A stretch of DNA of 64,000 nt, from assembly GCF_019351435.1 (NCBI RefSeq), contig NZ_JAHWYN010000005.1, forward strand, positions 62,001-126,000, read 5' to 3'. Of the stretch, positions 1 to 64,000 are shown one piece after another. Each line of letters begins with the position of its first letter. Position 1 is the stretch's first letter. Origin of the DNA: Flavobacterium taihuense. GTDB taxonomy: Bacteria; Bacteroidota; Bacteroidia; Flavobacteriales; Flavobacteriaceae. Under the pieces are notes generated by a model, which saw nothing but the letters and a program-made list of their open reading frames with translations, was not told where the DNA came from and did not search any database. Both the position numbers and the translations under genes were made by a program.

Positions 1-1317
1 GAAATATTGCCCTTCAAGTGCAAACTCAATTCGTCTTTCATTAAACAGATCGTCTCTTGTAAGTACTGTTTTGATTGGTAATCCTGCTCTAGTTCTCACT
101 TCGTTGAAGGCTTTTAATGCTGATCCATCTGCTGTAGAATTGGCTCCAGCCAAAATCGCTTCGGCATGCATTAATAAAACATCAGAGTATCTTAATATAA
201 TTGTGTTTTGTGATGTTCTCATAAAAAACACATCATTTCTTTCTGCAGCAGAACCTACAATATACTTTCTGAAGTTAGCTGCCGTAGATGAAAGTATTTT
301 TTTATACTTGAAGCCGCCTTGTTCTTTTAACAATTCAGGATAAAAGTCACCATCGGTCATGATTGTATTCTTTTTTCTGCTATCCTTTGATTCAAATCCT
401 TCTTGCAATGAAATAGAAGGCAAGTAAACTCCCCAACCGTCACCACCGCCAGTTATTCCAGTACCATTAGGAACAATGTATGCTTGATTTGTATTTTGAG
501 TTCCCCATTCTGTAGCAATTGCTTTCCATTGTAGCGCAAACATACTCTCGGCACTATTATTGTTTTCCGGACTGCTAAATAAGTTTCCATATTCCTGAAT
601 TAGAGAATATTGTGTTCCCATAATTTCTTGGGTTAAACTAGCACATTCTGCATATTCGTGTAGCGTTAAATGTACTTTTGCGAGAACACCCATGGCTACT
701 GTTCTATTGACATACCCTTTCTTTAATGACTTCTCAGGTAAATTTGCAGCAGCATACTCTAAATCTAGTTTTATAAATTTATAAACATCTTCAATAAGAT
801 TTCTCTTTGGCTGTGCTGCAGAACCTGCTTTATCGATGATAGGCACAGCACCGAAAGTCCTTACCAGATAGAAATAGGCATTGGCTCTCATAAATCGTGA
901 TATTGCTATCGAATTTTTGTATGATGCTTCGGGTAATTCGCTTTTTCTGTCCTCAACCAACTTCATTAAATTATTTGCTTGATCGACAACCGAAAATAAA
1001 GAAACGTATCCTTCGGTTAAAATTGGATTTTGTGATGTTACCTGAGCATTTAGAAATTGCGCATAAGCACCATCAAATGTAAAAGCATTACCAGCGTACA
1101 TATCTCCTACAGCAATTAAGAATTTATCATTAAAAGCAAACCAAGGTTTGAAGTATAAACTCTCGGCGATTCCGTCAAAAGCTGTAATTCCTTCCGGTAA
1201 ATCACTAGGTGTTAATTGATTTTCAGATGGAGCATCCAAAAATTCATCTGAACAAGAAAACAGAGACAGCAATGGTATGAGCATTCCCATCATAAAAAGT
1301 TTAAAACGTTTTTGCAT
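1..1317 (-). CDS. SusD/RagB-family nutrient-binding outer-membrane lipoprotein, 3' end cut by window edge
   Basis: Reading frame open from an ATG at 1317 to the window edge (439 codons; family members usually have 470-540 residues, so the C-terminus is missing). The N-terminus is a lipoprotein signal with hydrophobic stretch LIPLLSLFS and lipobox Cys22 followed by SDEFLD, typical of SusD proteins. Downstream are helical TPR-like segments of the SusD fold. By family knowledge it sits on the cell surface as a lid on its SusC partner and captures oligosaccharide. It lies 62 bp downstream of the SusC-like gene on the same strand, the canonical susC-susD order. Family assignment is firm; the glycan is inferred only from the neighbouring GH3 and GH16 genes. 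Confidence 0.93.
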   Translation of the reverse strand, partial: MQKRFKLFMMGMLIPLLSLFSCSDEFLDAPSENQLTPSDLPEGITAFDGIAESLYFKPWFAFNDKFLIAVGDMYAGNAFTFDGAYAQFLNAQVTSQNPILTEGYVSLFSVVDQANNLMKLVEDRKSELPEASYKNSIAISRFMRANAYFYLVRTFGAVPIIDKAGSAAQPKRNLIEDVYKFIKLDLEYAAANLPEKSLKKGYVNRTVAMGVLAKVHLTLHEYAECASLTQEIMGTQYSLIQEYGNLFSSPENNNSAESMFALQWKAIATEWGTQNTNQAYIVPNGTGITGGGDGWGVYLPSISLQEGFESKDSRKKNTIMTDGDFYPELLKEQGGFKYKKILSSTAANFRKYIVGSAAERNDVFFMRTSQNTIILRYSDVLLMHAEAILAGANSTADGSALKAFNEVRTRAGLPIKTVLTRDDLFNERRIEFALEGQYF

Positions 1318-1379
1318 AACTATTATTTTTTATGTTAATGACTATTAATCATTAAGTTAGATACTATTTTATTTAACTT

Positions 1380-4300
1380 TTAGAATTTTAAATCAACCCC
1401 TATAGAAGTCGTTCTTGGAACAGGGTATCTTCCTAAATCAATACCGCTCAATGTTATGTTTTGATCTAAATTTCCTAAGGCAGGATCAAATCCAGAATAT
1501 TTTGTAAACGTGTACAGATTTTGCACATTTGCATAGAGTCGAACACTAGAGAAAATTGATTTTTCGAAAATCTTACTTGGCAGATCATAGCTCAAAGAAA
1601 CATTTTGAATTCTTAGATAAGAACCATCTTCAACAAATCTGTTCGAAATTCTGCCATTCCCATTTGGATCAGTAAGCGTAATTCTTGGCACATTTGTATT
1701 TTCATTTACTCCTGGTTCAAATGAATTTAAAGCATCAGTACTTACATTTGCGTATCGATCTCCAAATCCGGGATAGATACCATCTATATAATGGCGTGTA
1801 AAGTTGTAGATTTCGTTGCCTTGAGTTCCTGTTAAAACAATTCCTAAAGTGATGTTTTTATATTTGAAATTATTTGTAAATGAATACGTAAAATCAGGAA
1901 TTGCACTTCCTATTGCTGTTTGATCTTTAGCGTCAATTTTTCCATCTTCATTAAGATCCTTAAAGCGGATATCACCAACAGCTGTCCCTGTTTCCTGAGT
2001 AGGTCCTGATGCTAATTCTGCATCATTTTTAAACAATCCATCGGTAACATATCCATAAAATTGCCCTACTGGTTCTCCTTCTGTAGTTTTAGTAACGGTA
2101 TATAAATCGAATTGTACTTTTCCTAGCAAAGATTTGCCTTCACCTTGAAAACTAGTCAACTCATTATTGTATTTTGATAAAATAATGGTACTATCCCAAG
2201 TAAAATTTTCTGTTACAATATTTCTTGTATTCAATGTAAATTCTACTCCTTTAGTTTCAATTTCACCGGTATTCAAATAGTAGTTAAGAGCACTTTGATT
2301 GGATTCGTCGTTGATTTGTTTTGTTAAGAAGTCGGAAGAATTTTTAATATAATAATCAAATCCAAACTTTATTCTGTTATTGAGCATATCTAGATCAAGA
2401 CCGGCATTGAAAGATTTTAGGGCCTCCCATTTAATATCAGGATTACCTAAGTTATCAATTGTTGGAGAGGAACCACCAAATGGAGATGGAGTTAAAGTTA
2501 AAATGGTTTGGTATCTATTGGCTGGAATATTTTGATTTCCTACCTCACCGTAACCAACTCTAAATTTCAAATAATTTATGGTATTTGATAATGGTTCAAA
2601 GAACTTTTCGTTACTCACAGTCCAACCTCCAGAAAATGATGGAAAATAACCCCATTTATTATTAGGTCCAAAGTTTGAAGAAGCATCGGCTCTTAAAGAA
2701 GCTGAAAAAGAATATCTATCTAAAAAACTATAATTTAATCTCGAAATATAAGAAGTCATGGACCATCTGCCAGAACCATTTTGGTTTAAAGCAGTATCAA
2801 TATCACCTAAGTTTAAGTTGGTAAAATCTTTACTTAAAAAATCTCCAGTTCTATAACCGCTTAAGTATTCGTATTGACTTTCTTGAGCCTCTTGACCTAA
2901 TAGAAAAGTGAAGTTGTGTTTGTCATTGAAAGTTTTATTATAAGTCAAATAATTTTTGATGCTCCAATAAAAGCTTTGATCTTGCTGCTTGAAAGATTTG
3001 TTTAAAAGTTCAGATACATTTCCTAAAGTATATGCGGGTGCAAAAGAACTGCTTTTTGCAAAATTCAAATCATATCCTAATTCGGATCTAAAAACCAATC
3101 CTTTCGTAAGAGTAAAATCAGCAAAGAAATTTCCGTTGATTTTATATCTGTCGTTTTCCGCATTATTGTATTCAGCCATAGCAATTGGATTGGTTGTCTC
3201 ATTTGCCGAAGAGCCTAAACCAGAGGTAGGACCCGCGTAAGAACCATCAGTATTTCTAACCGGTAATTCTGGAGATTGTCTTAGTGTATTCATGACTAAA
3301 CCGCCTCTATCATCGTTTCTTACTACGGTTTGAGAGGATTTACTCAATGCAACATTATTACCAATTTTCAACCAGGATTTAACATTCGAATCTATATTTA
3401 ATCGCATGGACATTCTATTGTAATCTGAATTGAGAACAACTCCTTCCTGATCAAAATAATTTAACGAAGTATAATATCTTGTTCCGTCTTTTTCACCTGA
3501 AAATGACAACTGATGATTGTACATTAAAGCAGTTCTAAAAAGTTCGTCTTGCCAGTTTGTTCCCTCACCTAATAAATCTGGTTTTTGATATTGAAAAGGA
3601 ATAGGTTCTCCACTTAATGCGAAAATTTTTGTTTGATACTTAGCATATTCTGGTAAGTTTAAAACATCAACAAAATTGGTTACTTGTTGAATCCCCATAT
3701 AGGTTTCATAAGCAACTGTAGATTTTCCTTTTTTTCCTTTTTTGGTGGTAATCAAAACAACTCCGTTAGCTCCATTTGCTCCATAGATTGCTGTTGATGA
3801 TGCATCTTTTAAAATGTCAATAGATTCGATATCAGCAATATTCAAACTAGACAAAGCCGAATTTTTTGTTTGTCCGCTTCCTCCTCCTAATGCGCTAAAT
3901 GCAAAAGAATCATTATTCTTATCTGCGAATATTGGAGTTCCATCTATAACATATAATGGTTCGTTTCCATTAATAGACGTAATTCCTCTAATTTGAACAG
4001 AAATTCCTCCTCCGGGCGTACCCGAATTTTGACTCACAGTTACACCCGCTGCTTTTCCTACAAGTGCTTGATCAATAGATGTAAAAGGTTTGTCTTGGAT
4101 TTCCGAAGCTTTTATGGATGAAACGGCGCCAGTCAAATCTTTTCGTTTTGCGGTTCCATATCCTATAACGACCACTTCATTTAATGTTTTGGTAACCTCA
4201 TTAAGACGCACAACTAAATGTGTTTGGCCGTCAGACTCAATTTCTCTTGTTTCGAAACCGACGAAACTAAAGATAATTTTGGATTTTGCGGGTACTTTGT

Positions 4301-4484
4301 CCAGAGTAAAGGAACCGTCAAAACCACTGGAAGCTCGGATTGATGTTCCTTTTACGGCAATATTTACACCAGATAAGGGCAATCCAGAAGACTCCACTTT
4401 ACCTTTAATAGTCTGCCCAAAAAAGGAAAATCCAGACAGTATTAAAACTAGCGTCACTAATTTTTTAAATAATTTTTTTTTCAT
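1380..4484 (-). CDS. SusC/RagA-family TonB-linked outer-membrane transporter
   Basis: 1034 residues, the usual SusC length. Visible in order: signal peptide (about 1-23, ending FSFFGQ), a carboxypeptidase-regulatory-like beta-sandwich (about 25-95, TIKGKVESSGLPLSGVNI), then the SusC signature NEVVVIGYGTAKRKDLTGAV and a TonB plug domain (about 110-245, ending GANGANGVVLITTKKGKKG), then a long beta-barrel ending in SIGVDLKF with a terminal aromatic residue. It imports oligosaccharides across the outer membrane using TonB energy, paired with the SusD-like lipoprotein encoded just downstream. The adjacent hybrid two-component regulator and the GH3 and GH16 genes place it in a polysaccharide utilization locus. 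Substrate is not readable from the transporter itself. Confidence 0.97.
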   Translation of the reverse strand: MKKKLFKKLVTLVLILSGFSFFGQTIKGKVESSGLPLSGVNIAVKGTSIRASSGFDGSFTLDKVPAKSKIIFSFVGFETREIESDGQTHLVVRLNEVTKTLNEVVVIGYGTAKRKDLTGAVSSIKASEIQDKPFTSIDQALVGKAAGVTVSQNSGTPGGGISVQIRGITSINGNEPLYVIDGTPIFADKNNDSFAFSALGGGSGQTKNSALSSLNIADIESIDILKDASSTAIYGANGANGVVLITTKKGKKGKSTVAYETYMGIQQVTNFVDVLNLPEYAKYQTKIFALSGEPIPFQYQKPDLLGEGTNWQDELFRTALMYNHQLSFSGEKDGTRYYTSLNYFDQEGVVLNSDYNRMSMRLNIDSNVKSWLKIGNNVALSKSSQTVVRNDDRGGLVMNTLRQSPELPVRNTDGSYAGPTSGLGSSANETTNPIAMAEYNNAENDRYKINGNFFADFTLTKGLVFRSELGYDLNFAKSSSFAPAYTLGNVSELLNKSFKQQDQSFYWSIKNYLTYNKTFNDKHNFTFLLGQEAQESQYEYLSGYRTGDFLSKDFTNLNLGDIDTALNQNGSGRWSMTSYISRLNYSFLDRYSFSASLRADASSNFGPNNKWGYFPSFSGGWTVSNEKFFEPLSNTINYLKFRVGYGEVGNQNIPANRYQTILTLTPSPFGGSSPTIDNLGNPDIKWEALKSFNAGLDLDMLNNRIKFGFDYYIKNSSDFLTKQINDESNQSALNYYLNTGEIETKGVEFTLNTRNIVTENFTWDSTIILSKYNNELTSFQGEGKSLLGKVQFDLYTVTKTTEGEPVGQFYGYVTDGLFKNDAELASGPTQETGTAVGDIRFKDLNEDGKIDAKDQTAIGSAIPDFTYSFTNNFKYKNITLGIVLTGTQGNEIYNFTRHYIDGIYPGFGDRYANVSTDALNSFEPGVNENTNVPRITLTDPNGNGRISNRFVEDGSYLRIQNVSLSYDLPSKIFEKSIFSSVRLYANVQNLYTFTKYSGFDPALGNLDQNITLSGIDLGRYPVPRTTSIGVDLKF

Positions 4485-4941
4485 GAAAAAGTTTGTTTTG
4501 GTTAGGTTTATAAGCTTGTTTATTTTCTAATAATCTATAATTTGAATCTCTTTTCTTAAGAGATAATTTCTTTTTTTAGAAAATAAAATTCAAACTTTTT
4601 AAAAAATATACATGACCAAAACTAGCGTGTTCGTTACCGAAATTATAACACGTATGATGCATAATCTAGTACATTTGTTGCAGAAATGAATTGGAAACTA
4701 TCTAATAACGAGCGATGAAAGATTTATAGGGCAAAATATAGTTTTGTCACATTCATAGAAAAATTCCGTTATTAATTAATTATAAAAAAGAATAAGGAAG
4801 AAAATTATGTTTTTGATAATAATTGAAGAAACAATGAATAAATAGTTGAAGTCAAAACAGTCTAATAGTTTTTTCTTATTCCCTAAAGATGATTTAAGTG
4901 CATAAAAAGGATATGAATTTACTTATTTCAAGACCAAAAAA
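4485..4941. other. Intergenic region upstream of the SusC-like gene
   Basis: About 460 bp without a supported gene. On the minus strand there is a possible -7 box (TAGTTTTG, positions 4617-4624) that would give a roughly 125-nt leader to the SusC-like gene, but no good -33 TTG at the right spacing, so it is weak. A small hairpin (TCTCTT/AAGAGA) lies near 4545-4562. The region is the logical place for the operator of the adjacent hybrid two-component regulator, but I see no clear operator repeat. Confidence 0.3.
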
Positions 4942-4942
4942 A

Positions 4943-4970
4943 AAGGTAATTCATCATGAATTACCTTTTT
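4943..4970 (-). terminator. Intrinsic terminator of the hybrid two-component regulator gene
   Basis: Near-perfect inverted repeat (AAGGTAATTCA and its complement, three-base loop) at 4943-4967. Read on the minus strand it is followed by a T run from the A-rich stretch at 4935-4944. It starts about 20 bp past the stop codon of the regulator. Because A and T runs flank both sides it may also act on the other strand. Confidence 0.8.
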
Positions 4971-4988
4971 TAATCGTTGCTATTGCCA

Positions 4989-7900
4989 CTATTCATTCGT
5001 TTTGGTTCTATCCTCATCACTTTTGTGTGTTGGAAGATGACCGTATTTTTCTTTAAAGCATTTTGTAAAGTAGGAGGGAGATGTAAATCCTACTTTATAG
5101 CTTATTTCATTGATGTTGTTATTTCCTAAGGCTATTAATTCTTTGGCTTTTTCTAATCTTACATTTCGAATGAACTCATTTACAGATACTCCAGTGAGTG
5201 TTTTTATTTTTCGATAAAGCTGGCTTCTGCTCAAGAATACTTTTGAAGCCAATATCTCAACACTTAAATCCGATTCGTTGATATTTTCGTGAATAAAATT
5301 CAATATTTTTTGAATAAAATCATTGTCTATTGTGGTTGTTTTTGCCTTTGTTTTTTTAGAAATTCCATGATAGAATTTATTGAACATAATCTGTCTGCTC
5401 GTGAGAAGCTGCACCAAACTGGACCTTAAAATATCCATGTCAAAAGGTTTGCTTAAATAAATATCGGCACCAGAATCTATTCCTTCCAGTTTGTCTTTGA
5501 CCATAGCTTTTGCGGATAGCATCAATAATGGAATATGACTTGTTTTTATGTCTTTTTTTATGTTTTTACATAATTCCAAACCATCCATAATAGGCATAAT
5601 AACATCTGTCATAATTATATCCGGAGATTTTTCTAAAGCCAATTCCAATCCTTTCTGACCATTTTCTGCAACAAGTACTTTGTATTCTTTTTTCAATTCA
5701 TTTTTTAAGTAATTCCTCAATTCGGTATTGTCTTCAACGATAAGGATGGTGTGCACTTTTTCTGAAGCAGGTTCACTGGGGTTTTCTTTGTTTAGAATTG
5801 ATAAAAGGTGTGGAGTTATTTTCGCTTCTCTTTTGAATGCATCTTTAACAATTTCATCTTCGGTAAAGAAATCATTTCCTAGCGGAAAAGTAACAGTAAA
5901 TGTTGATCCAATTCCCAATTCACTTTCGACTTCAATTTTCCCTTTATGCAATTCAACAAATCCTCGAACGACCTCTAATCCAATTCCCGTACTGCCATAA
6001 TAGGCTTTACTTAAATTGTTTACTTGATAAAATCGATCAAATATTTTTTTAATATCTTTTTTGTCTAATCCAGCGCCGGTATCGGATATTGCAATTTCAA
6101 AATAAGGAATTTCTTTTTCAATATTGGTTAACGGGAATTGCTCTGTTTTTTGTGATGCATTTATTTGAACTTTTATAAATCCATGATCGGCAGTAACTTT
6201 AAAAGCATTGGATACAATATTAAAAATAATTTTCTCAACCATTTTTGGGTCTAACCAATCGTGCAGTTCGGCTGTGTTTGATTCAAAAGCTAAGGTAATT
6301 CCACGGCTAGAAGCTTCTTCGTTAAAATACTCAATAATGTCCTTCGTAAAACAAACTATTTCTATTTTTTGCACTTGTACAACGACTTGATTGAACTGTA
6401 ATTTATTGAAATCCATCAATTCATTTATCAGTTTTGAAAGACGATCAGAACTTTTGTGCATGATTTGCAGTTTATTCACAACATCATGCGGTAATTCTAA
6501 ACTTTTATTTTTGATAAGATCGGCTAACGGATTTAGGATCAAAGTCAAAGGCGTTCTGAATTCATGGGAGATATTGGTGAAAAATTGTAATTTTTTCGTG
6601 TTTAATTTTTCTATTTGCTTTGCTTTATCCCTTTCAAATTTTATTGCTTGTTTTTCTTTAAATCGATTTTGAAAATATTTATTAATACCGTAAAAGGTCC
6701 CTGCAATTATTAAAAAATAGAAAAGATAAGCCCAAGATGTTCTCCACCAAGGCGGTAAAATTTCAATATAGAGTTGCAATGGTTTTTGATTCCAATTCCC
6801 GCCTCGCGCCGCCGACTTGACTTTAAAAACATATTTTCCGGGAGCCAAATTCGTATAAGTTGCTGAACGTTTATTTCCTACATAATTCCAGTTTTTTTCA
6901 AAACCTTCAAGATAATACGCATATTCATTGGTGCTTGGGTAGGAATAATTGAGGCCAATATATTCAATAGTAAATACTGATTGGTCGTAGTGAAGCGTAA
7001 TATGATCGGTTTCGGATATTACTTTCGACAAAGGAGATTGTGGCTCATTTGGATGAATCGACTTGTTGAATAATTTAAAATCATTCAAATAAAGCAAAGG
7101 TTCTTTTATATTAGTTGAGGCTTTATTAGGATTGAAATAATTTATTCCTTCATAACTTCCAAAATACAAATCACCATTTTTGTCATTCAAGACTGCATTA
7201 TTATTAAAGTCGTTACTTAAAAGGCCATCGTCGGTCGAGAAATTTATTGCTTTTTTGTTTTTTAGATCTAATTTGGTTATCCCTGTTTTTCCGCTAATCC
7301 AGATTGTACCATCACGGGATTCAGTTATAGCAACTACTAGTTTTTCTTTGAATCCTGGAAAATCACTGTACCAGGCTAATTTATTATTTTTTCCGTCATA
7401 ACTAAACAAACCAGAACCAGCTGTTCCTATCCAAATAATTTTGGTTTTGGATTCATAAAGAGACAGAATCGTATTGGTGCTTTTATTGGATTTTATGCTT
7501 TTGGACATTACATTTTTCATCGATACAACAGAAAAAGTGGCATTTGAATTTCTGCGAACTTGGTATAAACCGTCTATTGTAGCAACCCATATTGCATTTC
7601 TAGAGTCTACTAAAACTTTTCGGATGTTAGCGGTGTTTAAATTGTTAGTGACAAATGGTTTTGAATCACAATGATGAAATTCATTTTTTAGAGGATCATA
7701 ATAGTGTAATCCTTTCATGTAGGAACCTATCCAAACTATTCCTTTAGAATCCTCCGAAAAACTAAAAATTTGGTCAGATGTCAAACCTATTGTATTTTTC
7801 GAAGTGAAATTGACAAATGTTTTTGAACCTTTTTTCAAAAAATAGATGCCATCATTCCAACTTCCTAGCCAAATATTTTGCTGGCTATCTATAAAAACGG

Positions 7901-9146
7901 TTAAGATATTAGTACTTGTAAGTCCGGAATAATTTTTAGCATCTTGATTGTTAATGTGCTTAAAAACTTTAGTAGAAGGATTCAGAACATCGACTCCACC
8001 GCCCTCCATACTAATCCATAACTTGCCAGAATTGTCTTTTTCGATTCCAGTGACTGAGCTTGTTTGCAAAGAATTAGTGTTGGTTGGAACACTTTCTATA
8101 GCATTAAATTTAGCATTTCGTTTATCAAAAATCCCAACTCCTTTGTTGTAATAACCGAGCCAAATACGTTTGTCTTTATCTAAAAATAAGGACCAGATAG
8201 AATTGGATTTTAAACTATGGCTGTCCGATTTACTATTTAGATACCGATGTATTACATTTCCTTTATCACTGATTAAAAATAAGCCGTCATTTTCGGTGCC
8301 ACACATAAGGGTATGAGAGTTGACGCCAATTACCGATAATATTTTATTTTTTGAAATTTGGAATCTGTCGATTTGAGCCATTTTTTGATTACTCGAAATT
8401 TTAAGTAATCCGTTGGAAATTGTACCAATCCATAAATTTTCAGAGGCATCAAGATATAAAGTTTCTATAGGATCTGTGACCGATATTTTTTGTGTGTTCC
8501 AAGTAAATTTTTTCACTTTGTTACTCCTAGAATCATATTCTATTAGCCCTAAATCTGTGCCTAGATAGAGAATTCCTTTTTTGTTTTTTACAAAACAGTT
8601 AATCTTACTGTCACTGTTTAATGGTGAGTTTAATTGGATAGACTCCATTTTAAAGGTTTTCAAATTTAATTTGAATAATCCGTGGGCATAAGTACCAACT
8701 AGAAGATTGCCTATGTTGTCCTGAATAATGCTTTTTACGGTTACTATATTTTTATATCCTTTTGTAAATGCATTTTTTAAGTCTATATTTTCAAATTTGT
8801 TTAGATTTCGATTATAGAAACACAGACCTTCATCTGTACCAACCCAAAGTCTATTGTATGAGTCAATGTAAGTTGCATAAATTAAATTACTGTTTATGGC
8901 GTTTTTGTTTTTCCAATCATATTCGTAGTTGGTATAATTTATACCGTCATATTTATACAATCCTGCACCATCGGTACCAAACCACATAAAACCATAATGA
9001 TCTTGTGATATACTCGAAACAGCTCTTTTTGACATTCCCTCCTTTATACTAAGAAACTGAAAATTCTCGAATCTGTTTTGAGAAGACAAACTCGACGTGA
9101 TAAAGAGGAAAAAGAGGAATATAGTGCTTTTTTTGTTACTGAACAT
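4989..9146 (-). CDS. Hybrid two-component system sensor/AraC-type regulator of the utilization locus
   Basis: One polypeptide carrying a whole two-component system, the usual activator of Bacteroidota glycan loci. Approximate positions counted from a longer in-frame ATG at 9179: signal peptide (FLFFLFITSSLSSQ), some 14 Reg_prop propeller repeats (recurrent LWIGT-like motifs) in the periplasmic part, a YYY domain, one membrane segment near 812-832, histidine kinase with phospho-acceptor motif ISHEFRTPLTLI near 870, ATPase motifs DTGAGLD and STGIGLEV, a receiver domain near 1145-1260 with VEDN, phospho-Asp in MTDVIMP and the conserved Lys in LSKPF, and a C-terminal AraC HTH ending before 1396. 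I prefer the ATG at 9146 because the signal peptide follows it directly; the 9179 ATG adds 11 unlikely residues. It should bind the released oligosaccharide and switch on the locus. Confidence 0.95.
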   Translation of the reverse strand: MFSNKKSTIFLFFLFITSSLSSQNRFENFQFLSIKEGMSKRAVSSISQDHYGFMWFGTDGAGLYKYDGINYTNYEYDWKNKNAINSNLIYATYIDSYNRLWVGTDEGLCFYNRNLNKFENIDLKNAFTKGYKNIVTVKSIIQDNIGNLLVGTYAHGLFKLNLKTFKMESIQLNSPLNSDSKINCFVKNKKGILYLGTDLGLIEYDSRSNKVKKFTWNTQKISVTDPIETLYLDASENLWIGTISNGLLKISSNQKMAQIDRFQISKNKILSVIGVNSHTLMCGTENDGLFLISDKGNVIHRYLNSKSDSHSLKSNSIWSLFLDKDKRIWLGYYNKGVGIFDKRNAKFNAIESVPTNTNSLQTSSVTGIEKDNSGKLWISMEGGGVDVLNPSTKVFKHINNQDAKNYSGLTSTNILTVFIDSQQNIWLGSWNDGIYFLKKGSKTFVNFTSKNTIGLTSDQIFSFSEDSKGIVWIGSYMKGLHYYDPLKNEFHHCDSKPFVTNNLNTANIRKVLVDSRNAIWVATIDGLYQVRRNSNATFSVVSMKNVMSKSIKSNKSTNTILSLYESKTKIIWIGTAGSGLFSYDGKNNKLAWYSDFPGFKEKLVVAITESRDGTIWISGKTGITKLDLKNKKAINFSTDDGLLSNDFNNNAVLNDKNGDLYFGSYEGINYFNPNKASTNIKEPLLYLNDFKLFNKSIHPNEPQSPLSKVISETDHITLHYDQSVFTIEYIGLNYSYPSTNEYAYYLEGFEKNWNYVGNKRSATYTNLAPGKYVFKVKSAARGGNWNQKPLQLYIEILPPWWRTSWAYLFYFLIIAGTFYGINKYFQNRFKEKQAIKFERDKAKQIEKLNTKKLQFFTNISHEFRTPLTLILNPLADLIKNKSLELPHDVVNKLQIMHKSSDRLSKLINELMDFNKLQFNQVVVQVQKIEIVCFTKDIIEYFNEEASSRGITLAFESNTAELHDWLDPKMVEKIIFNIVSNAFKVTADHGFIKVQINASQKTEQFPLTNIEKEIPYFEIAISDTGAGLDKKDIKKIFDRFYQVNNLSKAYYGSTGIGLEVVRGFVELHKGKIEVESELGIGSTFTVTFPLGNDFFTEDEIVKDAFKREAKITPHLLSILNKENPSEPASEKVHTILIVEDNTELRNYLKNELKKEYKVLVAENGQKGLELALEKSPDIIMTDVIMPIMDGLELCKNIKKDIKTSHIPLLMLSAKAMVKDKLEGIDSGADIYLSKPFDMDILRSSLVQLLTSRQIMFNKFYHGISKKTKAKTTTIDNDFIQKILNFIHENINESDLSVEILASKVFLSRSQLYRKIKTLTGVSVNEFIRNVRLEKAKELIALGNNNINEISYKVGFTSPSYFTKCFKEKYGHLPTHKSDEDRTKTNE

Positions 9147-9210
9147 TGTGAAATAATTTGGGTGTAAATGGCGATGCAATTTATATCAAAAAAAACAGAT
9201 TATACCAATG

Positions 9211-9251
9211 AAAAATTTCGCCACTCTCGATTGTTATCGGGTGTGGCGAAA
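9211..9251 (-). terminator. Intrinsic terminator downstream of the GH3 gene
   Basis: Nine-base stem TTTCGCCAC/GTGGCGAAA (9216-9224 with 9243-9251) with a further inner CGAT/ATCG pairing, followed on the minus strand by a run of T from the A stretch at 9211-9215. It lies about 110 bp past the GH3 stop and just upstream of the regulator gene, separating the GH16-GH3 transcript from the regulator. Confidence 0.75.
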
Positions 9252-9362
9252 AATAGTTTAAACCATTCATTAACTGTTTTTTAGTAAAAAAAAACTAAAC
9301 ACTTAATAGCGAAAAAGTACTTATGTCTGGAATAGGCAAATGAATTATTTTATAAAGTAGGC

Positions 9363-11657
9363 CTACTGCAATTCAAAGTGACCTTCCAGTCCTTTGTCAG
9401 AGCTTCCTCCGACCATAATTTTGAAAGTACCAGCTTCTACCAAATAGTTTCCATCGTTATCAAAAAATCCTAGCTCTTTATCAGTTAGCACAAAGGTTAC
9501 TGTCTTGGTTTCTCCTTTTTTCAGATTGATTAATTCGAATCCTTTTAATTCTTTTACAGGTCTGGCTAAACTAGCAGCAACATCTTGGATGTATAATTGT
9601 GCTACTTCTTTTCCGTCATAATTTCCAGAGTTTGTAACATCTACGTAAACTTCTACAGGCTCTCCTTTTGCAAAAGCGGCTTTATTTATTTTTAGATTTT
9701 TATATTCAAAAGTGGTATAGCTCAATCCGAAACCAAAAGGGAATTGTGGTGTTTTCTCAACATCGGAAAAGTGCGACCAAAATACATTTTTATCAACATC
9801 TGTTGGTCTTCCGGTGTTGTAGTTGTTGTAATAAATTGGACATTGACCTACGTTTCTAGGGAAGGACATTGGCAGTTTTCCACTAGGATTGTAATCTCCA
9901 TACAGCACTTGAGCAACCGCATTTCCAGTTTGTGTTCCTAGTTGCCAAGCCTCTACAATGGTAGGGATGTGTGTTGCTGCCCAAGGAATTGACAATGGTC
10001 TTCCATTATTTAAAACTAAAACAATATTTGGATTTACTTTATAAATTGCCTCTAATAATTCTTGTTGGTTTCCAGGTAAATCCAGATTGGTTCTGCTGCG
10101 AGCTTCACCAGATTGAAATCCGTGTTCTCCTAAAACCATGACTACCACATCAGCAATAGATGCTGTTTTTTTGGCAGCTTCAAATCCGCTTGTATCGGTG
10201 GTATTGAAAACCAATTCGTCTAAGAAAGTAGTTTTTCCAACGGTTAAATCAGATCCTTTTTCATAGGTTAATTGATTGTCTTTGTATTGTTGCATTCCTT
10301 CTAGAACAGAAACAGCTGTATTGTCATCTGAAGCAATTCTCCAACTTCCCAATGGGCTGTTTTTATCATTGGCCAAAGCTCCAATTAAAGCAATTTTTTG
10401 TCCTGATTTTTTTAGCGGAAGCAACCCTTTTTCATTTTTTAAAAGGACAATCGATTTTTTGGCCATATCCAAAACACCTTCATTGTTGGCTTTGCTTCCA
10501 ATGGTTGCCTTCTCCCTTTTTTCGTCACAATATCTATACGGATCGTCAAATAATCCTAACTCAAATTTCACACGCAAAATTCTGCGAACTGCATCATCAA
10601 CCAAAGCTTCGCTGACCTTACCGGTTTTTACTAAATTCACCAACTCTTCCACATATAAATGGGATTCCATATCCATGTCAGAACCCGCGTTTACTGCTTT
10701 TTGGGTAGCTTCTGCACCATCTTTTGCAAATCCGTGTGCAATCATCTCACGAACCGAAGCCCAGTCTGAAACCACAAAACCGTCAAATTTCCATTTTCCT
10801 TTTAGAATATCCCTTTGTAAAAAAGAATTCCCAGTGGCAGGAATGCCATTTAGAATATTAAAAGAGTTCATGAACGTGCGGACACCAGCATCTATAGTTG
10901 CTTTAAACGGAGGTAAAACCGTGTTATATAGTTTAGAATTACTAATATCTACAGTATTATAATCACGACCGGACTCGGCAAAACCGTAGGCAGCAAAATG
11001 TTTTGCACAAGCCGCAATCGTGTTTACTTTAGCTAAATCAGCTCTGGAATCTCCTTGGAAACCAGTTATTCTTGCCGTAGCGATTTTACTTCCTAAATAA
11101 GGATCTTCTCCAGCCCCTTCCATTACACGTCCCCAACGCGCATCATTAGAAATATCGACATTAGGCCCAAAAGTCCAGTTAATCCCCACAGACGAGGCTT
11201 CATCCGCCGCTATTTGAGCTGATTTTTTTATTGCTTCCATATCCCAGCTTGCTGCTTCTGCTAGCGGAATTGGACTTAATGTTTTGTACCCGTGAATTAC
11301 GTCAAACCCAATAATCAATGGAATGCCCAAACGAGTTTCTTCCACCGCAATTTTTTGAACTGCTCTTACCTCTTTCACGCCACGAACAGTAAGCATTGAG
11401 CCTACCCAGCCGTCACGCAAATGTTTGTATTTTAATTCGGCATTTCCTCCTTTGGGGGCAGGGCCTGTCACTTCCCAAAAACCATTGTACTGGTTCATTT
11501 GACCCACCTTTTCCTCTAGAGTCATTTGCTTCATTAGTAAATTGATACGCTCTTCTATTGGCTTTGTTTTGTCTAAATAAGACTTTTTTTGAGCGTTAAT
11601 AGTTCCAATTGTTAGTAAGGTATAAAGCCCTATGGTTATTGTTTGTTTATATGTCAT
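9363..11657 (-). CDS. bglX: Periplasmic GH3 beta-glucosidase, BglX type
   Basis: 764 residues, the normal BglX length. An N-terminal signal peptide ends at TIGTINAQ. The (beta/alpha)8 domain carries the conserved GFDVIHGY and KHFAAYG stretches, and the nucleophile Asp lies in VVSDWASV near residue 296. The second alpha/beta domain (from about 390) carries GEHGFQSGEARSRT, and a C-terminal fibronectin-III-like domain starts near 640. It cleaves terminal beta-linked glucose from oligosaccharides in the periplasm. It is 59 bp downstream of the GH16 gene on the same strand, so the endo- and exo-acting enzymes are probably co-transcribed. Activity on beta-1,3- versus 1,4- or 1,6-linkages cannot be told from sequence alone. 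Confidence 0.95.
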   Translation of the reverse strand: MTYKQTITIGLYTLLTIGTINAQKKSYLDKTKPIEERINLLMKQMTLEEKVGQMNQYNGFWEVTGPAPKGGNAELKYKHLRDGWVGSMLTVRGVKEVRAVQKIAVEETRLGIPLIIGFDVIHGYKTLSPIPLAEAASWDMEAIKKSAQIAADEASSVGINWTFGPNVDISNDARWGRVMEGAGEDPYLGSKIATARITGFQGDSRADLAKVNTIAACAKHFAAYGFAESGRDYNTVDISNSKLYNTVLPPFKATIDAGVRTFMNSFNILNGIPATGNSFLQRDILKGKWKFDGFVVSDWASVREMIAHGFAKDGAEATQKAVNAGSDMDMESHLYVEELVNLVKTGKVSEALVDDAVRRILRVKFELGLFDDPYRYCDEKREKATIGSKANNEGVLDMAKKSIVLLKNEKGLLPLKKSGQKIALIGALANDKNSPLGSWRIASDDNTAVSVLEGMQQYKDNQLTYEKGSDLTVGKTTFLDELVFNTTDTSGFEAAKKTASIADVVVMVLGEHGFQSGEARSRTNLDLPGNQQELLEAIYKVNPNIVLVLNNGRPLSIPWAATHIPTIVEAWQLGTQTGNAVAQVLYGDYNPSGKLPMSFPRNVGQCPIYYNNYNTGRPTDVDKNVFWSHFSDVEKTPQFPFGFGLSYTTFEYKNLKINKAAFAKGEPVEVYVDVTNSGNYDGKEVAQLYIQDVAASLARPVKELKGFELINLKKGETKTVTFVLTDKELGFFDNDGNYLVEAGTFKIMVGGSSDKGLEGHFELQ

Positions 11658-11716
11658 TGTATGGTTTATTTTCTTTTTGGCCCCCTTATAGATAAGTTAT
11701 GAATATGTAATTTATT

Positions 11717-12637
11717 TTAGATTGATCTTTTATAGACTGTAACGTCATCTACCCACATCATGACAGTAGAAAATAAATTTATTTTATTCGGATCTATAAA
11801 ATTCGAATCATTGGATCCTACATTCAAATTGAAAATTATATTATGCGGCCCAAAATTATTTAAATTAAGCTTAGATACGCTACTATTAGTATAGGTTGAA
11901 ACAGTCGCTCCATCTAATTTTATAGTTACCGTAACCACGTTGTTTTTCATACTCCAAAAGGACTCGTACAAATGCCATCCGTTATTCCCATTTAGATTAA
12001 ATGTACTTGGATAGTTTCTTTCAGCTGTGTTTCCTAATTGGTTTGTACCCGAAGCTGTTCCATAAAAAAGATTAGAAGTAAAGCGAGATACATTTGGCGC
12101 AAACGAATAACCTTCCATGATGTCAATTTCACCTTGAACTGGCCAAGCATTTTCTTGAACACTCCAGAAAGCAGGCCAAGCCCCGTAAGTGTCTGTGAAT
12201 GATTTATAGTTAGCACCATCCATAGCTATTAATTTAATATTAGCGGAGAGCATGTATTCTGTGTTGTTTTCTGGCTTATACTGATAGTTAGACTTAATTA
12301 GACCCGATTGATATTTTGTTGCACTTAGCTTCGTGGTCTTAATTTCTAAACATCCTTTTCCGTCTCTTGTTTGTATTGAAGGCACAGAACTGTTATAGTC
12401 ACAATATTTTGAGTTATAATCAGTACGTTGTGCTTTTGTCCATTGTGAAAGTGTAGCGCCCACATTAAAAGTGTCTTCAAATTGTTTTACCCAAGGAGCA
12501 GCAGCGACTTTACTGGTATTATTATTTGGTGCAGTACTTACTGATTGAGTTTCTGTTTCAAGAGCCGGATTGTCAGAGCAGGATGCAAATCCTAATGCAA
12601 TTGATAGTGCTAATGTAATCATACTTATTTTTTTCAT
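11717..12637 (-). CDS. GH16-family endo-beta-glucanase-like lipoprotein
   Basis: 306 residues. A lipoprotein signal with Cys20 (LGFASCSD) is followed by a Ser/Thr/Asn-rich linker (about 24-46), then a GH16 jelly roll. The catalytic motif with beta-bulge E-x-D-x-x-E is visible as Glu170, Asp172 and Glu175 (GEIDIMEGY), with AWPAFW just before it as in laminarinases. By family knowledge Glu170 is the nucleophile and Glu175 the acid/base. It most likely cuts a beta-1,3- or mixed-linkage glucan at the cell surface and feeds the SusCD pair; the GH3 gene follows in the same operon. Agarase or carrageenase activity is possible within GH16 but less likely beside a BglX-type enzyme. No carbohydrate-binding module is attached. 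Confidence 0.9.
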   Translation of the reverse strand: MKKISMITLALSIALGFASCSDNPALETETQSVSTAPNNNTSKVAAAPWVKQFEDTFNVGATLSQWTKAQRTDYNSKYCDYNSSVPSIQTRDGKGCLEIKTTKLSATKYQSGLIKSNYQYKPENNTEYMLSANIKLIAMDGANYKSFTDTYGAWPAFWSVQENAWPVQGEIDIMEGYSFAPNVSRFTSNLFYGTASGTNQLGNTAERNYPSTFNLNGNNGWHLYESFWSMKNNVVTVTIKLDGATVSTYTNSSVSKLNLNNFGPHNIIFNLNVGSNDSNFIDPNKINLFSTVMMWVDDVTVYKRSI

Positions 12638-12963
12638 GATTTCCTTTTAATAATTATTTTTTTGGTTATAATAGGTTGTAATTTGAGGGTTGCATTAGTT
12701 GTTCAAGTTGTTTTTATAGAATTAAAGGTTGTTTTTAAAGTAATATTATTTCGAAAATTTAAATTCGGAAGATATTGTTTTACTGTAGTTAATGTACTGT
12801 CAAACAGTGAAAATATTTTGTATAAAAGTAGATGTATATTGAAAATGCTGGTAGTAAATTTGAAGCATAATATAGCATAAATGATGTATTTAGTAACTGT
12901 TTTTGGTTGGATTGGCCATTGATTGGGGGTTTTGCAGCAATTCGATATTTTTTTATAAAAAGT
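12638..12963. other. Intergenic region upstream of the GH16 gene, no gene seen
   Basis: Very AT-rich spacer that must hold the promoter of the GH16-GH3 transcript on the minus strand. I could not find a convincing TTG plus TAnnTTTG pair. Two short plus-strand frames here (12662-12880, 12907-13116) lack any recognisable protein features and cross the terminator hairpins of the dehydrogenase gene, so I treat them as chance. Confidence 0.4.
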
Positions 12964-13007
12964 AAACCCAGGACCTACAGTAGATTTCTATTGCGGATTC
13001 TGGGTTT
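12964..13007 (-). terminator. Second hairpin downstream of the dehydrogenase gene
   Basis: Inverted repeat AAACCCAG/CTGGGTTT (12964-12971 and 13000-13007) with an extra inner ATCC/GGT pairing, followed on the minus strand by a T/A-rich tail. It lies just beyond the stronger terminator at 13028-13073 and may act as a back-up. Weaker than the first because of the 28-base loop. Confidence 0.4.
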
Positions 13008-13027
13008 AATAAGAAAACTTTATAAAC

Positions 13028-13073
13028 AAAAAAAACACGGAGCAAACAGTTTTAAATCTGTTCAATCCGTGTT
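13028..13073 (-). terminator. Intrinsic terminator of the Glu/Leu-type dehydrogenase gene
   Basis: Two-part stem AACACGGA/TCCGTGTT plus inner AACAG/CTGTT (13034-13073). On the minus strand it is followed immediately by seven or more T residues (A run at 13028-13035). It begins 25 bp after the stop codon. Confidence 0.88.
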
Positions 13074-13098
13074 GACTATTTTGAGTCAAATGATTGTA

Positions 13099-14325
13099 TT
13101 ATGTCAATTGCTTTAAAGCAATTTCAAATGCCGTAGCACTAATGTTTGTTTTAGAGTTGTTTAAGTCGTATGCTTTGGCAATGGCTTTTTTGATTGTTTC
13201 GGAAGTGTCGTTAAAAATGGCTTCGTCAGTCATTTGTACTTTTTTCTCCATGAAATAAGCAAAAACTCTAGCCATTCCACAATTCGAGATAAAATCAGGA
13301 ATTAAGCTCACTTTGTGATCTACCTCTTCCATAATGGAACCGAAGAAAATTTCTTTGTCTGCAAATGGAACGTTGGCTCCACATGATATTACTTCCAATC
13401 CATTCGCGATTAAGCTATCAATTTGATTTTGGGCGACCAATCTTGAAGCAGCGCAAGGTGTAAATATTTCGGCACCAATAGTCCAGATTTTTTGGTTGAT
13501 TTCCTCAAAAGGAATCATTTTATCGGCAACCAATTTGTTTCCGTCTTTAGCAAGGAACAATGCTTTTATTTCTTCAAAAGTAAAACCTTCTTCGTTGATT
13601 AATCCTCCGTCTCTATCAATAATACCAATAATTTTGGCTCCCATTTCGGCTAAATAAAAGGCTGCAGCCGATCCTACATTTCCGAAACCTTGTACGATGG
13701 CTTTCTTCCCTTTGACAGAACCACCATAAATATCGTAGAAGTGGCGTACTGCTTCGGCAACGCCATAACCGGTAATCATATCGGCAATGGTATATTTTCT
13801 GGTTACATCAGGTGAGAATTTTGGGTTTTCGATTACTTTAATTACTCCTTGACGCAATTGTCCAATTCTATTGATTTTATCGGCTTCGGTAGGTTTGAAG
13901 TGTCCGTTAAAAACACCTTCCTGTGGATGCCAAACACCACATTCTTCGGTCATTGGGATTACTTCGTGAATCTCATCCACATTCAAATCGCCACCTGTTC
14001 CGTAATAACTTTTTAATAATGGGGAAACCGCTTTGTACCAACGTTGCAAAACACCTTTTTTGCGAGGGTCGTTTGGGTCAAAATTGATTCCAGATTTAGC
14101 ACCGCCAATCGCTGGTCCAGAAACTGAAAATTTCACTTCCATGGTTTTTGCCAATGACAAAACCTCATTCATATCAAGCCCTTTTCTCATTCGGGTTCCG
14201 CCACCTGCAGCTCCACCACGAAGGGAGTTGATTACAGTCCAACCTTCAGCCTCGGTTTCGGAATCTTTCCAGTTGAAAATAATTTCAGGGGCTTTATTTT
14301 CAAATTGCTGCAATAAATCTTTCAT
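13099..14325 (-). CDS. Glu/Leu/Phe/Val-type amino-acid dehydrogenase
   Basis: 408 residues. The N-terminal catalytic domain carries the active-site lysine in PAIGGAKSGI (Lys77) and the glycine-rich GGAAGGGTRMRKG. The Rossmann domain begins near 205 with VQGFGNVGSAAAFYLAEMG, followed by IIDRDGG, an acidic residue after the fold that favours NAD. The enzyme reversibly deaminates an amino acid to the 2-oxo acid. The family contains both glutamate and branched-chain dehydrogenases and I cannot separate them reliably here. It is a single-gene unit with its own promoter-like TATATTTG upstream and a strong terminator downstream. Confidence 0.92.
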   Translation of the reverse strand: MKDLLQQFENKAPEIIFNWKDSETEAEGWTVINSLRGGAAGGGTRMRKGLDMNEVLSLAKTMEVKFSVSGPAIGGAKSGINFDPNDPRKKGVLQRWYKAVSPLLKSYYGTGGDLNVDEIHEVIPMTEECGVWHPQEGVFNGHFKPTEADKINRIGQLRQGVIKVIENPKFSPDVTRKYTIADMITGYGVAEAVRHFYDIYGGSVKGKKAIVQGFGNVGSAAAFYLAEMGAKIIGIIDRDGGLINEEGFTFEEIKALFLAKDGNKLVADKMIPFEEINQKIWTIGAEIFTPCAASRLVAQNQIDSLIANGLEVISCGANVPFADKEIFFGSIMEEVDHKVSLIPDFISNCGMARVFAYFMEKKVQMTDEAIFNDTSETIKKAIAKAYDLNNSKTNISATAFEIALKQLT

Positions 14326-14350
14326 ATTATTGTGATATATTTATTTTTGG

Positions 14351-14358
14351 CAAATATA
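14351..14358 (-). promoter_or_regulatory. Candidate -7 box of the dehydrogenase gene
   Basis: Minus-strand TATATTTG matches the Bacteroidota TAnnTTTG element. Transcription would start near 14345, giving a leader of about 20 nt before the ATG at 14325. No clear -33 TTG is visible. Confidence 0.5.
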
Positions 14359-14421
14359 TAAAAGGTTTTATGAGAAATATGTATTTGATATTTTTTTTTT
14401 TTGCACTCGCAATATCTCCAT

Positions 14422-14460
14422 AAAAAAAATGCTTCTATATCGTAAATAGATACAAAAGCA
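14422..14460 (-). terminator. Terminator downstream of the chalcone isomerase-like gene
   Basis: Minus-strand hairpin TGCTT..TATC/GATA..AAGCA (14430-14460) with internal mismatches, followed by eight T residues (A run at 14422-14429). It lies 125 bp after the stop codon at 14585. Confidence 0.65.
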
Positions 14461-14584
14461 CTTTTATTTTTAAGGTCTTTTATGCAAAATTAGCATGATG
14501 GTATTGGTATTGGCAACCAATTTTAAATCATGCTCATTTTGTAAATGTGGTATTTATATGTTTTGTGAATTGCAAAAATGGGTA

Positions 14585-15160
14585 TTAGATACCTAATAAA
14601 CTATTTTTCAAATCTTCATCAACTGGTTTGTCTCCCAACCAAATTCCGAAAAATACTTTCTTGAATTCAATACCTTCAACTTTTCCTTTTAATTCACGGT
14701 TTTTTATCACCCAAACTGATTTGTCGATTGGATTATAAGTTAATTCGAATACATCCCCTTTAGTGATTTCATCAGATAAAAAACTTTTCAATAATTCCAT
14801 TTTTGGTTTTAAAGCTTCGAATTTGTCACCTGCTGATTTTTCGAATCCGGCATTCATAGCTCTAGTTAATTTACCAGATGAAACCAATGCAGAAGTAATT
14901 TCGATACGAATTGACATTTCTGAGTTATCATTGATGATTTCTTTCGGATCTTGTGATAATTGACTTAAATATAAAGCTTGGATATATACTTCAACCCACA
15001 TTTTTGATCTGGACCCTGCACCGTTCAGTTGTAGTGTTTTGTTTTCAAATTTCATTGTTCTAGGGATAGTTACCCCTTCAAATACGATTTGTTTTTGAGC
15101 ATTTGCCTCAGAGAATAAGGAAGAAATAACTAATGTTATTACCAATAATATTTTTTTCAC
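14585..15160 (-). CDS. Chalcone isomerase-like secreted protein
   Basis: 191 residues with a signal peptide (MKKILLVITLVISSLFSEANA). The mature part matches the bacterial chalcone-isomerase-like family by its pattern: FEGVTIPRTM near the start, GAGSRSKMWVEVYIQALYL, and a C-terminal VFFGIWLGDKPVDEDLKNSL. In bacteria this fold is generally not a flavonoid enzyme; its role is unknown, possibly binding of a fatty acid or other hydrophobic ligand in the periplasm. It stands alone with its own promoter-like element and terminator. Confidence 0.85.
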   Translation of the reverse strand: MKKILLVITLVISSLFSEANAQKQIVFEGVTIPRTMKFENKTLQLNGAGSRSKMWVEVYIQALYLSQLSQDPKEIINDNSEMSIRIEITSALVSSGKLTRAMNAGFEKSAGDKFEALKPKMELLKSFLSDEITKGDVFELTYNPIDKSVWVIKNRELKGKVEGIEFKKVFFGIWLGDKPVDEDLKNSLLGI

Positions 15161-15185
15161 AATGATGATAATTTATAATTTCGAG

Positions 15186-15193
15186 CAAAAATA
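15186..15193 (-). promoter_or_regulatory. Candidate -7 box of the chalcone isomerase-like gene
   Basis: Minus-strand TATTTTTG at 15186-15193, consistent with TAnnTTTG. It would give a leader of about 20 nt to the ATG at 15160. Confidence 0.45.
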
Positions 15194-15439
15194 ATGTTAA
15201 ATTATCATAAACGACAGGTCGTGGCAGCTTTTTTTTATTAAATGTGTATTTTATAACGTTGTAGTTCATTTTTTCTTATAAAAACGCAATGATCTAGTAA
15301 ATAATCACTTACATTCAAAGTAGGAAAATGTATTAAGTTTGTGTTTCTGATTATTCTATTGCTGCTTATTGAACATTTGTTAATAGAGATAAGAGAGAAA
15401 ATGATTAAAATATTTTTATTAAAAGATAGAAAGCTTTTT

Positions 15440-16507
15440 TTAATAATTATAAATTATTCCGGAACTGTGATCGTGTTTCGCGCCAGTTACGCTTTGAAGC
15501 GCATTTATCTCCCCACGTATTTTTAAAACTCCTAGTAATGCAAAAATTAGTGCTTCTTTGAATTCCAGGATTTTTTTCGACGGAATAATCACATGCATTT
15601 CTGGCAAGTGAAATTGAATCCTTTCAATTAGAAAGTTATTATAAGCGCCACCTCCAGTAGTTAACATGCTTCCTTTTTTATTGGGCAAAGCCAATGCTAT
15701 TTGAACGGCAATATGTTCTGTATAGGTGTGCAATTTATCTTCAATGGATATTGGGTAACGTTCTATGATGGGTAAAATAATTTTTTTTACAAATTCAAAG
15801 CCCAATGATTTCGGGTGTTTTTTTTGATAAAAATCCAAAGCATTTAATTCATTCAGTAAATCAATTGAACAATTGCCTGTTCTTGAAATTTGACCTTTGT
15901 CGTCATAATCCATAGCCAACTGATTGGCATAAAAATTAAGCACCGTGTTGACAGCCGAAATGTCAAAAGCAATTCGGGTCTTGTTTTCTTCAAAAGACAC
16001 ATTTGAAAAACCGCCAAGATTCATACAATAATCATATTCCGAAAATAAGATGCCATCTCCAATTGGAACCAACGGTGCACCTTGTCCTCCTAATTGCACG
16101 TCTTGGATTCTAAAATCGCAAACTACTTTTTGCTGTGTCAGTTTTGCAATTTCAGGTAAATTTCCAATTTGAAGTGTAAATCCATTTTGTGGCTGATGCA
16201 AAATAGTGTGTCCGTGGGAACATACCGAATCTAAATCTTGAATGTCATGCTTATTTATAAATTGAACAATGATGGAAGCCAGAAGTTGAGTATAGTTTTT
16301 ATTTAATTCTTCAAGTTGGTTTTCAGTGTAATCTACTGCTGTTTTTAAAGTTGAAATCCAACTAGAATCGTAAGAAATGGTTTCGCATTCCAAGATTTCA
16401 AATGCCCATTTATCATTTTTTATTTCGAATTGAATATGAGCCAAATCGACTCCATCAAGCGAAGTTCCTGACATCACTCCGATAACGTTATAGTAATCTT
16501 TTTTCAT
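15440..16507 (-). CDS. anmK: Anhydro-N-acetylmuramic acid kinase
   Basis: 355 residues. The ATP-binding N-terminus reads GVMSGTSLDGVDLAHIQF. CSHGHTILHQP and DFRIQDVQLGGQGAPLVPIGD (catalytic Asp region) and NLGGFSNVSF follow, all diagnostic of AnmK. It phosphorylates and opens 1,6-anhydroMurNAc from cell-wall turnover to MurNAc-6-phosphate. It is divergent from the acyl-CoA dehydrogenase gene. A minus-strand TAAATTTG (16512-16519) ends only 5 bases before the ATG, suggesting a leaderless transcript. The C-terminal part overlaps a spurious plus-strand frame at 15341-15526. Confidence 0.95.
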   Translation of the reverse strand: MKKDYYNVIGVMSGTSLDGVDLAHIQFEIKNDKWAFEILECETISYDSSWISTLKTAVDYTENQLEELNKNYTQLLASIIVQFINKHDIQDLDSVCSHGHTILHQPQNGFTLQIGNLPEIAKLTQQKVVCDFRIQDVQLGGQGAPLVPIGDGILFSEYDYCMNLGGFSNVSFEENKTRIAFDISAVNTVLNFYANQLAMDYDDKGQISRTGNCSIDLLNELNALDFYQKKHPKSLGFEFVKKIILPIIERYPISIEDKLHTYTEHIAVQIALALPNKKGSMLTTGGGAYNNFLIERIQFHLPEMHVIIPSKKILEFKEALIFALLGVLKIRGEINALQSVTGAKHDHSSGIIYNY

Positions 16508-16529
16508 AGGCCAAATTTACGATTCAAAA

Positions 16530-16560
16530 TTGAAAAATTCATAATTAAAAATTACCTTTG
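16530..16560 (+). promoter_or_regulatory. Promoter of the acyl-CoA dehydrogenase gene
   Basis: TTG at 16530-16532 and TACCTTTG at 16553-16560, spaced 20 bases, fit the Bacteroidota TTG/TAnnTTTG promoter. Expected leader is about 38 nt. Confidence 0.65.
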
Positions 16561-16603
16561 ACAACATTTTTAAAACAAAAACCAATTTTTATTTTATATT
16601 ATT

Positions 16604-17743
16604 ATGGATTTTAATCTAACCGAAGAACAATTGATGATACAGCAAGCAGCGCGAGATTTTGCTCAAACTGAATTGTTGGAAGGCGTAATAGAAAGAGATG
16701 AGCACTCTAAATTTCCTACCGAACAAGTCAAAAAAATGGCCGAGCTAGGTTTTCTGGGAATGATGGTTGATCCAAAATATGGAGGTTCAGGTCTGGATAG
16801 CGTTTCTTATGTTTTAGCCGTTTCAGAAATTGCCAAAATTGATGCATCGGCAGCTGTAATTATGTCTGTAAATAATTCATTGGTTTGTGCAGGATTGGAA
16901 AAATATTGTAATGAGGAGCAAAAGATGAAATATTTGGTTCCTCTTGCCAAAGGAGAGGTAATTGGAGCATTTTGTTTATCGGAACCAGAAGCTGGATCAG
17001 ATGCAACTTCTCAAAAAACTACAGCGATTGACAAAGGAGATCATTATTTATTGAATGGAACCAAAAACTGGATTACTAATGGCGCTTCGGCCTCAACTTA
17101 TATAGTAATTGCTCAAACCGATGTAGAGAAAGGACATAAAGGAATCAACGCTTTTATTGTTGAAAAAGGTTGGGCTGGATTTGACATTGGTCCGAAAGAA
17201 AAGAAAATGGGTATTCGTGGTTCAGACACACATTCTTTATTGTTTAATGATGTAAAAGTACCTAAGGAAAATAGAATTGGAGCTGATGGTTTTGGATTTA
17301 ATTTTGCAATGGCAGTTTTAAACGGTGGAAGAATTGGTATTGCATCCCAAGCATTAGGAATTGCAACAGGAGCTTACGAATTGGCCTTAAAATATTCACA
17401 GGAACGTAAGGCTTTTGGAAAAGAAATTTTCAAACATCAAGCCATCGCTTTCAAACTGGCTGATATGGCAACTCAAATTTCGGCTGCCAGATTGTTGTGT
17501 TTTAATGCGGCATACCAAAAAGATGCAGGAATGGACATTTCCCAATCAGGAGCAATGGCGAAATTGTTTGCTTCTCAAACTGCTATGGATACTACTATTG
17601 AAGCCGTACAAATTCATGGCGGAAATGGTTATGTAGCCGAGTATCATGTAGAGCGTATGATGCGTGATGCCAAAATTACTCAAATATATGAAGGGACTTC
17701 CGAAATTCAACGTATTGTGATTTCAAGAACCTTAGTTTCATAA
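16604..17743 (+). CDS. Acyl-CoA dehydrogenase (short/branched-chain type)
   Basis: 379 residues, normal for the family. N-terminal helical domain starts MDFNLTEEQLMIQQAARDFA; the FAD/substrate motif is CLSEPEAGSDATSQKT; the middle beta-domain has KNWITNGASAS; the C-terminal helical domain contains the catalytic glutamate in IYEGTSEIQRIVISR near residue 365, the position used by short-chain enzymes. It oxidises an acyl-CoA to the 2-enoyl-CoA in the cytoplasm, passing electrons to ETF. Butyryl-CoA or branched short-chain substrates are likely but not proven. Single-gene unit with promoter and a strong terminator. Confidence 0.94.
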   Translation: MDFNLTEEQLMIQQAARDFAQTELLEGVIERDEHSKFPTEQVKKMAELGFLGMMVDPKYGGSGLDSVSYVLAVSEIAKIDASAAVIMSVNNSLVCAGLEKYCNEEQKMKYLVPLAKGEVIGAFCLSEPEAGSDATSQKTTAIDKGDHYLLNGTKNWITNGASASTYIVIAQTDVEKGHKGINAFIVEKGWAGFDIGPKEKKMGIRGSDTHSLLFNDVKVPKENRIGADGFGFNFAMAVLNGGRIGIASQALGIATGAYELALKYSQERKAFGKEIFKHQAIAFKLADMATQISAARLLCFNAAYQKDAGMDISQSGAMAKLFASQTAMDTTIEAVQIHGGNGYVAEYHVERMMRDAKITQIYEGTSEIQRIVISRTLVS

Positions 17744-17766
17744 TTATTTTTTTTACTCAATATATA

Positions 17767-17800
17767 AATCCAAACTTGAATTTTCGAGTTTGGATTTTTT
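17767..17800 (+). terminator. Terminator of the acyl-CoA dehydrogenase gene
   Basis: Perfect ten-base stem AATCCAAACT/AGTTTGGATT (17767-17776, 17787-17796) followed by TTTTTT, 24 bp after the stop. Confidence 0.88.
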
Positions 17801-17873
17801 ATTTGGTAGATGCATTTTTTAAAAGCGACTTTGTTTATTTTTACACGAATTAGCAACACACTTTTAAATAGTT

Positions 17874-18551
17874 ATGTACGACGAATTAAAATATTGGTAT
17901 CTTCGAGATCACAAATTATTTTGGACATTGAGTATGTCACAAATTAAGCAGTTGTGCATCATTACAGGTTTTAAAAAAGCCAAAAAAGGTGATGTTATCT
18001 ATTTTTCTTCCTCCGATGTGCCTCGGGTTTTTCTACTTAAAAAAGGAAGTATCAAAATTGTTGCTGTCGATGAAGACGGGAACGAAACCATCAAAGATAT
18101 TATTCAAAAAGGCGATTTGTTTGGCGAACTGACTTTGGAAAATGATGTGAATTCCAATGAATATGCAAAGGCATTGACCGATGAAATTATTATTTGTAGT
18201 TTCCTACTTTCCGATTTTGAAAATTTATTGCTTCAAAATCCTAGTTTGGCGTTGTCATATACCAAGTTTGTAGGATTGAAAATGAAGCGCATTAAAAACA
18301 ATTATGCTAATTTAATTTCTAAAGATGCCAAAACCCGGTTGTATCAATTTTTAAAAGATTGGGCCGAAAGAGAAGGCAAGCGAACGGATAATAGAGTTGT
18401 TATTGAAAATTATCTCACCCAGAATGATATGGCTCAAATTATTTGTACTTCAAGACAAACAACCACTCAATTGCTAAATGAAATGGAAACTAATGGATTG
18501 TTGTACTACAATCGTAAAGAAATTATCATTGAAGATATTACCAAATTATAG
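17874..18551 (+). CDS. Crp/Fnr-family transcriptional regulator
   Basis: 225 residues. A cyclic-nucleotide-binding-like beta-roll (about 28-125; KGDVIYFSSSDVPRVFLLKKG and GDLFGELTLEND) is followed by the long dimer helix and a winged HTH (about 150-220) with NDMAQIICTSRQTTTQLLNEM, where the second half is the recognition helix. No cysteine cluster for an iron-sulfur centre is visible, so it is not a classical Fnr. It precedes the AhpD-like gene on the same strand by 130 bp and could control it; that is inference from position only. Confidence 0.92.
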   Translation: MYDELKYWYLRDHKLFWTLSMSQIKQLCIITGFKKAKKGDVIYFSSSDVPRVFLLKKGSIKIVAVDEDGNETIKDIIQKGDLFGELTLENDVNSNEYAKALTDEIIICSFLLSDFENLLLQNPSLALSYTKFVGLKMKRIKNNYANLISKDAKTRLYQFLKDWAEREGKRTDNRVVIENYLTQNDMAQIICTSRQTTTQLLNEMETNGLLYYNRKEIIIEDITKL

Positions 18552-18681
18552 TTTTCTAACTTCTTCTTTTGAGGAAGGAAAATTGTCCACCACCTTGCGT
18601 TTATTATCCATTTTATAACTTTTAAAGCTGTTGCATCTTTGTAATGTCAATAAAGACAAGCAATTTTTAAAAATAAATAAG

Positions 18682-19218
18682 ATGACAACTACAACATTTT
18701 CAGTTCCAACAAGATCAGAAGTTTCAGAAAACAATCAAGTAATTTTTGATAATTTACAAAAAGCATTAGGATTTGTTCCCAATTTATATGCTACGATTGG
18801 CTATTCAAAAAATGGGTTAGAAAAATATTTGGCCTATCAAAATGCTAAAACCTCTTTGTCCAATAAAGAAAAAGAAGCGGTAAATTTAATTGTAAGCCAA
18901 GTTAACAATTGTATTTATTGCCAAAGTGCCCATACCGTTATTGGGAAAATGAATGGTTTTACAGATGAACAATTGTTGGACATTCGTAAAGGAAAATCTA
19001 CTGATGCAAAATTGAATGCTTTGGTTCAATTGGCAGCTGAAATTACACAAACAAGAGGAAACGCTAATTCAGATTTAGTAGATGCTTTCTTTGCACAGGG
19101 TTTTACAAATGAGAATTTAGTAGATTTGATACTTCAAGTGAGTGATAAAACAGCGTTGAATTATCTACATAATTTGACACAAGTGCCAGTTGATTTTCCT
19201 TTGGCACCCGCTTTATAA
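18682..19218 (+). CDS. AhpD-like/carboxymuconolactone decarboxylase-family protein
   Basis: 178 residues from the ATG at 18682, which I prefer because the frame extended to 18631 would run through a promoter-like CATCTTTG and adds unrelated residues. The core carries the AhpD redox motif C-x-x-C-x-x-x-H (NCIYCQSAHT), preceded by KEKEAVNLIVSQV. By family knowledge such proteins act as peroxide/peroxynitrite-handling disulfide reductases or general redox proteins. It opens the run of small genes and sits just after a Crp/Fnr-type regulator. The exact substrate is unknown. Confidence 0.88.
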   Translation: MTTTTFSVPTRSEVSENNQVIFDNLQKALGFVPNLYATIGYSKNGLEKYLAYQNAKTSLSNKEKEAVNLIVSQVNNCIYCQSAHTVIGKMNGFTDEQLLDIRKGKSTDAKLNALVQLAAEITQTRGNANSDLVDAFFAQGFTNENLVDLILQVSDKTALNYLHNLTQVPVDFPLAPAL

Positions 19219-19242
19219 TTTTTATTTTTTTGAAATCAAAAG

Positions 19243-19277
19243 ATGCAAATCAATTTAATTTGGTTTGCATTCTTTTT
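19243..19277 (+). terminator. Terminator of the AhpD-like gene
   Basis: Stem ATGCAAA/TTTGCAT (19243-19249, 19264-19270) followed by TCTTTTT, 24 bp past the stop. Confidence 0.65.
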
Positions 19278-19294
19278 AAATAAACTCAATTATC

Positions 19295-19708
19295 ATGGAA
19301 CAAAGACATCCACTTCCTCCATTTAATATGGAAACTGCCTTGCAAAAAGTACAATTGGCCGAAGATGCCTGGAATAGTAAAGATCCAGAGCGTGTTGCTT
19401 TGGCCTATACTGTTGATACGGAATGGCGTAATAGAACCGATTTTATTAATGGTCGTGAAGCCGTAAAAGAATTCCTGAAAGGCAAATGGGAAAGAGAACT
19501 CGATTATAAACTCAAAAAAGAATTATGGGGTTTTCGCGAAAATAGAATGGCAGTTCGTTTTGAGTATGAATATAGAAATGCAGCAGGACAATGGTTTCGC
19601 GCCTACGGAAATGAGAACTGGGAATTTGACGAAAATGGTTTGATGCGCAAACGCTTTGCCAGTATCAATGATTTGCCAATAGAGGAGAAGGATAGAAAAT
19701 TTAAATAA
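19295..19708 (+). CDS. DUF1348 (NTF2-like fold) protein
   Basis: 137 residues with the DUF1348 pattern: [40 protein letters not shown], and the late [20 protein letters not shown]. This is a single-domain SnoaL/NTF2-like cone fold; function in this family is not established. No signal peptide, so cytoplasmic. It lies between the AhpD-like gene and an AraC-type regulator, each apparently with its own transcript ends. Confidence 0.85.
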
Positions 19709-19719
19709 TTGTCATGGCT

Positions 19720-19750
19720 GAGAATCTTAAAAACCAATTAAAAGATTCTC
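19720..19750 (+). terminator. Hairpin after the DUF1348 gene
   Basis: Nine-base perfect stem GAGAATCTT/AAGATTCTC (19720-19728, 19742-19750). The following T content is modest (GTTTGAATT), so termination is likely but not certain. Confidence 0.5.
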
Positions 19751-19783
19751 GTTTGAATTAAATTTGTTTATAAATTAAATAGT

Positions 19784-20665
19784 ATGATAGATCAATCCAC
19801 GTTTACTTTAGTCAATCCACAAAACGGAAATTTGGCTTTCAAACTTTTTTCTTTTGAAAGCATTTCTTGTTTTGATCATATTCAGCGATTGAATTATTAT
19901 TCATTAATTTGGGTTCAAAAAGGGGAAGGTAAAGTAAAAGTAGATTTTTCAGAATATGATTTTTCAGAAAATCAATTGTTGGCTTTTGCACCCTATCAGC
20001 CTTTTATGTTATCATCTGACGTTGCTATAGAAGGGAAAGTAATTCATTTTCATCCCGATTTTTTTTGTATTATGAAGCACCATGACGAAGTAGCTTGTAA
20101 TGGGGTTTTGTTTAATAATATTTATGAACCACCGTATGTGTTGATTGATGAGGCTGCTAAAGCCACATTCAATATGGTTTTGGAACAAATGAAGATTGAA
20201 ATGCAAAATCCTGCGTTAGCACAATATGAATTGTTAATTTCCTATTTGAAAATTTTCCTCATTACCGCTTCTCGACTAAAAAAAGAACAGCAACCAAAAG
20301 AGTCTGCTCCAATAGAAGAAAATACGGCACCATTTATTCTTCAAAATTTAAAAAATTTCATTGAACAAAATTTCAAAACCAAACATTCTGCCAGTGATTA
20401 TGCTGATTTACTTAATATTTCTCCAAAAGCTTTAGCGAAAATCACCAAAAATCACTTCAATAAAACATTGACCAATTTAATTGCAGAACGCATTATTATC
20501 GAAGCTAAACGTGAATTATACTTGACAAATAAACCAGTCAAAGAAATTGCCTATGAACTCGGGTATGATGATGAACATTATTTTAGTCGCTTTTTTAAAA
20601 CCAATGCCGAAGTTTCGCCTCAAATATATCGTGACACGGTTGGTTTTGCCAAGGCAGTCAATTGA
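19784..20665 (+). CDS. AraC-family transcriptional regulator
   Basis: 293 residues. N-terminal cupin-like sensing domain (about 20-110) and two C-terminal AraC HTH motifs (about 190-285) with EQNFKTKHSASDYADLLNIS and PVKEIAYELGYDDEHYFSRF, the second being the classical conserved helix. It probably regulates neighbouring small genes; the next promoter (20724-20731) lies 59 bp after its stop, but the link is inference. The ligand is unknown. Confidence 0.92.
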   Translation: MIDQSTFTLVNPQNGNLAFKLFSFESISCFDHIQRLNYYSLIWVQKGEGKVKVDFSEYDFSENQLLAFAPYQPFMLSSDVAIEGKVIHFHPDFFCIMKHHDEVACNGVLFNNIYEPPYVLIDEAAKATFNMVLEQMKIEMQNPALAQYELLISYLKIFLITASRLKKEQQPKESAPIEENTAPFILQNLKNFIEQNFKTKHSASDYADLLNISPKALAKITKNHFNKTLTNLIAERIIIEAKRELYLTNKPVKEIAYELGYDDEHYFSRFFKTNAEVSPQIYRDTVGFAKAVN

Positions 20666-20723
20666 TTTAGAAAAATTTGCCTCCAATGTAAACTACCCGA
20701 CATTTTAGCTTTTTTTACTGCTT

Positions 20724-20731
20724 TACATTTG
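20724..20731 (+). promoter_or_regulatory. Promoter element of the YHS-domain gene
   Basis: TACATTTG matches TAnnTTTG, 35 bp before the ATG at 20767. A -33 TTG is not obvious. Confidence 0.5.
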
Positions 20732-20766
20732 TAATATCAAAATCGATAAACAAAAAAATAGTTATT

Positions 20767-21228
20767 ATGAAAAGAGTAATAGTACTGCTGTTGGTTGTCT
20801 TCGCTTTCTCAACCACATTTGCACAAAGTGCAAGCAAAAAACTATCCGAATATAATTTGGAAAATAAAGTTGCCATTCAAGGCTTCGATCCCGTGTCTTA
20901 TTTTAAACAAAATAAGGCCATGAAAGGGAGAAAAGAAATTTCAATTACTTATGATGGAGTGATGTATCAATTTTCTTCAACTGCAAATAAAGAAATTTTC
21001 TTGAAAAATCCAGCTTCCTTCGAGCCACAATACGGTGGTTGGTGTGCTTATGCTATGGGAAGTGCTGGAGAAAAAGTCGAAATTAATCCGGAAACTTTTA
21101 AAGTTATTGATGGCAAATTGTATCTGTTTTATAATGCTTATTTCAACAACACCCTAAAAAGCTGGAACAAGGATGAAACCAGTTTGAAAGTAAAAGCTGA
21201 TGCCAATTGGAAGAAAATTAAAAAATAG
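20767..21228 (+). CDS. YHS-domain secreted protein
   Basis: 153 residues with signal peptide (VIVLLLVVFAFSTTFAQ). The mature part has the YHS motif form GFDPVSYF followed by MYQFSSTANKEIFLKNPASFEPQYGGWCAYAMG. YHS domains are small metal- or haem-related modules found with metal-handling proteins; role here unknown. It heads a tight group: 5 bp to the DoxX-like gene, which in turn is 1 bp before the DinB-like reading frame. Confidence 0.85.
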   Translation: MKRVIVLLLVVFAFSTTFAQSASKKLSEYNLENKVAIQGFDPVSYFKQNKAMKGRKEISITYDGVMYQFSSTANKEIFLKNPASFEPQYGGWCAYAMGSAGEKVEINPETFKVIDGKLYLFYNAYFNNTLKSWNKDETSLKVKADANWKKIKK

Positions 21229-21233
21229 AAATC

Positions 21234-21617
21234 ATGAAAATATCAATTGTACAATGGTTGTTTCGGCTAACTGCTGCAATCATTTTATTGCAAACGCTGT
21301 ATTTTAAATTTACGGCTGCAGAAGAGAGTGTTTATATTTTCTCGACCTTGGGAATAGAGCCGTATGGCAGAATTGGATCGGGAGTAGCCGAGTTAATCGC
21401 TGCTATCTTAATTCTGATTCCAAGAACAACTTTATTGGGGGCTTTGTTGGGTGCAGGAGTAATGCTTGGCGCTATTTTTTCGCATCTTTTTGTATTAGGA
21501 ATAGAAGTGAAAAATGATAGAGGAGAGTTATTTATTTTAGCAATAATTACCTTTCTTTGTTGTCTTGCATTAATTTATTGGAATAAAAGTAAAATGATTA
21601 ACCTCTTAAAATTATAA
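21234..21617 (+). CDS. DoxX-like four-helix membrane protein
   Basis: 127 residues with four predicted membrane segments (roughly 8-25, 45-62, 67-88, 98-118). TAAIILLQTLYFKFTAAEESVYIF and RIGSGVAELIAAILILIP fit DoxX/DUF6041-like small membrane proteins. Function unknown; translationally close to the YHS gene upstream, suggesting one operon. Confidence 0.75.
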   Translation: MKISIVQWLFRLTAAIILLQTLYFKFTAAEESVYIFSTLGIEPYGRIGSGVAELIAAILILIPRTTLLGALLGAGVMLGAIFSHLFVLGIEVKNDRGELFILAIITFLCCLALIYWNKSKMINLLKL

Positions 21618-21618
21618 T

Positions 21619-22107
21619 ATGCTAATTCCATCTATAAATAATAGTCTTGATGAATTGATTGAATTGCTCAACCAATTGTCTAAAGAGGAATATTTGGAAC
21701 CTTGTTTTGAATTGAGTGGCTCTAGTATTGGTGAGCATACTCGGCATATCGTTGAAATGTTTCAGTGTTTGAATCGGAATTATAATTCAGGAATCGTGAA
21801 TTATGATAAAAGAGATCGAAATAAACTGATTCAAACCAATACAGATTTTGCAATTCAAGCAATTTTGGATGTCAAAGACGGTATTTTAAAAGAAAATAAA
21901 AATTTAGAATTGCACCAAATGATGGATGGTATTGCTATCAAAATTTAAAGTAACTATTACCGAGAGTTGCTATATAATTTGGAACATTGTATTCATCACC
22001 AAGCATTGATTAAAGTAGCAATTTTAAAGTCTGAAAAAATAACGGTTGATTCCAATTTTGGGGTGGCTCGTTCAACAATCGAATACAGGAAACAATGTGT
22101 ACAGTAA
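21619..22107 (+). pseudogene. DinB-like protein gene interrupted by an in-frame TAA
   Basis: The frame starting at 21619 encodes a DinB/YfiT four-helix protein (start region SINNSLDELIELLNQL, then a metal-ligand-like histidine in GEHTRHIVEMF). It stops at a TAA at 21946-21948 after 109 residues. The same frame continues without further stops to 22107 and reads SNYYRELLYNLEHCIHHQAL, the conserved C-terminal helix with its histidine pair. A single GAA or CAA to TAA change at codon 110 would explain it. The intact product would have 162 residues. The remaining frame still overlaps the next gene by 13 bp, as expected for an old operon. Sequencing error cannot be excluded. Confidence 0.8.
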
Positions 22108-22805
22108 GTTTTGTTTGCTCGAATGGTAAAATTATCATTACGTCCAATCGTGATGAAAAAATAATGCGACCGACTGCAATTCCGCCCAAAAATTACACCT
22201 TGAACGGAAAAAATATTATTTATCCAAAAGACTCCAAAGCAGGGGGAACTTGGTATGTGGTAGACGAAAACGGAACCGTTTTGGTCTTACTCAATGGAGC
22301 CGATGAAAAGCATGAAGTTCAATTACATTATCGAAAAAGCCGCGGTTTGATTGTGCTAGAGATGATTAGTAGTGCTTCGCCAAAGCAATTTTGGGATGAA
22401 ATTGATTTAGAAAATATCGAACCTTTTACATTAGTTTTGTTTCAGGAAAAACTGCTTTTTCAATTGCGCTGGAATGGAGCCGAAAAATCAACTACAACTT
22501 TAAATACTGATAAAAATTATGTTTGGTCTTCGTCAACCCTTTATTCAAAAGACATTCGAGAGCAGCGTTCGAATTGGTTTTATTCTTTTTTAGATGCCAA
22601 TCCTGAAATTACACAAGACAAAATGCTGCATTTTCATCGTTATACGGAAGAAAATAACAATGAACATGGCTTGGTAATTAATCGAAACAATCAATTGAAA
22701 ACATTAAGTATTACCCAATCGGTAATTGAGAAGAATAAGGTTATTATGAATTATTTAGACTTGATTGCTGAAAAAGAATATTCTAAAACGTTTATTTCCA
22801 TCTAA
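22095..22805 (+). CDS. NRDE-family (TANGO2-like) protein
   Basis: 236 residues. It begins MCTVSF with a Cys2, and the family-naming NRDE tetrad is visible in IITSNRDEKIMRPTA; GTWYVVDENGTVLVLLNG follows. The family has an N-terminal-nucleophile-hydrolase-like arrangement, and eukaryotic TANGO2 is linked to lipid or haem handling; the bacterial role is not established. It starts inside the end of the broken DinB-like frame in another phase. Confidence 0.88.
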   Translation: MCTVSFVCSNGKIIITSNRDEKIMRPTAIPPKNYTLNGKNIIYPKDSKAGGTWYVVDENGTVLVLLNGADEKHEVQLHYRKSRGLIVLEMISSASPKQFWDEIDLENIEPFTLVLFQEKLLFQLRWNGAEKSTTTLNTDKNYVWSSSTLYSKDIREQRSNWFYSFLDANPEITQDKMLHFHRYTEENNNEHGLVINRNNQLKTLSITQSVIEKNKVIMNYLDLIAEKEYSKTFISI

Positions 22806-22838
22806 TAACTTTGATAAGTTTATAAAATAATTACAAAA

Positions 22839-23876
22839 TTGAAACTATTCTTTCACAAATTGACACACTGGGAGTATTGGCCTTTTCAAATCGTTTATAT
22901 ACCGATTTATTTCCTATGGGCGTATTATTCGATTAAGGCGAAATCTATTTTTTTCTTCAATGCTTCCAATCCAACCATTAAAAATGGCGGTTTTATGATG
23001 GAAAGTAAAAAGCAAATTTATAATTTGATTCCTCAAAATTATTATCCCAAAACCGAATTGGTGAAAGCCAGAACTTCTGTTGAAGAGATTAGTAAAATAT
23101 TAGAAAATGCAGGAATTAAATATCCTTTTATTGCCAAACCGGATATTGGTTTGAGAGGGTCTGCCGTTAAAAAAATAGTAACTCCAACCGATTTAAAACA
23201 GTATTCTGAAAGTGCTTATTTTGATTTTATTGTGCAGGATTTGATTCCGTATGAAAATGAAGTCGGTGTTTTTTATGTACGCTATCCACACGAAAAGAAA
23301 GGAAGAATTACAGGTATAGTCGCTAAGGAATTTCTAATAATTACCGGAAATGGAGTGGCAACTATTGAGGAATTGATAAAACAAAATCCTAGATACGAAT
23401 TGCAGTTAAAAGTGCTAAAGCAAGAATATGGAAGTAAATTGCAGACGGTTTTGCCTGTAGGCGAAAAAATAAATCTTGTGCCTTATGGGAATCATGCTCG
23501 TGGAGCCAAATTTATAGATGGAAGTCATAGGGTAACACCAAAACTTACCGACACTTTTAACGAAATGTGTATGCAAATTCCTGGTTTTCATTTTGGAAGG
23601 TTGGATATAATGTACAACACTTTTGAGGAATTAGAACAAGGGAAAAGTTTCTCGGTGGTCGAGTTAAATGGAGCAGCAAGCGAGCCAACTCATATTTATG
23701 ACCCTGAACATTCCTTGCTATTTGCTTGGAAAGAATTGGCAAGGCACATTACCTATATGTATGAAATAAGTGTAGCCAACCGTAAATTGGGCTTTCCGTA
23801 TTTGGCACACAAAGAAGGGATGAAAGAATACCGTTTGCATCAAAAGCAAAATAAGAGAATTGTAAATTTCCAATAA
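22839..23876 (+). CDS. ATP-grasp-fold protein with N-terminal membrane segment
   Basis: 345 residues from a TTG start (no ATG in a suitable place). A hydrophobic segment near 14-33 (FQIVYIPIYFLWAYYSI) is followed by an ATP-grasp domain from about 75: YPFIAKPDIGLRGSAVKKI (nucleotide lysine), FIVQDLIPYENEVGVFYVRYP, and the C-terminal metal-binding stretch VVELNGAASEPTHIYDP. It looks like a ligase of the D-Ala-D-Ala ligase superfamily with unknown substrate. Its stop codon abuts the ATG of the LysE-like gene, so the two are probably functionally linked. Confidence 0.75.
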   Translation: MKLFFHKLTHWEYWPFQIVYIPIYFLWAYYSIKAKSIFFFNASNPTIKNGGFMMESKKQIYNLIPQNYYPKTELVKARTSVEEISKILENAGIKYPFIAKPDIGLRGSAVKKIVTPTDLKQYSESAYFDFIVQDLIPYENEVGVFYVRYPHEKKGRITGIVAKEFLIITGNGVATIEELIKQNPRYELQLKVLKQEYGSKLQTVLPVGEKINLVPYGNHARGAKFIDGSHRVTPKLTDTFNEMCMQIPGFHFGRLDIMYNTFEELEQGKSFSVVELNGAASEPTHIYDPEHSLLFAWKELARHITYMYEISVANRKLGFPYLAHKEGMKEYRLHQKQNKRIVNFQ

Positions 23877-24530
23877 ATGAAAGCTATAAAAAATTTAATT
23901 GTTGGATTTATTGTGAGTTTTTTAGGTTCGCTACCCTTGGGTTATTTGAATATTATTGGAGTTGAGGTTTTGTCTAAATTAGGAATAAACGCTTTGGTTT
24001 CTTATTTATTGGGCGTGATTGTTATTGAAGCAGTTGTCATTTATTTTACTGTTATTTTTTCAAACCAATTGGCAGAAAATAAAAAATTGATGAAAAGCAT
24101 CGATTTCTTTGCGGTCTTTTTTCTTTTATTGATTGCTTATGTATTTTATGCCTATTCGAATCAAACGACTCAAGAACATAATTATTTGGAAGATTACATT
24201 CAATATTCTCCCTTTTTGATTGGGTTCGTTTTATGCGGATTGAATTTTCTTCAAATACCTTTTTGGATGGGTTGGAATTTGTACCTAATGAATGCCAAAC
24301 ACATATCGTTATCCAAAAAACTTAAATTTCATTATATTTTTGGTACTTTACTTGGTGCTTTTTTTGGAATGCTAGCTGTAATCGTTTTATTGGATTCGCT
24401 TTCCCAAAAAATATTGAATTATTCCAAAATTATTATACCAATTGTTATACCATTGTTTTTTGTAGTCTTGGCTTGTTTTCAGGCCCGAAAAGTCTATAAA
24501 AAGTATTTAAAAAAAACCGCTACATTCTAA
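23877..24530 (+). CDS. LysE-like membrane transporter
   Basis: 217 residues, six predicted membrane segments. The start FIVSFLGSLPLGYLNIIGVEV fits the LysE/RhtB exporter N-terminus (conserved Gly/Pro in the first helix). The ATG follows the TAA of the ATP-grasp gene with no gap, implying coupled translation. Possible role: export of an amino acid or conjugate made by its partner; this is inference. Confidence 0.72.
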   Translation: MKAIKNLIVGFIVSFLGSLPLGYLNIIGVEVLSKLGINALVSYLLGVIVIEAVVIYFTVIFSNQLAENKKLMKSIDFFAVFFLLLIAYVFYAYSNQTTQEHNYLEDYIQYSPFLIGFVLCGLNFLQIPFWMGWNLYLMNAKHISLSKKLKFHYIFGTLLGAFFGMLAVIVLLDSLSQKILNYSKIIIPIVIPLFFVVLACFQARKVYKKYLKKTATF

Positions 24531-24549
24531 AAAGAAAGCATTTAATTTT

Positions 24550-24708
24550 AACCATATAAGTCATATAAGTGAAGAAGAAGGATGGTTTTTGAAATCAATA
24601 AAAAAAGTGATTATAAGTAAAAAAATTTTTTGAGTTGTAATTATACTAAAATGAACTTTCGATTTTACTTTATTTTATTCAAATTAAGCTTATATGACTT
24701 ATATGGTT
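24550..24708. repeat. Perfect 20-bp inverted repeat between convergent genes
   Basis: AACCATATAAGTCATATAAG at 24550-24569 recurs as its exact reverse complement at 24689-24708, enclosing 119 bp. Each arm is itself a tandem ATATAAG-TC-ATATAAG. It lies between the converging LysE-like and GNAT genes. It may be a small mobile-repeat relic or a long-range transcript-end hairpin. No coding capacity inside. Confidence 0.75.
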
Positions 24709-24762
24709 TAATATTGCAGCCAACAAAATGCTGTTAATTTTAGTATTAAGCTAAGAAAACAA

Positions 24763-25332
24763 TTAGATAGAAGGTTGACTCATATCATAACCCAAAATAA
24801 AATAGTTGTTATTGTTGAATTCAAAATCGCCAATAATAGCCCATTTCAGTTTTTCAATATGTGCTTTTTGAGAAGGTATATTGGTTTTGTTGATAAAAGT
24901 TATACTTATTGGAAAACGTTTCACAAGGTGTGTTCTCATAAAATCAAAGAAAGGATTAATTAAACCTTTTCCTCGATATTTTTTGTCAATACAAATAGGA
25001 CCATACTGAAAAGTATTGCGATCAGTCATCTTAAAATCTTTGAAAGAAAGACCAGGCAGCATTGGAGTCATATGATTAAAAATAGCCCATTGACTGAAAT
25101 AATCCCAACTTGCAGCAAAGATATAAGCAATAATTTTGTTGTTGTCTTTGGCAATAAACAAACCTTCTTGTCGAATTACTTCTTGCAATTGATCTATCGA
25201 AAATGGAGTGGTTACAAACCCTGAAGCCTTTTCTTCTTCGGTCATATTCGAAACTAAATAAATGCTTTGTAAGGCTATTACTCCTTCAATGTCTGAATTT
25301 TTTGCTACTTCAAATTGTATGTTTTCAATCAT
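24763..25332 (-). CDS. GNAT-family N-acetyltransferase
   Basis: 189 residues from the ATG at 25332; an upstream ATG at 25365 is in frame but adds residues outside the fold, which starts at MIENIQFEVAKNSDIEGVIALQ. The acetyl-CoA-binding motif A region is visible as YGPICIDKKYRGKGLINPFFDFM (R-G-K-G). Substrate unknown. Monocistronic. Confidence 0.85.
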   Translation of the reverse strand: MIENIQFEVAKNSDIEGVIALQSIYLVSNMTEEEKASGFVTTPFSIDQLQEVIRQEGLFIAKDNNKIIAYIFAASWDYFSQWAIFNHMTPMLPGLSFKDFKMTDRNTFQYGPICIDKKYRGKGLINPFFDFMRTHLVKRFPISITFINKTNIPSQKAHIEKLKWAIIGDFEFNNNNYFILGYDMSQPSI

Positions 25333-25698
25333 TTTTATAGTTCTAGATGGGTTGTTTTTTTGCAAAAATAAGTAAAAGTCTAGTGTTGTTTTTTAAATAT
25401 TCCAGTATTATTTGAGATCAATATCTTTTTTTAGAATTTTAATTTCTTCTTTTGGCTCTTTGACTCGGATATTGATTTTCTGGTACTTCTATACTGCCCC
25501 ATTTCTATCGGCCAAAATATCCGGTTTAGCTTGGATTTACGAAAGTAAAAAACAATTGGCAGTATTCGTTTTTTTTTAATGAAACTCCAATTTTTACGGT
25601 TCTTATTTTATTTTTAGAGTTGTATTTTTTGTCTTTTTATAAAAGGATAAAAATATATTATTTAAAATTTAAAAGTACAGTTTTTTAACTGTTTTGAC
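25333..25698. other. Intergenic region with a possible gene remnant on the minus strand
   Basis: On the minus strand between about 25545 and 25405 one frame reads AKPDILADRNGAV, a TAG stop, then KYQKINIRVKEPKEEIKIL and DIDLK with a terminal TAA. The second half looks like a genuine protein C-terminus (charged, low stop density), so this may be the tail of a decayed gene. I recognise no family. A short ACAGTT/AACTGT hairpin (25677-25692) overlaps the promoter of the SDR gene and could be an operator. Confidence 0.3.
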
Positions 25699-25706
25699 TA
25701 TTTTTG
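25699..25706 (+). promoter_or_regulatory. -7 box abutting the SDR start codon
   Basis: TATTTTTG ends 5 bases before the ATG at 25711. Transcription would begin at or next to the start codon, that is, a leaderless message. Confidence 0.5.
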
Positions 25707-25710
25707 CTAC

Positions 25711-26388
25711 ATGAAAAATATTATTATTACGGGAACAAGTAGGGGAATAGGTCTTGAGTTGGCTTTGCAATTTGCCAATGCTGGACATCAAGTGCTTGCT
25801 ATTTCAAGAAAAATAAATGAAGCTTTGCTTTTACATAAAAACATAACATGTCTCTCAGTAGATATATCGAATGAGGCAGAGTTGCAAAAAGTGTCAAATT
25901 TTCTGTCTGCATCTTGGAAAAGCATTGATGCTGTCGTTCATAATGCTGGTAGCTTATTATTAAGACCTTTTTCGGAAACGACACAGCATGATTTTGAAAA
26001 TATATATAAAGTCAATGTTTTTGGCGTTGCTAATTTGACACGCATTTGTTTGCCTTATTTGCAAAAAGGCAGTCACGTAGTAACCATAAGTTCTATGGGG
26101 GGGGTGCAAGGAAGTCTTAAGTTTGCTGGATTGGCAGCTTACAGTTCCAGTAAAGGAGCTGTGATTACGCTATCTGAGTTACTGGCTGAAGAGTATAAAG
26201 AACAGGGGATTTCTTTTAATGTTTTGGCATTAGGATCTGTACAAACCGAAATGTTGCAAGAAGCATTTCCTGGATATCAAGCGCCACTATCAGCTAGTGA
26301 AATGGCCAATTACATTTATGATTTTACGCTTACGGGAAATAAATATTTTAACGGTAAAGTTTTGCCAGTTTCTTCGACAAATCCGTAA
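25711..26388 (+). CDS. Short-chain dehydrogenase/reductase
   Basis: 225 residues, classical SDR. Cofactor motif TGTSRGIGLEL near residue 8, NAG motif in VVHNAGSLL, catalytic Ser in TISSMGG and the Tyr-x-x-x-Lys pair in AAYSSSKGAV. An Arg-rich turn (SRKINE) after the second strand is compatible with NADPH. Substrate unknown. It is 45 bp before the SprT-like gene. Confidence 0.92.
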   Translation: MKNIIITGTSRGIGLELALQFANAGHQVLAISRKINEALLLHKNITCLSVDISNEAELQKVSNFLSASWKSIDAVVHNAGSLLLRPFSETTQHDFENIYKVNVFGVANLTRICLPYLQKGSHVVTISSMGGVQGSLKFAGLAAYSSSKGAVITLSELLAEEYKEQGISFNVLALGSVQTEMLQEAFPGYQAPLSASEMANYIYDFTLTGNKYFNGKVLPVSSTNP

Positions 26389-26433
26389 GAATTGTAAAAT
26401 TCTAAATTCCAACCCAAATCCTTATAACTAGTT

Positions 26434-27033
26434 TTGCCAGAAACACTTTTAAAATATTTGCCGGAACATGCCGTAAAGCCAGTTTTTGAACTGATTGTTA
26501 CGCATCAAGTGCATCTCAAAATTGTAAATGAGAGGCAAACCCGTCACGGAGATTATCGAAAAGGTTTGAATGGGAAGCACGAGATTACGGTTAATTCCAG
26601 TCTCAATAAATACAAGTTTTTGATTACGTTGATTCATGAAATTTCACATTTGGTGGCATTTGAGAAATTTGGTAGACATATTAAACCACACGGAGATGAA
26701 TGGAAACATTCTTTTCAAAGGTTGATGATACCGTATATTCGACCAGAGATTTTTCCAAATCATTTGTTACCTTTGTTGGCTAGGCATTTCAAAAATCCTA
26801 CTGCAAGTAGCGATACTGATGCCACATTAGCATTGGCCTTAAAGCAGTATGACAAACCAAATGATAAAAACTATATCTTTGAGATTCCTTACGGTAGCGT
26901 TTTTAGAATCTCTAATGGTAAAGTTTTCAAGAAGATAGCCATACGAACCAAGCGATACGAATGTTTGGAAGTTAGCACCGGGCGTCTGTATTTATTTAAC
27001 CCCAATGCCGAGGTAGAGTTGTTACCCGGATAA
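26434..27033 (+). CDS. SprT-like zinc metalloprotease-fold protein
   Basis: 199 residues from a TTG start (PETLLKYLPEHAVKPVFEL). The zinc-binding H-E-x-x-H appears as LIHEISHLVAFEKFGRHIKPHG, with the third His ligand downstream, as in SprT domains. No C-terminal zinc-ribbon cysteines are seen. Eukaryotic relatives (SPRTN) clear DNA-protein crosslinks; the bacterial role is uncertain. It sits 37 bp upstream of the mannose-1-phosphate guanylyltransferase gene. Confidence 0.85.
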   Translation: MPETLLKYLPEHAVKPVFELIVTHQVHLKIVNERQTRHGDYRKGLNGKHEITVNSSLNKYKFLITLIHEISHLVAFEKFGRHIKPHGDEWKHSFQRLMIPYIRPEIFPNHLLPLLARHFKNPTASSDTDATLALALKQYDKPNDKNYIFEIPYGSVFRISNGKVFKKIAIRTKRYECLEVSTGRLYLFNPNAEVELLPG

Positions 27034-27070
27034 AAATGATTTGCTGTTAGGGCAAATAAAATAAAATAAA

Positions 27071-28129
27071 ATGAACAAAAATTATTACGCAATATTGATG
27101 GCAGGAGGAATCGGTTCGCGATTTTGGCCAGTAAGTACGAGAGAATTTCCGAAGCAATTTCATGATATGTTGGGTTCAGGGGAAACTTTAATTCAGAAAA
27201 CTTTTAGTAGATTATCACAAATCATTCCGAAAGAGAATATTTTGATTCTGACTCACGAAAGTTACAATGATTTGATTTTGGAACAATTGCCAATGGTAAC
27301 TCAAGAACAAATTGTCTTAGAACCTGCGATGAGAAATACGGCTCCTTGTATTTTGTACGCTTCTTTGAAAATAAAAAAAATAAATCCAAATGCAGTGATG
27401 GTCGTCGCTCCAAGCGACCACTGGATTGAAGATGAAATGCAATTTGTTGCCAATTTGCAACGTTCTTTTGATTTATGTGAAAGAGAAGAATCGTTGATGA
27501 CTTTGGGAATTTTACCAACTGCTCCAAATACTGGTTATGGTTATATTGAATTTGATAAATTAGATAGCCGTTCGATAAAAAAGGTTGTCCAGTTTCGAGA
27601 AAAACCTGATTCCAAAACAGCAAAAGGTTTTATTCAAAGCAGAAATTATTTGTGGAATGCCGGTATTTTTATCTGGAGCGTGCGATCTATTTTGAAAGCT
27701 TTTGAAGAATTTCAGCCAGAAATGTTTGCTCTCTTTATGGAAGGGTTTAATGTATATAATTCGGATAAAGAAAGTGACTTTATTCAAGAGAATTATCCTA
27801 AAGCAGCTAATATTTCCATTGATTATGCTATCATGGAAAACGCCAAGAATGTCTACGTCCTTCCAGCTACTTTTGATTGGAATGATTTAGGGACTTGGGG
27901 ATCACTACATGAGAAACTACCAAAAGACGATAATAATAATGCCGTTGTAAATGCAGTAGTTTTGCTGCAAAACGCATCGAATAATATCATTAGAACAGCT
28001 ATAGGAAAACAAGTAATTGTTGATGGACTTGATGATTACATTATAGTAGATAAAGATTCAGTCTTGTTGATTTATCCCAAAAGTAAAGAGCAAGAAATTA
28101 AAGCAATTGTATCTCAGTTGAAATCCTAA
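27071..28129 (+). CDS. manC: Mannose-1-phosphate guanylyltransferase
   Basis: 352 residues, the short single-domain form without the isomerase half. The nucleotidyltransferase signature AGGIGSRFWPVSTREFPKQF is at the N-terminus; VVAPSDHWI and FREKPD, NAGIFIW and FDWNDLGTWGSL follow, all typical of GDP-mannose pyrophosphorylases. It makes GDP-mannose from GTP and mannose-1-phosphate for surface glycans. Confidence 0.94.
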   Translation: MNKNYYAILMAGGIGSRFWPVSTREFPKQFHDMLGSGETLIQKTFSRLSQIIPKENILILTHESYNDLILEQLPMVTQEQIVLEPAMRNTAPCILYASLKIKKINPNAVMVVAPSDHWIEDEMQFVANLQRSFDLCEREESLMTLGILPTAPNTGYGYIEFDKLDSRSIKKVVQFREKPDSKTAKGFIQSRNYLWNAGIFIWSVRSILKAFEEFQPEMFALFMEGFNVYNSDKESDFIQENYPKAANISIDYAIMENAKNVYVLPATFDWNDLGTWGSLHEKLPKDDNNNAVVNAVVLLQNASNNIIRTAIGKQVIVDGLDDYIIVDKDSVLLIYPKSKEQEIKAIVSQLKS

Positions 28130-28241
28130 AAAATATTTTTTATTCCTTTTAAATCAAAAAAGTGACTTCTTAAGAATCTTGGGGAAACTCAATTTTCAGA
28201 AAGGAATCATTTTTTTGTTTTATAAAATAGCCCAAAATAAT

Positions 28242-29165
28242 ATGTCTAAAAACGAAAATCAATTTCTTATCTATCTCGCTTTTGCGGCTATTTTTATTAT
28301 TTGGGGAAGTACTTATTTCTTTATCTTTTTGGGACTTGAAACCATTCCGCCATTTATGTTGATGGGAATGCGATTTGTAATTGCGGGTTTACTTTTACTG
28401 ATTTTAATAAAAGCGCAAGGAAATTTAAAGAAACCAAGTAAGGAAGCCATACTCAAAAATTCAATTTACGGAACTCTTTTACTTGTTGGAGGAACAGGGT
28501 CAGTCATGTGGGCTGAGCAATTTGTTCCTTCTGGAATTGCTTCAATAGTAGTTTGCAGTTTGCCTTTTTGGTTCTTGATTTTGGATTATCCAAAGTGGAA
28601 AGAAAACTTTTCAAATGTTAGTTCGCTTTTGGGATTGATTATTGGTTTTGCTGGGGTTATAATTCTTTTTGATGTCAATGAATCTGTTTTTTCAGACCAT
28701 TTTGTTTTGGGGGTAATAGTAATTATTGCCGGAGGAATATCTTGGGCATTGGGTTCTTTGTTTTCTAGATACTACCCTACTGATTTACCTACCTTAATGA
28801 ATGTCGCTTTACAAATGATAAGTGCAGGCTTGTTTTGTTTAATACTATCATATTTAACGAAAGAGACTGAAGGTTTTGTTTTTAGTAATATATCTTTAGC
28901 TTCTTGGTTGAGTTTGGGATATCTTATCGTTTTTGGAATACTCGCTTTTGTTGCTTATGTATGGCTAATAACCAAGCGTTCCTTGATACAAGTTGGGACT
29001 TACGTATATGTAAACCCAGTTATAGCAGTTTTCTTAGGTTGGTTATTTGCCAAAGAAACCATAAGCACAAAACAGATACTTGCCTTAATAGTGATTCTAA
29101 TAGGTGTGGTTTTAATCAACTGGGTTGGTTATCGAAAGACTTTATTCGAAAAAAGTAAAGCCTAA
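28242..29165 (+). CDS. EamA/DMT-family transporter
   Basis: 307 residues from the ATG at 28242 (an in-frame TTG at 28179 would add an unlikely N-terminus). Ten predicted membrane segments in two EamA repeats; the first starts FAAIFIIWGSTYFFIFLGLE and the second WALGSLFSRYYP. Inner-membrane drug/metabolite exporter, substrate unknown. A displaced copy of the mlaF 3' end begins directly after its stop codon. Confidence 0.9.
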   Translation: MSKNENQFLIYLAFAAIFIIWGSTYFFIFLGLETIPPFMLMGMRFVIAGLLLLILIKAQGNLKKPSKEAILKNSIYGTLLLVGGTGSVMWAEQFVPSGIASIVVCSLPFWFLILDYPKWKENFSNVSSLLGLIIGFAGVIILFDVNESVFSDHFVLGVIVIIAGGISWALGSLFSRYYPTDLPTLMNVALQMISAGLFCLILSYLTKETEGFVFSNISLASWLSLGYLIVFGILAFVAYVWLITKRSLIQVGTYVYVNPVIAVFLGWLFAKETISTKQILALIVILIGVVLINWVGYRKTLFEKSKA

Positions 29166-29166
29166 T

Positions 29167-29285
29167 TTATCCTTTTAAATAGGCTTCTCTTACTTTCTTG
29201 AATAATTCAGAAGAATATACAAATTCAACAATAGCTTCATTTTCGGTAAGGAAAATGTCTTCTTTGTTTCTTTCCCAAGATTTTG
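29167..29285 (-). pseudogene. Orphan 3' fragment of mlaF
   Basis: On the minus strand this segment encodes KSW-ER-NKEDIFLTENEAIVEFV and onward to REAYLKG-stop. The last 31 residues are identical to the C-terminus of MlaF encoded at 34436-35197. The DNA differs at about ten of some 114 positions, and those in the identical part are silent. Upstream of this point similarity ends. So this is a truncated, independently diverged copy of the gene's 3' end, 5.2 kb from the intact gene. Confidence 0.88.
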
Positions 29286-29449
29286 TTCTTTTAAAGGATA
29301 GAATGTTTTTTTAAATTTTACTACATAATTCCTTGAGTGGTTACTCATAGTTTATTTGCAATTCAAATTATACCATAAATGAATTATTGTTGAGTCTAAT
29401 GCAACTATTTAATTAACTATAATTTAACATGAAATAGCTTAAAAATAAT

Positions 29450-29457
29450 TATTTTTG
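29450..29457 (+). promoter_or_regulatory. Candidate promoter of the lipoprotein gene at 29482
   Basis: TATTTTTG 24 bp before the chosen ATG. The rest of 29286-29449 holds no gene that I can support. Confidence 0.4.
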
Positions 29458-29481
29458 AGAGAAATGTCTCTTAATTATAAT

Positions 29482-29892
29482 ATGAAAAAACAACTACTTC
29501 TAATTTTATTATTCTTAAGTATAAGTTGTGAGCCATTAGAATTTTATGGAGATACCTTTTATACCGTAAAAGGAAAGATAACAGATGCAAATGACAAACC
29601 TGTTTCAAATCTTAATTTAAAGGTTTATGCTCGAATAATTATTTATGATAATTCTTTAGGAAAAGATGAAGATGAGGTAGTTATGGCCTATGGAAAAACA
29701 AATCAAAATGGGGATTTTCAAATTACTTTCCCAAAATCAAACACAGTAAATTTTTTACTCATAGATAACGACTATAAAATAATTGATTCAATACAAACAA
29801 AATCATACGAATTAAATGCGGCAAAATTAGACTTTAATAAAATGTATGATTATACGTTTGATTTACAAAGTATTAAAGTTATTAGAGAATGA
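29482..29892 (+). CDS. Small lipoprotein with carboxypeptidase-regulatory-like domain
   Basis: 136 residues from the ATG at 29482, chosen because the lipoprotein signal (KKQLLLILLFLSISC, lipobox ending at Cys) starts there. The rest is one beta-sandwich: YTVKGKITDANDKPVSNLNLKVY and GKTNQNGDFQITFP, the pattern of CarboxypepD_reg-like domains. Probably an outer-membrane or periplasmic binding or structural accessory. It overlaps the next gene by 4 bp (ATGA), so the two are a translationally coupled pair. Confidence 0.7.
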   Translation: MKKQLLLILLFLSISCEPLEFYGDTFYTVKGKITDANDKPVSNLNLKVYARIIIYDNSLGKDEDEVVMAYGKTNQNGDFQITFPKSNTVNFLLIDNDYKIIDSIQTKSYELNAAKLDFNKMYDYTFDLQSIKVIRE

Positions 29893-30509
29893 AAAAATCA
29901 CTTGTCTTCTCTTTTTTATTTCTTTCCAGTTTCATACATTCTCAAAACGCAGAAACACATTTCGATAAATTAGTATCTTTTGGGTTTTCAATAGGATTTA
30001 AAACCTATATGGGGAATAATTTTATTGCAAAAACATATAATGATAGCTATCCAGTAGCTACGGGCAGTAGTGTTAATGTTTGCAAAAATTTTGGTGCAGG
30101 ATTCTATTTCAAAAAAAATAGTGCCTCACTACAAACAACTCAATATGTAGGAAACAGTGTTAAGGGAACCTTTATAGAATGGGGTTTTTATTCTTGTTAC
30201 TATGCTCAACTTAATAATAAATGGCTTTTTGTGCCAAAAATTGGAATAGCGACTTTTAATCTAAAAAATGAATTATATCCTTATTTGTATAGCTCTAAAA
30301 AAAAGTACTACACTACTGGAACGACCTATTTTATTGCACCCGAAATCAATTATTTTCTCCATAATAATATAAGTCTATATTCGAGTATAGGATACGGCAT
30401 TATTGATTTGTCAAAAGTAAGAGCAAGTTCTTCATTAGATATAAACTACACTTCTTCAAATCAACTTAATCTTGAAGTAGGAATACGATTTTGGTTTGGC
30501 AAAAGGTAA
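29889..30509 (+). CDS. Predicted outer-membrane beta-barrel protein, unknown function
   Basis: 206 residues with signal peptide (SLVFSFLFLSSFIHSQ). Alternating hydrophobic pattern and a terminal aromatic strand (LNLEVGIRFWFGKR) suggest an eight-stranded porin-like barrel. No family recognised. Coupled to the lipoprotein gene upstream by a 4-bp overlap. Confidence 0.6.
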   Translation: MKKSLVFSFLFLSSFIHSQNAETHFDKLVSFGFSIGFKTYMGNNFIAKTYNDSYPVATGSSVNVCKNFGAGFYFKKNSASLQTTQYVGNSVKGTFIEWGFYSCYYAQLNNKWLFVPKIGIATFNLKNELYPYLYSSKKKYYTTGTTYFIAPEINYFLHNNISLYSSIGYGIIDLSKVRASSSLDINYTSSNQLNLEVGIRFWFGKR

Positions 30510-30524
30510 TAATTATACTGCAAC

Positions 30525-30532
30525 TATTTTTG
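30525..30532 (+). promoter_or_regulatory. Candidate promoter of the lipoprotein gene at 30577
   Basis: TATTTTTG, 44 bp before the ATG. Confidence 0.35.
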
Positions 30533-30576
30533 AACGTAAAATAATAAAGATGAATAACACCAAATAAACAATAATT

Positions 30577-31104
30577 ATGAAAAAACTATTTTTTTTATTC
30601 GCAACAATTACATTACTAATCTCTTGTAACAAAGACGATGACAAGCCCATGAACCCAATTGACCAACTACCACCTGCGACACAAATTGGTGCGAATACTG
30701 CTGGATGTTTGGTAAATGGGGAAGCTCTTTTACCAAAAGGAACTGGAATAATATTGAATTGTTTCTACCAAGATGGATTGAATTTTGGGTTGTCGATTAC
30801 GGAAAACAAAAATAATATTCAAAAAAGCATTGGAATTGCCAGTTTAAATCAAAAACTAGAAGTAGGTCAGACATATCAACTTACAGAATATAAGTCTAAT
30901 ACAAAATATGGTAGTTATATTATTTATTACTCTGATTTTAGTGAAGACAAATATCTAACTACATTATTGGTAAATGGAGAACTAAAAATCACTAATCATA
31001 ATTTTGACAAAGCTATAATTTCTGGTACATTTTGGTTTGATGCGATAAACTCTGAGGGGAAAGCTGTTAAGATAAGAGAAGGGCGCTTTGACATGGAATA
31101 TTAA
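30577..31104 (+). CDS. Hypothetical lipoprotein
   Basis: 175 residues. Lipoprotein signal FLFATITLLISC followed by the acidic NKDDDKP stretch that in Bacteroidota can act as a surface lipoprotein export signal. The remainder is a predicted beta-rich domain with no family I recognise. It is part of the four-gene block between the two mlaF 3' ends. Confidence 0.6.
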   Translation: MKKLFFLFATITLLISCNKDDDKPMNPIDQLPPATQIGANTAGCLVNGEALLPKGTGIILNCFYQDGLNFGLSITENKNNIQKSIGIASLNQKLEVGQTYQLTEYKSNTKYGSYIIYYSDFSEDKYLTTLLVNGELKITNHNFDKAIISGTFWFDAINSEGKAVKIREGRFDMEY

Positions 31105-31203
31105 TGCAATATAAATCTATAAAAAAGAGAACTATCAGCTAGGCTGGTAGTTTTAAATTTAAAAAAACAATCACTTAACTACCATTTAATTAGAACCAAA
31201 ACT

Positions 31204-34200
31204 ATGAAAAAAAATGTATTATTTCTTTTTTCTCTCTTGTTTTCTGTATTTACAAATGCACAACAAGATATCAACACTACTTTTGCGACACAAATGAATA
31301 CTGTGTTTGGATCGTTGGACAAAACCAAAGTACCCCACGGTATCCTGCTCGATTATGGTATGGAATTTACCAATGTGCCTGCTTACAACGGTACACTTAC
31401 GGATAGTACGTATTCAGACAAATCTAGTTTAAAACAAATCTACAATACTTTGCTTTCTAGTAGAGTAAGGGAATTGAGTACCGCATGGATAACCCCTACA
31501 GAATATGACACTAGATGGAATAGTAATAGAACTGCTGGTGTGATTGCTTTAAGTGGTTTGTATTTTAAATATTCACAGTTTGCGAGTAATGCCCTTACTG
31601 CCAATAAAATTACATTGTCTAGCAATAAATTTTATGACAAGGTAATCAGCGGTATGTGGCAAAATCCGTACGAAGAGTTACAGACTTTTGCAATGGCAGC
31701 TCCTATAAAACAATATGACGAATTGAGTATGCAGGTTAAAATCCCATCAAATATATTTATTTCTAATTATCAGAACCTTATCGCAAGCATACAAATAGAT
31801 TTTGATAACGGTCAAGGATATGTAACTGTCCCTTACAATCAAAATATTGCAGTTAGTTATACATCGTATGGTTTGAAAATTTGGAAGTACAAACTCAACC
31901 TGACCAATGGCACCTCTTTATACAATCAATCTAGAATGAAGATTGGAAAAAATTCAACTAATGGACAAATAGGACTTCCAGTCCCTCCACCCTGTCAAAC
32001 CTGTAGAATCTCTGCAACTGAAAGTCCGGTAAGCATAACAGCTACAATTCCTTATTTAGGAGGATTGGGAACTGTAAAACTTACGATTGATTATGCTGGA
32101 GACCCTAATCAGGGACTCAAAAAACCGCTAATTGTAGCCGAAGGATTTGACCTTGGTGTAGTATTGAATCCTGAAAAAGCGTATGGAAACAATACATATG
32201 CTACTTTTAGGAATACACTTTTTAATTCATTTAGTTCAGAATTAAAAAATCTAATTTATGAAGACAATAAGCAATACGACATTGTTTATGTAGATTGGGA
32301 CAATGGCGTAGATTATATGCAACGCAATGCTTATGCGCTTGAGGCCGTTATAAATTATGTGAATGCTAGAAAAGTTTTGAGTGGAAGTACTACGAAAAAT
32401 GTAATTTTGGGACAAAGTATGGGTGGTGTTATTGCTCGTTACGCCCTTGCAGATATGGAGCAAAGAGGTGTGGATCATAAAACGAGTTTATTTATCTCGC
32501 ATGATGCACCACAACAAGGAGCTAATATTCCGATTTCTTTTCAGTATATGTTTCGTCATCTTACTAGACAGTATGTAAAATCTCCTTTATTATTGTATGG
32601 AGGAGAAACGTTTTTGCCTATGCATACAGATTCCCAACCCGTTTCTTCGTATTTATCCATTCTAGATGCTCCAGCTTCTAAACAATTGATAGCAAATTTT
32701 GTAAATCCAAGTTACACAATAGACAATTCAGAAAACACTTCTTTCTACAATGAACTAAAAGGTAAAGGACTTGCTAATAGCGGAGGTTACCCTGTACAAT
32801 GCAGGAATATAGCTATCAGTAATGGTAGTGAATGCGGTACAACCCAAACTTTTAACCCAGGAGACGATTTGGTCAATTTTCAATTGAATAAAGGGCTATC
32901 CTTTTGGGGGGATTTATTAAGTTTGGTTTATAATCCTTTAGGTGGTGCTATAGGTGGCGATTACATTGATAGAGATTTGTATGGTGTAGCGGTTTTAGGA
33001 GCTTTTCCTGGACATTCAAAATATAATGTTGATTTTCAGGCAAAATCATTATATGACAGTTCTGGAAACCAAATATATAAAGGTCGTGTATCTTATACCA
33101 AGAAAATTCTTTGGGCTCTAAATATCACAATTGACATTACTAATGTAACGAAAAATCAACCATCGGCTACTTTACCTTTTGATACTTATGGAGGAGGTTA
33201 TTTTGATACAAAAACTCTTGCGGGGACAGTTAGCAGTCCAAATCTTGTTATAAGAGATCATTTTGGTTTTATTCCAACAGCAAGTGCTTTGGATATTGGA
33301 AAAAGAAACGTTCCCTTAATTGATGTGGACTACAAAAAGTCCTATGTTGGAGCAATACCACTTGTTGCCCCCAAGAATAGCCCGTTTGCCAATTTTACCA
33401 CAGATTTTGATAAGGCAAACCCAAATGCACACAACAAACAGCACATTTCATTTGACACTAGGAACGGAAAATGGTTAGCATCAGAACTAAATGCTTTGAG
33501 CAATGCTAGTTTAATCCCTGAAAAAACGGATTGTTCCTATATCTGTTCAGATTCTCAAATCACAGGAAACGCTGTATTATGTAGTAGTGGCACATATTCT
33601 GTTCCTAGTGGTGCTACATGTAGCTGGACTATCGCAGAAGGTGCAAATTTGGTAACACTTTCGGGAAATGGAACAAATCCAGTTGTATTAAATCCCTTAT
33701 CAGCATCAGCAAGTGGTAAAGTTATTTTAAGTTCTTATTTTGGAAATAGTAATTGTGGGTATAAAACTTTGACTAAATCTATTTTTGTTGGTAAACCTAG
33801 CATTGAAATAAAATTAACATCTGATAGTAATTATGCTACTATAGATTTGGTCAGTGCCAATAATGTTGATATTACACAACAAGGAATTACATCAACAACG
33901 TGGACTAAGATAGCATCAACCAATAGTGGTAATGGTGGGGGAAGTGGTCTTAGTGGTTTTGGGAATGGACCAAATTTTAATTGGACAATAACTTTAGTAA
34001 TTACTGCAACAAATGCATGTGGAACTACTTCTATAACAAGAGTTGTTACCTGTGCTCCACCTGTTCCTTGTGATAATGCCTATAATTTGGTTGCAAAATC
34101 ATCAAATGGGTATGTTGCAAATAAAATAATTGACCCTTGTGAAGGAATTACAGGTCCCCAGAAAACAAGTATTCAAACTACAAATGTTTCTGATAAAGAA

Positions 34201-34353
34201 ATAACTTCGGCAAAATTATATGATATTTATGGTGCGGAAATTAGAAACTATAAGACAAATGATTATTTTATGGATGGAATAAAGAATGGTGTTTATATTC
34301 TAAAAGTTCAAATAAAGGATGTCATGCTTACAAAAAAAATAATTATAAATTAA
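31204..34353 (+). CDS. Large T9SS-exported protein with alpha/beta-hydrolase domain
   Basis: 1049 residues. Signal peptide (NVLFLFSLLFSVFTNAQ); a long N-terminal region; an alpha/beta-hydrolase segment with strand VAEGFD, then nucleophile elbow G-x-S-x-G in LGQSMGGVIARYALADM near residue 404; Ig/PKD-like beta-domains with paired cysteines (about 775-980); and a C-terminal T9SS type A sorting domain (LYDIYGAEIRNY and GVYILKVQIKD...KKIIIN). It is therefore exported through the type IX system and probably anchored or released at the surface, acting as an esterase or lipase. Substrate unknown. It is the largest gene of the putative insertion and ends at a strong terminator. Confidence 0.85.
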   Translation: MKKNVLFLFSLLFSVFTNAQQDINTTFATQMNTVFGSLDKTKVPHGILLDYGMEFTNVPAYNGTLTDSTYSDKSSLKQIYNTLLSSRVRELSTAWITPTEYDTRWNSNRTAGVIALSGLYFKYSQFASNALTANKITLSSNKFYDKVISGMWQNPYEELQTFAMAAPIKQYDELSMQVKIPSNIFISNYQNLIASIQIDFDNGQGYVTVPYNQNIAVSYTSYGLKIWKYKLNLTNGTSLYNQSRMKIGKNSTNGQIGLPVPPPCQTCRISATESPVSITATIPYLGGLGTVKLTIDYAGDPNQGLKKPLIVAEGFDLGVVLNPEKAYGNNTYATFRNTLFNSFSSELKNLIYEDNKQYDIVYVDWDNGVDYMQRNAYALEAVINYVNARKVLSGSTTKNVILGQSMGGVIARYALADMEQRGVDHKTSLFISHDAPQQGANIPISFQYMFRHLTRQYVKSPLLLYGGETFLPMHTDSQPVSSYLSILDAPASKQLIANFVNPSYTIDNSENTSFYNELKGKGLANSGGYPVQCRNIAISNGSECGTTQTFNPGDDLVNFQLNKGLSFWGDLLSLVYNPLGGAIGGDYIDRDLYGVAVLGAFPGHSKYNVDFQAKSLYDSSGNQIYKGRVSYTKKILWALNITIDITNVTKNQPSATLPFDTYGGGYFDTKTLAGTVSSPNLVIRDHFGFIPTASALDIGKRNVPLIDVDYKKSYVGAIPLVAPKNSPFANFTTDFDKANPNAHNKQHISFDTRNGKWLASELNALSNASLIPEKTDCSYICSDSQITGNAVLCSSGTYSVPSGATCSWTIAEGANLVTLSGNGTNPVVLNPLSASASGKVILSSYFGNSNCGYKTLTKSIFVGKPSIEIKLTSDSNYATIDLVSANNVDITQQGITSTTWTKIASTNSGNGGGSGLSGFGNGPNFNWTITLVITATNACGTTSITRVVTCAPPVPCDNAYNLVAKSSNGYVANKIIDPCEGITGPQKTSIQTTNVSDKEITSAKLYDIYGAEIRNYKTNDYFMDGIKNGVYILKVQIKDVMLTKKIIIN

Positions 34354-34378
34354 ATCTCAAAAATTGATTATATTGTTT

Positions 34379-34413
34379 AAAATGGTTTTGAGTTTTCTCA
34401 AAACCATTTTTAT
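34379..34413. terminator. Terminator between the hydrolase gene and mlaF
   Basis: Twelve-base perfect stem AATGGTTTTGAG/CTCAAAACCATT with loop TTTT (34381-34408), followed by TTTTAT on the plus strand. It sits between convergent genes and may serve both. Confidence 0.85.
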
Positions 34414-34435
34414 TTCAAACATAAAAGTTAAAAAC

Positions 34436-35197
34436 CTACCCTTTCAAATACGCTTCTCTTACTTTCTTGAATAATTCAGAAGAATAAACAAATTCAACAA
34501 TAGCTTCATTTTCGGTAAGGAAAATATCTTCTTTGGTTCCTTCCCAGGCTTTAACGCCATTTTTTAGAAATAAAATTTTATCGCCAATTTCCATTACAGA
34601 GTTCATATCATGGGTGTTTACGACCGTTGTGATATTGTATTCTTCTGTGATTTCCCGGATTAGGTTGTCAATTAAAATTGCGGTATTGGGATCCAATCCT
34701 GAGTTGGGTTCGTCGCAAAATAAATATTTTGGATTATTTACAATGGCACGGGCAATAGCGACCCTTTTTTGCATTCCTCCTGAAATCTCAGAAGGTAATT
34801 TTTTGTGTGCGCCCACTAGGTTTACTCTTTCTAAAACAAAATCAACACGTTTTTGAATTTTAGCATTGCTGTCATTAGTAAACATTTTTAGAGGGAAAGC
34901 CACGTTCTCGGCAACAGTCATACTGTCAAAAAGAGCACTTCCTTGAAAAAGCATACCAATTTCGGTGCGGATTTCTCTTTTTTCATCGGCGCTTAAATCA
35001 GAGTAAATACGTCCGTCAAAAGAAATGGTCCCTACTTCTGGAGTGTGAATTCCCAATAATGATTTTAATAAAACGGTTTTTCCAGATCCACTTTGACCGA
35101 TAATCAAATTGGTTTTTCCTGCTTCAAAAACACTGGAAACTCCTTTTAGAATTTTGACACCGCCAAATGATTTTTCTATGTTTTTTATTTCTATCAT
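34436..35197 (-). CDS. mlaF: ABC transporter ATPase, MlaF type
   Basis: 253 residues from the ATG at 35197 (an in-frame upstream extension to 35257 would run well into the permease gene). Walker A GQSGSGKT near 38, signature SGGMQKR, Walker B YLFCDEPNSGLDP and switch His in VVNTHDM are all present. It powers phospholipid movement between the membranes with MlaE and an MCE-type protein, which is not in the window. Its ATG overlaps the stop of the permease gene (ATGA). The last 31 codons are duplicated as an orphan fragment at 29167. Confidence 0.92.
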   Translation of the reverse strand: MIEIKNIEKSFGGVKILKGVSSVFEAGKTNLIIGQSGSGKTVLLKSLLGIHTPEVGTISFDGRIYSDLSADEKREIRTEIGMLFQGSALFDSMTVAENVAFPLKMFTNDSNAKIQKRVDFVLERVNLVGAHKKLPSEISGGMQKRVAIARAIVNNPKYLFCDEPNSGLDPNTAILIDNLIREITEEYNITTVVNTHDMNSVMEIGDKILFLKNGVKAWEGTKEDIFLTENEAIVEFVYSSELFKKVREAYLKG

Positions 35198-35943
35198 TTT
35201 GTTAAAAGTAATTGGGTAATAATATAATTTAGCAAGATGATGGTAACCGAAGTCCATACAAAAGAGACCGTACTGGCTTTACCAACCTCAAGTGCTCCAC
35301 CTTTCATATAGTAGCCATGAAAAGATGGTATAGTCGCTAAAAGCATCCCGAAAATAAAAGTCTTGGTAAATGCATAAACAATGTGGAAAGGAATAAAATC
35401 TCGCTGTATCCCTTCGATAAAGTCAATACTGGCGCCAAAACCTCCATAAACTGTTGCGATATAACCACCAGCTATGCCTAAAAACATTCCGATACCAATA
35501 AGGAAGGGATATAAAAGTAAAGCTATAATTTTAGGAAAAACCAAATAATTAAGAGAGTTAACCCCCATTACTTCTAGTGCGTCAATTTGTTCGGTAACGC
35601 GCATCGATCCTATACTGGAAGTTATAAAAGAACCCATTTTTCCGGCCATAATGATAGACATGAAAGTTGGTGCAAATTCTAAAATTACAGACTGACGTGT
35701 GGCGTACCCGATAAGGTATTTTGGGATAAAAGAGTTGGTAAGGTTCAAAGCGGTTTGCATAGAAACAACTCCACCAACGAAGAAAGAGATGAAAGCAACA
35801 ATTCCCAATGAATCAATAATTAAATCATCGACTTCTTTGAAAATTAGACCTTTCATGACAGACCATTTTGTTGGTTTGTTGAAGATTTCTTTCCACATTA
35901 AAAAATATTTCCCGATTTGGGAGGTATAGCGAATAAGCATCAT
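35194..35943 (-). CDS. mlaE: ABC transporter permease, MlaE type
   Basis: 249 residues with five or six membrane segments, the DUF140/MlaE fold: EFAPTFMSIIMAGKMGSFITSSIG and RVTEQIDALEVMGVNSLNYL are diagnostic. Inner-membrane part of the phospholipid transporter with MlaF, with which it overlaps by 4 bp. Upstream 112 bp is a plain AT-rich spacer to the glycosyltransferase gene. Confidence 0.93.
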   Translation of the reverse strand: MMLIRYTSQIGKYFLMWKEIFNKPTKWSVMKGLIFKEVDDLIIDSLGIVAFISFFVGGVVSMQTALNLTNSFIPKYLIGYATRQSVILEFAPTFMSIIMAGKMGSFITSSIGSMRVTEQIDALEVMGVNSLNYLVFPKIIALLLYPFLIGIGMFLGIAGGYIATVYGGFGASIDFIEGIQRDFIPFHIVYAFTKTFIFGMLLATIPSFHGYYMKGGALEVGKASTVSFVWTSVTIILLNYIITQLLLTK

Positions 35944-36055
35944 TTTTTAGTATTCAGTTTACAGGTTGCAGTATTCAGAAAAAAATACAAGTACGCAAAA
36001 ATACTGTATTTTGTTGGAATTTTAGATTTTGTTTTTAATTCAGAAGAGTATAGTA

Positions 36056-36904
36056 TTAAAACAATTTTTCTTTCATTTTTTGTAAACGATAGTTTCTTAT
36101 GAAACGGGCTTGTTCGTGGGTTACCAATAAAGGTGTTTTTGCTTTTTGTGCTTTCCAAAAACCTTTGATGTAATCGAGAAAGAGAAGTGGTTTTTTCTTC
36201 ATCATGGCCAATTTTACCGATGCAATTGCTGTAATCCAGAAACCGTATCCAAGTGTGTAAAAAGCTTCTCCTTGTTTGTAACGAGCTGTTTTACTGTAAT
36301 TGGCTCCGGTTGGTTTGAGGTGTTTTACGTGCAAAGAGGAGTCTGTGACTACTTTCCAATTGTAGAATTTACAAAGTAATTCATCTACGGTATCCCAACC
36401 CATTGCGGGTTTTAAGCCTCCAATTTGCTGAAAGGTTTCTTTTCGATAGGCTTTTAATGCACCTCGAATATGGTCTTTATCGGTTAGGTTTTCTAAAATC
36501 CAATCGCCATTTTTTTCAATGTAGCAAAATCCGCCTGCCATTCCAATTGTTGAATCGGATTGAAAATGTTTAATTATGGTTTCGAAGTAATTAGAAGGAA
36601 AAATTAAATCGGCATCAATTTTTACGATTAAATCATAATCTTCGTCCAAAGTTTCAAATCCTTTTTGAAAAGCTTGAATTACCTTGCTTCCGGGTAAATG
36701 TATTGCTTCGGAGGTTTTGTTTACCAAAGTAATAAACGGATGGTCTTTGGCGAAAGCCAAAACAATTTCGGCCGTTTTATCGGTAGAATTATCGTTGACA
36801 ATCACTACTTTTTTTGGTAAAACAGTTTGCGAAATCAAGGATTGCAAGGTCAAAGCGATAAAGGCTTCTTCGTTGTAGGTCGGAATTACGATGTAGTATT
36901 TCAT
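36056..36904 (-). CDS. Family 2 glycosyltransferase
   Basis: 282 residues, GT-A fold. The start YIVIPTYNEEAFIALTLQSL, then VVIVNDNSTDKTAEI, and a metal-binding Asp pair in VKIDADLIFPSNYF. No membrane helices at the N-terminus; a possible hydrophobic C-terminal region. Transfers a sugar to an unknown acceptor, probably for surface glycans. It follows the methyltransferase gene by 70 bp that contain a hairpin. Confidence 0.9.
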   Translation of the reverse strand: MKYYIVIPTYNEEAFIALTLQSLISQTVLPKKVVIVNDNSTDKTAEIVLAFAKDHPFITLVNKTSEAIHLPGSKVIQAFQKGFETLDEDYDLIVKIDADLIFPSNYFETIIKHFQSDSTIGMAGGFCYIEKNGDWILENLTDKDHIRGALKAYRKETFQQIGGLKPAMGWDTVDELLCKFYNWKVVTDSSLHVKHLKPTGANYSKTARYKQGEAFYTLGYGFWITAIASVKLAMMKKKPLLFLDYIKGFWKAQKAKTPLLVTHEQARFIRNYRLQKMKEKLF

Positions 36905-36919
36905 TTAAAAAATTTTAGA

Positions 36920-36958
36920 TTTTTGATTAACGGTTTGTTGCAAAACGTTAATCAAAAA
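36920..36958 (-). promoter_or_regulatory. Intercistronic hairpin between methyltransferase and glycosyltransferase genes
   Basis: Perfect 13-base inverted repeat TTTTTGATTAACG/CGTTAATCAAAAA (36920-36932, 36946-36958). On the minus strand it is followed by an AT-rich ATTTTTT and then the glycosyltransferase ATG 16 bases later. It could terminate the methyltransferase transcript or reduce expression of the downstream gene. Confidence 0.5.
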
Positions 36959-36974
36959 GCGTTAATCAGTAATC

Positions 36975-37502
36975 TTAACTCTGAATTTTTTCCGCGTAAA
37001 CAATGTAATATCTGGGAGTGAAAAATCGCAATAATGGGCGAAATCCAATTTTTTTAACTGGATGGGTGAATTTCTCTCTATCAATGATTTTCCATCCTGT
37101 TTTTTCCAATAACCAGTCCAATTGCCAGTCTTCAAATTCGTGGTAATGTCTGTCCCACATATCCGTTTTACTGCGATAAGCTGATGAAAACCACAATCGC
37201 AAGGGGATTGATATTACTAATTTGTCCGATTTGATTTCGGTTAAAATAGTATAGGGATTGAGTAAATGTTCGAAAATTTCAAAAGCCGTTACCACATCTT
37301 GTTTTCCTTCGGAAAAAACACTTTGATTTACGTCCAAATCTTCGCCAGTAGTGTTTTTTACGGTGAAGCCTTCTTCTTTCATGATTTTAGAAAAAGGATT
37401 GTCAACTCCCAAATCTAGTATGGTTTGCGAGGTGTTGATATGTTTTTTTAAAAATTCTAAAGTATGTTTGAATCTTTTATTGGGAAACGTTTTTTCGTAC
37501 AT
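36975..37502 (-). CDS. Class I SAM-dependent methyltransferase
   Basis: 175 residues. The SAM-binding start is ILDLGVDNPFSKIM (motif I, with GVDNP instead of the usual GxGxG), then VVTAFEIFEHLLNPY, the motif shared with methyltransferase_11/23 types. Short for the class but covers the core fold. Substrate unknown; position next to a glycosyltransferase suggests a role in surface-glycan or lipid modification. Confidence 0.8.
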   Translation of the reverse strand: MYEKTFPNKRFKHTLEFLKKHINTSQTILDLGVDNPFSKIMKEEGFTVKNTTGEDLDVNQSVFSEGKQDVVTAFEIFEHLLNPYTILTEIKSDKLVISIPLRLWFSSAYRSKTDMWDRHYHEFEDWQLDWLLEKTGWKIIDREKFTHPVKKIGFRPLLRFFTPRYYIVYAEKIQS

Positions 37503-37635
37503 GTTTTTAATTTTTAACTATCGCTTTTGCTTTAGAGTTTGCAAATATAAAGATTCTGTTTCTTATACGGTTTGTAATTTCAAATTTGTCCAAGAATATC
37601 TATGTGGATAAGAGATTTGTATTTGATTTTGCTTT

Positions 37636-37676
37636 TAAAAAAAAAGCCCACTGCACAAAAAATAGTGAGTGGACTT
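37636..37676 (-). terminator. Terminator of the FabH-like gene
   Basis: Minus-strand stem AGTCCACTCAC with GTGCAGTGGGCT (37645-37675), followed by nine T residues. It lies 26 bp after the stop at 37702. Confidence 0.8.
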
Positions 37677-37701
37677 AAAATAAATAAGCGTACAGCTTAG
37701 T

Positions 37702-38760
37702 TTAATAGCGATAGACAAAGGCGTTGATATTCATTCCTGCTCCCACAGAAGCAAAAATGAGTACATCTCCTTTATGGATTTCTTGGTCTTCGATTTGGCC
37801 TCTTATCAAAAGATCAAAAAGCGTAGGAACGGTTGCAACACTACTGTTTCCAAGTTCGTGTATACTCATTGGCATAATGTCTTTTGGAGGAGTTTGCCCA
37901 TATAATTTGTAAAAACGGTGAATGATGGCTTCGTCCATTTTTTCGTTGGCTTGGTGAATAAGGATTTTTTTAACATCATCAATTCCTAAACCACTTTGAT
38001 CCAAACAACTTTTCATGGCTGCTGGAACTTGGCTCAAGGCAAATTCATAGATTTTACGACCGTACATTTTGATGTACTTAGTGTCTGGGTCTAAATCTGG
38101 GTTGTATGATTTTCCGAAGTAAAGGAAATTCGCTTCTTCGGCAGCATAAGTTGCACTTTCATAAGATAACATTCCGGTTTCATCATCTGAGGCTTCTATA
38201 ACAGAAGCTCCCGCACCATCAGAGTAGATCATAGAATCTCTATCGTGAGCATCTACAACACGGGATAAAGTTTCGCCACCTATGACTAGACATTTTTTGG
38301 CCATGCCTGATTTTATGAATGCATTGGCTTGCAATACGCCTTCAATCCAACCTGGACAACCAAAAAGAATATCGTAAGCGACACATTTTGGATTTTTTAT
38401 CTGTAATTGGTGTTTAACTCTAGTTGCCAAACTTGGAATTATATCCGATTGGGATGTACCAAATTTTACATCACCAAAATTGTGTGCAAAAATGATATAA
38501 TCAAGTGTTTCAGGATCTATTCCTGCATTTTCTATTGCTTTTTGAGAAGCAAAAAACGCTAAGTCTGAGGCAGTGTATTTATCCTCGGCATATCTTCTTT
38601 TTTCGATACCCGTAATACCTTTGAATTTGTTAATTACGACTTCGTTTGGATAAGCAAAAGGAGAACCATCTTCATTTAAAAAAACATGTTCACTAAAATC
38701 GGTGTTGCTAATCTTTTTCTCAGGAATATAGCTTCCTATACCAGTTATTTTTATTTTCAT
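37702..38760 (-). CDS. 3-oxoacyl-ACP synthase III-like (FabH-like) protein
   Basis: 352 residues. Thiolase fold with the Cys-His-Asn triad visible: Cys near 134 in LFGCPGWIEG, His in ILIHQANEKMDEAI and Asn in HELGNSSVATVPT. N-terminus ITGIGSYIPEKKISN and FKGITGIEKRRYAEDK. Slightly longer than housekeeping FabH (about 317-335 residues) and with an insertion near 35-50, so it may belong to a secondary group of the family that makes special lipids or the starter unit of a pigment. Single gene here. Confidence 0.88.
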   Translation of the reverse strand: MKIKITGIGSYIPEKKISNTDFSEHVFLNEDGSPFAYPNEVVINKFKGITGIEKRRYAEDKYTASDLAFFASQKAIENAGIDPETLDYIIFAHNFGDVKFGTSQSDIIPSLATRVKHQLQIKNPKCVAYDILFGCPGWIEGVLQANAFIKSGMAKKCLVIGGETLSRVVDAHDRDSMIYSDGAGASVIEASDDETGMLSYESATYAAEEANFLYFGKSYNPDLDPDTKYIKMYGRKIYEFALSQVPAAMKSCLDQSGLGIDDVKKILIHQANEKMDEAIIHRFYKLYGQTPPKDIMPMSIHELGNSSVATVPTLFDLLIRGQIEDQEIHKGDVLIFASVGAGMNINAFVYRY

Positions 38761-39059
38761 TTTGATAATTTCCAGAATAAATTTTGGCTAAATTAATTAT
38801 AATAAATGTATAAAGGGCAAAATATTTACTATGCATGCATATAATTGCAGAATATTAAATATATGGTAAAATTATTGAATATATTTTATTGAAAATCATT
38901 AAATGATGCATTTTATTCTTGGAATCGCTATAAATAACAAAGTGGGTTTTTTTTGTTAAAAAGTCAATTCTCTCTTTTGCAAGGATAAATATCATTTTAT
39001 TTTAAATAAAAAAGTTTAGCTATTAAATGCTGATTTTGTTTAAAGTAGCGAGGACTTTT
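38761..39059. other. Intergenic region, no gene seen
   Basis: AT-rich spacer upstream of the FabH-like gene. I see no reading frame with protein-like composition and no clear -7 box. It runs into the repeated structured element at 39094. Confidence 0.3.
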
Positions 39060-39093
39060 TTGGAGAATATTTTATGAAAATAAAATAGGTGAT

Positions 39094-39201
39094 GTAGCCC
39101 TGATGGGAGCGGCATCCCATCTTGTTTTTTCGACGAGATGGATATAGCGGACAGCAGGAGTGATGCTGATGAATAATGGTAAACTTCTGCTCCTAATTTT
39201 T
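39094..39201 (+). ncRNA. flavo-1-like structured RNA element, copy 1
   Basis: Begins TAGCCCTGATGGGAGCGGCA, then a hairpin ATCCcATCT/AGATGGAT (about 39114-39143), then TAGCGGACAGCAGGAGTGATG and a tail with TCTGCTCCTAATTTTT. A second copy with the same ends but a different hairpin sequence is at 44681-44812, where the pairing is kept (TCCCGATT/AATCGGGA), evidence of a conserved RNA structure. The block pattern resembles the flavo-1 RNA described for flavobacteria; I could not run a covariance model. Confidence 0.65.
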
Positions 39202-39220
39202 CTTCAGAATTCTAATAAAT

Positions 39221-39254
39221 AAAAAACCCCTTTCAGTTTTTTGCCGAAAGGGGT
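39221..39254 (-). terminator. Terminator of the plug-domain gene, part of the repeated element
   Basis: Stem CCCCTTTC/GAAAGGGG (39227-39234, 39246-39253) followed on the minus strand by six T residues. The left arm and loop (CCCTTTCAGTTTTT) recur at the second flavo-1-like copy (44831-44866), so the terminator belongs to the repeat unit. Confidence 0.8.
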
Positions 39255-39288
39255 AGCTTATTCTTTTTAATTTAAATTTAATGAAAAA

Positions 39289-39951
39289 TTATTTTATAGT
39301 TGTTATTACTATAACGCCGCTAGACCCTTGAGATCCGTAATAAGAAGCTTCAGCACCTTTCAAAACCCTTATTGATTTTACATTATTAGGAATAAGATAA
39401 TCAATATTTGAAACTATCATCCCGTCAACAACAAATAATGGCTCTGAAGCGTAATTTATTGAACTAACTCCTTGAATGGTTATTTTGTGATCTCTTGAGA
39501 CGGTCACTCCCGCTACTCTGCCTCGTATCATGTCATAGATGGTGTTGTAATTACTCTTGTCACCTTGGGTATTTTTACTTTGAGATTTGGCAACATATTT
39601 GTCCTCTGATTTTGAATATGCAATTGAAACATCAGTCCCTTTTTCTATTTTTTTTGATTGATCAGCTTCTAAAAACACAAAACTCATCTTGGTTTCATTG
39701 TTGTATTTGGAGGATAATAATCCATATTCGTGAGAGTAAACATTGATTGTACTCACCTTTGCAGGAACCAAAACCTCAAAATCACCATCCTTATTTGTTA
39801 CGACTTTGGAGTATATGGAATCCAAATATATTTTAGCTTTTGCTACGGGTTTATTGTTAAAATCGACAACCTTCCCAGTCAGTTTATTTTGACCATACCC
39901 AAAAAAAACAAATGACAAACAAATAGTAAGTAATATTTTTGAAATGTTCAT
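39289..39951 (-). CDS. Plug-only TonB receptor-like protein
   Basis: 220 residues with signal peptide (ISKILLTICLSFVFFGYGQ), a carboxypeptidase-regulatory-like beta-sandwich (about 22-75, NKLTGKVVDFNNKPVAKAKI), and a TonB-dependent receptor plug domain (about 125-220) with YDMIRGRVAGVTVSRD, ITIQGVSSINYASEPLFVVDG and the final SYYGSQGSSGVIVITTIK. It stops exactly where the beta-barrel of a SusC protein would begin, with no barrel remnant downstream, so it looks like a real stand-alone protein rather than a truncation. Periplasmic location is likely; function unknown. Confidence 0.82.
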   Translation of the reverse strand: MNISKILLTICLSFVFFGYGQNKLTGKVVDFNNKPVAKAKIYLDSIYSKVVTNKDGDFEVLVPAKVSTINVYSHEYGLLSSKYNNETKMSFVFLEADQSKKIEKGTDVSIAYSKSEDKYVAKSQSKNTQGDKSNYNTIYDMIRGRVAGVTVSRDHKITIQGVSSINYASEPLFVVDGMIVSNIDYLIPNNVKSIRVLKGAEASYYGSQGSSGVIVITTIK

Positions 39952-40179
39952 AATGAAATTATTTAATTAAGGATTAGGGAGTTAAGTTATTTAAAAAAAA
40001 ATGAATAATCAGTACTGTATTGAAATTTTTATCCATTTCCGATAGTGCCGATTTGCCAAAGCTGTTTTTTTATAACTATTAGAGCGCATACAATTCTATA
40101 GACATTCACGGAAAAAGGTACTATCTTAAAAAACGCAAAAGGCAGAGACATTTTACGTAACGCATAAGGAGAATTCGAT
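39952..40179. other. Intergenic region upstream of the plug-domain gene
   Basis: No gene seen. AT-rich up to about 40130, then somewhat more GC as it enters the repeat cluster. No convincing promoter. Confidence 0.3.
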
Positions 40180-40309
40180 GGCGGATTTGCAATCCGTGTA
40201 CCACCCAATTATTAAGTTTAACTTGTTTTGCAATTCTTTTTTGCAATTCTTTTTTGTCGCTGCTCTCACTTTGTCGATGTACTTTGTGTGCACGGATTGC
40301 AAATCCGCC
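40180..40309. repeat. Palindromic dispersed-repeat pair flanking 92 bp
   Basis: GGCGGATTTGCAATCCGTG at 40180-40198 is repeated as its exact reverse complement at 40291-40309. The inner 92 bp contains a short direct repeat (TTTTGCAATTC twice, near 40229-40255). Its right arm abuts the truncated attC-like copy at 40313, as if one repeat had inserted into or recombined with the other. Confidence 0.8.
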
Positions 40310-40312
40310 TAT

Positions 40313-40424
40313 CGGGTTTTGGGACTAAATTAAACCCATTATTCGGATTTACCAAAACATCCCAAATACAAAACCAACTTTCCGTTTAGCCAATTGCCCA
40401 AATCCGTTGTAGTAGCTGTTAGCA
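40313..40424 (-). repeat. attC-like palindrome, copy B (truncated), downstream of the HEPN gene
   Basis: Minus strand reads TAACAGCTACTACAACGG, then the shared core with TTTTGTATTTGGGATG and GGTTTAATTTAGTCCC, to CCCAAAACCCG, where similarity to copy A ends and the palindromic repeat at 40309 begins. It follows the HEPN gene stop by 12 bp. The distal arm that would pair with the first arm is lost. Confidence 0.75.
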
Positions 40425-40436
40425 GATGTTTTTTAT

Positions 40437-41054
40437 TTAGCCTAAATTTCCTTTTTTGACTCTGTTTCTCCTATTTTTCTTTTCTTCAGCGAGAATTTTA
40501 ATTAAGTTAAATCGATCTTTATTAAAATAAATTGCCTTAAAACGTACATCAGAATCAAAAGCTACAGAATGAATTTCTGTAATAATTTCTTCTGATAAAT
40601 TAATCAATATTTCAATTTCTTTAAATCGAATATCTAATAATTTTAAATCATCATTTTTACGATCTTTGTGCGCATAAACTTTATTTCTTAAATTTAAAAC
40701 GTTCTTAATTAATTTTTGGTTGTCCAGTAATATTTTCTCCCAGTTTTGAATCTTTTCTTCTAATATTCCTATATCACCAAAAGATTGATTTCTTTTTAGT
40801 TTGTTTATAAAGTGATTTAAATTATACACATCATTTTTGGAATTGCTAAAAAGTTTAGAAAGTTCAATTATTGTCATTCGCCATAATATGTGACGTATAA
40901 ATTTAAAATCCCGAGATTCATTTAAGAATTCTGATTCATCTTCTGTTTCAGGTTTATGAAAATAAAAAGCATATCCAAAGCATTCTTTTGAAAATGTCGA
41001 TATCTCCCAAATACTGTCAATATTTTCTTTTAGTTCTGTTTTTTTTATCTTCAT
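40437..41054 (-). CDS. HEPN-domain (AbiU2-like) protein
   Basis: 205 residues, all alpha-helical by composition. The HEPN RNase signature R-x5-H is present as Arg123 to His129 in LRNKVYAHKDR, and the N-terminal FKFIRHILWRMTIIELSKLF helix fits the AbiU2-type group. HEPN proteins of this kind often act as toxins or phage-abortive RNases; no antitoxin is evident next to it. The gene lies alone between two same-orientation palindromic repeats, 17 bp from the upstream one, like a gene cassette. Nuclease activity is inferred from the motif only. Confidence 0.75.
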   Translation of the reverse strand: MKIKKTELKENIDSIWEISTFSKECFGYAFYFHKPETEDESEFLNESRDFKFIRHILWRMTIIELSKLFSNSKNDVYNLNHFINKLKRNQSFGDIGILEEKIQNWEKILLDNQKLIKNVLNLRNKVYAHKDRKNDDLKLLDIRFKEIEILINLSEEIITEIHSVAFDSDVRFKAIYFNKDRFNLIKILAEEKKNRRNRVKKGNLG

Positions 41055-41071
41055 TTTCTTTTAAAATATCT

Positions 41072-41205
41072 GCTAACGTTCTGGCACTACAGCGGGTTTG
41101 GGACTAAATTAAGCCCTATTTTCGGATTTGCCAAATCATCCCAAATACAAAACCAACTTTCCATTTAGCCTATTGCCCAAATCCGTTGTAGTGGCTGTTA
41201 TGGGC
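41072..41205 (-). repeat. attC-like palindrome, copy A (complete)
   Basis: On the minus strand the element runs from TAAC (41200-41197) through CACTACAACGGATTTGGG to its imperfect complement CCCAAACCCGCTGTAGTG (16 of 18 positions pair) and ends ACGTTAGCAG. From TAAC to GTTA is 127 bp. Start TAAC and end CGTTA, the arm pairing and the length all match the plan of Vibrio-type integron attC sites. The core contains an inner palindrome GGATTTGGCAAATCC-like. It lies between the stop of the phosphatase gene (8 bp) and the start of the HEPN gene. Confidence 0.8.
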
Positions 41206-41213
41206 TGTGTTTT

Positions 41214-41951
41214 TTACTCCGTTATTCTGATTATAGAAAAATCATCAGTCGGTTTCAATCCAAATTCATTTTCTAATATCTTTAGTTTTAGATTAAGCAT
41301 TTCGTCTTTTTCACAATTCGTTTTTTCGGTTGTTAAAAACTCAATTACATTAATTTCCTCTTTAGATTTATTCGGTGCTAATTGCTCAAAAGTAAATATT
41401 CCGTCAGTCGAAATACTTAAGTCTGTTATTTTGTTAAATTCAATTTTCTGTTTTTGAGAATTATAGAACGTTTCAAAATCCTCGGATAAATGAAAACCTA
41501 AATAATCGGGTTTATTGTCTTGTTCAAATTCAGTTATTTCTCCATTAACATTTACAAATCCATCTCCAATTGCTAAAATTATTCCTTGTTCATTATTTTT
41601 ATCAATCAGCATTATAATTAAGGTTGTCAATAATTCTTTGGAGTCAAGCATTAATTGATTTTTTACAATTTTGAGCTCATTTAATAAATCTCGAAGAATA
41701 GTTTTTAAGTTTTCTTCAATATTGAGTTCTAATTCATTTTGTTCAATAAATTCTTTATAACCTTTTTCAATGCAAATTTTCTTTAGAATTTTTCCAACTA
41801 GAGTAGAAGCAAAATGACTTTCCAATGCAGTTGTGCAACCGTCCATTACTGCGCAAAGAATTTTATTTTTTCCATATTCTCCAATATACAAATGGTCTTC
41901 ACAATTATTTTGATGATAATCTCCGATTTGTATTGCTGAATATATTTTCAT
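41214..41951 (-). CDS. PP2C-like serine/threonine phosphatase
   Basis: 245 residues. PP2C motifs in order: NNCEDHLYIG with metal-binding Asp19, AVMDGCT with Asp37, LAIGDGFV near 160, DLSISTDGIF and the final DDFSIIRITE. This is a stand-alone phosphatase domain with no sensor. Single PP2C genes of this type occur in accessory and defence-related loci; the partner kinase is not in the window. It is followed by the complete attC-like element and preceded by a short GTTAGCAG boundary, again as in a cassette. Confidence 0.78.
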   Translation of the reverse strand: MKIYSAIQIGDYHQNNCEDHLYIGEYGKNKILCAVMDGCTTALESHFASTLVGKILKKICIEKGYKEFIEQNELELNIEENLKTILRDLLNELKIVKNQLMLDSKELLTTLIIMLIDKNNEQGIILAIGDGFVNVNGEITEFEQDNKPDYLGFHLSEDFETFYNSQKQKIEFNKITDLSISTDGIFTFEQLAPNKSKEEINVIEFLTTEKTNCEKDEMLNLKLKILENEFGLKPTDDFSIIRITE

Positions 41952-41994
41952 TTATGGATTTTCTGTTTTTTAAAATAATATGTCTTCTGTTTTC

Positions 41995-42013
41995 TGCTAA
42001 CATAGCCCATAAC
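41995..42013 (-). repeat. Cassette-boundary-like motif upstream of the phosphatase gene
   Basis: Minus strand GTTATGGGCTATGTTAGCAG. The GTTAGCAGA part is identical to the outer end of copy A just upstream of the HEPN gene. It looks like a short remnant of another element's end. Confidence 0.5.
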
Positions 42014-42141
42014 TTGTATGTATGTGTCACAAAGTCACATAAAGGCAACCATAATTGGGTAGCTATCCTTGTCAATCCCTACTTATTATTTTCTCAAATA
42101 TATAACATAAAGATTATAAAACATCTATAAGACTTTTGCGG

Positions 42142-42504
42142 TTACTCTATTTTATGAATCTTTTTAAACAGATCAAGTTGTGTTTGTAATGTTTCTATTT
42201 GTTTCTCGTTTTCGGCGAGTTGGTTTTTCAATTCCTTTTCGGCTTTGGTTTCATAAGGGATGGCCAGTCTTTCGCCCAGTTCCATCAAAAAATTATGTTG
42301 TACGGCCTGCGAAATACGCCATAATATGGCAAACTGAAACGACGACTGCTTAAAATACTGGTTGAGGGTAGTAGGCAAGACCTGCAAAAAATCCGATACT
42401 TCTTTCTTCTTGGTTTTGTTTTGCTGAAAGTGCCACTTGATAAAGTTCCCTAGAGGTGGTGAGTCATTTTCTCGTAGCTGCTGAAATTTTTTTTTGAGTT
42501 CCAT
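42142..42504 (-). CDS. HTH protein with C-terminal coiled coil
   Basis: 120 residues. An XRE-like helix-turn-helix is plausible at about 30-60 (KKEVSDFLQVLPTTLNQYFK), followed by a coiled coil (ELKNQLAENEKQIETLQTQL) that should dimerise it. No signal peptide. The coding DNA is visibly more GC-rich than neighbouring core genes, hinting at transfer. The start region lies 52 bp from the 22-bp repeat array, which could be its operator. Confidence 0.65.
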   Translation of the reverse strand: MELKKKFQQLRENDSPPLGNFIKWHFQQNKTKKKEVSDFLQVLPTTLNQYFKQSSFQFAILWRISQAVQHNFLMELGERLAIPYETKAEKELKNQLAENEKQIETLQTQLDLFKKIHKIE

Positions 42505-42556
42505 CCTGTTGTTTTTAAGTGTTGTAAGGTCAAATATACAATTTTTTATAAAAAGT

Positions 42557-42776
42557 GGTGTTTATGGCTAACTAAATTGGTGTTTTTGAATAACTAAGTT
42601 GGTTGTAAAGCATAACTAAAATAGTTTTAAAGCATAGCTTTGTTGGTGTTTTTACATAACTTAGTTGGTTGTAAAACATATATAATTTGGTTGTAAAGCA
42701 TAAATTAGTTATTTATAAACACTAGTAGAGTTGTGTAAAAACACCAAATTAGTTGGTTGTTATACCTAACAAATGA
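42557..42776. repeat. Tandem array with exact 22-bp period, ten degenerate units
   Basis: Units begin at 42557, 42579, 42601, 42623, 42645, 42667, 42689, 42711, 42733 and 42755, each exactly 22 bp with no spacers. Consensus close to GGTTGTAAAGCATAACTTAGTT; many units contain the small palindrome AACT-n-AGTT. Units differ from one another at several positions, so this is an old or selected array. It sits upstream of the HTH gene and contains no credible reading frame. Without spacers it is not a CRISPR array. Confidence 0.9.
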
Positions 42777-42843
42777 AAGATATGGATTGGTGCTTTACTT
42801 CAAAAGTAATTGAACTTAGTAAAAATCGTTCTGAAAAGAGCAT

Positions 42844-42874
42844 AAAAAAACGCTTCTTTATACAAGAAGTGTTT
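42844..42874 (-). terminator. Terminator of the 162-residue gene
   Basis: Minus-strand stem AACaCTTCTT/AAGAAGcGTT (about 42849-42873, one mismatch) followed by seven T residues; 27 bp after the stop. Confidence 0.75.
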
Positions 42875-42900
42875 TGTGATTATTTTCTATTGCAAAACGA

Positions 42901-43389
42901 TCAATTCGGAGTTGAAGCACGAGTACCCGCGCCTCCCTGTCCTGCAAAGCGTTGTTTGAGTTGTGATACAATAGCATCGGTACCGGCTACACCAGCATCG
43001 GCGGCAGAACCAAAAAGTTTGTATAATGTAAGTGCCGATGTATAGGCCTCGCTGCCGGCCAGTAATTGGGTGTCTTCCATTTTTTCAAGCAGTTGTTTGG
43101 TCATCATAATAATTTCGTCCAATTGGGTGAAAAGCAGCATGTCATTTTGCATACCGCCTACCGATACATAAGACGGTATTAATGTGGGGTTGTTTACTCC
43201 GGCATTAATAGCGTCCTCGGTAAAAGCTTTGTTGCTCACGTTGATCGACGGAAGTGCTATGCGCTCCTCGGTAGTAAGCCCCACCAGAAAAGGAAGGTTT
43301 GTAGTAATGGTTTGCAAGGCTGTTTTTACAGCTGTTATTTGTGCAGCAGTGGCAGTGGTGTTAATTCGGTTGTTGGTTAGATTAGCCAT
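42901..43389 (-). CDS. Conserved-looking hypothetical protein
   Basis: 162 residues, no signal peptide or membrane segment. Helical, rich in Thr/Ala at the N-terminus (NTTATAAQITAVKTALQTI), with a Gly/Ala-rich tail. No family recognised. It has a clean terminator and a start codon, and the coding DNA is more GC-rich than the surroundings, like the HTH gene, suggesting the two arrived together. Confidence 0.6.
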   Translation of the reverse strand: MANLTNNRINTTATAAQITAVKTALQTITTNLPFLVGLTTEERIALPSINVSNKAFTEDAINAGVNNPTLIPSYVSVGGMQNDMLLFTQLDEIIMMTKQLLEKMEDTQLLAGSEAYTSALTLYKLFGSAADAGVAGTDAIVSQLKQRFAGQGGAGTRASTPN

Positions 43390-43519
43390 AGAATGATGGT
43401 TTAAAAGGTTATTTGTTAAGCTAATATAGGAAATTTAGCAATTAATAATAAAGTACACTAAAGTATTTTCTGATTTAATTAAAAGAAAGAGATGCAAAGA
43501 CTTTGATTGTAGAATTACT

Positions 43520-43830
43520 TACAGGGATGCTTCCTCCGTAGGGATGCCAATCTTGCCGCGAGAGAATTTTGTGGAGAGACATTATTTTGGTATGACTCGT
43601 AGAGAATAGTTCGCAATATTATTCCGCAAGCCATTCCACAATATTGTCATCTCGACGGAGGAGAGATCTTCACAAGTAGCTCCATATAGTATTGTGTTTA
43701 CATCGAGGAATATCTCAGGGAGATTCCTCCTTCGTTGGAATGACAATATTGCTGCGAGAGAATTTGAGGTGAGACAATATTTTGGTATGATTCGTAGAGA
43801 AACTTCGCAATACTATTCGAACAAGTGATT
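43520..43830. repeat. Dispersed-repeat cluster left of the GIY-YIG gene
   Basis: Two related units of about 80 bp in direct orientation: 43554-43636 and 43749-43828, both with GCGAGAGAATTT, TTTTGGTATGA, TCGTAGAGAA and TTCGCAATA. Between them is GTCATCTCGACGGAGGAGAG near 43646, a motif repeated right of the gene. The second unit overlaps the last codons of the GIY-YIG gene. The 130 bp before 43520 show nothing. Confidence 0.75.
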
Positions 43831-44127
43831 CAAAAAATTAAGTTCAGGATTGATTGTCTTAATAAGATCCAATTTCTTTTCTTTTCTCCAACGCTTTATT
43901 TCTTTTTCACGCGCAATGGCTTCTTGAATCCAAGTAAATTTTTCATAGTAAAGTAAAAAACATACATTATAGCTTGATGCAAAAGTTTTATTTTTTGAAA
44001 CAATATTGTCTTTGTGTTGCTCTAAACGTATTTTCAAATGATTTGTAACACCTGTGTATAAAACAGTTCTTGCTTTATTGGTGATTATATAAATGTAGTA
44101 AGTATGATATCCTTCTTGAAATTGCAT
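43813..44127 (-). CDS. Small GIY-YIG endonuclease-domain protein
   Basis: 104 residues, single domain. GIY-like strand HTYYIYIITNK, YIG-like VLYTGVTN, catalytic Arg34 in LKIRLEQHK, and Glu69 in the QEAIAREKEIKRW helix. It belongs to the small YhbQ/UPF0213-like GIY-YIG group, common in multiple copies in Bacteroidota. Both flanks are packed with the same dispersed repeats, which overlap its 3' end. Role unknown; a link to spread of the repeats is possible. Confidence 0.85.
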   Translation of the reverse strand: MQFQEGYHTYYIYIITNKARTVLYTGVTNHLKIRLEQHKDNIVSKNKTFASSYNVCFLLYYEKFTWIQEAIAREKEIKRWRKEKKLDLIKTINPELNFLNHLFE

Positions 44128-44189
44128 AAAACTAAAATAGTCTTTTTTTTACAAATGCAAAAGTGTTTTAAAAACATTAAGAGATAAAC

Positions 44190-44330
44190 AATATTATGGA
44201 ATGGCTTGTGTTTATTCCTTCTCCGACACGAATGACAATATTATGGTAAGACAGTATTGTGGAGATTTGCTTCGCTTGTTCGCTTTCGCTCGAGTCTCCT
44301 CTGTCGGAATGACAATATTGTGGTAAAACT
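44190..44330. repeat. Dispersed-repeat cluster right of the GIY-YIG gene
   Basis: Contains repeated GAATGACAATATTATGG/GAATGACAATATTGTGG units (44229-44247, 44307-44323) and a TTCGCTT-rich hairpin near 44270-44292. Same family as the cluster at 43520. Confidence 0.65.
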
Positions 44331-44398
44331 TTGTCATTACTTTATTTTTTTTAATCTACTTCTGTATTCAATTTCTAATAATCTACATCACTTAATGT

Positions 44399-44565
44399 TT
44401 GTCATCTCGACGAAGGAGAGATCTTCACAAGTAACTCGACAATCTAAGTAAAATCAGTCTGTTATTCTTTACTTGAATTTTGTATTAAAATGCAGAACGA
44501 CCAGTTAGTGGTGAGACAATATTGCGGAATGGCTTGTGGAGATCTCTCCTTCGTCGAGATGACAA
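44399..44565. repeat. Perfect 26-bp inverted repeat enclosing 115 bp
   Basis: TTGTCATCTCGACGAAGGAG plus AGATCT at 44399-44424 is repeated as an exact reverse complement at 44540-44565. One arm motif also occurs at 43646 left of the GIY-YIG gene. Looks like a complete non-coding repeat unit (MITE- or REP-pair-like). Confidence 0.85.
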
Positions 44566-44680
44566 GATTAACGATGCTGATTGCGGGGATTCCTGAGGCA
44601 ATTGGTTATCGATTCTATCCTCCTCTGTAGGAATGCTAATTTTTTTGGAAAACACCTTATGAAAAATTAAAGATGTAAAC

Positions 44681-44812
44681 TAGCCCTGATGGAAGCGGCA
44701 TCTCCCGATTTAGAAAAACAAGGCTTTTTTGCCGTAGTTTTTGTTAATCGGGAATACAGCGGACAGCAGGAGTGATGTTGAGGAAAAACTGAAAACGTCT
44801 GCTCCTTATTTT
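44681..44812 (+). ncRNA. flavo-1-like structured RNA element, copy 2
   Basis: TAGCCCTGATGGAAGCGGCA, then hairpin TCCCGATT/AATCGGGA (44703-44753) with an inner stem, then CAGCGGACAGCAGGAGTGATG and tail TCTGCTCCTTATTTTTTT. Compared with copy 1 the ends are nearly identical while the stem sequence changed with pairing kept. Also shared are about 35 bp upstream (TTTTTTGGA and TTATGAAAA). It is antisense to and downstream of gcvP. Confidence 0.68.
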
Positions 44813-44830
44813 TTTAGGATTATAAAATGA

Positions 44831-44866
44831 AAAACCCTTTCAGTTTTTGAGTACTGAAAGGGTTTT
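44831..44866 (-). terminator. Terminator of gcvP
   Basis: Fourteen-base perfect stem AAAACCCTTTCAGT/ACTGAAAGGGTTTT (44831-44844, 44853-44866). The stop codon of gcvP is at 44895. Shares sequence with the terminator at 39221. Confidence 0.85.
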
Positions 44867-44894
44867 GTATAATCTGTAATCTGAGACCTGCAAT

Positions 44895-47744
44895 CTAGCT
44901 TTCCATGTAAGCCTCAATAGGCGCACAGCTGCATACTAGGTTTCTGTCACCGTAAGCATCATCGGCTCTACGAACGGTAGGCCAGAATTTGTTTTCGGCG
45001 ATGTAATCCAGTGGGAAAGCGGCTTGCTCTCTGCTGTATGGGAAATCCCAAGTTTCGGCAGTAAGCATGGCTAATGTATGAGGAGAATTTTTCAATACGT
45101 TGTTGCTGTCTTCGATAGTTGCTGCTTCGATTTCTTTACGAATAGAGATCATAGCATCACAAAAACGGTCTAATTCTTCTAGGTTTTCACTTTCGGTTGG
45201 TTCGATCATCAAGGTTCCTGCCACTGGGAAAGAAACGGTTGGTGCGTGGAAACCGTAATCCATCAAACGTTTTGCGATATCGGTAACTTCGATTCCTTTT
45301 TGTTTGAAAGGACGACATTCTAAAATCATTTCGTGAGCGGCACGACCCATTTCACCAGAATATAAAGTGTCGTAATGACCGTTTAATTTTTCTTTGATGT
45401 AATTGGCGTTCAGGATAGCATGTTCTGTAGCTTCTTTCAAACCGTCAGCACCAAGCATTGTGATGTAACCGTAAGAGATCAAACATACCAATGCAGATCC
45501 CCAAGGTGCTGCAGAAATACCGGTGATGGCATTGTCTCCTCCTGTTGGGATAACTGGGTTTGATGGTAAGAATGGAACTAAGTGCTCGGCAACGCAAATT
45601 GGTCCTACACCAGGTCCACCACCACCGTGAGGGATAGCGAATGTTTTGTGAAGGTTCAAGTGACAAACGTCAGCCCCAATGGTTGCTGGGTTGGTCAAAC
45701 CAACTTGTGCATTCATATTGGCACCGTCCATGTATACTTGTCCACCGTTTTCGTGGATTAATTGTGTGATTTCGATAATAGCGCTTTCAAAAACTCCGTG
45801 AGTCGATGGATACGTAACCATCAAGCACGATAAGTTGTCTTTGTGCAGGATTGCTTTTTCGCGTAAATCATCTACGTCTATATTTCCGTTTTCCAATGTT
45901 TTGGTTACGATTACTTTCATACCCGCCATAGCTGCTGAAGCCGGATTGGTTCCGTGAGCCGATGATGGAATTAAAGCAATGTTTCTGTGGTGATCGCCAC
46001 GAGATTGGTGGTAGGCACGAATTACCATTAATCCAGCATATTCTCCTTGTGCTCCTGAGTTAGGTTGCAAAGTGGTTCCTGCAAAACCAGTAATTACGTT
46101 TAATTGTTGTTCTAGTTTAGACAACATTTCTTGGTATCCTTGTGCTTGGTCTAGCGGTGCAAAAGGGTGAATGTTGTTCCAAAGCGCATTGCTCAATGGC
46201 AACATCTCTGAAGCGGCATTCAGTTTCATCGTACAAGAACCCAAAGAAATCATCGAGTGATTCAATGATAAATCTTTACGTTCCAGCATTTTGATGTAAC
46301 GCATCATTGCTGATTCAGAGTGGTATTGGTTGAAAACATCGTGTTGTAAAAAAGATGATGTTCTGTTTAAATCCTCTGGAAAATGAATGGCTTCTGATAA
46401 TGTTTCGATTGTTGTTGCTTGGGTACCATTTGCAGCAGCGAAAATTCCAACAATTTTATTGATATCGGCAATACTTGTAGTTTCATTCAAAGAGATTGAA
46501 ACGGTATTGTTGTCTATGTAGTAAAAGTTTACTTCGTTTTGTTCTGCAATCGTGCGTACTTTTTGAGCATCGGCTTTGATAACGATAGTATCGAAGAAAG
46601 CAGTATTGGTTTGTTGCAAACCTAGTTTTTCCAATTCGTTAGACAAAGTGGCTGTCAAAGCATGTACTTTATCGGCGATGTATTGCAAACCTTTTGGTCC
46701 GTGATATACGGCGTACATTCCAGCCATAACCGAAAGCAAAACTTGCGCAGTACAGATATTGGATGTCGCTTTGTCACGTTTGATGTGTTGCTCACGAGTT
46801 TGCAAAGCCATACGAAGTGCGCGGTTTCCGTTAGTATCAACCGTTACCCCGATGATTCTTCCCGGCATAGAACGTTTGTACTCGTCTTTGGTAGCAAAAT
46901 AAGCAGCGTGTGGCCCACCATAACCCAACGGAATTCCGAAACGTTGTGTGGTTCCAACCACTACTGCAGCTCCCATTTCTCCTGGAGGCGTTAGTTTTGT
47001 TAAGCTCAATATATCGGCAGCAACGGCTACTTTTATTTCATTTGCGGCAGCTTTTGCAATAAATGAAGTATAGTCATTTACTTGACCGTATTTCCCTGGA
47101 TATTGAAGAATTGCTCCAAAAAAGTCTGATGAGAAATCAAAAGTTTCGTGGTTTCCAACAACCAATTCTATTCCGATTGGAGTAGAACGAGTTTGTAAAA
47201 CCGATAATGTTTGAGGCAATATTTCTTCAGAAACGAAGAATTTGTTGGTATTGTTTTTCTTTTGGTCGCGTGATCTTACGTCGAAAAGTAATGCCATTGC
47301 TTCGGCAGCGGCAGTAGCTTCGTCCAATAAAGAAGCGTTGGCGATTTCCATTCCGGTCAATTCCACTACCATCGTTTGGAAATTCAAAATAGCTTCCAGA
47401 CGACCTTGAGCAATTTCGGCTTGGTAAGGAGTGTAAGCCGTGTACCATCCTGGATTTTCAAAAATGTTTCTTTGAATAACCGCTGGAACAATAGCTTGAT
47501 TGTAACCTAAACCAATGTAAGATTGAAACATTTTGTTTTTGCTTCCCAATTGAGAGATATGATTGGAATACTCATATTCGGTCATAGCTGGGTCTAAAGC
47601 AAGAGGTGCTTTTAGACGAATATCATCCGGTAGTGTTTCATAGACAAGTCGCTCTATGGAGTCAACTCCTATGGTTTTCAACATGTGTTGTAAATCTGTT
47701 TCTCTCGGGCCAATGTGTCTTAAAGCAAAAGAATCTGTTTTCAT
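44895..47744 (-). CDS. gcvP: Glycine dehydrogenase (decarboxylating), P-protein
   Basis: 949 residues, the fused single-chain P-protein. N-terminal [17 protein letters not shown]; the PLP lysine is in [18 protein letters not shown] near residue 697; [17 protein letters not shown] is also diagnostic. It decarboxylates glycine and loads the aminomethyl group on the H-protein. Other glycine-cleavage genes are not in the window. A -7-like box lies 134 bp upstream; no riboswitch was recognised in the leader. Confidence 0.97.
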
Positions 47745-47877
47745 GTGTGTAGCTAATATTTATTTTTTTAAGTCTAAAGGAAAAGCCAGATTGTTTAAAT
47801 ATTCATTTATATTTGAATTTTAAGTTCAATCCAGACTATTTAGTGTAGAAATAAAAGCGTTATGTTTTTTTGTGGTG

Positions 47878-47885
47878 CAAAAATA
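47878..47885 (-). promoter_or_regulatory. Candidate -7 box of gcvP
   Basis: Minus-strand TATTTTTG. Leader would be about 128 nt. Confidence 0.4.
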
Positions 47886-47969
47886 AATATTAATCTCTTA
47901 ATAAAGCCCTTTTTTAACTTGATTTTATAGGGATTTTTCAACTAATGGACTGATTTATTAACAATTGAT

Positions 47970-47977
47970 TAAATTTG
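47970..47977 (+). promoter_or_regulatory. -7 box abutting the UbiA-like gene start
   Basis: TAAATTTG ends 4 bases before the ATG at 47982, which implies a leaderless transcript. Confidence 0.45.
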
Positions 47978-47981
47978 TTAA

Positions 47982-48815
47982 ATGAAGGTTTTAAAAAGTA
48001 TTCTCCAATTTTACATAAACGGCAGCATACATGTTGGTTTGTCTTGTTTTGCATTGGTACAAATCACCCAAATGGTATTCCACATTTCACAACAAAATGC
48101 AATGGGTTATTTTGTTTTTTGGGGAACTGTAGTAGGTTATAATTTTGTGAAATATGAAGAATTGGCCAGAGCCAAGAAAATAAAAAAACGCAAGCAATTA
48201 CGATGGATTGCGCTGTTTACTTTTGGTTCTTTTATAATGGTGGGTTATTATTTTTTTCTGTTGCAACAAATTACCCAAATAGTGGCTATTGTTTTTCTGG
48301 GATTGACGATGCTTTATACCCTTCCGTTTTTTCCGAATAGAAAAAATGCCCGAAATTGGGCAGGAGTAAAGATTTACATTGTATCGTTTTGTTGGGTTGG
48401 AGCAACTGTATTTCTGCCTTTATTGAATGCTGGCATTTCGCTTAACGCTAACATTGGTGTACTGTCAACACAACGATTTATCTTGATTTTTGTTTTGATT
48501 CTCATATTCGAAATTATCGATTTGCGACATGACAATCCCAATTTAAGAACCGTGCCGCAACAAATAGGAGTGAAGAATACCAAGATATTGGGTTTTGCTT
48601 TATTGGCTCTTTTTTGTGTATTGGAACTTGTAAATATCAATTTCAATTACAATATTGAATTTTTGAAATTGAAATTGAATTTTGACATTGCTATTGCTAT
48701 CGTGATTACTCTTTTTCTGTTTTTCGCCAATGAAAAGCGCACGAAATATTATACTTCATTTTGGGCAGAAAGCATTCCGATAGTTTGGTGGGTGTTATTG
48801 CTTTTTATTCAATAA
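47982..48815 (+). CDS. UbiA-like multi-pass membrane protein
   Basis: 277 residues with about eight membrane segments. An Asp-rich stretch EIIDLRHDNPNLRTVPQQIG resembles the second metal-binding motif of UbiA prenyltransferases; the first Asp motif is not recognisable (GYNFVKYEELARAKK in its place), so catalytic competence is uncertain. Followed by a bidirectional terminator. Confidence 0.65.
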   Translation: MKVLKSILQFYINGSIHVGLSCFALVQITQMVFHISQQNAMGYFVFWGTVVGYNFVKYEELARAKKIKKRKQLRWIALFTFGSFIMVGYYFFLLQQITQIVAIVFLGLTMLYTLPFFPNRKNARNWAGVKIYIVSFCWVGATVFLPLLNAGISLNANIGVLSTQRFILIFVLILIFEIIDLRHDNPNLRTVPQQIGVKNTKILGFALLALFCVLELVNINFNYNIEFLKLKLNFDIAIAIVITLFLFFANEKRTKYYTSFWAESIPIVWWVLLLFIQ

Positions 48816-48817
48816 AA

Positions 48818-48845
48818 AAACCGAAGCATTGCTACTTCGGTTTTT
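48818..48845. terminator. Bidirectional terminator
   Basis: Stem ACCGAAG/CTTCGGT with A run before and T run after, between convergent genes ending at 48815 and 48906. Confidence 0.85.
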
Positions 48846-48905
48846 ATTTGCATTCTAAAATCTTAATTGCTTCGGCTGTTCGCTATCGCTTGGGTCTGCA
48901 ATCTT

Positions 48906-50933
48906 TTATAATAACCCCGCTCTCTTCAATAGCGCATCCGGTTTTGGTTCTTGCCCTCTAAAACGTTTGTATAAAATCATAGGATGTTCTGTTCCTCCTT
49001 TTGAAAGTACATTTTCTTTGAATTTCTCGGCTACTTCAGTGTTGAATATTCCTTCTTCTAAGAAATAATCAAAGGCATCGGCATCAAGAACTTCGGCCCA
49101 TTTGTAACTGTAGTATCCAGAAGAATATCCACCTTGAAAAATATGTGAAAAGGCTGTACTCATTGCGTTTTCTTTTACGTCAGGATACAATTGTGTCGAA
49201 GCAAATTGTTCAGTTTCAAAAGCTTTGATGTCAGTTATGTTTGTAGGATCCTGTCCGTGCCAACCCATATCCAGTAGTCCAAAACTCAATTGACGCATGG
49301 TTGCCATCCCTTCTTGAAAACTAGCACTTTCTTTAATTTTTTGTACATATTCCTGCGGAATAACTTCTCCAGTTTCATAATGGTGTGCAAACAAAGCTAA
49401 TGCCTCCGGTTCATAACACCAGTTTTCCATAATCTGACTTGGCAGTTCCACAAAATCCCAATAAACGGATGTTCCCGAAAGATTCGGATACGTAGTATTG
49501 GCTAACATTCCATGTAATCCGTGACCAAATTCATGAAATAAAGTCGTCACTTCATTAAATGTCAAAAGCGACGGTTTGGTTTCGGTAGGTTTTGTAAAGT
49601 TGCATACATTCGAAATATGTGGTCTTTCGTTTATGCCGTTTTTGATGTATTGTGATTTGAAAGAAGTCATCCAAGCACCGTTTCGTTTCCCTTTTCTCGG
49701 AAAGAAATCGGCGTAGAAAACAGCGACCAATTCTTTATTTTTGTCTGTTACTTCATAGGTTGTAACTTCTTCGTGATATTTATCGATATCGAAAACTTCG
49801 GTAAAAGTCAGTCCGTACAGTTTTTCGGCAATGGTGAAAGCACCTTTTAATACTTTCTCCAATTGGAAATACGGTTTCAATTTCTCATCATCCAAATTGA
49901 ATAATTGTTGTTTCAATTTTTCCGAATAATAAGCGCCATCCCATTTTTCAAGCTGTTCGATACCGTCTAATTCTTTTGCGAAAGCCGATAATTGTTCAAA
50001 TTCTTTTTCCGCGGCTGGTTTGGCTTTGGCCAATAAATCATTAGAAAACGACAATACTTTCTCTGGACTTTCGGCCATACGTTCTTCAAGAACAAAATGA
50101 GCGTGAGTTTTATATCCCAAAAGATTGGCTCTTTCGAAACGCAGTTTGGCAATTTTTAAAACAATCTCTTGATTGTCGAATTCATTGTTTTGAAAACATC
50201 TTGCGCCAAAAGCAATCGCCATTTTTTTGCGTAATTCACGGTTGTCGGCATAGGTCACAAACGGAATGTAACTTGGATGATCTAAGGTGAAAATCCAGCC
50301 TTCTTTTTCCTGGGCTTTCGCCAATGAACGAGCCGCTTCAATTGTCCCTTCCGGTAAACCTGCCAAATCTTTCTCGTCAGTAAGGTGCAATTCGAAAGCA
50401 TTGGTTTCAGCCAAAACATTTTCGCCAAATTGCAGGCTCAGTTTTGATAATTCTTTATCAATTTCACGCAGCTGATTTTTCTTATCTTCGGGTAAATTAG
50501 CTCCATTTCTGGAAAAGCTTTTGTATTGTTTATCAAGAAGCGTTGTTTGCTCCGGATTTAGATTCAAAGATTCTCTATTTTCATAAACACTTTTTACTTT
50601 GGCAAATAAAGCGGCATTCAAGCGAACATCATTTCCAAATTCAGATAATAGAGGTGAAACGTCCTGAGCAATTTTTTGCATTTCGTCACTCGTTTCAGCC
50701 GAATTTAAATTGAAAAAGATACTTGAAATCCTGTCCAATGTATCTCCGCTAAACGATAAAGTTTCAATAGTATTTTGAAAAGTAGGATTTTCTGTATTGC
50801 TGACAATAGCGTCAATTTCTGCTTTAGCCAAGACGATTGCTTCTTGAAAAGCAGGAAGGTAATCTTCGTTTTTTATTTTAGAAAATGGCGCAGTGTCTAG
50901 CTTGGTGCCAAATTTTTGAAGTAGTATGTTCAT
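48906..50933 (-). CDS. dcp: M3-family metallopeptidase, Dcp-like
   Basis: 675 residues. Zinc motif H-E-x-x-H visible in LFHEFGHGLHGML near residue 470, third ligand Glu downstream in FVELPSQIMENW. N-terminal half is the helical M3 domain. No signal peptide, so a cytoplasmic oligopeptidase or dipeptidyl carboxypeptidase. Length and the FFNLNSAETSDEMQ stretch favour Dcp over oligopeptidase A. Confidence 0.92.
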   Translation of the reverse strand: MNILLQKFGTKLDTAPFSKIKNEDYLPAFQEAIVLAKAEIDAIVSNTENPTFQNTIETLSFSGDTLDRISSIFFNLNSAETSDEMQKIAQDVSPLLSEFGNDVRLNAALFAKVKSVYENRESLNLNPEQTTLLDKQYKSFSRNGANLPEDKKNQLREIDKELSKLSLQFGENVLAETNAFELHLTDEKDLAGLPEGTIEAARSLAKAQEKEGWIFTLDHPSYIPFVTYADNRELRKKMAIAFGARCFQNNEFDNQEIVLKIAKLRFERANLLGYKTHAHFVLEERMAESPEKVLSFSNDLLAKAKPAAEKEFEQLSAFAKELDGIEQLEKWDGAYYSEKLKQQLFNLDDEKLKPYFQLEKVLKGAFTIAEKLYGLTFTEVFDIDKYHEEVTTYEVTDKNKELVAVFYADFFPRKGKRNGAWMTSFKSQYIKNGINERPHISNVCNFTKPTETKPSLLTFNEVTTLFHEFGHGLHGMLANTTYPNLSGTSVYWDFVELPSQIMENWCYEPEALALFAHHYETGEVIPQEYVQKIKESASFQEGMATMRQLSFGLLDMGWHGQDPTNITDIKAFETEQFASTQLYPDVKENAMSTAFSHIFQGGYSSGYYSYKWAEVLDADAFDYFLEEGIFNTEVAEKFKENVLSKGGTEHPMILYKRFRGQEPKPDALLKRAGLL

Positions 50934-51190
50934 GATTTTAGACTCTATTTTGTTTCAAATAATTGGTTGTTATAGTTTTATGTTTTTTTATTTTGAAAAT
51001 TAAAACAAGAAAAATTTGTTAAAATTTTCAAATGACGTGTACTTTGTCGATTATTTATGTACTTTTGTCGAGTAATTAATTAACACATGAATTAATTCAG
51101 TCGAAAATATAAACTCTTTTTGTCCCAAATAAAAAGAAAACAATATTGATAATACTAAATTTCCCCGAGTTTAGAATTTTGCAATATCAA

Positions 51191-51217
51191 AAAAGCTCCT
51201 TTTTTTCAGGAGCTTTT
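51191..51217 (-). terminator. Terminator of purE
   Basis: Stem AAAAGCTCC/GGAGCTTTT with a T-rich loop, flanked by T on the minus strand. It begins 3 bp after the stop codon. The spacer 50934-51190 holds nothing else that I can support. Confidence 0.85.
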
Positions 51218-51219
51218 TT

Positions 51220-51705
51220 TTATTTATTTAAGTTTTCAGAAGATTGATATACTGCTTCTTTCAGCCCTTCTTTATAGGCAATAATCTTGTCTAGAATACT
51301 TTTGTCGGAACTACCTATGATTTGAGCAGCAAGAATTCCGGCATTTTTTGCTCCGTTTAAAGCTACGGTGGCAACGGGAACACCTCCAGGCATTTGCAAA
51401 ATAGACAAAACGCTGTCCCATCCATCAATTGAGTTGCTTGATTTTACAGGGACACCAATCACTGGTAACGGAGACATCGAAGCTACCATTCCTGGCAAAT
51501 GTGCGGCTCCGCCAGCTCCGGCAATAATTACCGAAATACCGCGAGTATGTGCATTTTTGCTAAAATCAAATAATTTTTCAGGGGTTCTGTGTGCCGATAC
51601 TATATCGACTTCTACCGCTATATCAAATCCTTTTAAAATGTCTATGGCATCTTGCATTACAGGCATGTCTGAAATGCTTCCCATGATTATGGCTACTTTG
51701 CTCAT
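51220..51705 (-). CDS. purE: N5-carboxyaminoimidazole ribonucleotide mutase
   Basis: 161 residues, class I PurE. Start IIMGSISDMPVMQDAI (substrate-binding GS-SD motif), SAHRTPEKLFDF and IIAGAGGAAHLPGMVAS are all present. Converts N5-CAIR to CAIR in purine synthesis. It follows purK by 93 bp on the same strand, the usual pairing. Confidence 0.97.
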   Translation of the reverse strand: MSKVAIIMGSISDMPVMQDAIDILKGFDIAVEVDIVSAHRTPEKLFDFSKNAHTRGISVIIAGAGGAAHLPGMVASMSPLPVIGVPVKSSNSIDGWDSVLSILQMPGGVPVATVALNGAKNAGILAAQIIGSSDKSILDKIIAYKEGLKEAVYQSSENLNK

Positions 51706-51798
51706 TTGTTTTTATGTTGAATTTTGAATTATAAAATTTAAATTAAAACAATTTAGGGTTTCATTTAAAATTTATAATTCAACATTTATAATTATTTT

Positions 51799-52950
51799 TT
51801 AACTGATTACTCTTATTGTATTCTTGACATCTTCGGCTATTTTTCTAGCTTTGTTGATGTCTTCGTTGACAATCGTAACGTGTCCCATTTTTCTAAAAGG
51901 ACGGGTTTGTTTCTTGCCGTAAATGTGTGGTGTAACACCATTCCAACCTAATATTTTCTCTATATTTTCATAAACTACATCTCCAGAGAAACCTTCAGCG
52001 CCCGAAAGATTAACCATAATTCCGGCTACTTTGCTTTCTGTATTTCCTAAAGGTAAATCAAGAATCGCTCGTAAATGGTTTTCAAATTGAGAAGTATAAC
52101 TCGCTTCAATAGAGTAATGACCTGAATTGTGTGGGCGTGGAGCTACTTCGTTTACCAAAATTTCATCGTCTTCGGTTTGAAACATTTCAACAGCCAAAAG
52201 TCCAACGTGATTGAATTGTTGAGAGACATTCAAAGCGATTGCTCTAGCTTTTGTGGCCACTTTTTCGTCAATACGAGCAGGACAAATTACATACTCTACT
52301 TGGTTTGCTTCGGGATGAAACTCCATTTCTACCACTGGATAGGTTCTTATTTCTCCTTGAGGATTGCGGCAAACTATTACGGCCAATTCATTTTTGAAAG
52401 GTACCATCGTTTCTGCAATACATTCCACATTTGGTAGATTTTCTAAATCGGATGTTTGTCTAATGATTTTTACGCCGTTTCCGTCGTATCCAAATTCGGT
52501 GCATTTCCAAACAAAAGGAAATTTTATATTAGATTCAACAATGTCAATTACTAGGTCTTTTAAAGTAGCATATCTTTTGAAAGGAGCTGTTGGAATATTG
52601 TTTTTAATGTAAAAATCCTTTTGAATTCCTTTGTTTTGAATCAATTTCAGTGTTTTTGGAGAAGGATATACTTTTATTCCTTCGTTTTCCAATTTCTCTA
52701 AAGCCTCAAGATTGACCAATTCGATTTCAAAAGTCAAAACATCGACTTGTTTTCCAAAATTGTAAACTGTTTCAAAATCCATCAAGTCGCCTTGAAAAAA
52801 ATGATTGCACGCTATTTTGCATGGTGCTTCATCGCTAGGGTCAAGAACATACGTTTGTATGTCAAATTTTCTGGTGTCAAATAAAAGCATTTTGCCTAAT
52901 TGTCCGCCACCAAGTATACCTAATTTAAAAGAGGATGAAAAATAATTCAT
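51799..52950 (-). CDS. purK: 5-(carboxyamino)imidazole ribonucleotide synthase
   Basis: 383 residues, ATP-grasp. LGILGGGQLGKMLLFD at the start, FVWKCTEFGYDGNGVKII for the nucleotide, and NEVAPRPHNSGHYSIEA at the C-terminal side. Makes N5-CAIR from AIR, bicarbonate and ATP and passes it to PurE, whose gene is next. Confidence 0.97.
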   Translation of the reverse strand: MNYFSSSFKLGILGGGQLGKMLLFDTRKFDIQTYVLDPSDEAPCKIACNHFFQGDLMDFETVYNFGKQVDVLTFEIELVNLEALEKLENEGIKVYPSPKTLKLIQNKGIQKDFYIKNNIPTAPFKRYATLKDLVIDIVESNIKFPFVWKCTEFGYDGNGVKIIRQTSDLENLPNVECIAETMVPFKNELAVIVCRNPQGEIRTYPVVEMEFHPEANQVEYVICPARIDEKVATKARAIALNVSQQFNHVGLLAVEMFQTEDDEILVNEVAPRPHNSGHYSIEASYTSQFENHLRAILDLPLGNTESKVAGIMVNLSGAEGFSGDVVYENIEKILGWNGVTPHIYGKKQTRPFRKMGHVTIVNEDINKARKIAEDVKNTIRVIS

Positions 52951-53031
52951 TGTGATTGTCTTTAACTTTGTCTGTTGGGCATATTGCCTAGTGTGTGCAA
53001 AGATACTTTTTCCTGATCGAATAGGGAAATG

Positions 53032-53580
53032 CTATTTTATTTTCTTCAAAACTTCTTTGGCAACTGCTTTATAAGCAGCGCTATGATTTGAAAAATCTTT
53101 GGTAATTATCGTTTGCAATTCGGGATGAATCCAATCGTAATGTTGTCCCAAAATGTATAAAGTACGCATTGAATAGGCTTTGGGAGCTACTTTAATGTCG
53201 TTAATGAGCCAGTCAAAAGAGCTTTCTGTGATTTCTTCCAAATGTTTTTCCGAGAGCTGTATTTCTTTTTTCTTAAAATGAGAATGCACTAAAAGTTGAC
53301 AAATCTTTGCCGCAGGACGTATGGCCCTTTCTTCTTTTAGGTTTTTAATATTGGAACAAAAAAAATCAAGATGATCTTCAAGCCATTCCAGTTTTTGGTA
53401 ACAAACAAATTCCAAAACCCAAAAAGCTTTAGATGCATTTTTGTCCGAAACTTCAAAACATAGTCGAATCAATTCCGGAAAAAGTTCAGGATTGTCGAGT
53501 ACTTCATTAGCATATTTTTGTCTATTGACTCTATATCCGGTTACATATTCTAATTTTTTTTGAAATTCGGTGACCATCAT
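53032..53580 (-). CDS. Conserved-looking all-helical protein
   Basis: 182 residues from the ATG at 53580. A longer frame to 53871 is open but would overlap the convergently placed promoter and first 200 bp of hpt, so I reject it. Helical, HEAT-like composition (RLCFEVSDKNASKAFWVLEFVC, LEWLEDHLDFFCSNIK). No family assigned and no signal peptide. Divergent from hpt. Confidence 0.75.
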   Translation of the reverse strand: MMVTEFQKKLEYVTGYRVNRQKYANEVLDNPELFPELIRLCFEVSDKNASKAFWVLEFVCYQKLEWLEDHLDFFCSNIKNLKEERAIRPAAKICQLLVHSHFKKKEIQLSEKHLEEITESSFDWLINDIKVAPKAYSMRTLYILGQHYDWIHPELQTIITKDFSNHSAAYKAVAKEVLKKIK

Positions 53581-53617
53581 CGGTATTTTTGGTTTAAAAG
53601 TACAAATCAATTGACAA

Positions 53618-53644
53618 TTGTCAAAAGTGAAATCCCTATCTTTG
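53618..53644 (+). promoter_or_regulatory. hpt promoter, decides the start codon
   Basis: TTG at 53618-53620 and TATCTTTG at 53637-53644, spaced 16 bases. An alternative TTG start codon for hpt would be this same -33 TTG, upstream of the transcript start, so it cannot be the translation start. Confidence 0.75.
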
Positions 53645-53668
53645 CAAAATATTTTAAAACATAAAACT

Positions 53669-54199
53669 GTGATACAACTACACGATAAACAATTTGTTCC
53701 GTTTATTTCAGCCAAAGAGATAAACTTTGCTATTGAAAAAATGGTAGCACAAATAGAAGACGATTTTTTTGACGAAACACCAATTTTTATTGGAGTATTG
53801 AATGGTTCTTTTATGGTAGTTTCCGATTTTTTAAAATTATACAAAAAACCATGTGAAGTTTCTTTCATCAAGTTAGCTTCTTACGAAGGAACTTCTTCTA
53901 CAGAATCGGTTAAACAATTAATTGGGTTAAACCAAGATTTAACAGGGCGAACTGTGATTGTTATTGAGGATATTATTGATACAGGAAACACTTTGGAAGA
54001 ATTAAAAAAATTGTTTAAAAGCCAAAACGTGAAGCATTTTAAGATTGCAACGCTTTTCTTCAAACCGGATGCTTTCAAAAAAGATTTGAAAATTGACTAT
54101 GTGGGTATTCGAATTCCCAATAAATTCATTGTTGGTTTTGGTTTAGATTACGATGGTTTAGGTCGAAATTTACCCGAAGTATATCAGTTAAAAGAATAA
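53669..54199 (+). CDS. hpt: Hypoxanthine phosphoribosyltransferase
   Basis: 176 residues from the GTG at 53669, 25 bases after the -7 box. FIGVLNGSFMVVSDFL, then the PRPP-binding motif VIVIEDIIDTGNT, then DYVGIRIPNKFIVGFGLDYD. Salvages hypoxanthine and guanine with PRPP. The adk gene follows by 32 bp, probably in one transcript. Confidence 0.95.
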   Translation: MIQLHDKQFVPFISAKEINFAIEKMVAQIEDDFFDETPIFIGVLNGSFMVVSDFLKLYKKPCEVSFIKLASYEGTSSTESVKQLIGLNQDLTGRTVIVIEDIIDTGNTLEELKKLFKSQNVKHFKIATLFFKPDAFKKDLKIDYVGIRIPNKFIVGFGLDYDGLGRNLPEVYQLKE

Positions 54200-54231
54200 A
54201 AAAGAATAATAAAAATCATATATAAAAAGGA

Positions 54232-54804
54232 ATGATCAATATAGTTTTATTTGGAAAGCCAGGAGCAGGAAAAGGAACTCAGGCAGAGTTTTTAAAAGAA
54301 AAATACAAATTAACGCACATTTCAACCGGAGATGTTTTTCGTTACAACTTGAAAAACGACACTCCATTAGGTAAAGAAGCAAGAGTGTATATGGATGCAG
54401 GGGATTTAGTTCCAGATGAGTTAACTACCAAAATGCTAATTGATGAGGTAAACAAACATTTGGATTCCAACGGAATTTTATTCGACGGTTATCCAAGAAC
54501 AATTGCTCAAGCGGAAGCATTAGACGCATTTTTACCAACAATTGGTTCAAGCGTAGCTGCAACAGTAGCACTGGAAGCTGATGATAACATTCTGGTAGCA
54601 AGATTATTAGAAAGAGGAAAAACCAGCGGAAGAGTAGATGATCAGGACGAAGAAAAAATCAGAAACCGTTACCAAGAATACAACGAAAAAACAGCTCCAT
54701 TAATGGGGTATTATAAAGCTCAAAATAAGTTTCACGCTGTAAATGGAATAGGGTCTATTCAAGAAATTACAGAAAGATTAACAGCAGTTATCGATAATTT
54801 GTAG
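54232..54804 (+). CDS. adk: Adenylate kinase
   Basis: 190 residues, short-LID form. P-loop GKPGAGKGTQAEFL, HISTGDVFR, GYPRTIAQAEALD and RVDDQDEEKIRNR are all classical. Interconverts ATP, ADP and AMP. Same strand as hpt with a 32-bp gap. Confidence 0.97.
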   Translation: MINIVLFGKPGAGKGTQAEFLKEKYKLTHISTGDVFRYNLKNDTPLGKEARVYMDAGDLVPDELTTKMLIDEVNKHLDSNGILFDGYPRTIAQAEALDAFLPTIGSSVAATVALEADDNILVARLLERGKTSGRVDDQDEEKIRNRYQEYNEKTAPLMGYYKAQNKFHAVNGIGSIQEITERLTAVIDNL

Positions 54805-54836
54805 AAGCAATTTCCAGCTGTACGTTTCAAGTCCGC

Positions 54837-54919
54837 GTCCCGTTGTTTATTTTTCTAAAGCGTCCCATAAGCTTCTTTCAGTCGCTTTTGTGTCACTCAT
54901 AAAAATTAAACAACGGGAC
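54837..54919. repeat. 13-bp inverted repeat enclosing about 57 bp
   Basis: GTCCCGTTGTTTA at 54837-54849 and its exact reverse complement at 54907-54919, extended by T-rich/A-rich arms with one offset base. It looks like a folded non-coding repeat in the gap between adk and the CNNM-like gene. Confidence 0.75.
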
Positions 54920-55011
54920 TGTGGGCTTTTCACTTCCATCTGGGCTATTAAAATAAGATTACACAATAACAAGGTTCTAAGAATCAAAAGTATAAACGAA
55001 TTATCTAAACA

Positions 55012-56292
55012 TTGGAAATAGTAATAATATTTTTTCTGATACTCTTAAATGGATTTTTTTCTATGTCTGAAATCGCATTGATTTCGGCCCGAAAAAACAG
55101 GTTGGAAACCGCGGCAAAAAAGGGTAACAAAAGTGCTCAAATAGCTTTGGATTTAGCCAATTCCCCAAATAAGTTTTTGTCAACAGTACAAATAGGAATA
55201 ACATTGATTGGAATACTTACCGGTATTTATAGTGGGGATAAAATCACCGCGGATATGGAGGTATTTGTAAAAGGATTTCATGTATTGATTCCGTTTGCAC
55301 GATCAATTGCGGTTGGAATTGTTGTTGTAATATTGACGTTCTTTTCTTTGGTGTTGGGAGAGTTATTGCCTAAACGAATTGGGTTGAATCATCCAGAAGG
55401 AATTGCCAAAGCTGTGGCGTGGCCTATGAAAATTGTTTCTATAATTACCGCACCTTTTATATGGTTGCTAACAACTTCGACCGAATTTTTATTGGATGTG
55501 CTGCAAATAAAACCTACAGCCGACGGAAAAGTAACTGAGGAAGAAATAAAAGCCATTATCAAAGAAGGGACTGAAGTTGGTGAAGTTCAAGAAATAGAAC
55601 AAGATATCGTGGAGCGTGTTTTTCATATTGGGGATCGGAAAATCAATTCGTTGATGACGCACAGAAAATCGGTTATGCTCTTGCCTTTACACGCTGATAA
55701 AAATAAGGTAAAGGAATTTATGCTAAAAGAATTGCATTCCATTTATCCTGTTTATGGCGAAAATCACGATGATATTGTGGGAGTTGTAAATTTGAAAAAT
55801 ATTTTCGCCCATTTTGAAAACGATAGTTTTAATTTGGCCGAAATCATGACCGACGCTCCTTTTATGATGGAGCAAACCACGGCTTATAAGGCATTGGAGC
55901 AGTTCAAGGAAACAGGAATTCATTATGCACTGGTTTCGGATGAATATGGAGTTTTTCAGGGGGTAATTACGTTGAATGATATTCTTGAAGCACTGGTTGG
56001 TAATGCTTCCGATTTTTATAAGGACGATTTCCAGTTAATCGAAAGAGAGGACGGAACCTGGATGGTAGACGGACATTATTCGCTACACGATTTTCTGACG
56101 TATTTCGAGTTGGATGATTTGATAAATGATTATGAAGTGACCACCGTAAGTGGATTAATAATGACCGAATTATCTCGTATCCCAAAAGAAGGAGAAAAGT
56201 TGATTTGGCAAAAATTTGAGTTAGAGGTCATCGATATGGATGGCGTGAAGATTGATAAAGTAATGGTTAAATCATTACAAAAACAGAAATAA
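55012..56292 (+). CDS. CNNM/TlyC-like transporter with CBS pair
   Basis: 426 residues from a TTG start. DUF21 membrane domain (about 1-140; LLNGFFSMSEIALISARKNRLE), then a tandem CBS domain (about 205-335) and a C-terminal CorC/HlyC domain (about 345-420). Members move magnesium or other divalent cations; the hemolysin name is historical. Alone between a repeat and the obg gene. Confidence 0.9.
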   Translation: MEIVIIFFLILLNGFFSMSEIALISARKNRLETAAKKGNKSAQIALDLANSPNKFLSTVQIGITLIGILTGIYSGDKITADMEVFVKGFHVLIPFARSIAVGIVVVILTFFSLVLGELLPKRIGLNHPEGIAKAVAWPMKIVSIITAPFIWLLTTSTEFLLDVLQIKPTADGKVTEEEIKAIIKEGTEVGEVQEIEQDIVERVFHIGDRKINSLMTHRKSVMLLPLHADKNKVKEFMLKELHSIYPVYGENHDDIVGVVNLKNIFAHFENDSFNLAEIMTDAPFMMEQTTAYKALEQFKETGIHYALVSDEYGVFQGVITLNDILEALVGNASDFYKDDFQLIEREDGTWMVDGHYSLHDFLTYFELDDLINDYEVTTVSGLIMTELSRIPKEGEKLIWQKFELEVIDMDGVKIDKVMVKSLQKQK

Positions 56293-56370
56293 AAATAGAT
56301 GGCTGATGGTGATGGTAGTTTGATTTTTTTCATTCTAAAATCTAAAATCTAAAATCTGAAATTGAGAAAA

Positions 56371-57372
56371 ATGACAGAAGGGAATTTTGTAGATTACGTA
56401 AAAATTTATGTTTCTTCAGGAAAAGGAGGAAAGGGATCTACGCATTTGCATAGAGAGAAATTTATTGAAAAAGGTGGACCAGACGGTGGTGATGGTGGTC
56501 GAGGCGGACACGTTTATCTAGTGGGGAATAAAGGTCTTTGGACTTTGTTTCACCTTAAATTTGCACGTCATATCAAAGCAGGACACGGTGGTGATGGTGG
56601 TGGAGATAGAAGTACTGGTGCCGATGGAGATGATAAATACATTGAGGTTCCGTTGGGGACTGTTGTAAAAGATAAAGAAACAGGTGAAACCCTTTTTGAA
56701 ATTACCGAAGACGGAGAGAAACAAATTCTTTCTCGCGGAGGTAAAGGAGGTTTAGGAAACTGGCACTTTAGAAGTTCAACGAATCAAACGCCACGTTATT
56801 CTCAACCAGGTTTGCCAGGTGTTGAAATGGATGTGATTTTGGAACTTAAAGTATTGGCCGATGTAGGTTTGGTAGGTTTTCCTAATGCAGGTAAATCCAC
56901 GTTATTATCTGTGTTGACTTCTGCAAAACCAAAAATTGCCGATTATCCTTTTACAACTTTAAAACCAAATCTTGGAATTGTGGCTTACAGAGATTTTCAG
57001 TCTTTTGTAATTGCCGATATTCCCGGGATTATTGAAGGTGCGGCCGAAGGAAAAGGATTGGGTCATTATTTCTTGCGTCATATTGAGCGTAATTCAACGC
57101 TGTTGTTCTTAGTTCCCGTTGATACTCCAGACATTAAGGCGGAATATGATATTCTCGTAAATGAATTGACCAAATACAATCCAGAAATGTTGGATAAAGA
57201 ACGTTTATTGGTGATTTCAAAATGCGATATGCTGGATGATGAATTAAAAGCTGAATTGAAAACCGAATTAGACGTTGCTTTCAAAGACGTTCCTTATATG
57301 TTTATCTCATCAGTAGCCCAACAAGGTTTGACCGAATTGAAAGATAAGTTATGGAAAATGTTGAATGACTAA
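56371..57372 (+). CDS. obg: Obg-family GTPase
   Basis: 333 residues from the ATG at 56371 (an in-frame TTG at 56362 adds three residues). Glycine-rich Obg domain ([33 protein letters not shown]), then the G domain with G1 GFPNAGKST near 168, G3 [16 protein letters not shown], and NKxD-type SKCD. Ribosome-associated assembly GTPase, essential in most bacteria. Confidence 0.97.
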
Positions 57373-57390
57373 AAGTCAATGTTTTATAAT

Positions 57391-57425
57391 AAAAAAGGTG
57401 TTCTAGCGATAGAACACCTTTTTTG
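57391..57425 (+). terminator. Terminator of obg
   Basis: Perfect eleven-base stem AAGGTGTTCTA/TAGAACACCTT, loop GCGA, then TTTTTTG. 18 bp after the stop. Confidence 0.92.
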
Positions 57426-57622
57426 TTTTTTAAACAATTCTTAAATTTTGGTTAATTTAGAAGTGGTTTATTGTGTTTATGTTGGTGAAACTTTAGTGGA
57501 GTTGTCAAAATGATTATATTCGCATCATCTAAAAATTATTCAGATATGAAACTGTCAACAAACTAATTAAAAAAAATAATTGGAAAAGACGTTTCATGTT
57601 TTAAAAACCAAAAAATATATTT

Positions 57623-59779
57623 ATGAAAAAAATTGTATTATTCTTGACCATGTGCCTAATGGCTTTTCCTGTAAGAGCCGATGAAGGAATGTGGTTTTTG
57701 ATGTTTATTGAAAGATTAAACCATAGAGATATGGAAAAAATGGGCTTGCAATTGACAGCCGAGGAGATTTATAGTATCAATCATCACAGTTTGAAAGATG
57801 CTATAGTACAATTTAACGGAGGTTGTACTGCCGAGATTGTTTCCAAAGATGGTTTGGTATTGACCAACCACCACTGTGGATACAATGCCATTGCAGAACT
57901 TTCTACAGAAGAACAAAACTATTTAAAAAATGGTTTTTGGGCTAAAAACCGAAGTGAGGAGTTAAAACCAAAATCATTATACGTACGTTTCTTTGTTCGT
58001 ATGGATGACGTTTCTAAAAGAATTTTATCAAAAGTAAACGATAAAATGAACGAAACAGAACGCAATAAAGTAATCCAACAAGAAATTGCACTGATTGAAA
58101 AAGAAAATAATGAAGGCGGAAAATACACAGTATCCGTTCGTCCATTTTTTCAAGGAAACGAGTATTACTATTTTGTTTACCAAGATTATAAAGACGTTCG
58201 TTTGGTAGGGACACCAACGGAAAGTCTTGGAAAATTTGGTGGTGATACCGATAACTGGGAATGGCCTCGTCATACTGCCGATTTCTCTATGTTTAGAGTG
58301 TATGCCGATAAAGATGGAAATCCAGCAGAATATTCCAAAGACAATGTGCCTTTGCAACCGAAACACCATTTGCCAATTAATATTACCGGAGTAAAGGAAA
58401 ATGATTTTGCAATGATTTTGGGTTATCCTGGAAGAACGAATCGTTGGATGCCGTCAGGAGGAATTGCACAAAACGTTGGGTATGCTTATCCAGCTTGGGT
58501 TGAAGGTGCCAAAACTGGAATGGATAACATGAAGAAGTTCATGAAACAAGACGCAACTGTAAACTTGAAATATGCTTCTAAATATGCTTCAACTGCCAAT
58601 TATTGGAAAAACCGTCAAGGGATGATTGATGCATTGACTAAAGCAAAAACAGCTGCTACAAAGTCAAGTGAAGAAGCTAAATTCAATGCTTGGGCCAATA
58701 AACCTGAGAACGCGGGTAAATACGGAAATGTTATTGCTACGATAAATGACTATTATGCAAAGACAAATTTGAAATCACGTCATGACAATTATCTTACTCA
58801 ATTGATGAGAACCACTTCTTATGGTGCCGGGCCATCTGTATTGGGTAATGCATTGATTGGTTATTATAAAGAAAATGAAGCCAAAAGAGCCGAAATGCTT
58901 CCTAAGATAAATAGTTTAATTGATAATTATTTTGGGGAATTTTGTGCTCCTTTGGAAAAAGAAGTTCTTACAGCCCAATTGAATTTGTATGCTGCTAAAG
59001 CATCAGAATATGGTTTAGCTCCAGTTGTGGCTAAAATGAAAGAAACTAATAAGGGCAATTTTACTGCTGATGTTGATAAAGCAATTGCTGGAAGTGTTTT
59101 TGCTAGTAAAGAATCGGTTGTGGCTTTTATGAAAGATGCAAAACCAGAAGCAATTGCTGTTGATCCGTTGTACGTAATTTCAAATGATTTGGTAACAAAA
59201 GTCAGAGCCAAATCTGAAGAGCAATTAAAATTAGATGACGATTTTGCTATCGCTTACCGCAAGTTAGTGGAAGGTTTAAGAGAATCAAAATTGAATAGCA
59301 TTCAGTATCCAGATGCCAACTCTACTTTGCGTTTAACGTATGGTAAAGTTCGTTCCTTGCCTGCTGACAAACGCAATGATGCCAAAATAAATAATTATAC
59401 CACAATGACAGGTATGGTTAATAAGTATAAAGCAGGAGATGCCGAGTTTGATTTGCCAGCTCGTTTGCTGGAATTAAACAAAGCTCAGGATTTTGGTGAA
59501 TATGCCGATAAAGCGGGATATATGCCTGTAAATTTCTTGACTGATAATGATATTACTGGTGGGAATTCAGGTTCTCCTGTATTAAACGGAAAAGGAGAAT
59601 TAATCGGTGTGGCTTTTGATGGCAATATCGAAGCAATGGCAGGTGATGTTATTTTTGACAAAAAACTACAACGTACCATCAATCTTGATATTCGTTTCGT
59701 ACTTTGGATTATTGACAAATATGCAGGTGCTCATAACATTATTGAAGAAATGACTATCATAAAAGATTCTCAACCATAA
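57623..59779 (+). CDS. S46-family dipeptidyl-peptidase, DPP7-like
   Basis: 718 residues with signal peptide (IVLFLTMCLMAFPVRA). Chymotrypsin-type triad: His84 in TNHHCGY, an Asp in the middle region, and Ser649 in TGGNSGSPV. Position 18 after the Ser is Gly in AFDGN; in characterised members an Arg there goes with Asp/Glu preference (DPP11) and a Gly with hydrophobic P1 preference (DPP7). It thus probably removes dipeptides after hydrophobic residues in the periplasm. The spacer 57426-57622 shows no gene. Confidence 0.92.
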   Translation: MKKIVLFLTMCLMAFPVRADEGMWFLMFIERLNHRDMEKMGLQLTAEEIYSINHHSLKDAIVQFNGGCTAEIVSKDGLVLTNHHCGYNAIAELSTEEQNYLKNGFWAKNRSEELKPKSLYVRFFVRMDDVSKRILSKVNDKMNETERNKVIQQEIALIEKENNEGGKYTVSVRPFFQGNEYYYFVYQDYKDVRLVGTPTESLGKFGGDTDNWEWPRHTADFSMFRVYADKDGNPAEYSKDNVPLQPKHHLPINITGVKENDFAMILGYPGRTNRWMPSGGIAQNVGYAYPAWVEGAKTGMDNMKKFMKQDATVNLKYASKYASTANYWKNRQGMIDALTKAKTAATKSSEEAKFNAWANKPENAGKYGNVIATINDYYAKTNLKSRHDNYLTQLMRTTSYGAGPSVLGNALIGYYKENEAKRAEMLPKINSLIDNYFGEFCAPLEKEVLTAQLNLYAAKASEYGLAPVVAKMKETNKGNFTADVDKAIAGSVFASKESVVAFMKDAKPEAIAVDPLYVISNDLVTKVRAKSEEQLKLDDDFAIAYRKLVEGLRESKLNSIQYPDANSTLRLTYGKVRSLPADKRNDAKINNYTTMTGMVNKYKAGDAEFDLPARLLELNKAQDFGEYADKAGYMPVNFLTDNDITGGNSGSPVLNGKGELIGVAFDGNIEAMAGDVIFDKKLQRTINLDIRFVLWIIDKYAGAHNIIEEMTIIKDSQP

Positions 59780-59804
59780 CAAAAACAGCATATTGTTGAA
59801 AATA

Positions 59805-59837
59805 TAACCCTGTCTCGTTTTAAATGAGACAGGGTTT
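59805..59837 (+). terminator. Terminator of the S46 peptidase gene
   Basis: Stem ACCCTGTCTC/GAGACAGGGT (about 59807-59835) followed by TTTATCTTT. T tail is moderate. Confidence 0.7.
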
Positions 59838-59853
59838 ATCTTTAATTTGTGTT

Positions 59854-59881
59854 GTAGAGATACACTGCAGTGCATCTCTAC
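59854..59881. repeat. 28-bp near-perfect palindrome
   Basis: GTAGAGATaCACTGCAGTGcATCTCTAC with one mismatched pair, followed by two direct copies of ATGCATyTCCGCAA (59886-59914). Typical of short palindromic dispersed repeats. Confidence 0.7.
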
Positions 59882-59917
59882 GAAATGCATTTCCGCAACA
59901 ATGCATCTCCGCAAAAA

Positions 59918-60907
59918 TTAATCATTATATGTATCAAATAGGAACTGTAGGGTTTCATTAATGTTGTTGGCTTTCATACTTGGGTATTTTATAGGTGCAT
60001 CCAGCCAGTTTTCGATTATTAGATCAAAATCATCGCCCACCTCGTAAACAACAGGAACACCCATTTTTTTGAGAGCAGCAGCATTGCATTCTTGTTCATA
60101 ATGTTTTCTAATTGGAATCGAAAGTATTTTTTTGCCTAGATATAAAGCCTCTGCAGGTGTTTCAAATCCTCCACCCGTGATAATTCCTTCGCATTTTATT
60201 AAACTTTTATTGAAGTATTCTTGATTTACTGGAAAATAAGTGACGTTTTTTATAGTGTGCTTTACTTTTACATCATTCAAAAACCAATGAAACTTTAGAT
60301 TAGGAAGCCTGTTGAACGCCTTTTCGAGGCAATCCTTTTGGAAGGAAGGTAAATAGACGGTAATATGTTCTGCGTTTTTCGGTTCTGCGTTTAGGATTTC
60401 ATCTTTGATGATTGGAGGATAAATAAAATCATCGTATTTGTCAAAATGCAATCCAATATTTTTTGGTGAGGGAGCGTAATGCTTTAGTATCATTTCACCC
60501 ATGATACTTTTCTTTTCGGGTCTAGGAGTTTTTGGAGATATGAAACTGGCTTGGTGCCCAAATTGTATCGAATGTACTTTTTGCATTTTGCAGGCCAGTG
60601 CAGTAATCGAATCAAAATCATTAATTACTACATCGTAATTTTTCAGAGGTAAAGCATTAGCATCTTTATAGATTTGTTTGGGTTTAATGTTTTTGGCAAT
60701 ATCCCAATAATCAAGTCCTCCACATTTACTGTAATGTAAACTACAGCCTTCGCTTTTGAATTTTATGGGCAAATTGACATCCAGACTGGCATTGTTGCCA
60801 CTCATGAAAAAATCAACTTCGCCAAATTTTTGCAGATAAGGGTATAATTGTATGGCTCTACTGATGTGTCCGTTGCCTGTTGCCTGTATAGCGTAAAATA
60901 TTTTCAT
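59918..60907 (-). CDS. MurG/GT28-like glycosyltransferase
   Basis: 329 residues, GT-B. N-terminus FYAIQATGNGHISRAIQL (G-x-G-H-x-x-R, acceptor side), C-terminal IITGGGFETPAEALYLGKKIL (nucleotide-sugar side). Substrate unknown. It is 14 bp after the phosphoesterase gene on the same strand; both products probably act at the inner membrane on surface-lipid or glycan building blocks. Confidence 0.85.
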   Translation of the reverse strand: MKIFYAIQATGNGHISRAIQLYPYLQKFGEVDFFMSGNNASLDVNLPIKFKSEGCSLHYSKCGGLDYWDIAKNIKPKQIYKDANALPLKNYDVVINDFDSITALACKMQKVHSIQFGHQASFISPKTPRPEKKSIMGEMILKHYAPSPKNIGLHFDKYDDFIYPPIIKDEILNAEPKNAEHITVYLPSFQKDCLEKAFNRLPNLKFHWFLNDVKVKHTIKNVTYFPVNQEYFNKSLIKCEGIITGGGFETPAEALYLGKKILSIPIRKHYEQECNAAALKKMGVPVVYEVGDDFDLIIENWLDAPIKYPSMKANNINETLQFLFDTYND

Positions 60908-60921
60908 TGCTGTATGTTTTT

Positions 60922-61737
60922 TTAAGAAAGAATCTTGTTAACAATGTCACTAACCTCTTTTTCCTCATTACTGTCAGCATCCTTGTAATGCTCTTTTTTG
61001 TAATGATAAAGGCTCCATTTTTGCTTTTTATATTCTAAAGCTGTCAGGTTTTCAATCCAGTCGCCACTGTTGAGGTATAATACTTTTCCCTGTTCGTTTT
61101 CTACTTCCTTCATTTGGGGTTTGTGAATGTGTCCGCACACTACATAACTGCATTTTTTTTGAATGGCTACATCGGCAGCGGTAGTTTCAAAATTGGATAT
61201 AAAAGAAACTGCTTTCTTGACGCTGTCTTTAATCATTTTGGAGTAGCTTCTCTTTTCTTTGCCCAAAATGCCCAAAAACCAATTAATCAAACTGTTGATT
61301 AGAATCAGTAAATCATAGCCTTTTCCTCCTAATTTGGCTAGGATTTTGGCGTATCCTTGCGTCGAAGAATCAAATACGTCACCATGAAAAATCCATGCTT
61401 TTTTGCCGTCTAAATCTAAAGTGAGTTTATCGACCAATTCGAAATTGCCTAAAATAAAATCAGAGTATTTGCGCAATGCTTCGTCGTGATTTCCAGTAAT
61501 GTAAATAACCCGAGTACCAAGATTCGACATTTTTATGATCTGTCTCAAGACATTCATGTGGGAAGCCGGAAAGTAACTTTTGGTGAAACTCCACATATCG
61601 ATAATGTCTCCATTAAGAACTAATGTTTGTGGGTTTATTGATTTTAAATACTGCAATAATTCTTTGGCGTGACATCCATAGGTGCCTAAATGCACATCAC
61701 TTATGACCACCAGTGGAATCTTTCTTCGTCTTTTCAT
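60922..61737 (-). CDS. LpxH-like metallophosphoesterase
   Basis: 271 residues. Calcineurin-like metal motifs in order: VISDVHLG, LVLNGDIIDMW, YITGNHDEAL, IFHGDVFD, VVCGHIHKP. These fit the UDP-2,3-diacylglucosamine hydrolase group, but the protein is longer than typical LpxH and a related role is possible. Co-directional with the glycosyltransferase. Confidence 0.85.
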   Translation of the reverse strand: MKRRRKIPLVVISDVHLGTYGCHAKELLQYLKSINPQTLVLNGDIIDMWSFTKSYFPASHMNVLRQIIKMSNLGTRVIYITGNHDEALRKYSDFILGNFELVDKLTLDLDGKKAWIFHGDVFDSSTQGYAKILAKLGGKGYDLLILINSLINWFLGILGKEKRSYSKMIKDSVKKAVSFISNFETTAADVAIQKKCSYVVCGHIHKPQMKEVENEQGKVLYLNSGDWIENLTALEYKKQKWSLYHYKKEHYKDADSNEEKEVSDIVNKILS

Positions 61738-62261
61738 ATTTAGTTTTTACGAAAGTAAGACTGGTATGTTATTTCAATGTGTTCTTAGTATTATTTGTAT
61801 ATAAAAATACAGTGTTCAAGTTTATTCCAGCATTGTTTTAACTACAAATTTTTAAGGAATAATATTTTTGCAAGCGCAACTCTCAACTTTGGGGAGTAAT
61901 AAGGGGTGGTTTGTAGTAGCACTGGTGTTATATAGGATGTACTGCTCCTGCTTTGTGTGGGAGAAATACTCCCTTTTTTGGAGAGTGTAATGGATACTTT
62001 TATATAGGTGAAGGAGGAATAATGGGGCGTAGTAGCCCTGTTTCCAGTATTATTAATAGTGGCTTTACAGAAATGATCTAGCAATATCAATTGCATTGAA
62101 ATAACAATAAATTCATTTATATTTGAAGTAAAAAACAAGGCACTGTCACATAAAGTTACTTCGATTAAATGGGGTATGTGCGATTTTATCGGAAATATAT
62201 ACAAGTTGTATGTCACTTTAGGAAACAACGGTATCAACAAAATCATTAAAAAAAACATAAA
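61738..62261. other. Non-coding region with degenerate repeats
   Basis: Two related stretches of the type ACTCyC..TTTGGrGAGT..GGTGg (near 61880-61910 and 61967-62015) can form short hairpins. A minus-strand frame (61842-62258) has no signal, domain or composition typical of a protein, and I reject it. No promoter was recognised for the gene at 62262. Confidence 0.35.
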
Positions 62262-62831
62262 ATGAGCATTTCAAAATCAGACAGACCAGCGCTAATTTTA
62301 ATAGACATTCAAAAAGGGTTTGATAATGTCGAATATTGGGGCGGACAAAGAAACAATCTTGATGCGGAAAATAACGCAGGCGAACTTTTGGAACTTTGGA
62401 GAGAAAATCATCTTCCAATTTTTCATATCAAACATTGTTCTTCAACGCCGACTTCTTTGCTAAACGAGACAAATGAAGGAAACGAATTTAAAGACATTGT
62501 AAAACCAGTTAACGGAGAACCAATTATCAAAAAGAATGTGAATAGTGCTTTTATCGGGACAAACTTAAAAGAGCAACTTGACAACGATAAAATAACGAAA
62601 CTTGTAATTGTAGGTTTGACAACAGACCATTGCGTTTCAACGACTACGAGAATGGCAGGAAATTTCGGGTTTGATACTTTTTTGGTTTCTGATGCGACAG
62701 CTACCTTTAACAAAAAAGGACTTGACGGACAAAATTTTTCAGCAGAATTAATTCACGAAACAGCTTTGGCGAGTTTGAATGGCGAGTTTGCAACCGTCGT
62801 AACAACAGACTTTTTAAAACAAAATATTTAG
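62262..62831 (+). CDS. Isochorismatase-family cysteine hydrolase
   Basis: 189 residues. The catalytic triad is visible: Asp15 in LILIDIQKGF, a Lys near 90 in IIKKNVNSAF and Cys124 in TTDHCVSTT. Cleaves an amide, thiol-ester or enol-ether bond; substrate unknown (nicotinamidase-like or a general hydrolase). The gene is immediately followed by the third attC-like palindrome in the same relative orientation as for the HEPN and phosphatase genes, so it may be an acquired cassette. Confidence 0.88.
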   Translation: MSISKSDRPALILIDIQKGFDNVEYWGGQRNNLDAENNAGELLELWRENHLPIFHIKHCSSTPTSLLNETNEGNEFKDIVKPVNGEPIIKKNVNSAFIGTNLKEQLDNDKITKLVIVGLTTDHCVSTTTRMAGNFGFDTFLVSDATATFNKKGLDGQNFSAELIHETALASLNGEFATVVTTDFLKQNI

Positions 62832-62858
62832 ACATTCGGTGGAAGAAAAGCGAATGCG

Positions 62859-62990
62859 CAACAGTTAATACAACAGATTTGGGTAATTTGCTTAATAGAA
62901 ATTTGGTTTTGTATTTGGGCGATTTGGCAAATCCGAAAACAGGGCTTAATTTAGTGTTAAATTGCTTGTGGTAAATATGTTGTATTTAGT
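62859..62990 (+). repeat. attC-like palindrome, copy C, downstream of the hydrolase gene
   Basis: Shares the core TTTTGTATTTGGGCG, GATTTGGCAAATCCG and AGGGCTTAATTTAG with copies A and B. Its outer arms are different in sequence yet still pair: AATACAACA (62867-62875) with TGTTGTATT (62978-62986). Conserved folding with changed arm sequence is what is expected of a site read as single-stranded DNA or RNA. Confidence 0.78.
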
Positions 62991-63059
62991 TTTATTGCTG
63001 CAATCTGTTATGACGAAACATACTCTTTAACGCACTATAACTATTTAATAGCCTAATTT

Positions 63060-64000
63060 ATGACATCACTTTCCAATACCAGAATCGAATCCATTGACTT
63101 ACTAAAAGGTTTGGTGATGGTCATAATGGCACTCGACCATGTGAGGGATTATTTTCATTATTCGGCTTTCTTTTTTGATCCAACAGATCCCATTCAAAGT
63201 AATTTGCCCATCTTTTTTACACGATGGATAACTCATTTTTGTGCGCCTACCTTTAGTTTTTTGGCTGGAATGTCCGCATTTATGGTTGGAAAAAGGAAAA
63301 CTAAGAAAGAGTTATCTGGTTTTTTATTCAAAAGAGGACTTTGGTTGGTTTTTATAGAGTTGACGGTTGTTGGTTTTGCTTGGTTTTTTGATGTTCATTT
63401 CAGGACTTTTGGCTTGCTTGTAATATGGTCATTGGGAATTAGCATGATAGTCTTGGCGGCTTTAATTTATTTACCAAGAACCTATATTCTAATTTTTAGC
63501 TTGCTGCTTATTTGCTGTCATAATCTGTTTGACAACGTTCATTTTTCGGGTAATGTATTGTGGTCTCTTATTCATGAACAAACTTTTTATTCACTATCTG
63601 AACATACCCAACTATTGATTGGATACCCACTTGTTCCATGGATTGCAGTAATGGCTTTAGGGTATTATTTCGGTGCTTTTTATGATAAATCTTTTGACAG
63701 TAATAAGCGAAAAAAATTATTCAACTATATTGGAGGAATTGCAATTATCGTTTTTATTCTATTGAGATTGACAAATTTGTATGGAGACTCAAGGCTGTTT
63801 GAACAGTATGATACTGTATCCCAAGACTTGATTTCTTTCTTGAATCCAAGTAAATATCCTCCATCACTTTTGTATGTATTGATGACTTTGGGGGGAGCTT
63901 TCTTATTTTTGGCTAACACTGAAAAACTCAAAGGAAAGATTGTGGATTTCTTTTCCACTTTCGGAAGAGTTCCTTTTTTCTATTACATTCTACATCTCTA
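63060..64000 (+). CDS. DUF1624/HGSNAT-like multi-pass membrane acyltransferase, 3' end cut
   Basis: Open from the ATG at 63060 to the window edge (313 complete codons). Starts RIESIDLLKGLVMVIMALDH (the Asp and His in this pattern are conserved in heparan-alpha-glucosaminide N-acetyltransferase relatives), then FCAPTFSFLAGMSAFMVG; about nine membrane segments are visible. Inner-membrane protein that probably transfers an acyl group; substrate unknown. Confidence 0.85.
   Translation, partial: MTSLSNTRIESIDLLKGLVMVIMALDHVRDYFHYSAFFFDPTDPIQSNLPIFFTRWITHFCAPTFSFLAGMSAFMVGKRKTKKELSGFLFKRGLWLVFIELTVVGFAWFFDVHFRTFGLLVIWSLGISMIVLAALIYLPRTYILIFSLLLICCHNLFDNVHFSGNVLWSLIHEQTFYSLSEHTQLLIGYPLVPWIAVMALGYYFGAFYDKSFDSNKRKKLFNYIGGIAIIVFILLRLTNLYGDSRLFEQYDTVSQDLISFLNPSKYPPSLLYVLMTLGGAFLFLANTEKLKGKIVDFFSTFGRVPFFYYILHL

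Follow-up and report, generated by a model that had tools for sequence, protein, structure and literature searches.

Introduction

When a circle carrying a gene fragment enters a chromosome by Campbell-type insertion-duplication, one complete and one truncated copy of the gene result as direct repeats. The prophages e14 and phage 21 integrate at the 3' end of icd and carry their own gene end with them. Reports of homology-facilitated illegitimate recombination cover three naturally competent species as well as conjugation in E. coli (available portion of PMC3240628), and the process has been proposed for the insertion of effector-immunity modules of the Vibrio cholerae T6SS (excerpts of PMC5361080). 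In Bacteroidetes, TANFOR polymorphic toxins are T9SS-associated and have linked immunity genes (parts of PMC7073777); neither 'lipase' nor 'lipoprotein' occurs in the main text of that paper.

Here we analyse a window of 64,000 nucleotides from the genome of Flavobacterium taihuense (73 contigs, 4.7 Mb), in which a four-gene insert lies between two copies of the 3' end of mlaF. The complete and the truncated mlaF copies flank the insert as direct repeats, as after a Campbell-type insertion, but no circle or vector part was found. As with the icd prophages, a gene end that differs mostly by silent changes has taken the place of the native one, which has been displaced, whereas no integrase was recognised in the insert, the length of the repeat is variable between insertions and the targets differ. 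Similar to the V. cholerae modules, the insertion has a conserved anchor at one end and a joint lacking homology at the other, and older sequence has been pushed behind the incoming module; in V. cholerae the displaced sequence comprises immunity genes and an effector 3' end (both points from excerpts of PMC5361080). In contrast to that system, the 3' end of an unrelated housekeeping gene serves as the anchor, the displaced piece is the end of the same gene, and the module brings in a T9SS-type lipase together with a DUF6252 lipoprotein. The cargo differs from TANFOR toxins in having no TANFOR match (NCBIfam), and an immunity role of DUF6252 is putative. By comparison with these systems, the geometry of the locus fits homology-facilitated illegitimate recombination or a single crossover with a circle. 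We found no description of this insertion pattern in the titles and abstract openings that were searched, a coverage that lies mostly outside subscription journals.

Results

The 3' end of mlaF is present twice

The insert consists of four plus-strand genes between a gene for an EamA-family transporter (28239-29165, plus strand; PF00892, E 3e-37) and mlaF (34436-35197, minus strand). All four genes that an earlier note on this DNA had placed at 29482-34353 are present. The name mlaF, denoting a lipid-transport ATPase, also comes from that note: the gene matched ABC_tran (PF00005), and the matches of the MlaF model to this gene and of the MlaE model to its neighbour were both below cut-off. The protein is 94-97% identical to those of the five nearest relatives, and the best four named mlaF relatives all belong to Flavobacterium.

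The note had reported a duplicated mlaF end beside EamA with about 9% DNA divergence. Indeed, a 117-bp block at 29167-29284 (minus strand), starting 1 base past the EamA stop, repeats 34436-34552: 107 of 117 bases are the same and 10 differ (8.5%, in codon register). An independent repeat search also recovered this direct repeat (29168-29283 and 34437-34552), and a whole-genome search at E 0.001 gave no third copy of the block. The protein had been described as identical in both copies; this holds for the final 32 residues and the stop, where all six codon changes (stop included) are silent, but not for the six codons upstream of them, three of which are protein-changing. A fourth protein-changing codon lies just outside the block.

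Past 29284, the similarity to mlaF is at chance level: the local score was reached by 389 of 1000 shuffles and the score anchored at the joint by 17 of 150. Since shuffles do as well, we did not accept a longer, decayed mlaF copy upstream of the orphan. The stretch from the orphan to the cargo (29285-29475) is thus a spacer whose similarity to mlaF does not exceed that of shuffles, and the joint at its start is abrupt and non-homologous, the left-arm alignments with the five nearest relatives ending at 29283-29284.

The orphan is the native gene end

We used EamA together with the orphan as a query against 398 genomes of the genus. Five genomes (87-91% identity) matched through EamA and the gene end, with the match stopping at the end of the orphan. 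The empty EamA-mlaF site predicted by the note was found in these five nearest relatives (L173-L177) and in three further genomes (L178-L180): in 8 of 8 relatives examined that have EamA beside mlaF, the site is free of insert and the aligned gene ends are about 12 bp or less apart, which makes EamA the native convergent neighbour of mlaF. In the alignments with the five nearest relatives, the left arm ends at 29283-29284 and the right arm starts at 34437, so that the arms overlap by 116-117 bp in the relatives. The empty site and the overlapping arms show that the insertion is derived in the lineage of the window.

The 3' flank of the orphan is the same EamA spacer that forms the junction in L173-L177, whereas the intact mlaF runs into unrelated sequence that leads to the lipase gene. 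This foreign spacer (34354-34435) contains an inverted repeat recognisable by eye and is unlike the native mlaF-EamA spacer. The stop codon of the intact mlaF is TAG, against TAA in the five nearest relatives; among nine aligned loci, only L180 also has TAG. As judged from the flanks, the orphan beside EamA is the native gene end, which answers the question of the note as to which 3' end is native, and the 3' flank of the intact gene is foreign. The 3' end of the intact gene (34436-34552, minus strand), with its foreign flank and TAG stop, would then be derived wholly or in part from the insert.

A mirror image of this arrangement would place the homology on the EamA side, so that the donor would have contributed the orphan and EamA, and the end of the intact mlaF would be native. 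The arms give no indication of the foreign side, as their similarity to L173, the nearest relative, is practically equal (88.0% for the left and 88.2% for the right arm). The foreign 3' flank of the intact gene, the native junction at the orphan and the natural occurrence of a lipase beside mlaF in another genome (G207, see below) speak against the mirror image, and we consider it very improbable. The equal closeness of the arms also bears on the note's proposal of recombination with DNA from a related strain: recombination at the gene end is probable, but 88.0 versus 88.2% does not assign the donor to a related strain.

Divergence between the two copies

Within the block, the intact copy and the orphan differ at 10 positions, the intact copy and the four nearest relatives at 10-13, and the orphan and the same four at 11-13. 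No topology was rejected in the AU test, including that with the two copies as sisters (p 0.20), so the block by itself is no proof of a separate donor, and its tree does not separate a donor model from simple duplication. In a simple duplication, either a long target duplication would have formed with the insert or the gene end would have been duplicated locally in tandem, and the orphan would have decayed afterwards. This agrees with the sister relationship that the tree allows and with the three protein-changing codons of the orphan: several differences are unique to the orphan, including most of these codons, and look like decay after insertion.

Polarisation of the changes by hand placed four on the orphan side and four on the intact side, with two ambiguous. 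If both copies were of the same age, the orphan neutral and the intact one constrained, about one intact-side change would be expected, and 4 to 5 were seen (Poisson 0.019 for four or more, down to 0.004, values that rest on the hand polarisation of the intact-side changes). That the constrained copy is about as changed as the orphan argues against simple duplication and gives modest support to the view that the intact mlaF end diverged elsewhere first. The near-silent differences at a parallel locus, G461 (see below), are likewise not what decay of a useless copy gives. On balance, we consider simple duplication unlikely. The claim of the note that both ends had diverged separately under selection is thus favoured by the excess of silent changes (Poisson about 0.02) and by G461, but not by the tree of both fragments that it had suggested (sister relation not rejected, AU p 0.20) or by the decay-like changes unique to the orphan. 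Separate evolution of the two ends is plausible, well supported in G461 and unproven at this locus.

The differences cluster near both ends of the block, and a 74-bp run of the 117 bp has a single difference (p 0.003 by random placement, for a run picked post hoc); at least 35 consecutive bp of the block are identical. We read the 74-bp run as a possible crossover or later conversion within the block.

Cargo genes

The first gene (29482-29892, plus strand) encodes a putative lipoprotein, with a signal and a lipobox-like start recognised by eye. Its match to TIGR04134 (25.7 bits) is below the cut-off of 39.8, and weak relatives were present in 29 other genomes among 199 searched; one weak relative lies at the mlaF site in L056 (E 6e-8). 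The second gene (29889-30509, plus strand), which we read as a putative outer-membrane barrel-like protein, had no match in Pfam or NCBIfam. It has weak relatives in 5 other genomes (199 searched), in three of which (G149, G160 and G093) they are close to those of the first gene. The proximity of these relatives elsewhere suggests that the cargo may be two modules. A barrel-like gene occupies the mlaF site in the F. johnsoniae group; a relationship of the second gene to it was not supported (hhalign probability about 1%).

The third gene (30577-31104, plus strand) encodes a lipoprotein of the DUF6252/Riean_0653 family (PF19765, E 7e-8; NF052634, 181 bits, cut-off 57). Its relatives precede the lipase in nearly all modules examined, many of which have multiple copies. 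The fourth gene (31204-34353, plus strand) encodes an LCAT-like lipase of 1049 amino acids (PF02450, 21.1 bits, cut-off 21) with a GQSMGG motif seen by eye and a C-terminal T9SS-type tail, whose match to TIGR04183 (22.7 bits) is just below the cut-off of 23. Among 398 genomes of the genus, 85 gave lipase matches at E 1e-3, and in 22 of these the match was below 1e-80 (F. taihuense included in both counts); at family level, 6 of 329 genomes gave a match at E 1e-60, again including F. taihuense. The nearest homologues (69-73% identity, in G259 and G314) are located at other sites.

The probable product of the module is a lipase secreted by the T9SS, accompanied by a partner lipoprotein and serving competition or degradation. 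In Riemerella anatipestifer, haemolysis is greatly reduced in Riean_0653 mutants and recovers on complementation; the protein itself, when purified, is not a haemolysin (accessible parts of PMC7881567). These data fit a partner of a secreted enzyme and an immunity protein equally well, and both roles are putative for the third gene.

No integrase, transposase, replication gene or transfer gene was recognised in the four cargo genes with Pfam and NCBIfam. A transposon was rejected as the source of the repeat, as no transposase was recognised in the cargo and the repeat, 117 bp long and 8.5% diverged, is not a short exact duplication. Plasmids and phages were also considered as the source of a circle: lipase matches were distant and confined to 9 plasmid records, with none in phages. 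All nine are below 60% identity, and one covers at least 80% of the query.

The same scar at other loci

The note had suggested looking for other cargo at the same site, and such cargo, including other lipase modules, indeed occupies the mlaF site in other species. In F. sandaracinum (L065), a broken, different lipase (30% identity) and a DUF6252-type gene lie between mlaF and SprT. The native mlaF end, 42-57 bp, is orphaned by SprT together with the native spacer, the intact mlaF enters foreign DNA, and L064 and L068 have 20 bp and no insert at the mlaF-SprT site. This insertion is independent of that in F. taihuense and sits at the same mlaF end. When 90 loci were screened for another copy of the mlaF end, a firm coding copy was present only in the window and L065; L057 gave a weak match (65%, E 0.003) farther inside the gene. 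In G207 (L187), two DUF6252 genes and a lipase occupy the mlaF site and a coding orphan is absent; the flanking repeat there is a terminator motif that recurs at the junction within its clade. Its lipase stands tail to tail with mlaF, showing that such donor arrangements exist.

In G259 and G314, the module lies between methyltransferase-like and M16-peptidase-like genes (the names are our reading) and is flanked on both sides by a terminator region of 67-76 bp, which is present as one copy without insert in G029. At 12 of 29 other fetched loci with the methyltransferase-like gene, the peptidase is within 250 bp. Beyond the two flanking copies, this terminator region has three weak matches in the two genomes. 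Dispersed terminators as an explanation of all flanking repeats were rejected: they are likely in the F. johnsoniae group (L044, L046, L051, L056 and L058), where a AATTCCAAATTCCAA-type terminator is found at both insert ends, but not so in G259 and G314. The repeats of the F. johnsoniae group were therefore not counted as scars.

In G461 (L272), which belongs to another genus, several DUF6252 matches and a lipase are flanked on both sides by the 3' part of a symporter-like gene, a repeat of 274 bp. One of the symporter-like copies runs off the contig end, with the full gene outside view. The repeat has 18 differences, and 1 of 17 changed codons is protein-altering, versus 74% expected if neutral (p 7e-9). 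Since the copies differ almost only silently, both would have been under selection before they met, which implies that the gene end arrived with the insert; by this sequence comparison, G461 is a stronger case than the window for a donor-borne gene end. In the G461 block, too, there is a near-identical run, 119 of 274 bp (p 0.004, run chosen post hoc), and such runs in the window and G461 would be expected from crossover or conversion within the repeat.

Frequency of flanking repeats

Modules and controls were compared under a matched rule (600-bp flanks, E 1e-4). The 29 loci of the test included the window and L268 (G605), and counting the sisters L181 and L182 once left 28 modules; the tail-only relatives L207-L210 were left out. 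Flanking repeats were present at 5 of 28 lipase modules, compared with 8 of 712 gene-bounded control blocks (Fisher 6e-5). The five positives are the window, L181/L182 (G259/G314), L187 (G207), L272 (G461) and L274 (G479). Three of the eight control positives span lipase modules themselves (L182 twice, which is one block, and L274), and L041, listed twice, is also one block. With full-flank modules only, 4 of 21 were positive (Fisher 2e-4), and without the weak cases L187 and L274 the count was 3 of 28 (p 0.007). The other 23 modules had no repeat under this rule; six of these loci are among those with shortened flanks (L183, L191, L193, L196, L200, L268 and L272). Since its broken lipase ends beyond the block, L065 was missed, and it is positive in other tests. 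An earlier, loose test had covered 27 loci with flanks of 1.5-3 kb at E 0.01-0.001; a distant 67% repeat at L191 appeared in loose tests only. We grade the window, L065, L181/L182 and L272 as firm cases and L187 and L274 as weak ones. The scar is enriched at lipase modules, yet absent from most of them.

These counts also bear on a recombinase acting in trans, for which the mlaF end would be an attachment site and the module a passenger element carrying its own gene end. Such an enzyme would account for a gene end restored with silent differences while the native end is displaced, and for the same mlaF end having been hit by two independent insertions; the stretch of 35 or more identical bp could contain a core, and the tyrosine recombinases present elsewhere in the genome could act in trans. 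But no recombinase was recognised in the four cargo genes (Pfam, NCBIfam), and a phage integrase was absent among the 25 of 46 Pfam families listed for other inserts at or near the mlaF site (46 of 74 ORFs). Furthermore, the repeat length varies from 42 to 274 bp, the targets are unrelated, and repeats are missing from most modules. We regard a recombinase in trans as improbable.

Proposed mechanism

As the explanation, we favour one-sided homologous recombination with donor DNA that had its own mlaF end, either by insertion-duplication or by homology-facilitated illegitimate recombination, and we hold it to be fairly likely. It builds on direct observations: the empty site, the native end, the foreign flank, the abrupt joint and the similar geometry in independent insertions. 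The features of one-sided recombination, homology at one end and a non-homologous joint at the other, are present. The donor DNA, linear or circular, would have carried the lipase module adjoining a copy of the mlaF 3' end. This end would pair with the recipient mlaF end, and the crossover would fall inside the shared block or shortly upstream of it. The recipient would retain a working mlaF, its end now partly that of the donor, with the module behind it, and its own gene end would be displaced to the far side, where it would remain as the 5'-truncated orphan beside EamA. The far joint (29284/29285) would be illegitimate, that is, non-homologous, or would mark the start of the mlaF fragment on a donor circle. 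The identity of the donor, the form of its DNA and the position of the crossover are what we infer from this scar; a donor with a closely matching module beside mlaF was not found.

One could go further and regard the lipase and DUF6252 modules as integrase-free cassettes of Flavobacteriaceae: RecA-mediated recombination between the flanking copies would excise a circle, which would insert again, in other strains, at the same gene end, the captured gene end serving as a portable address. This extension is speculative, and we think it doubtful.

Discussion

The observation and the main predictions of the earlier note hold, and its interpretation is partly supported. One-sided recombination at the end of a housekeeping gene would be a new variant on a known mode of gene acquisition, and the recurrence of the scar widens its interest. 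Small bacterial insertions often have no visible mobility machinery, and their route of entry is mostly guessed; here the scar is readable. Within one cargo family, it is seen at several unrelated targets, and at the mlaF end it is seen twice, in separate lineages. Similar scars left by some related gene sets hint at a recurrent route by which these genes spread. If the modules are antagonistic, this would be a T9SS counterpart of the proposed exchange of T6SS effector modules.

Cargo at the mlaF-SprT junction and in the G314 module

The cargo between mlaF and SprT differs between Flavobacterium species (loci L034, L044, L046, L051, L056, L058, L062, L071 and L072). In the F. johnsoniae group it consists of single small genes, and in L072 it amounts to 9.2 kb. 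The L072 cargo reads as if it includes three dynamin-type GTPases; Dynamin_N gave three matches in a pool of 46 ORFs, counted over the pool and not per locus. In the lipase module of G314, an upstream DUF6252 copy is split by two ORFs that look transposase-like by eye (L182:4361-5757) and that the sister genome G259 does not have.

A repeated palindrome with small ORFs

An imperfect palindrome of about 130 bp is repeated in the window (40315-40421, 41072-41206 and 62860-62955, minus strand) and across the F. taihuense genome, including contigs C17, C28, C31 and C35 (L277-L280). At least 40 genome copies were counted (40 of the 182 candidates were scored). The four fetched stretches hold 39 copies, with a single orientation within each stretch and 0-4 small ORFs between copies. 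The DNA fold z of the palindrome was -3.05, and no Rfam family matched it at or above its cut-off. The palindromes resemble integron attC sites, and their layout resembles that of gene-cassette arrays. A single literature search found no paper in which integron, attC, cassette array, Flavobacterium and Bacteroidetes all occur together.

The top genome match to the integron-integrase model TIGR02249 was a tyrosine recombinase with a 370-aa frame (C9:102769-103587, L281), yet it scored under the model's cut-off and left the middle of the model unmatched. A palindrome copy (C9:104291-104417) lies about 700 bp from this recombinase, which may drive the cassette arrays.
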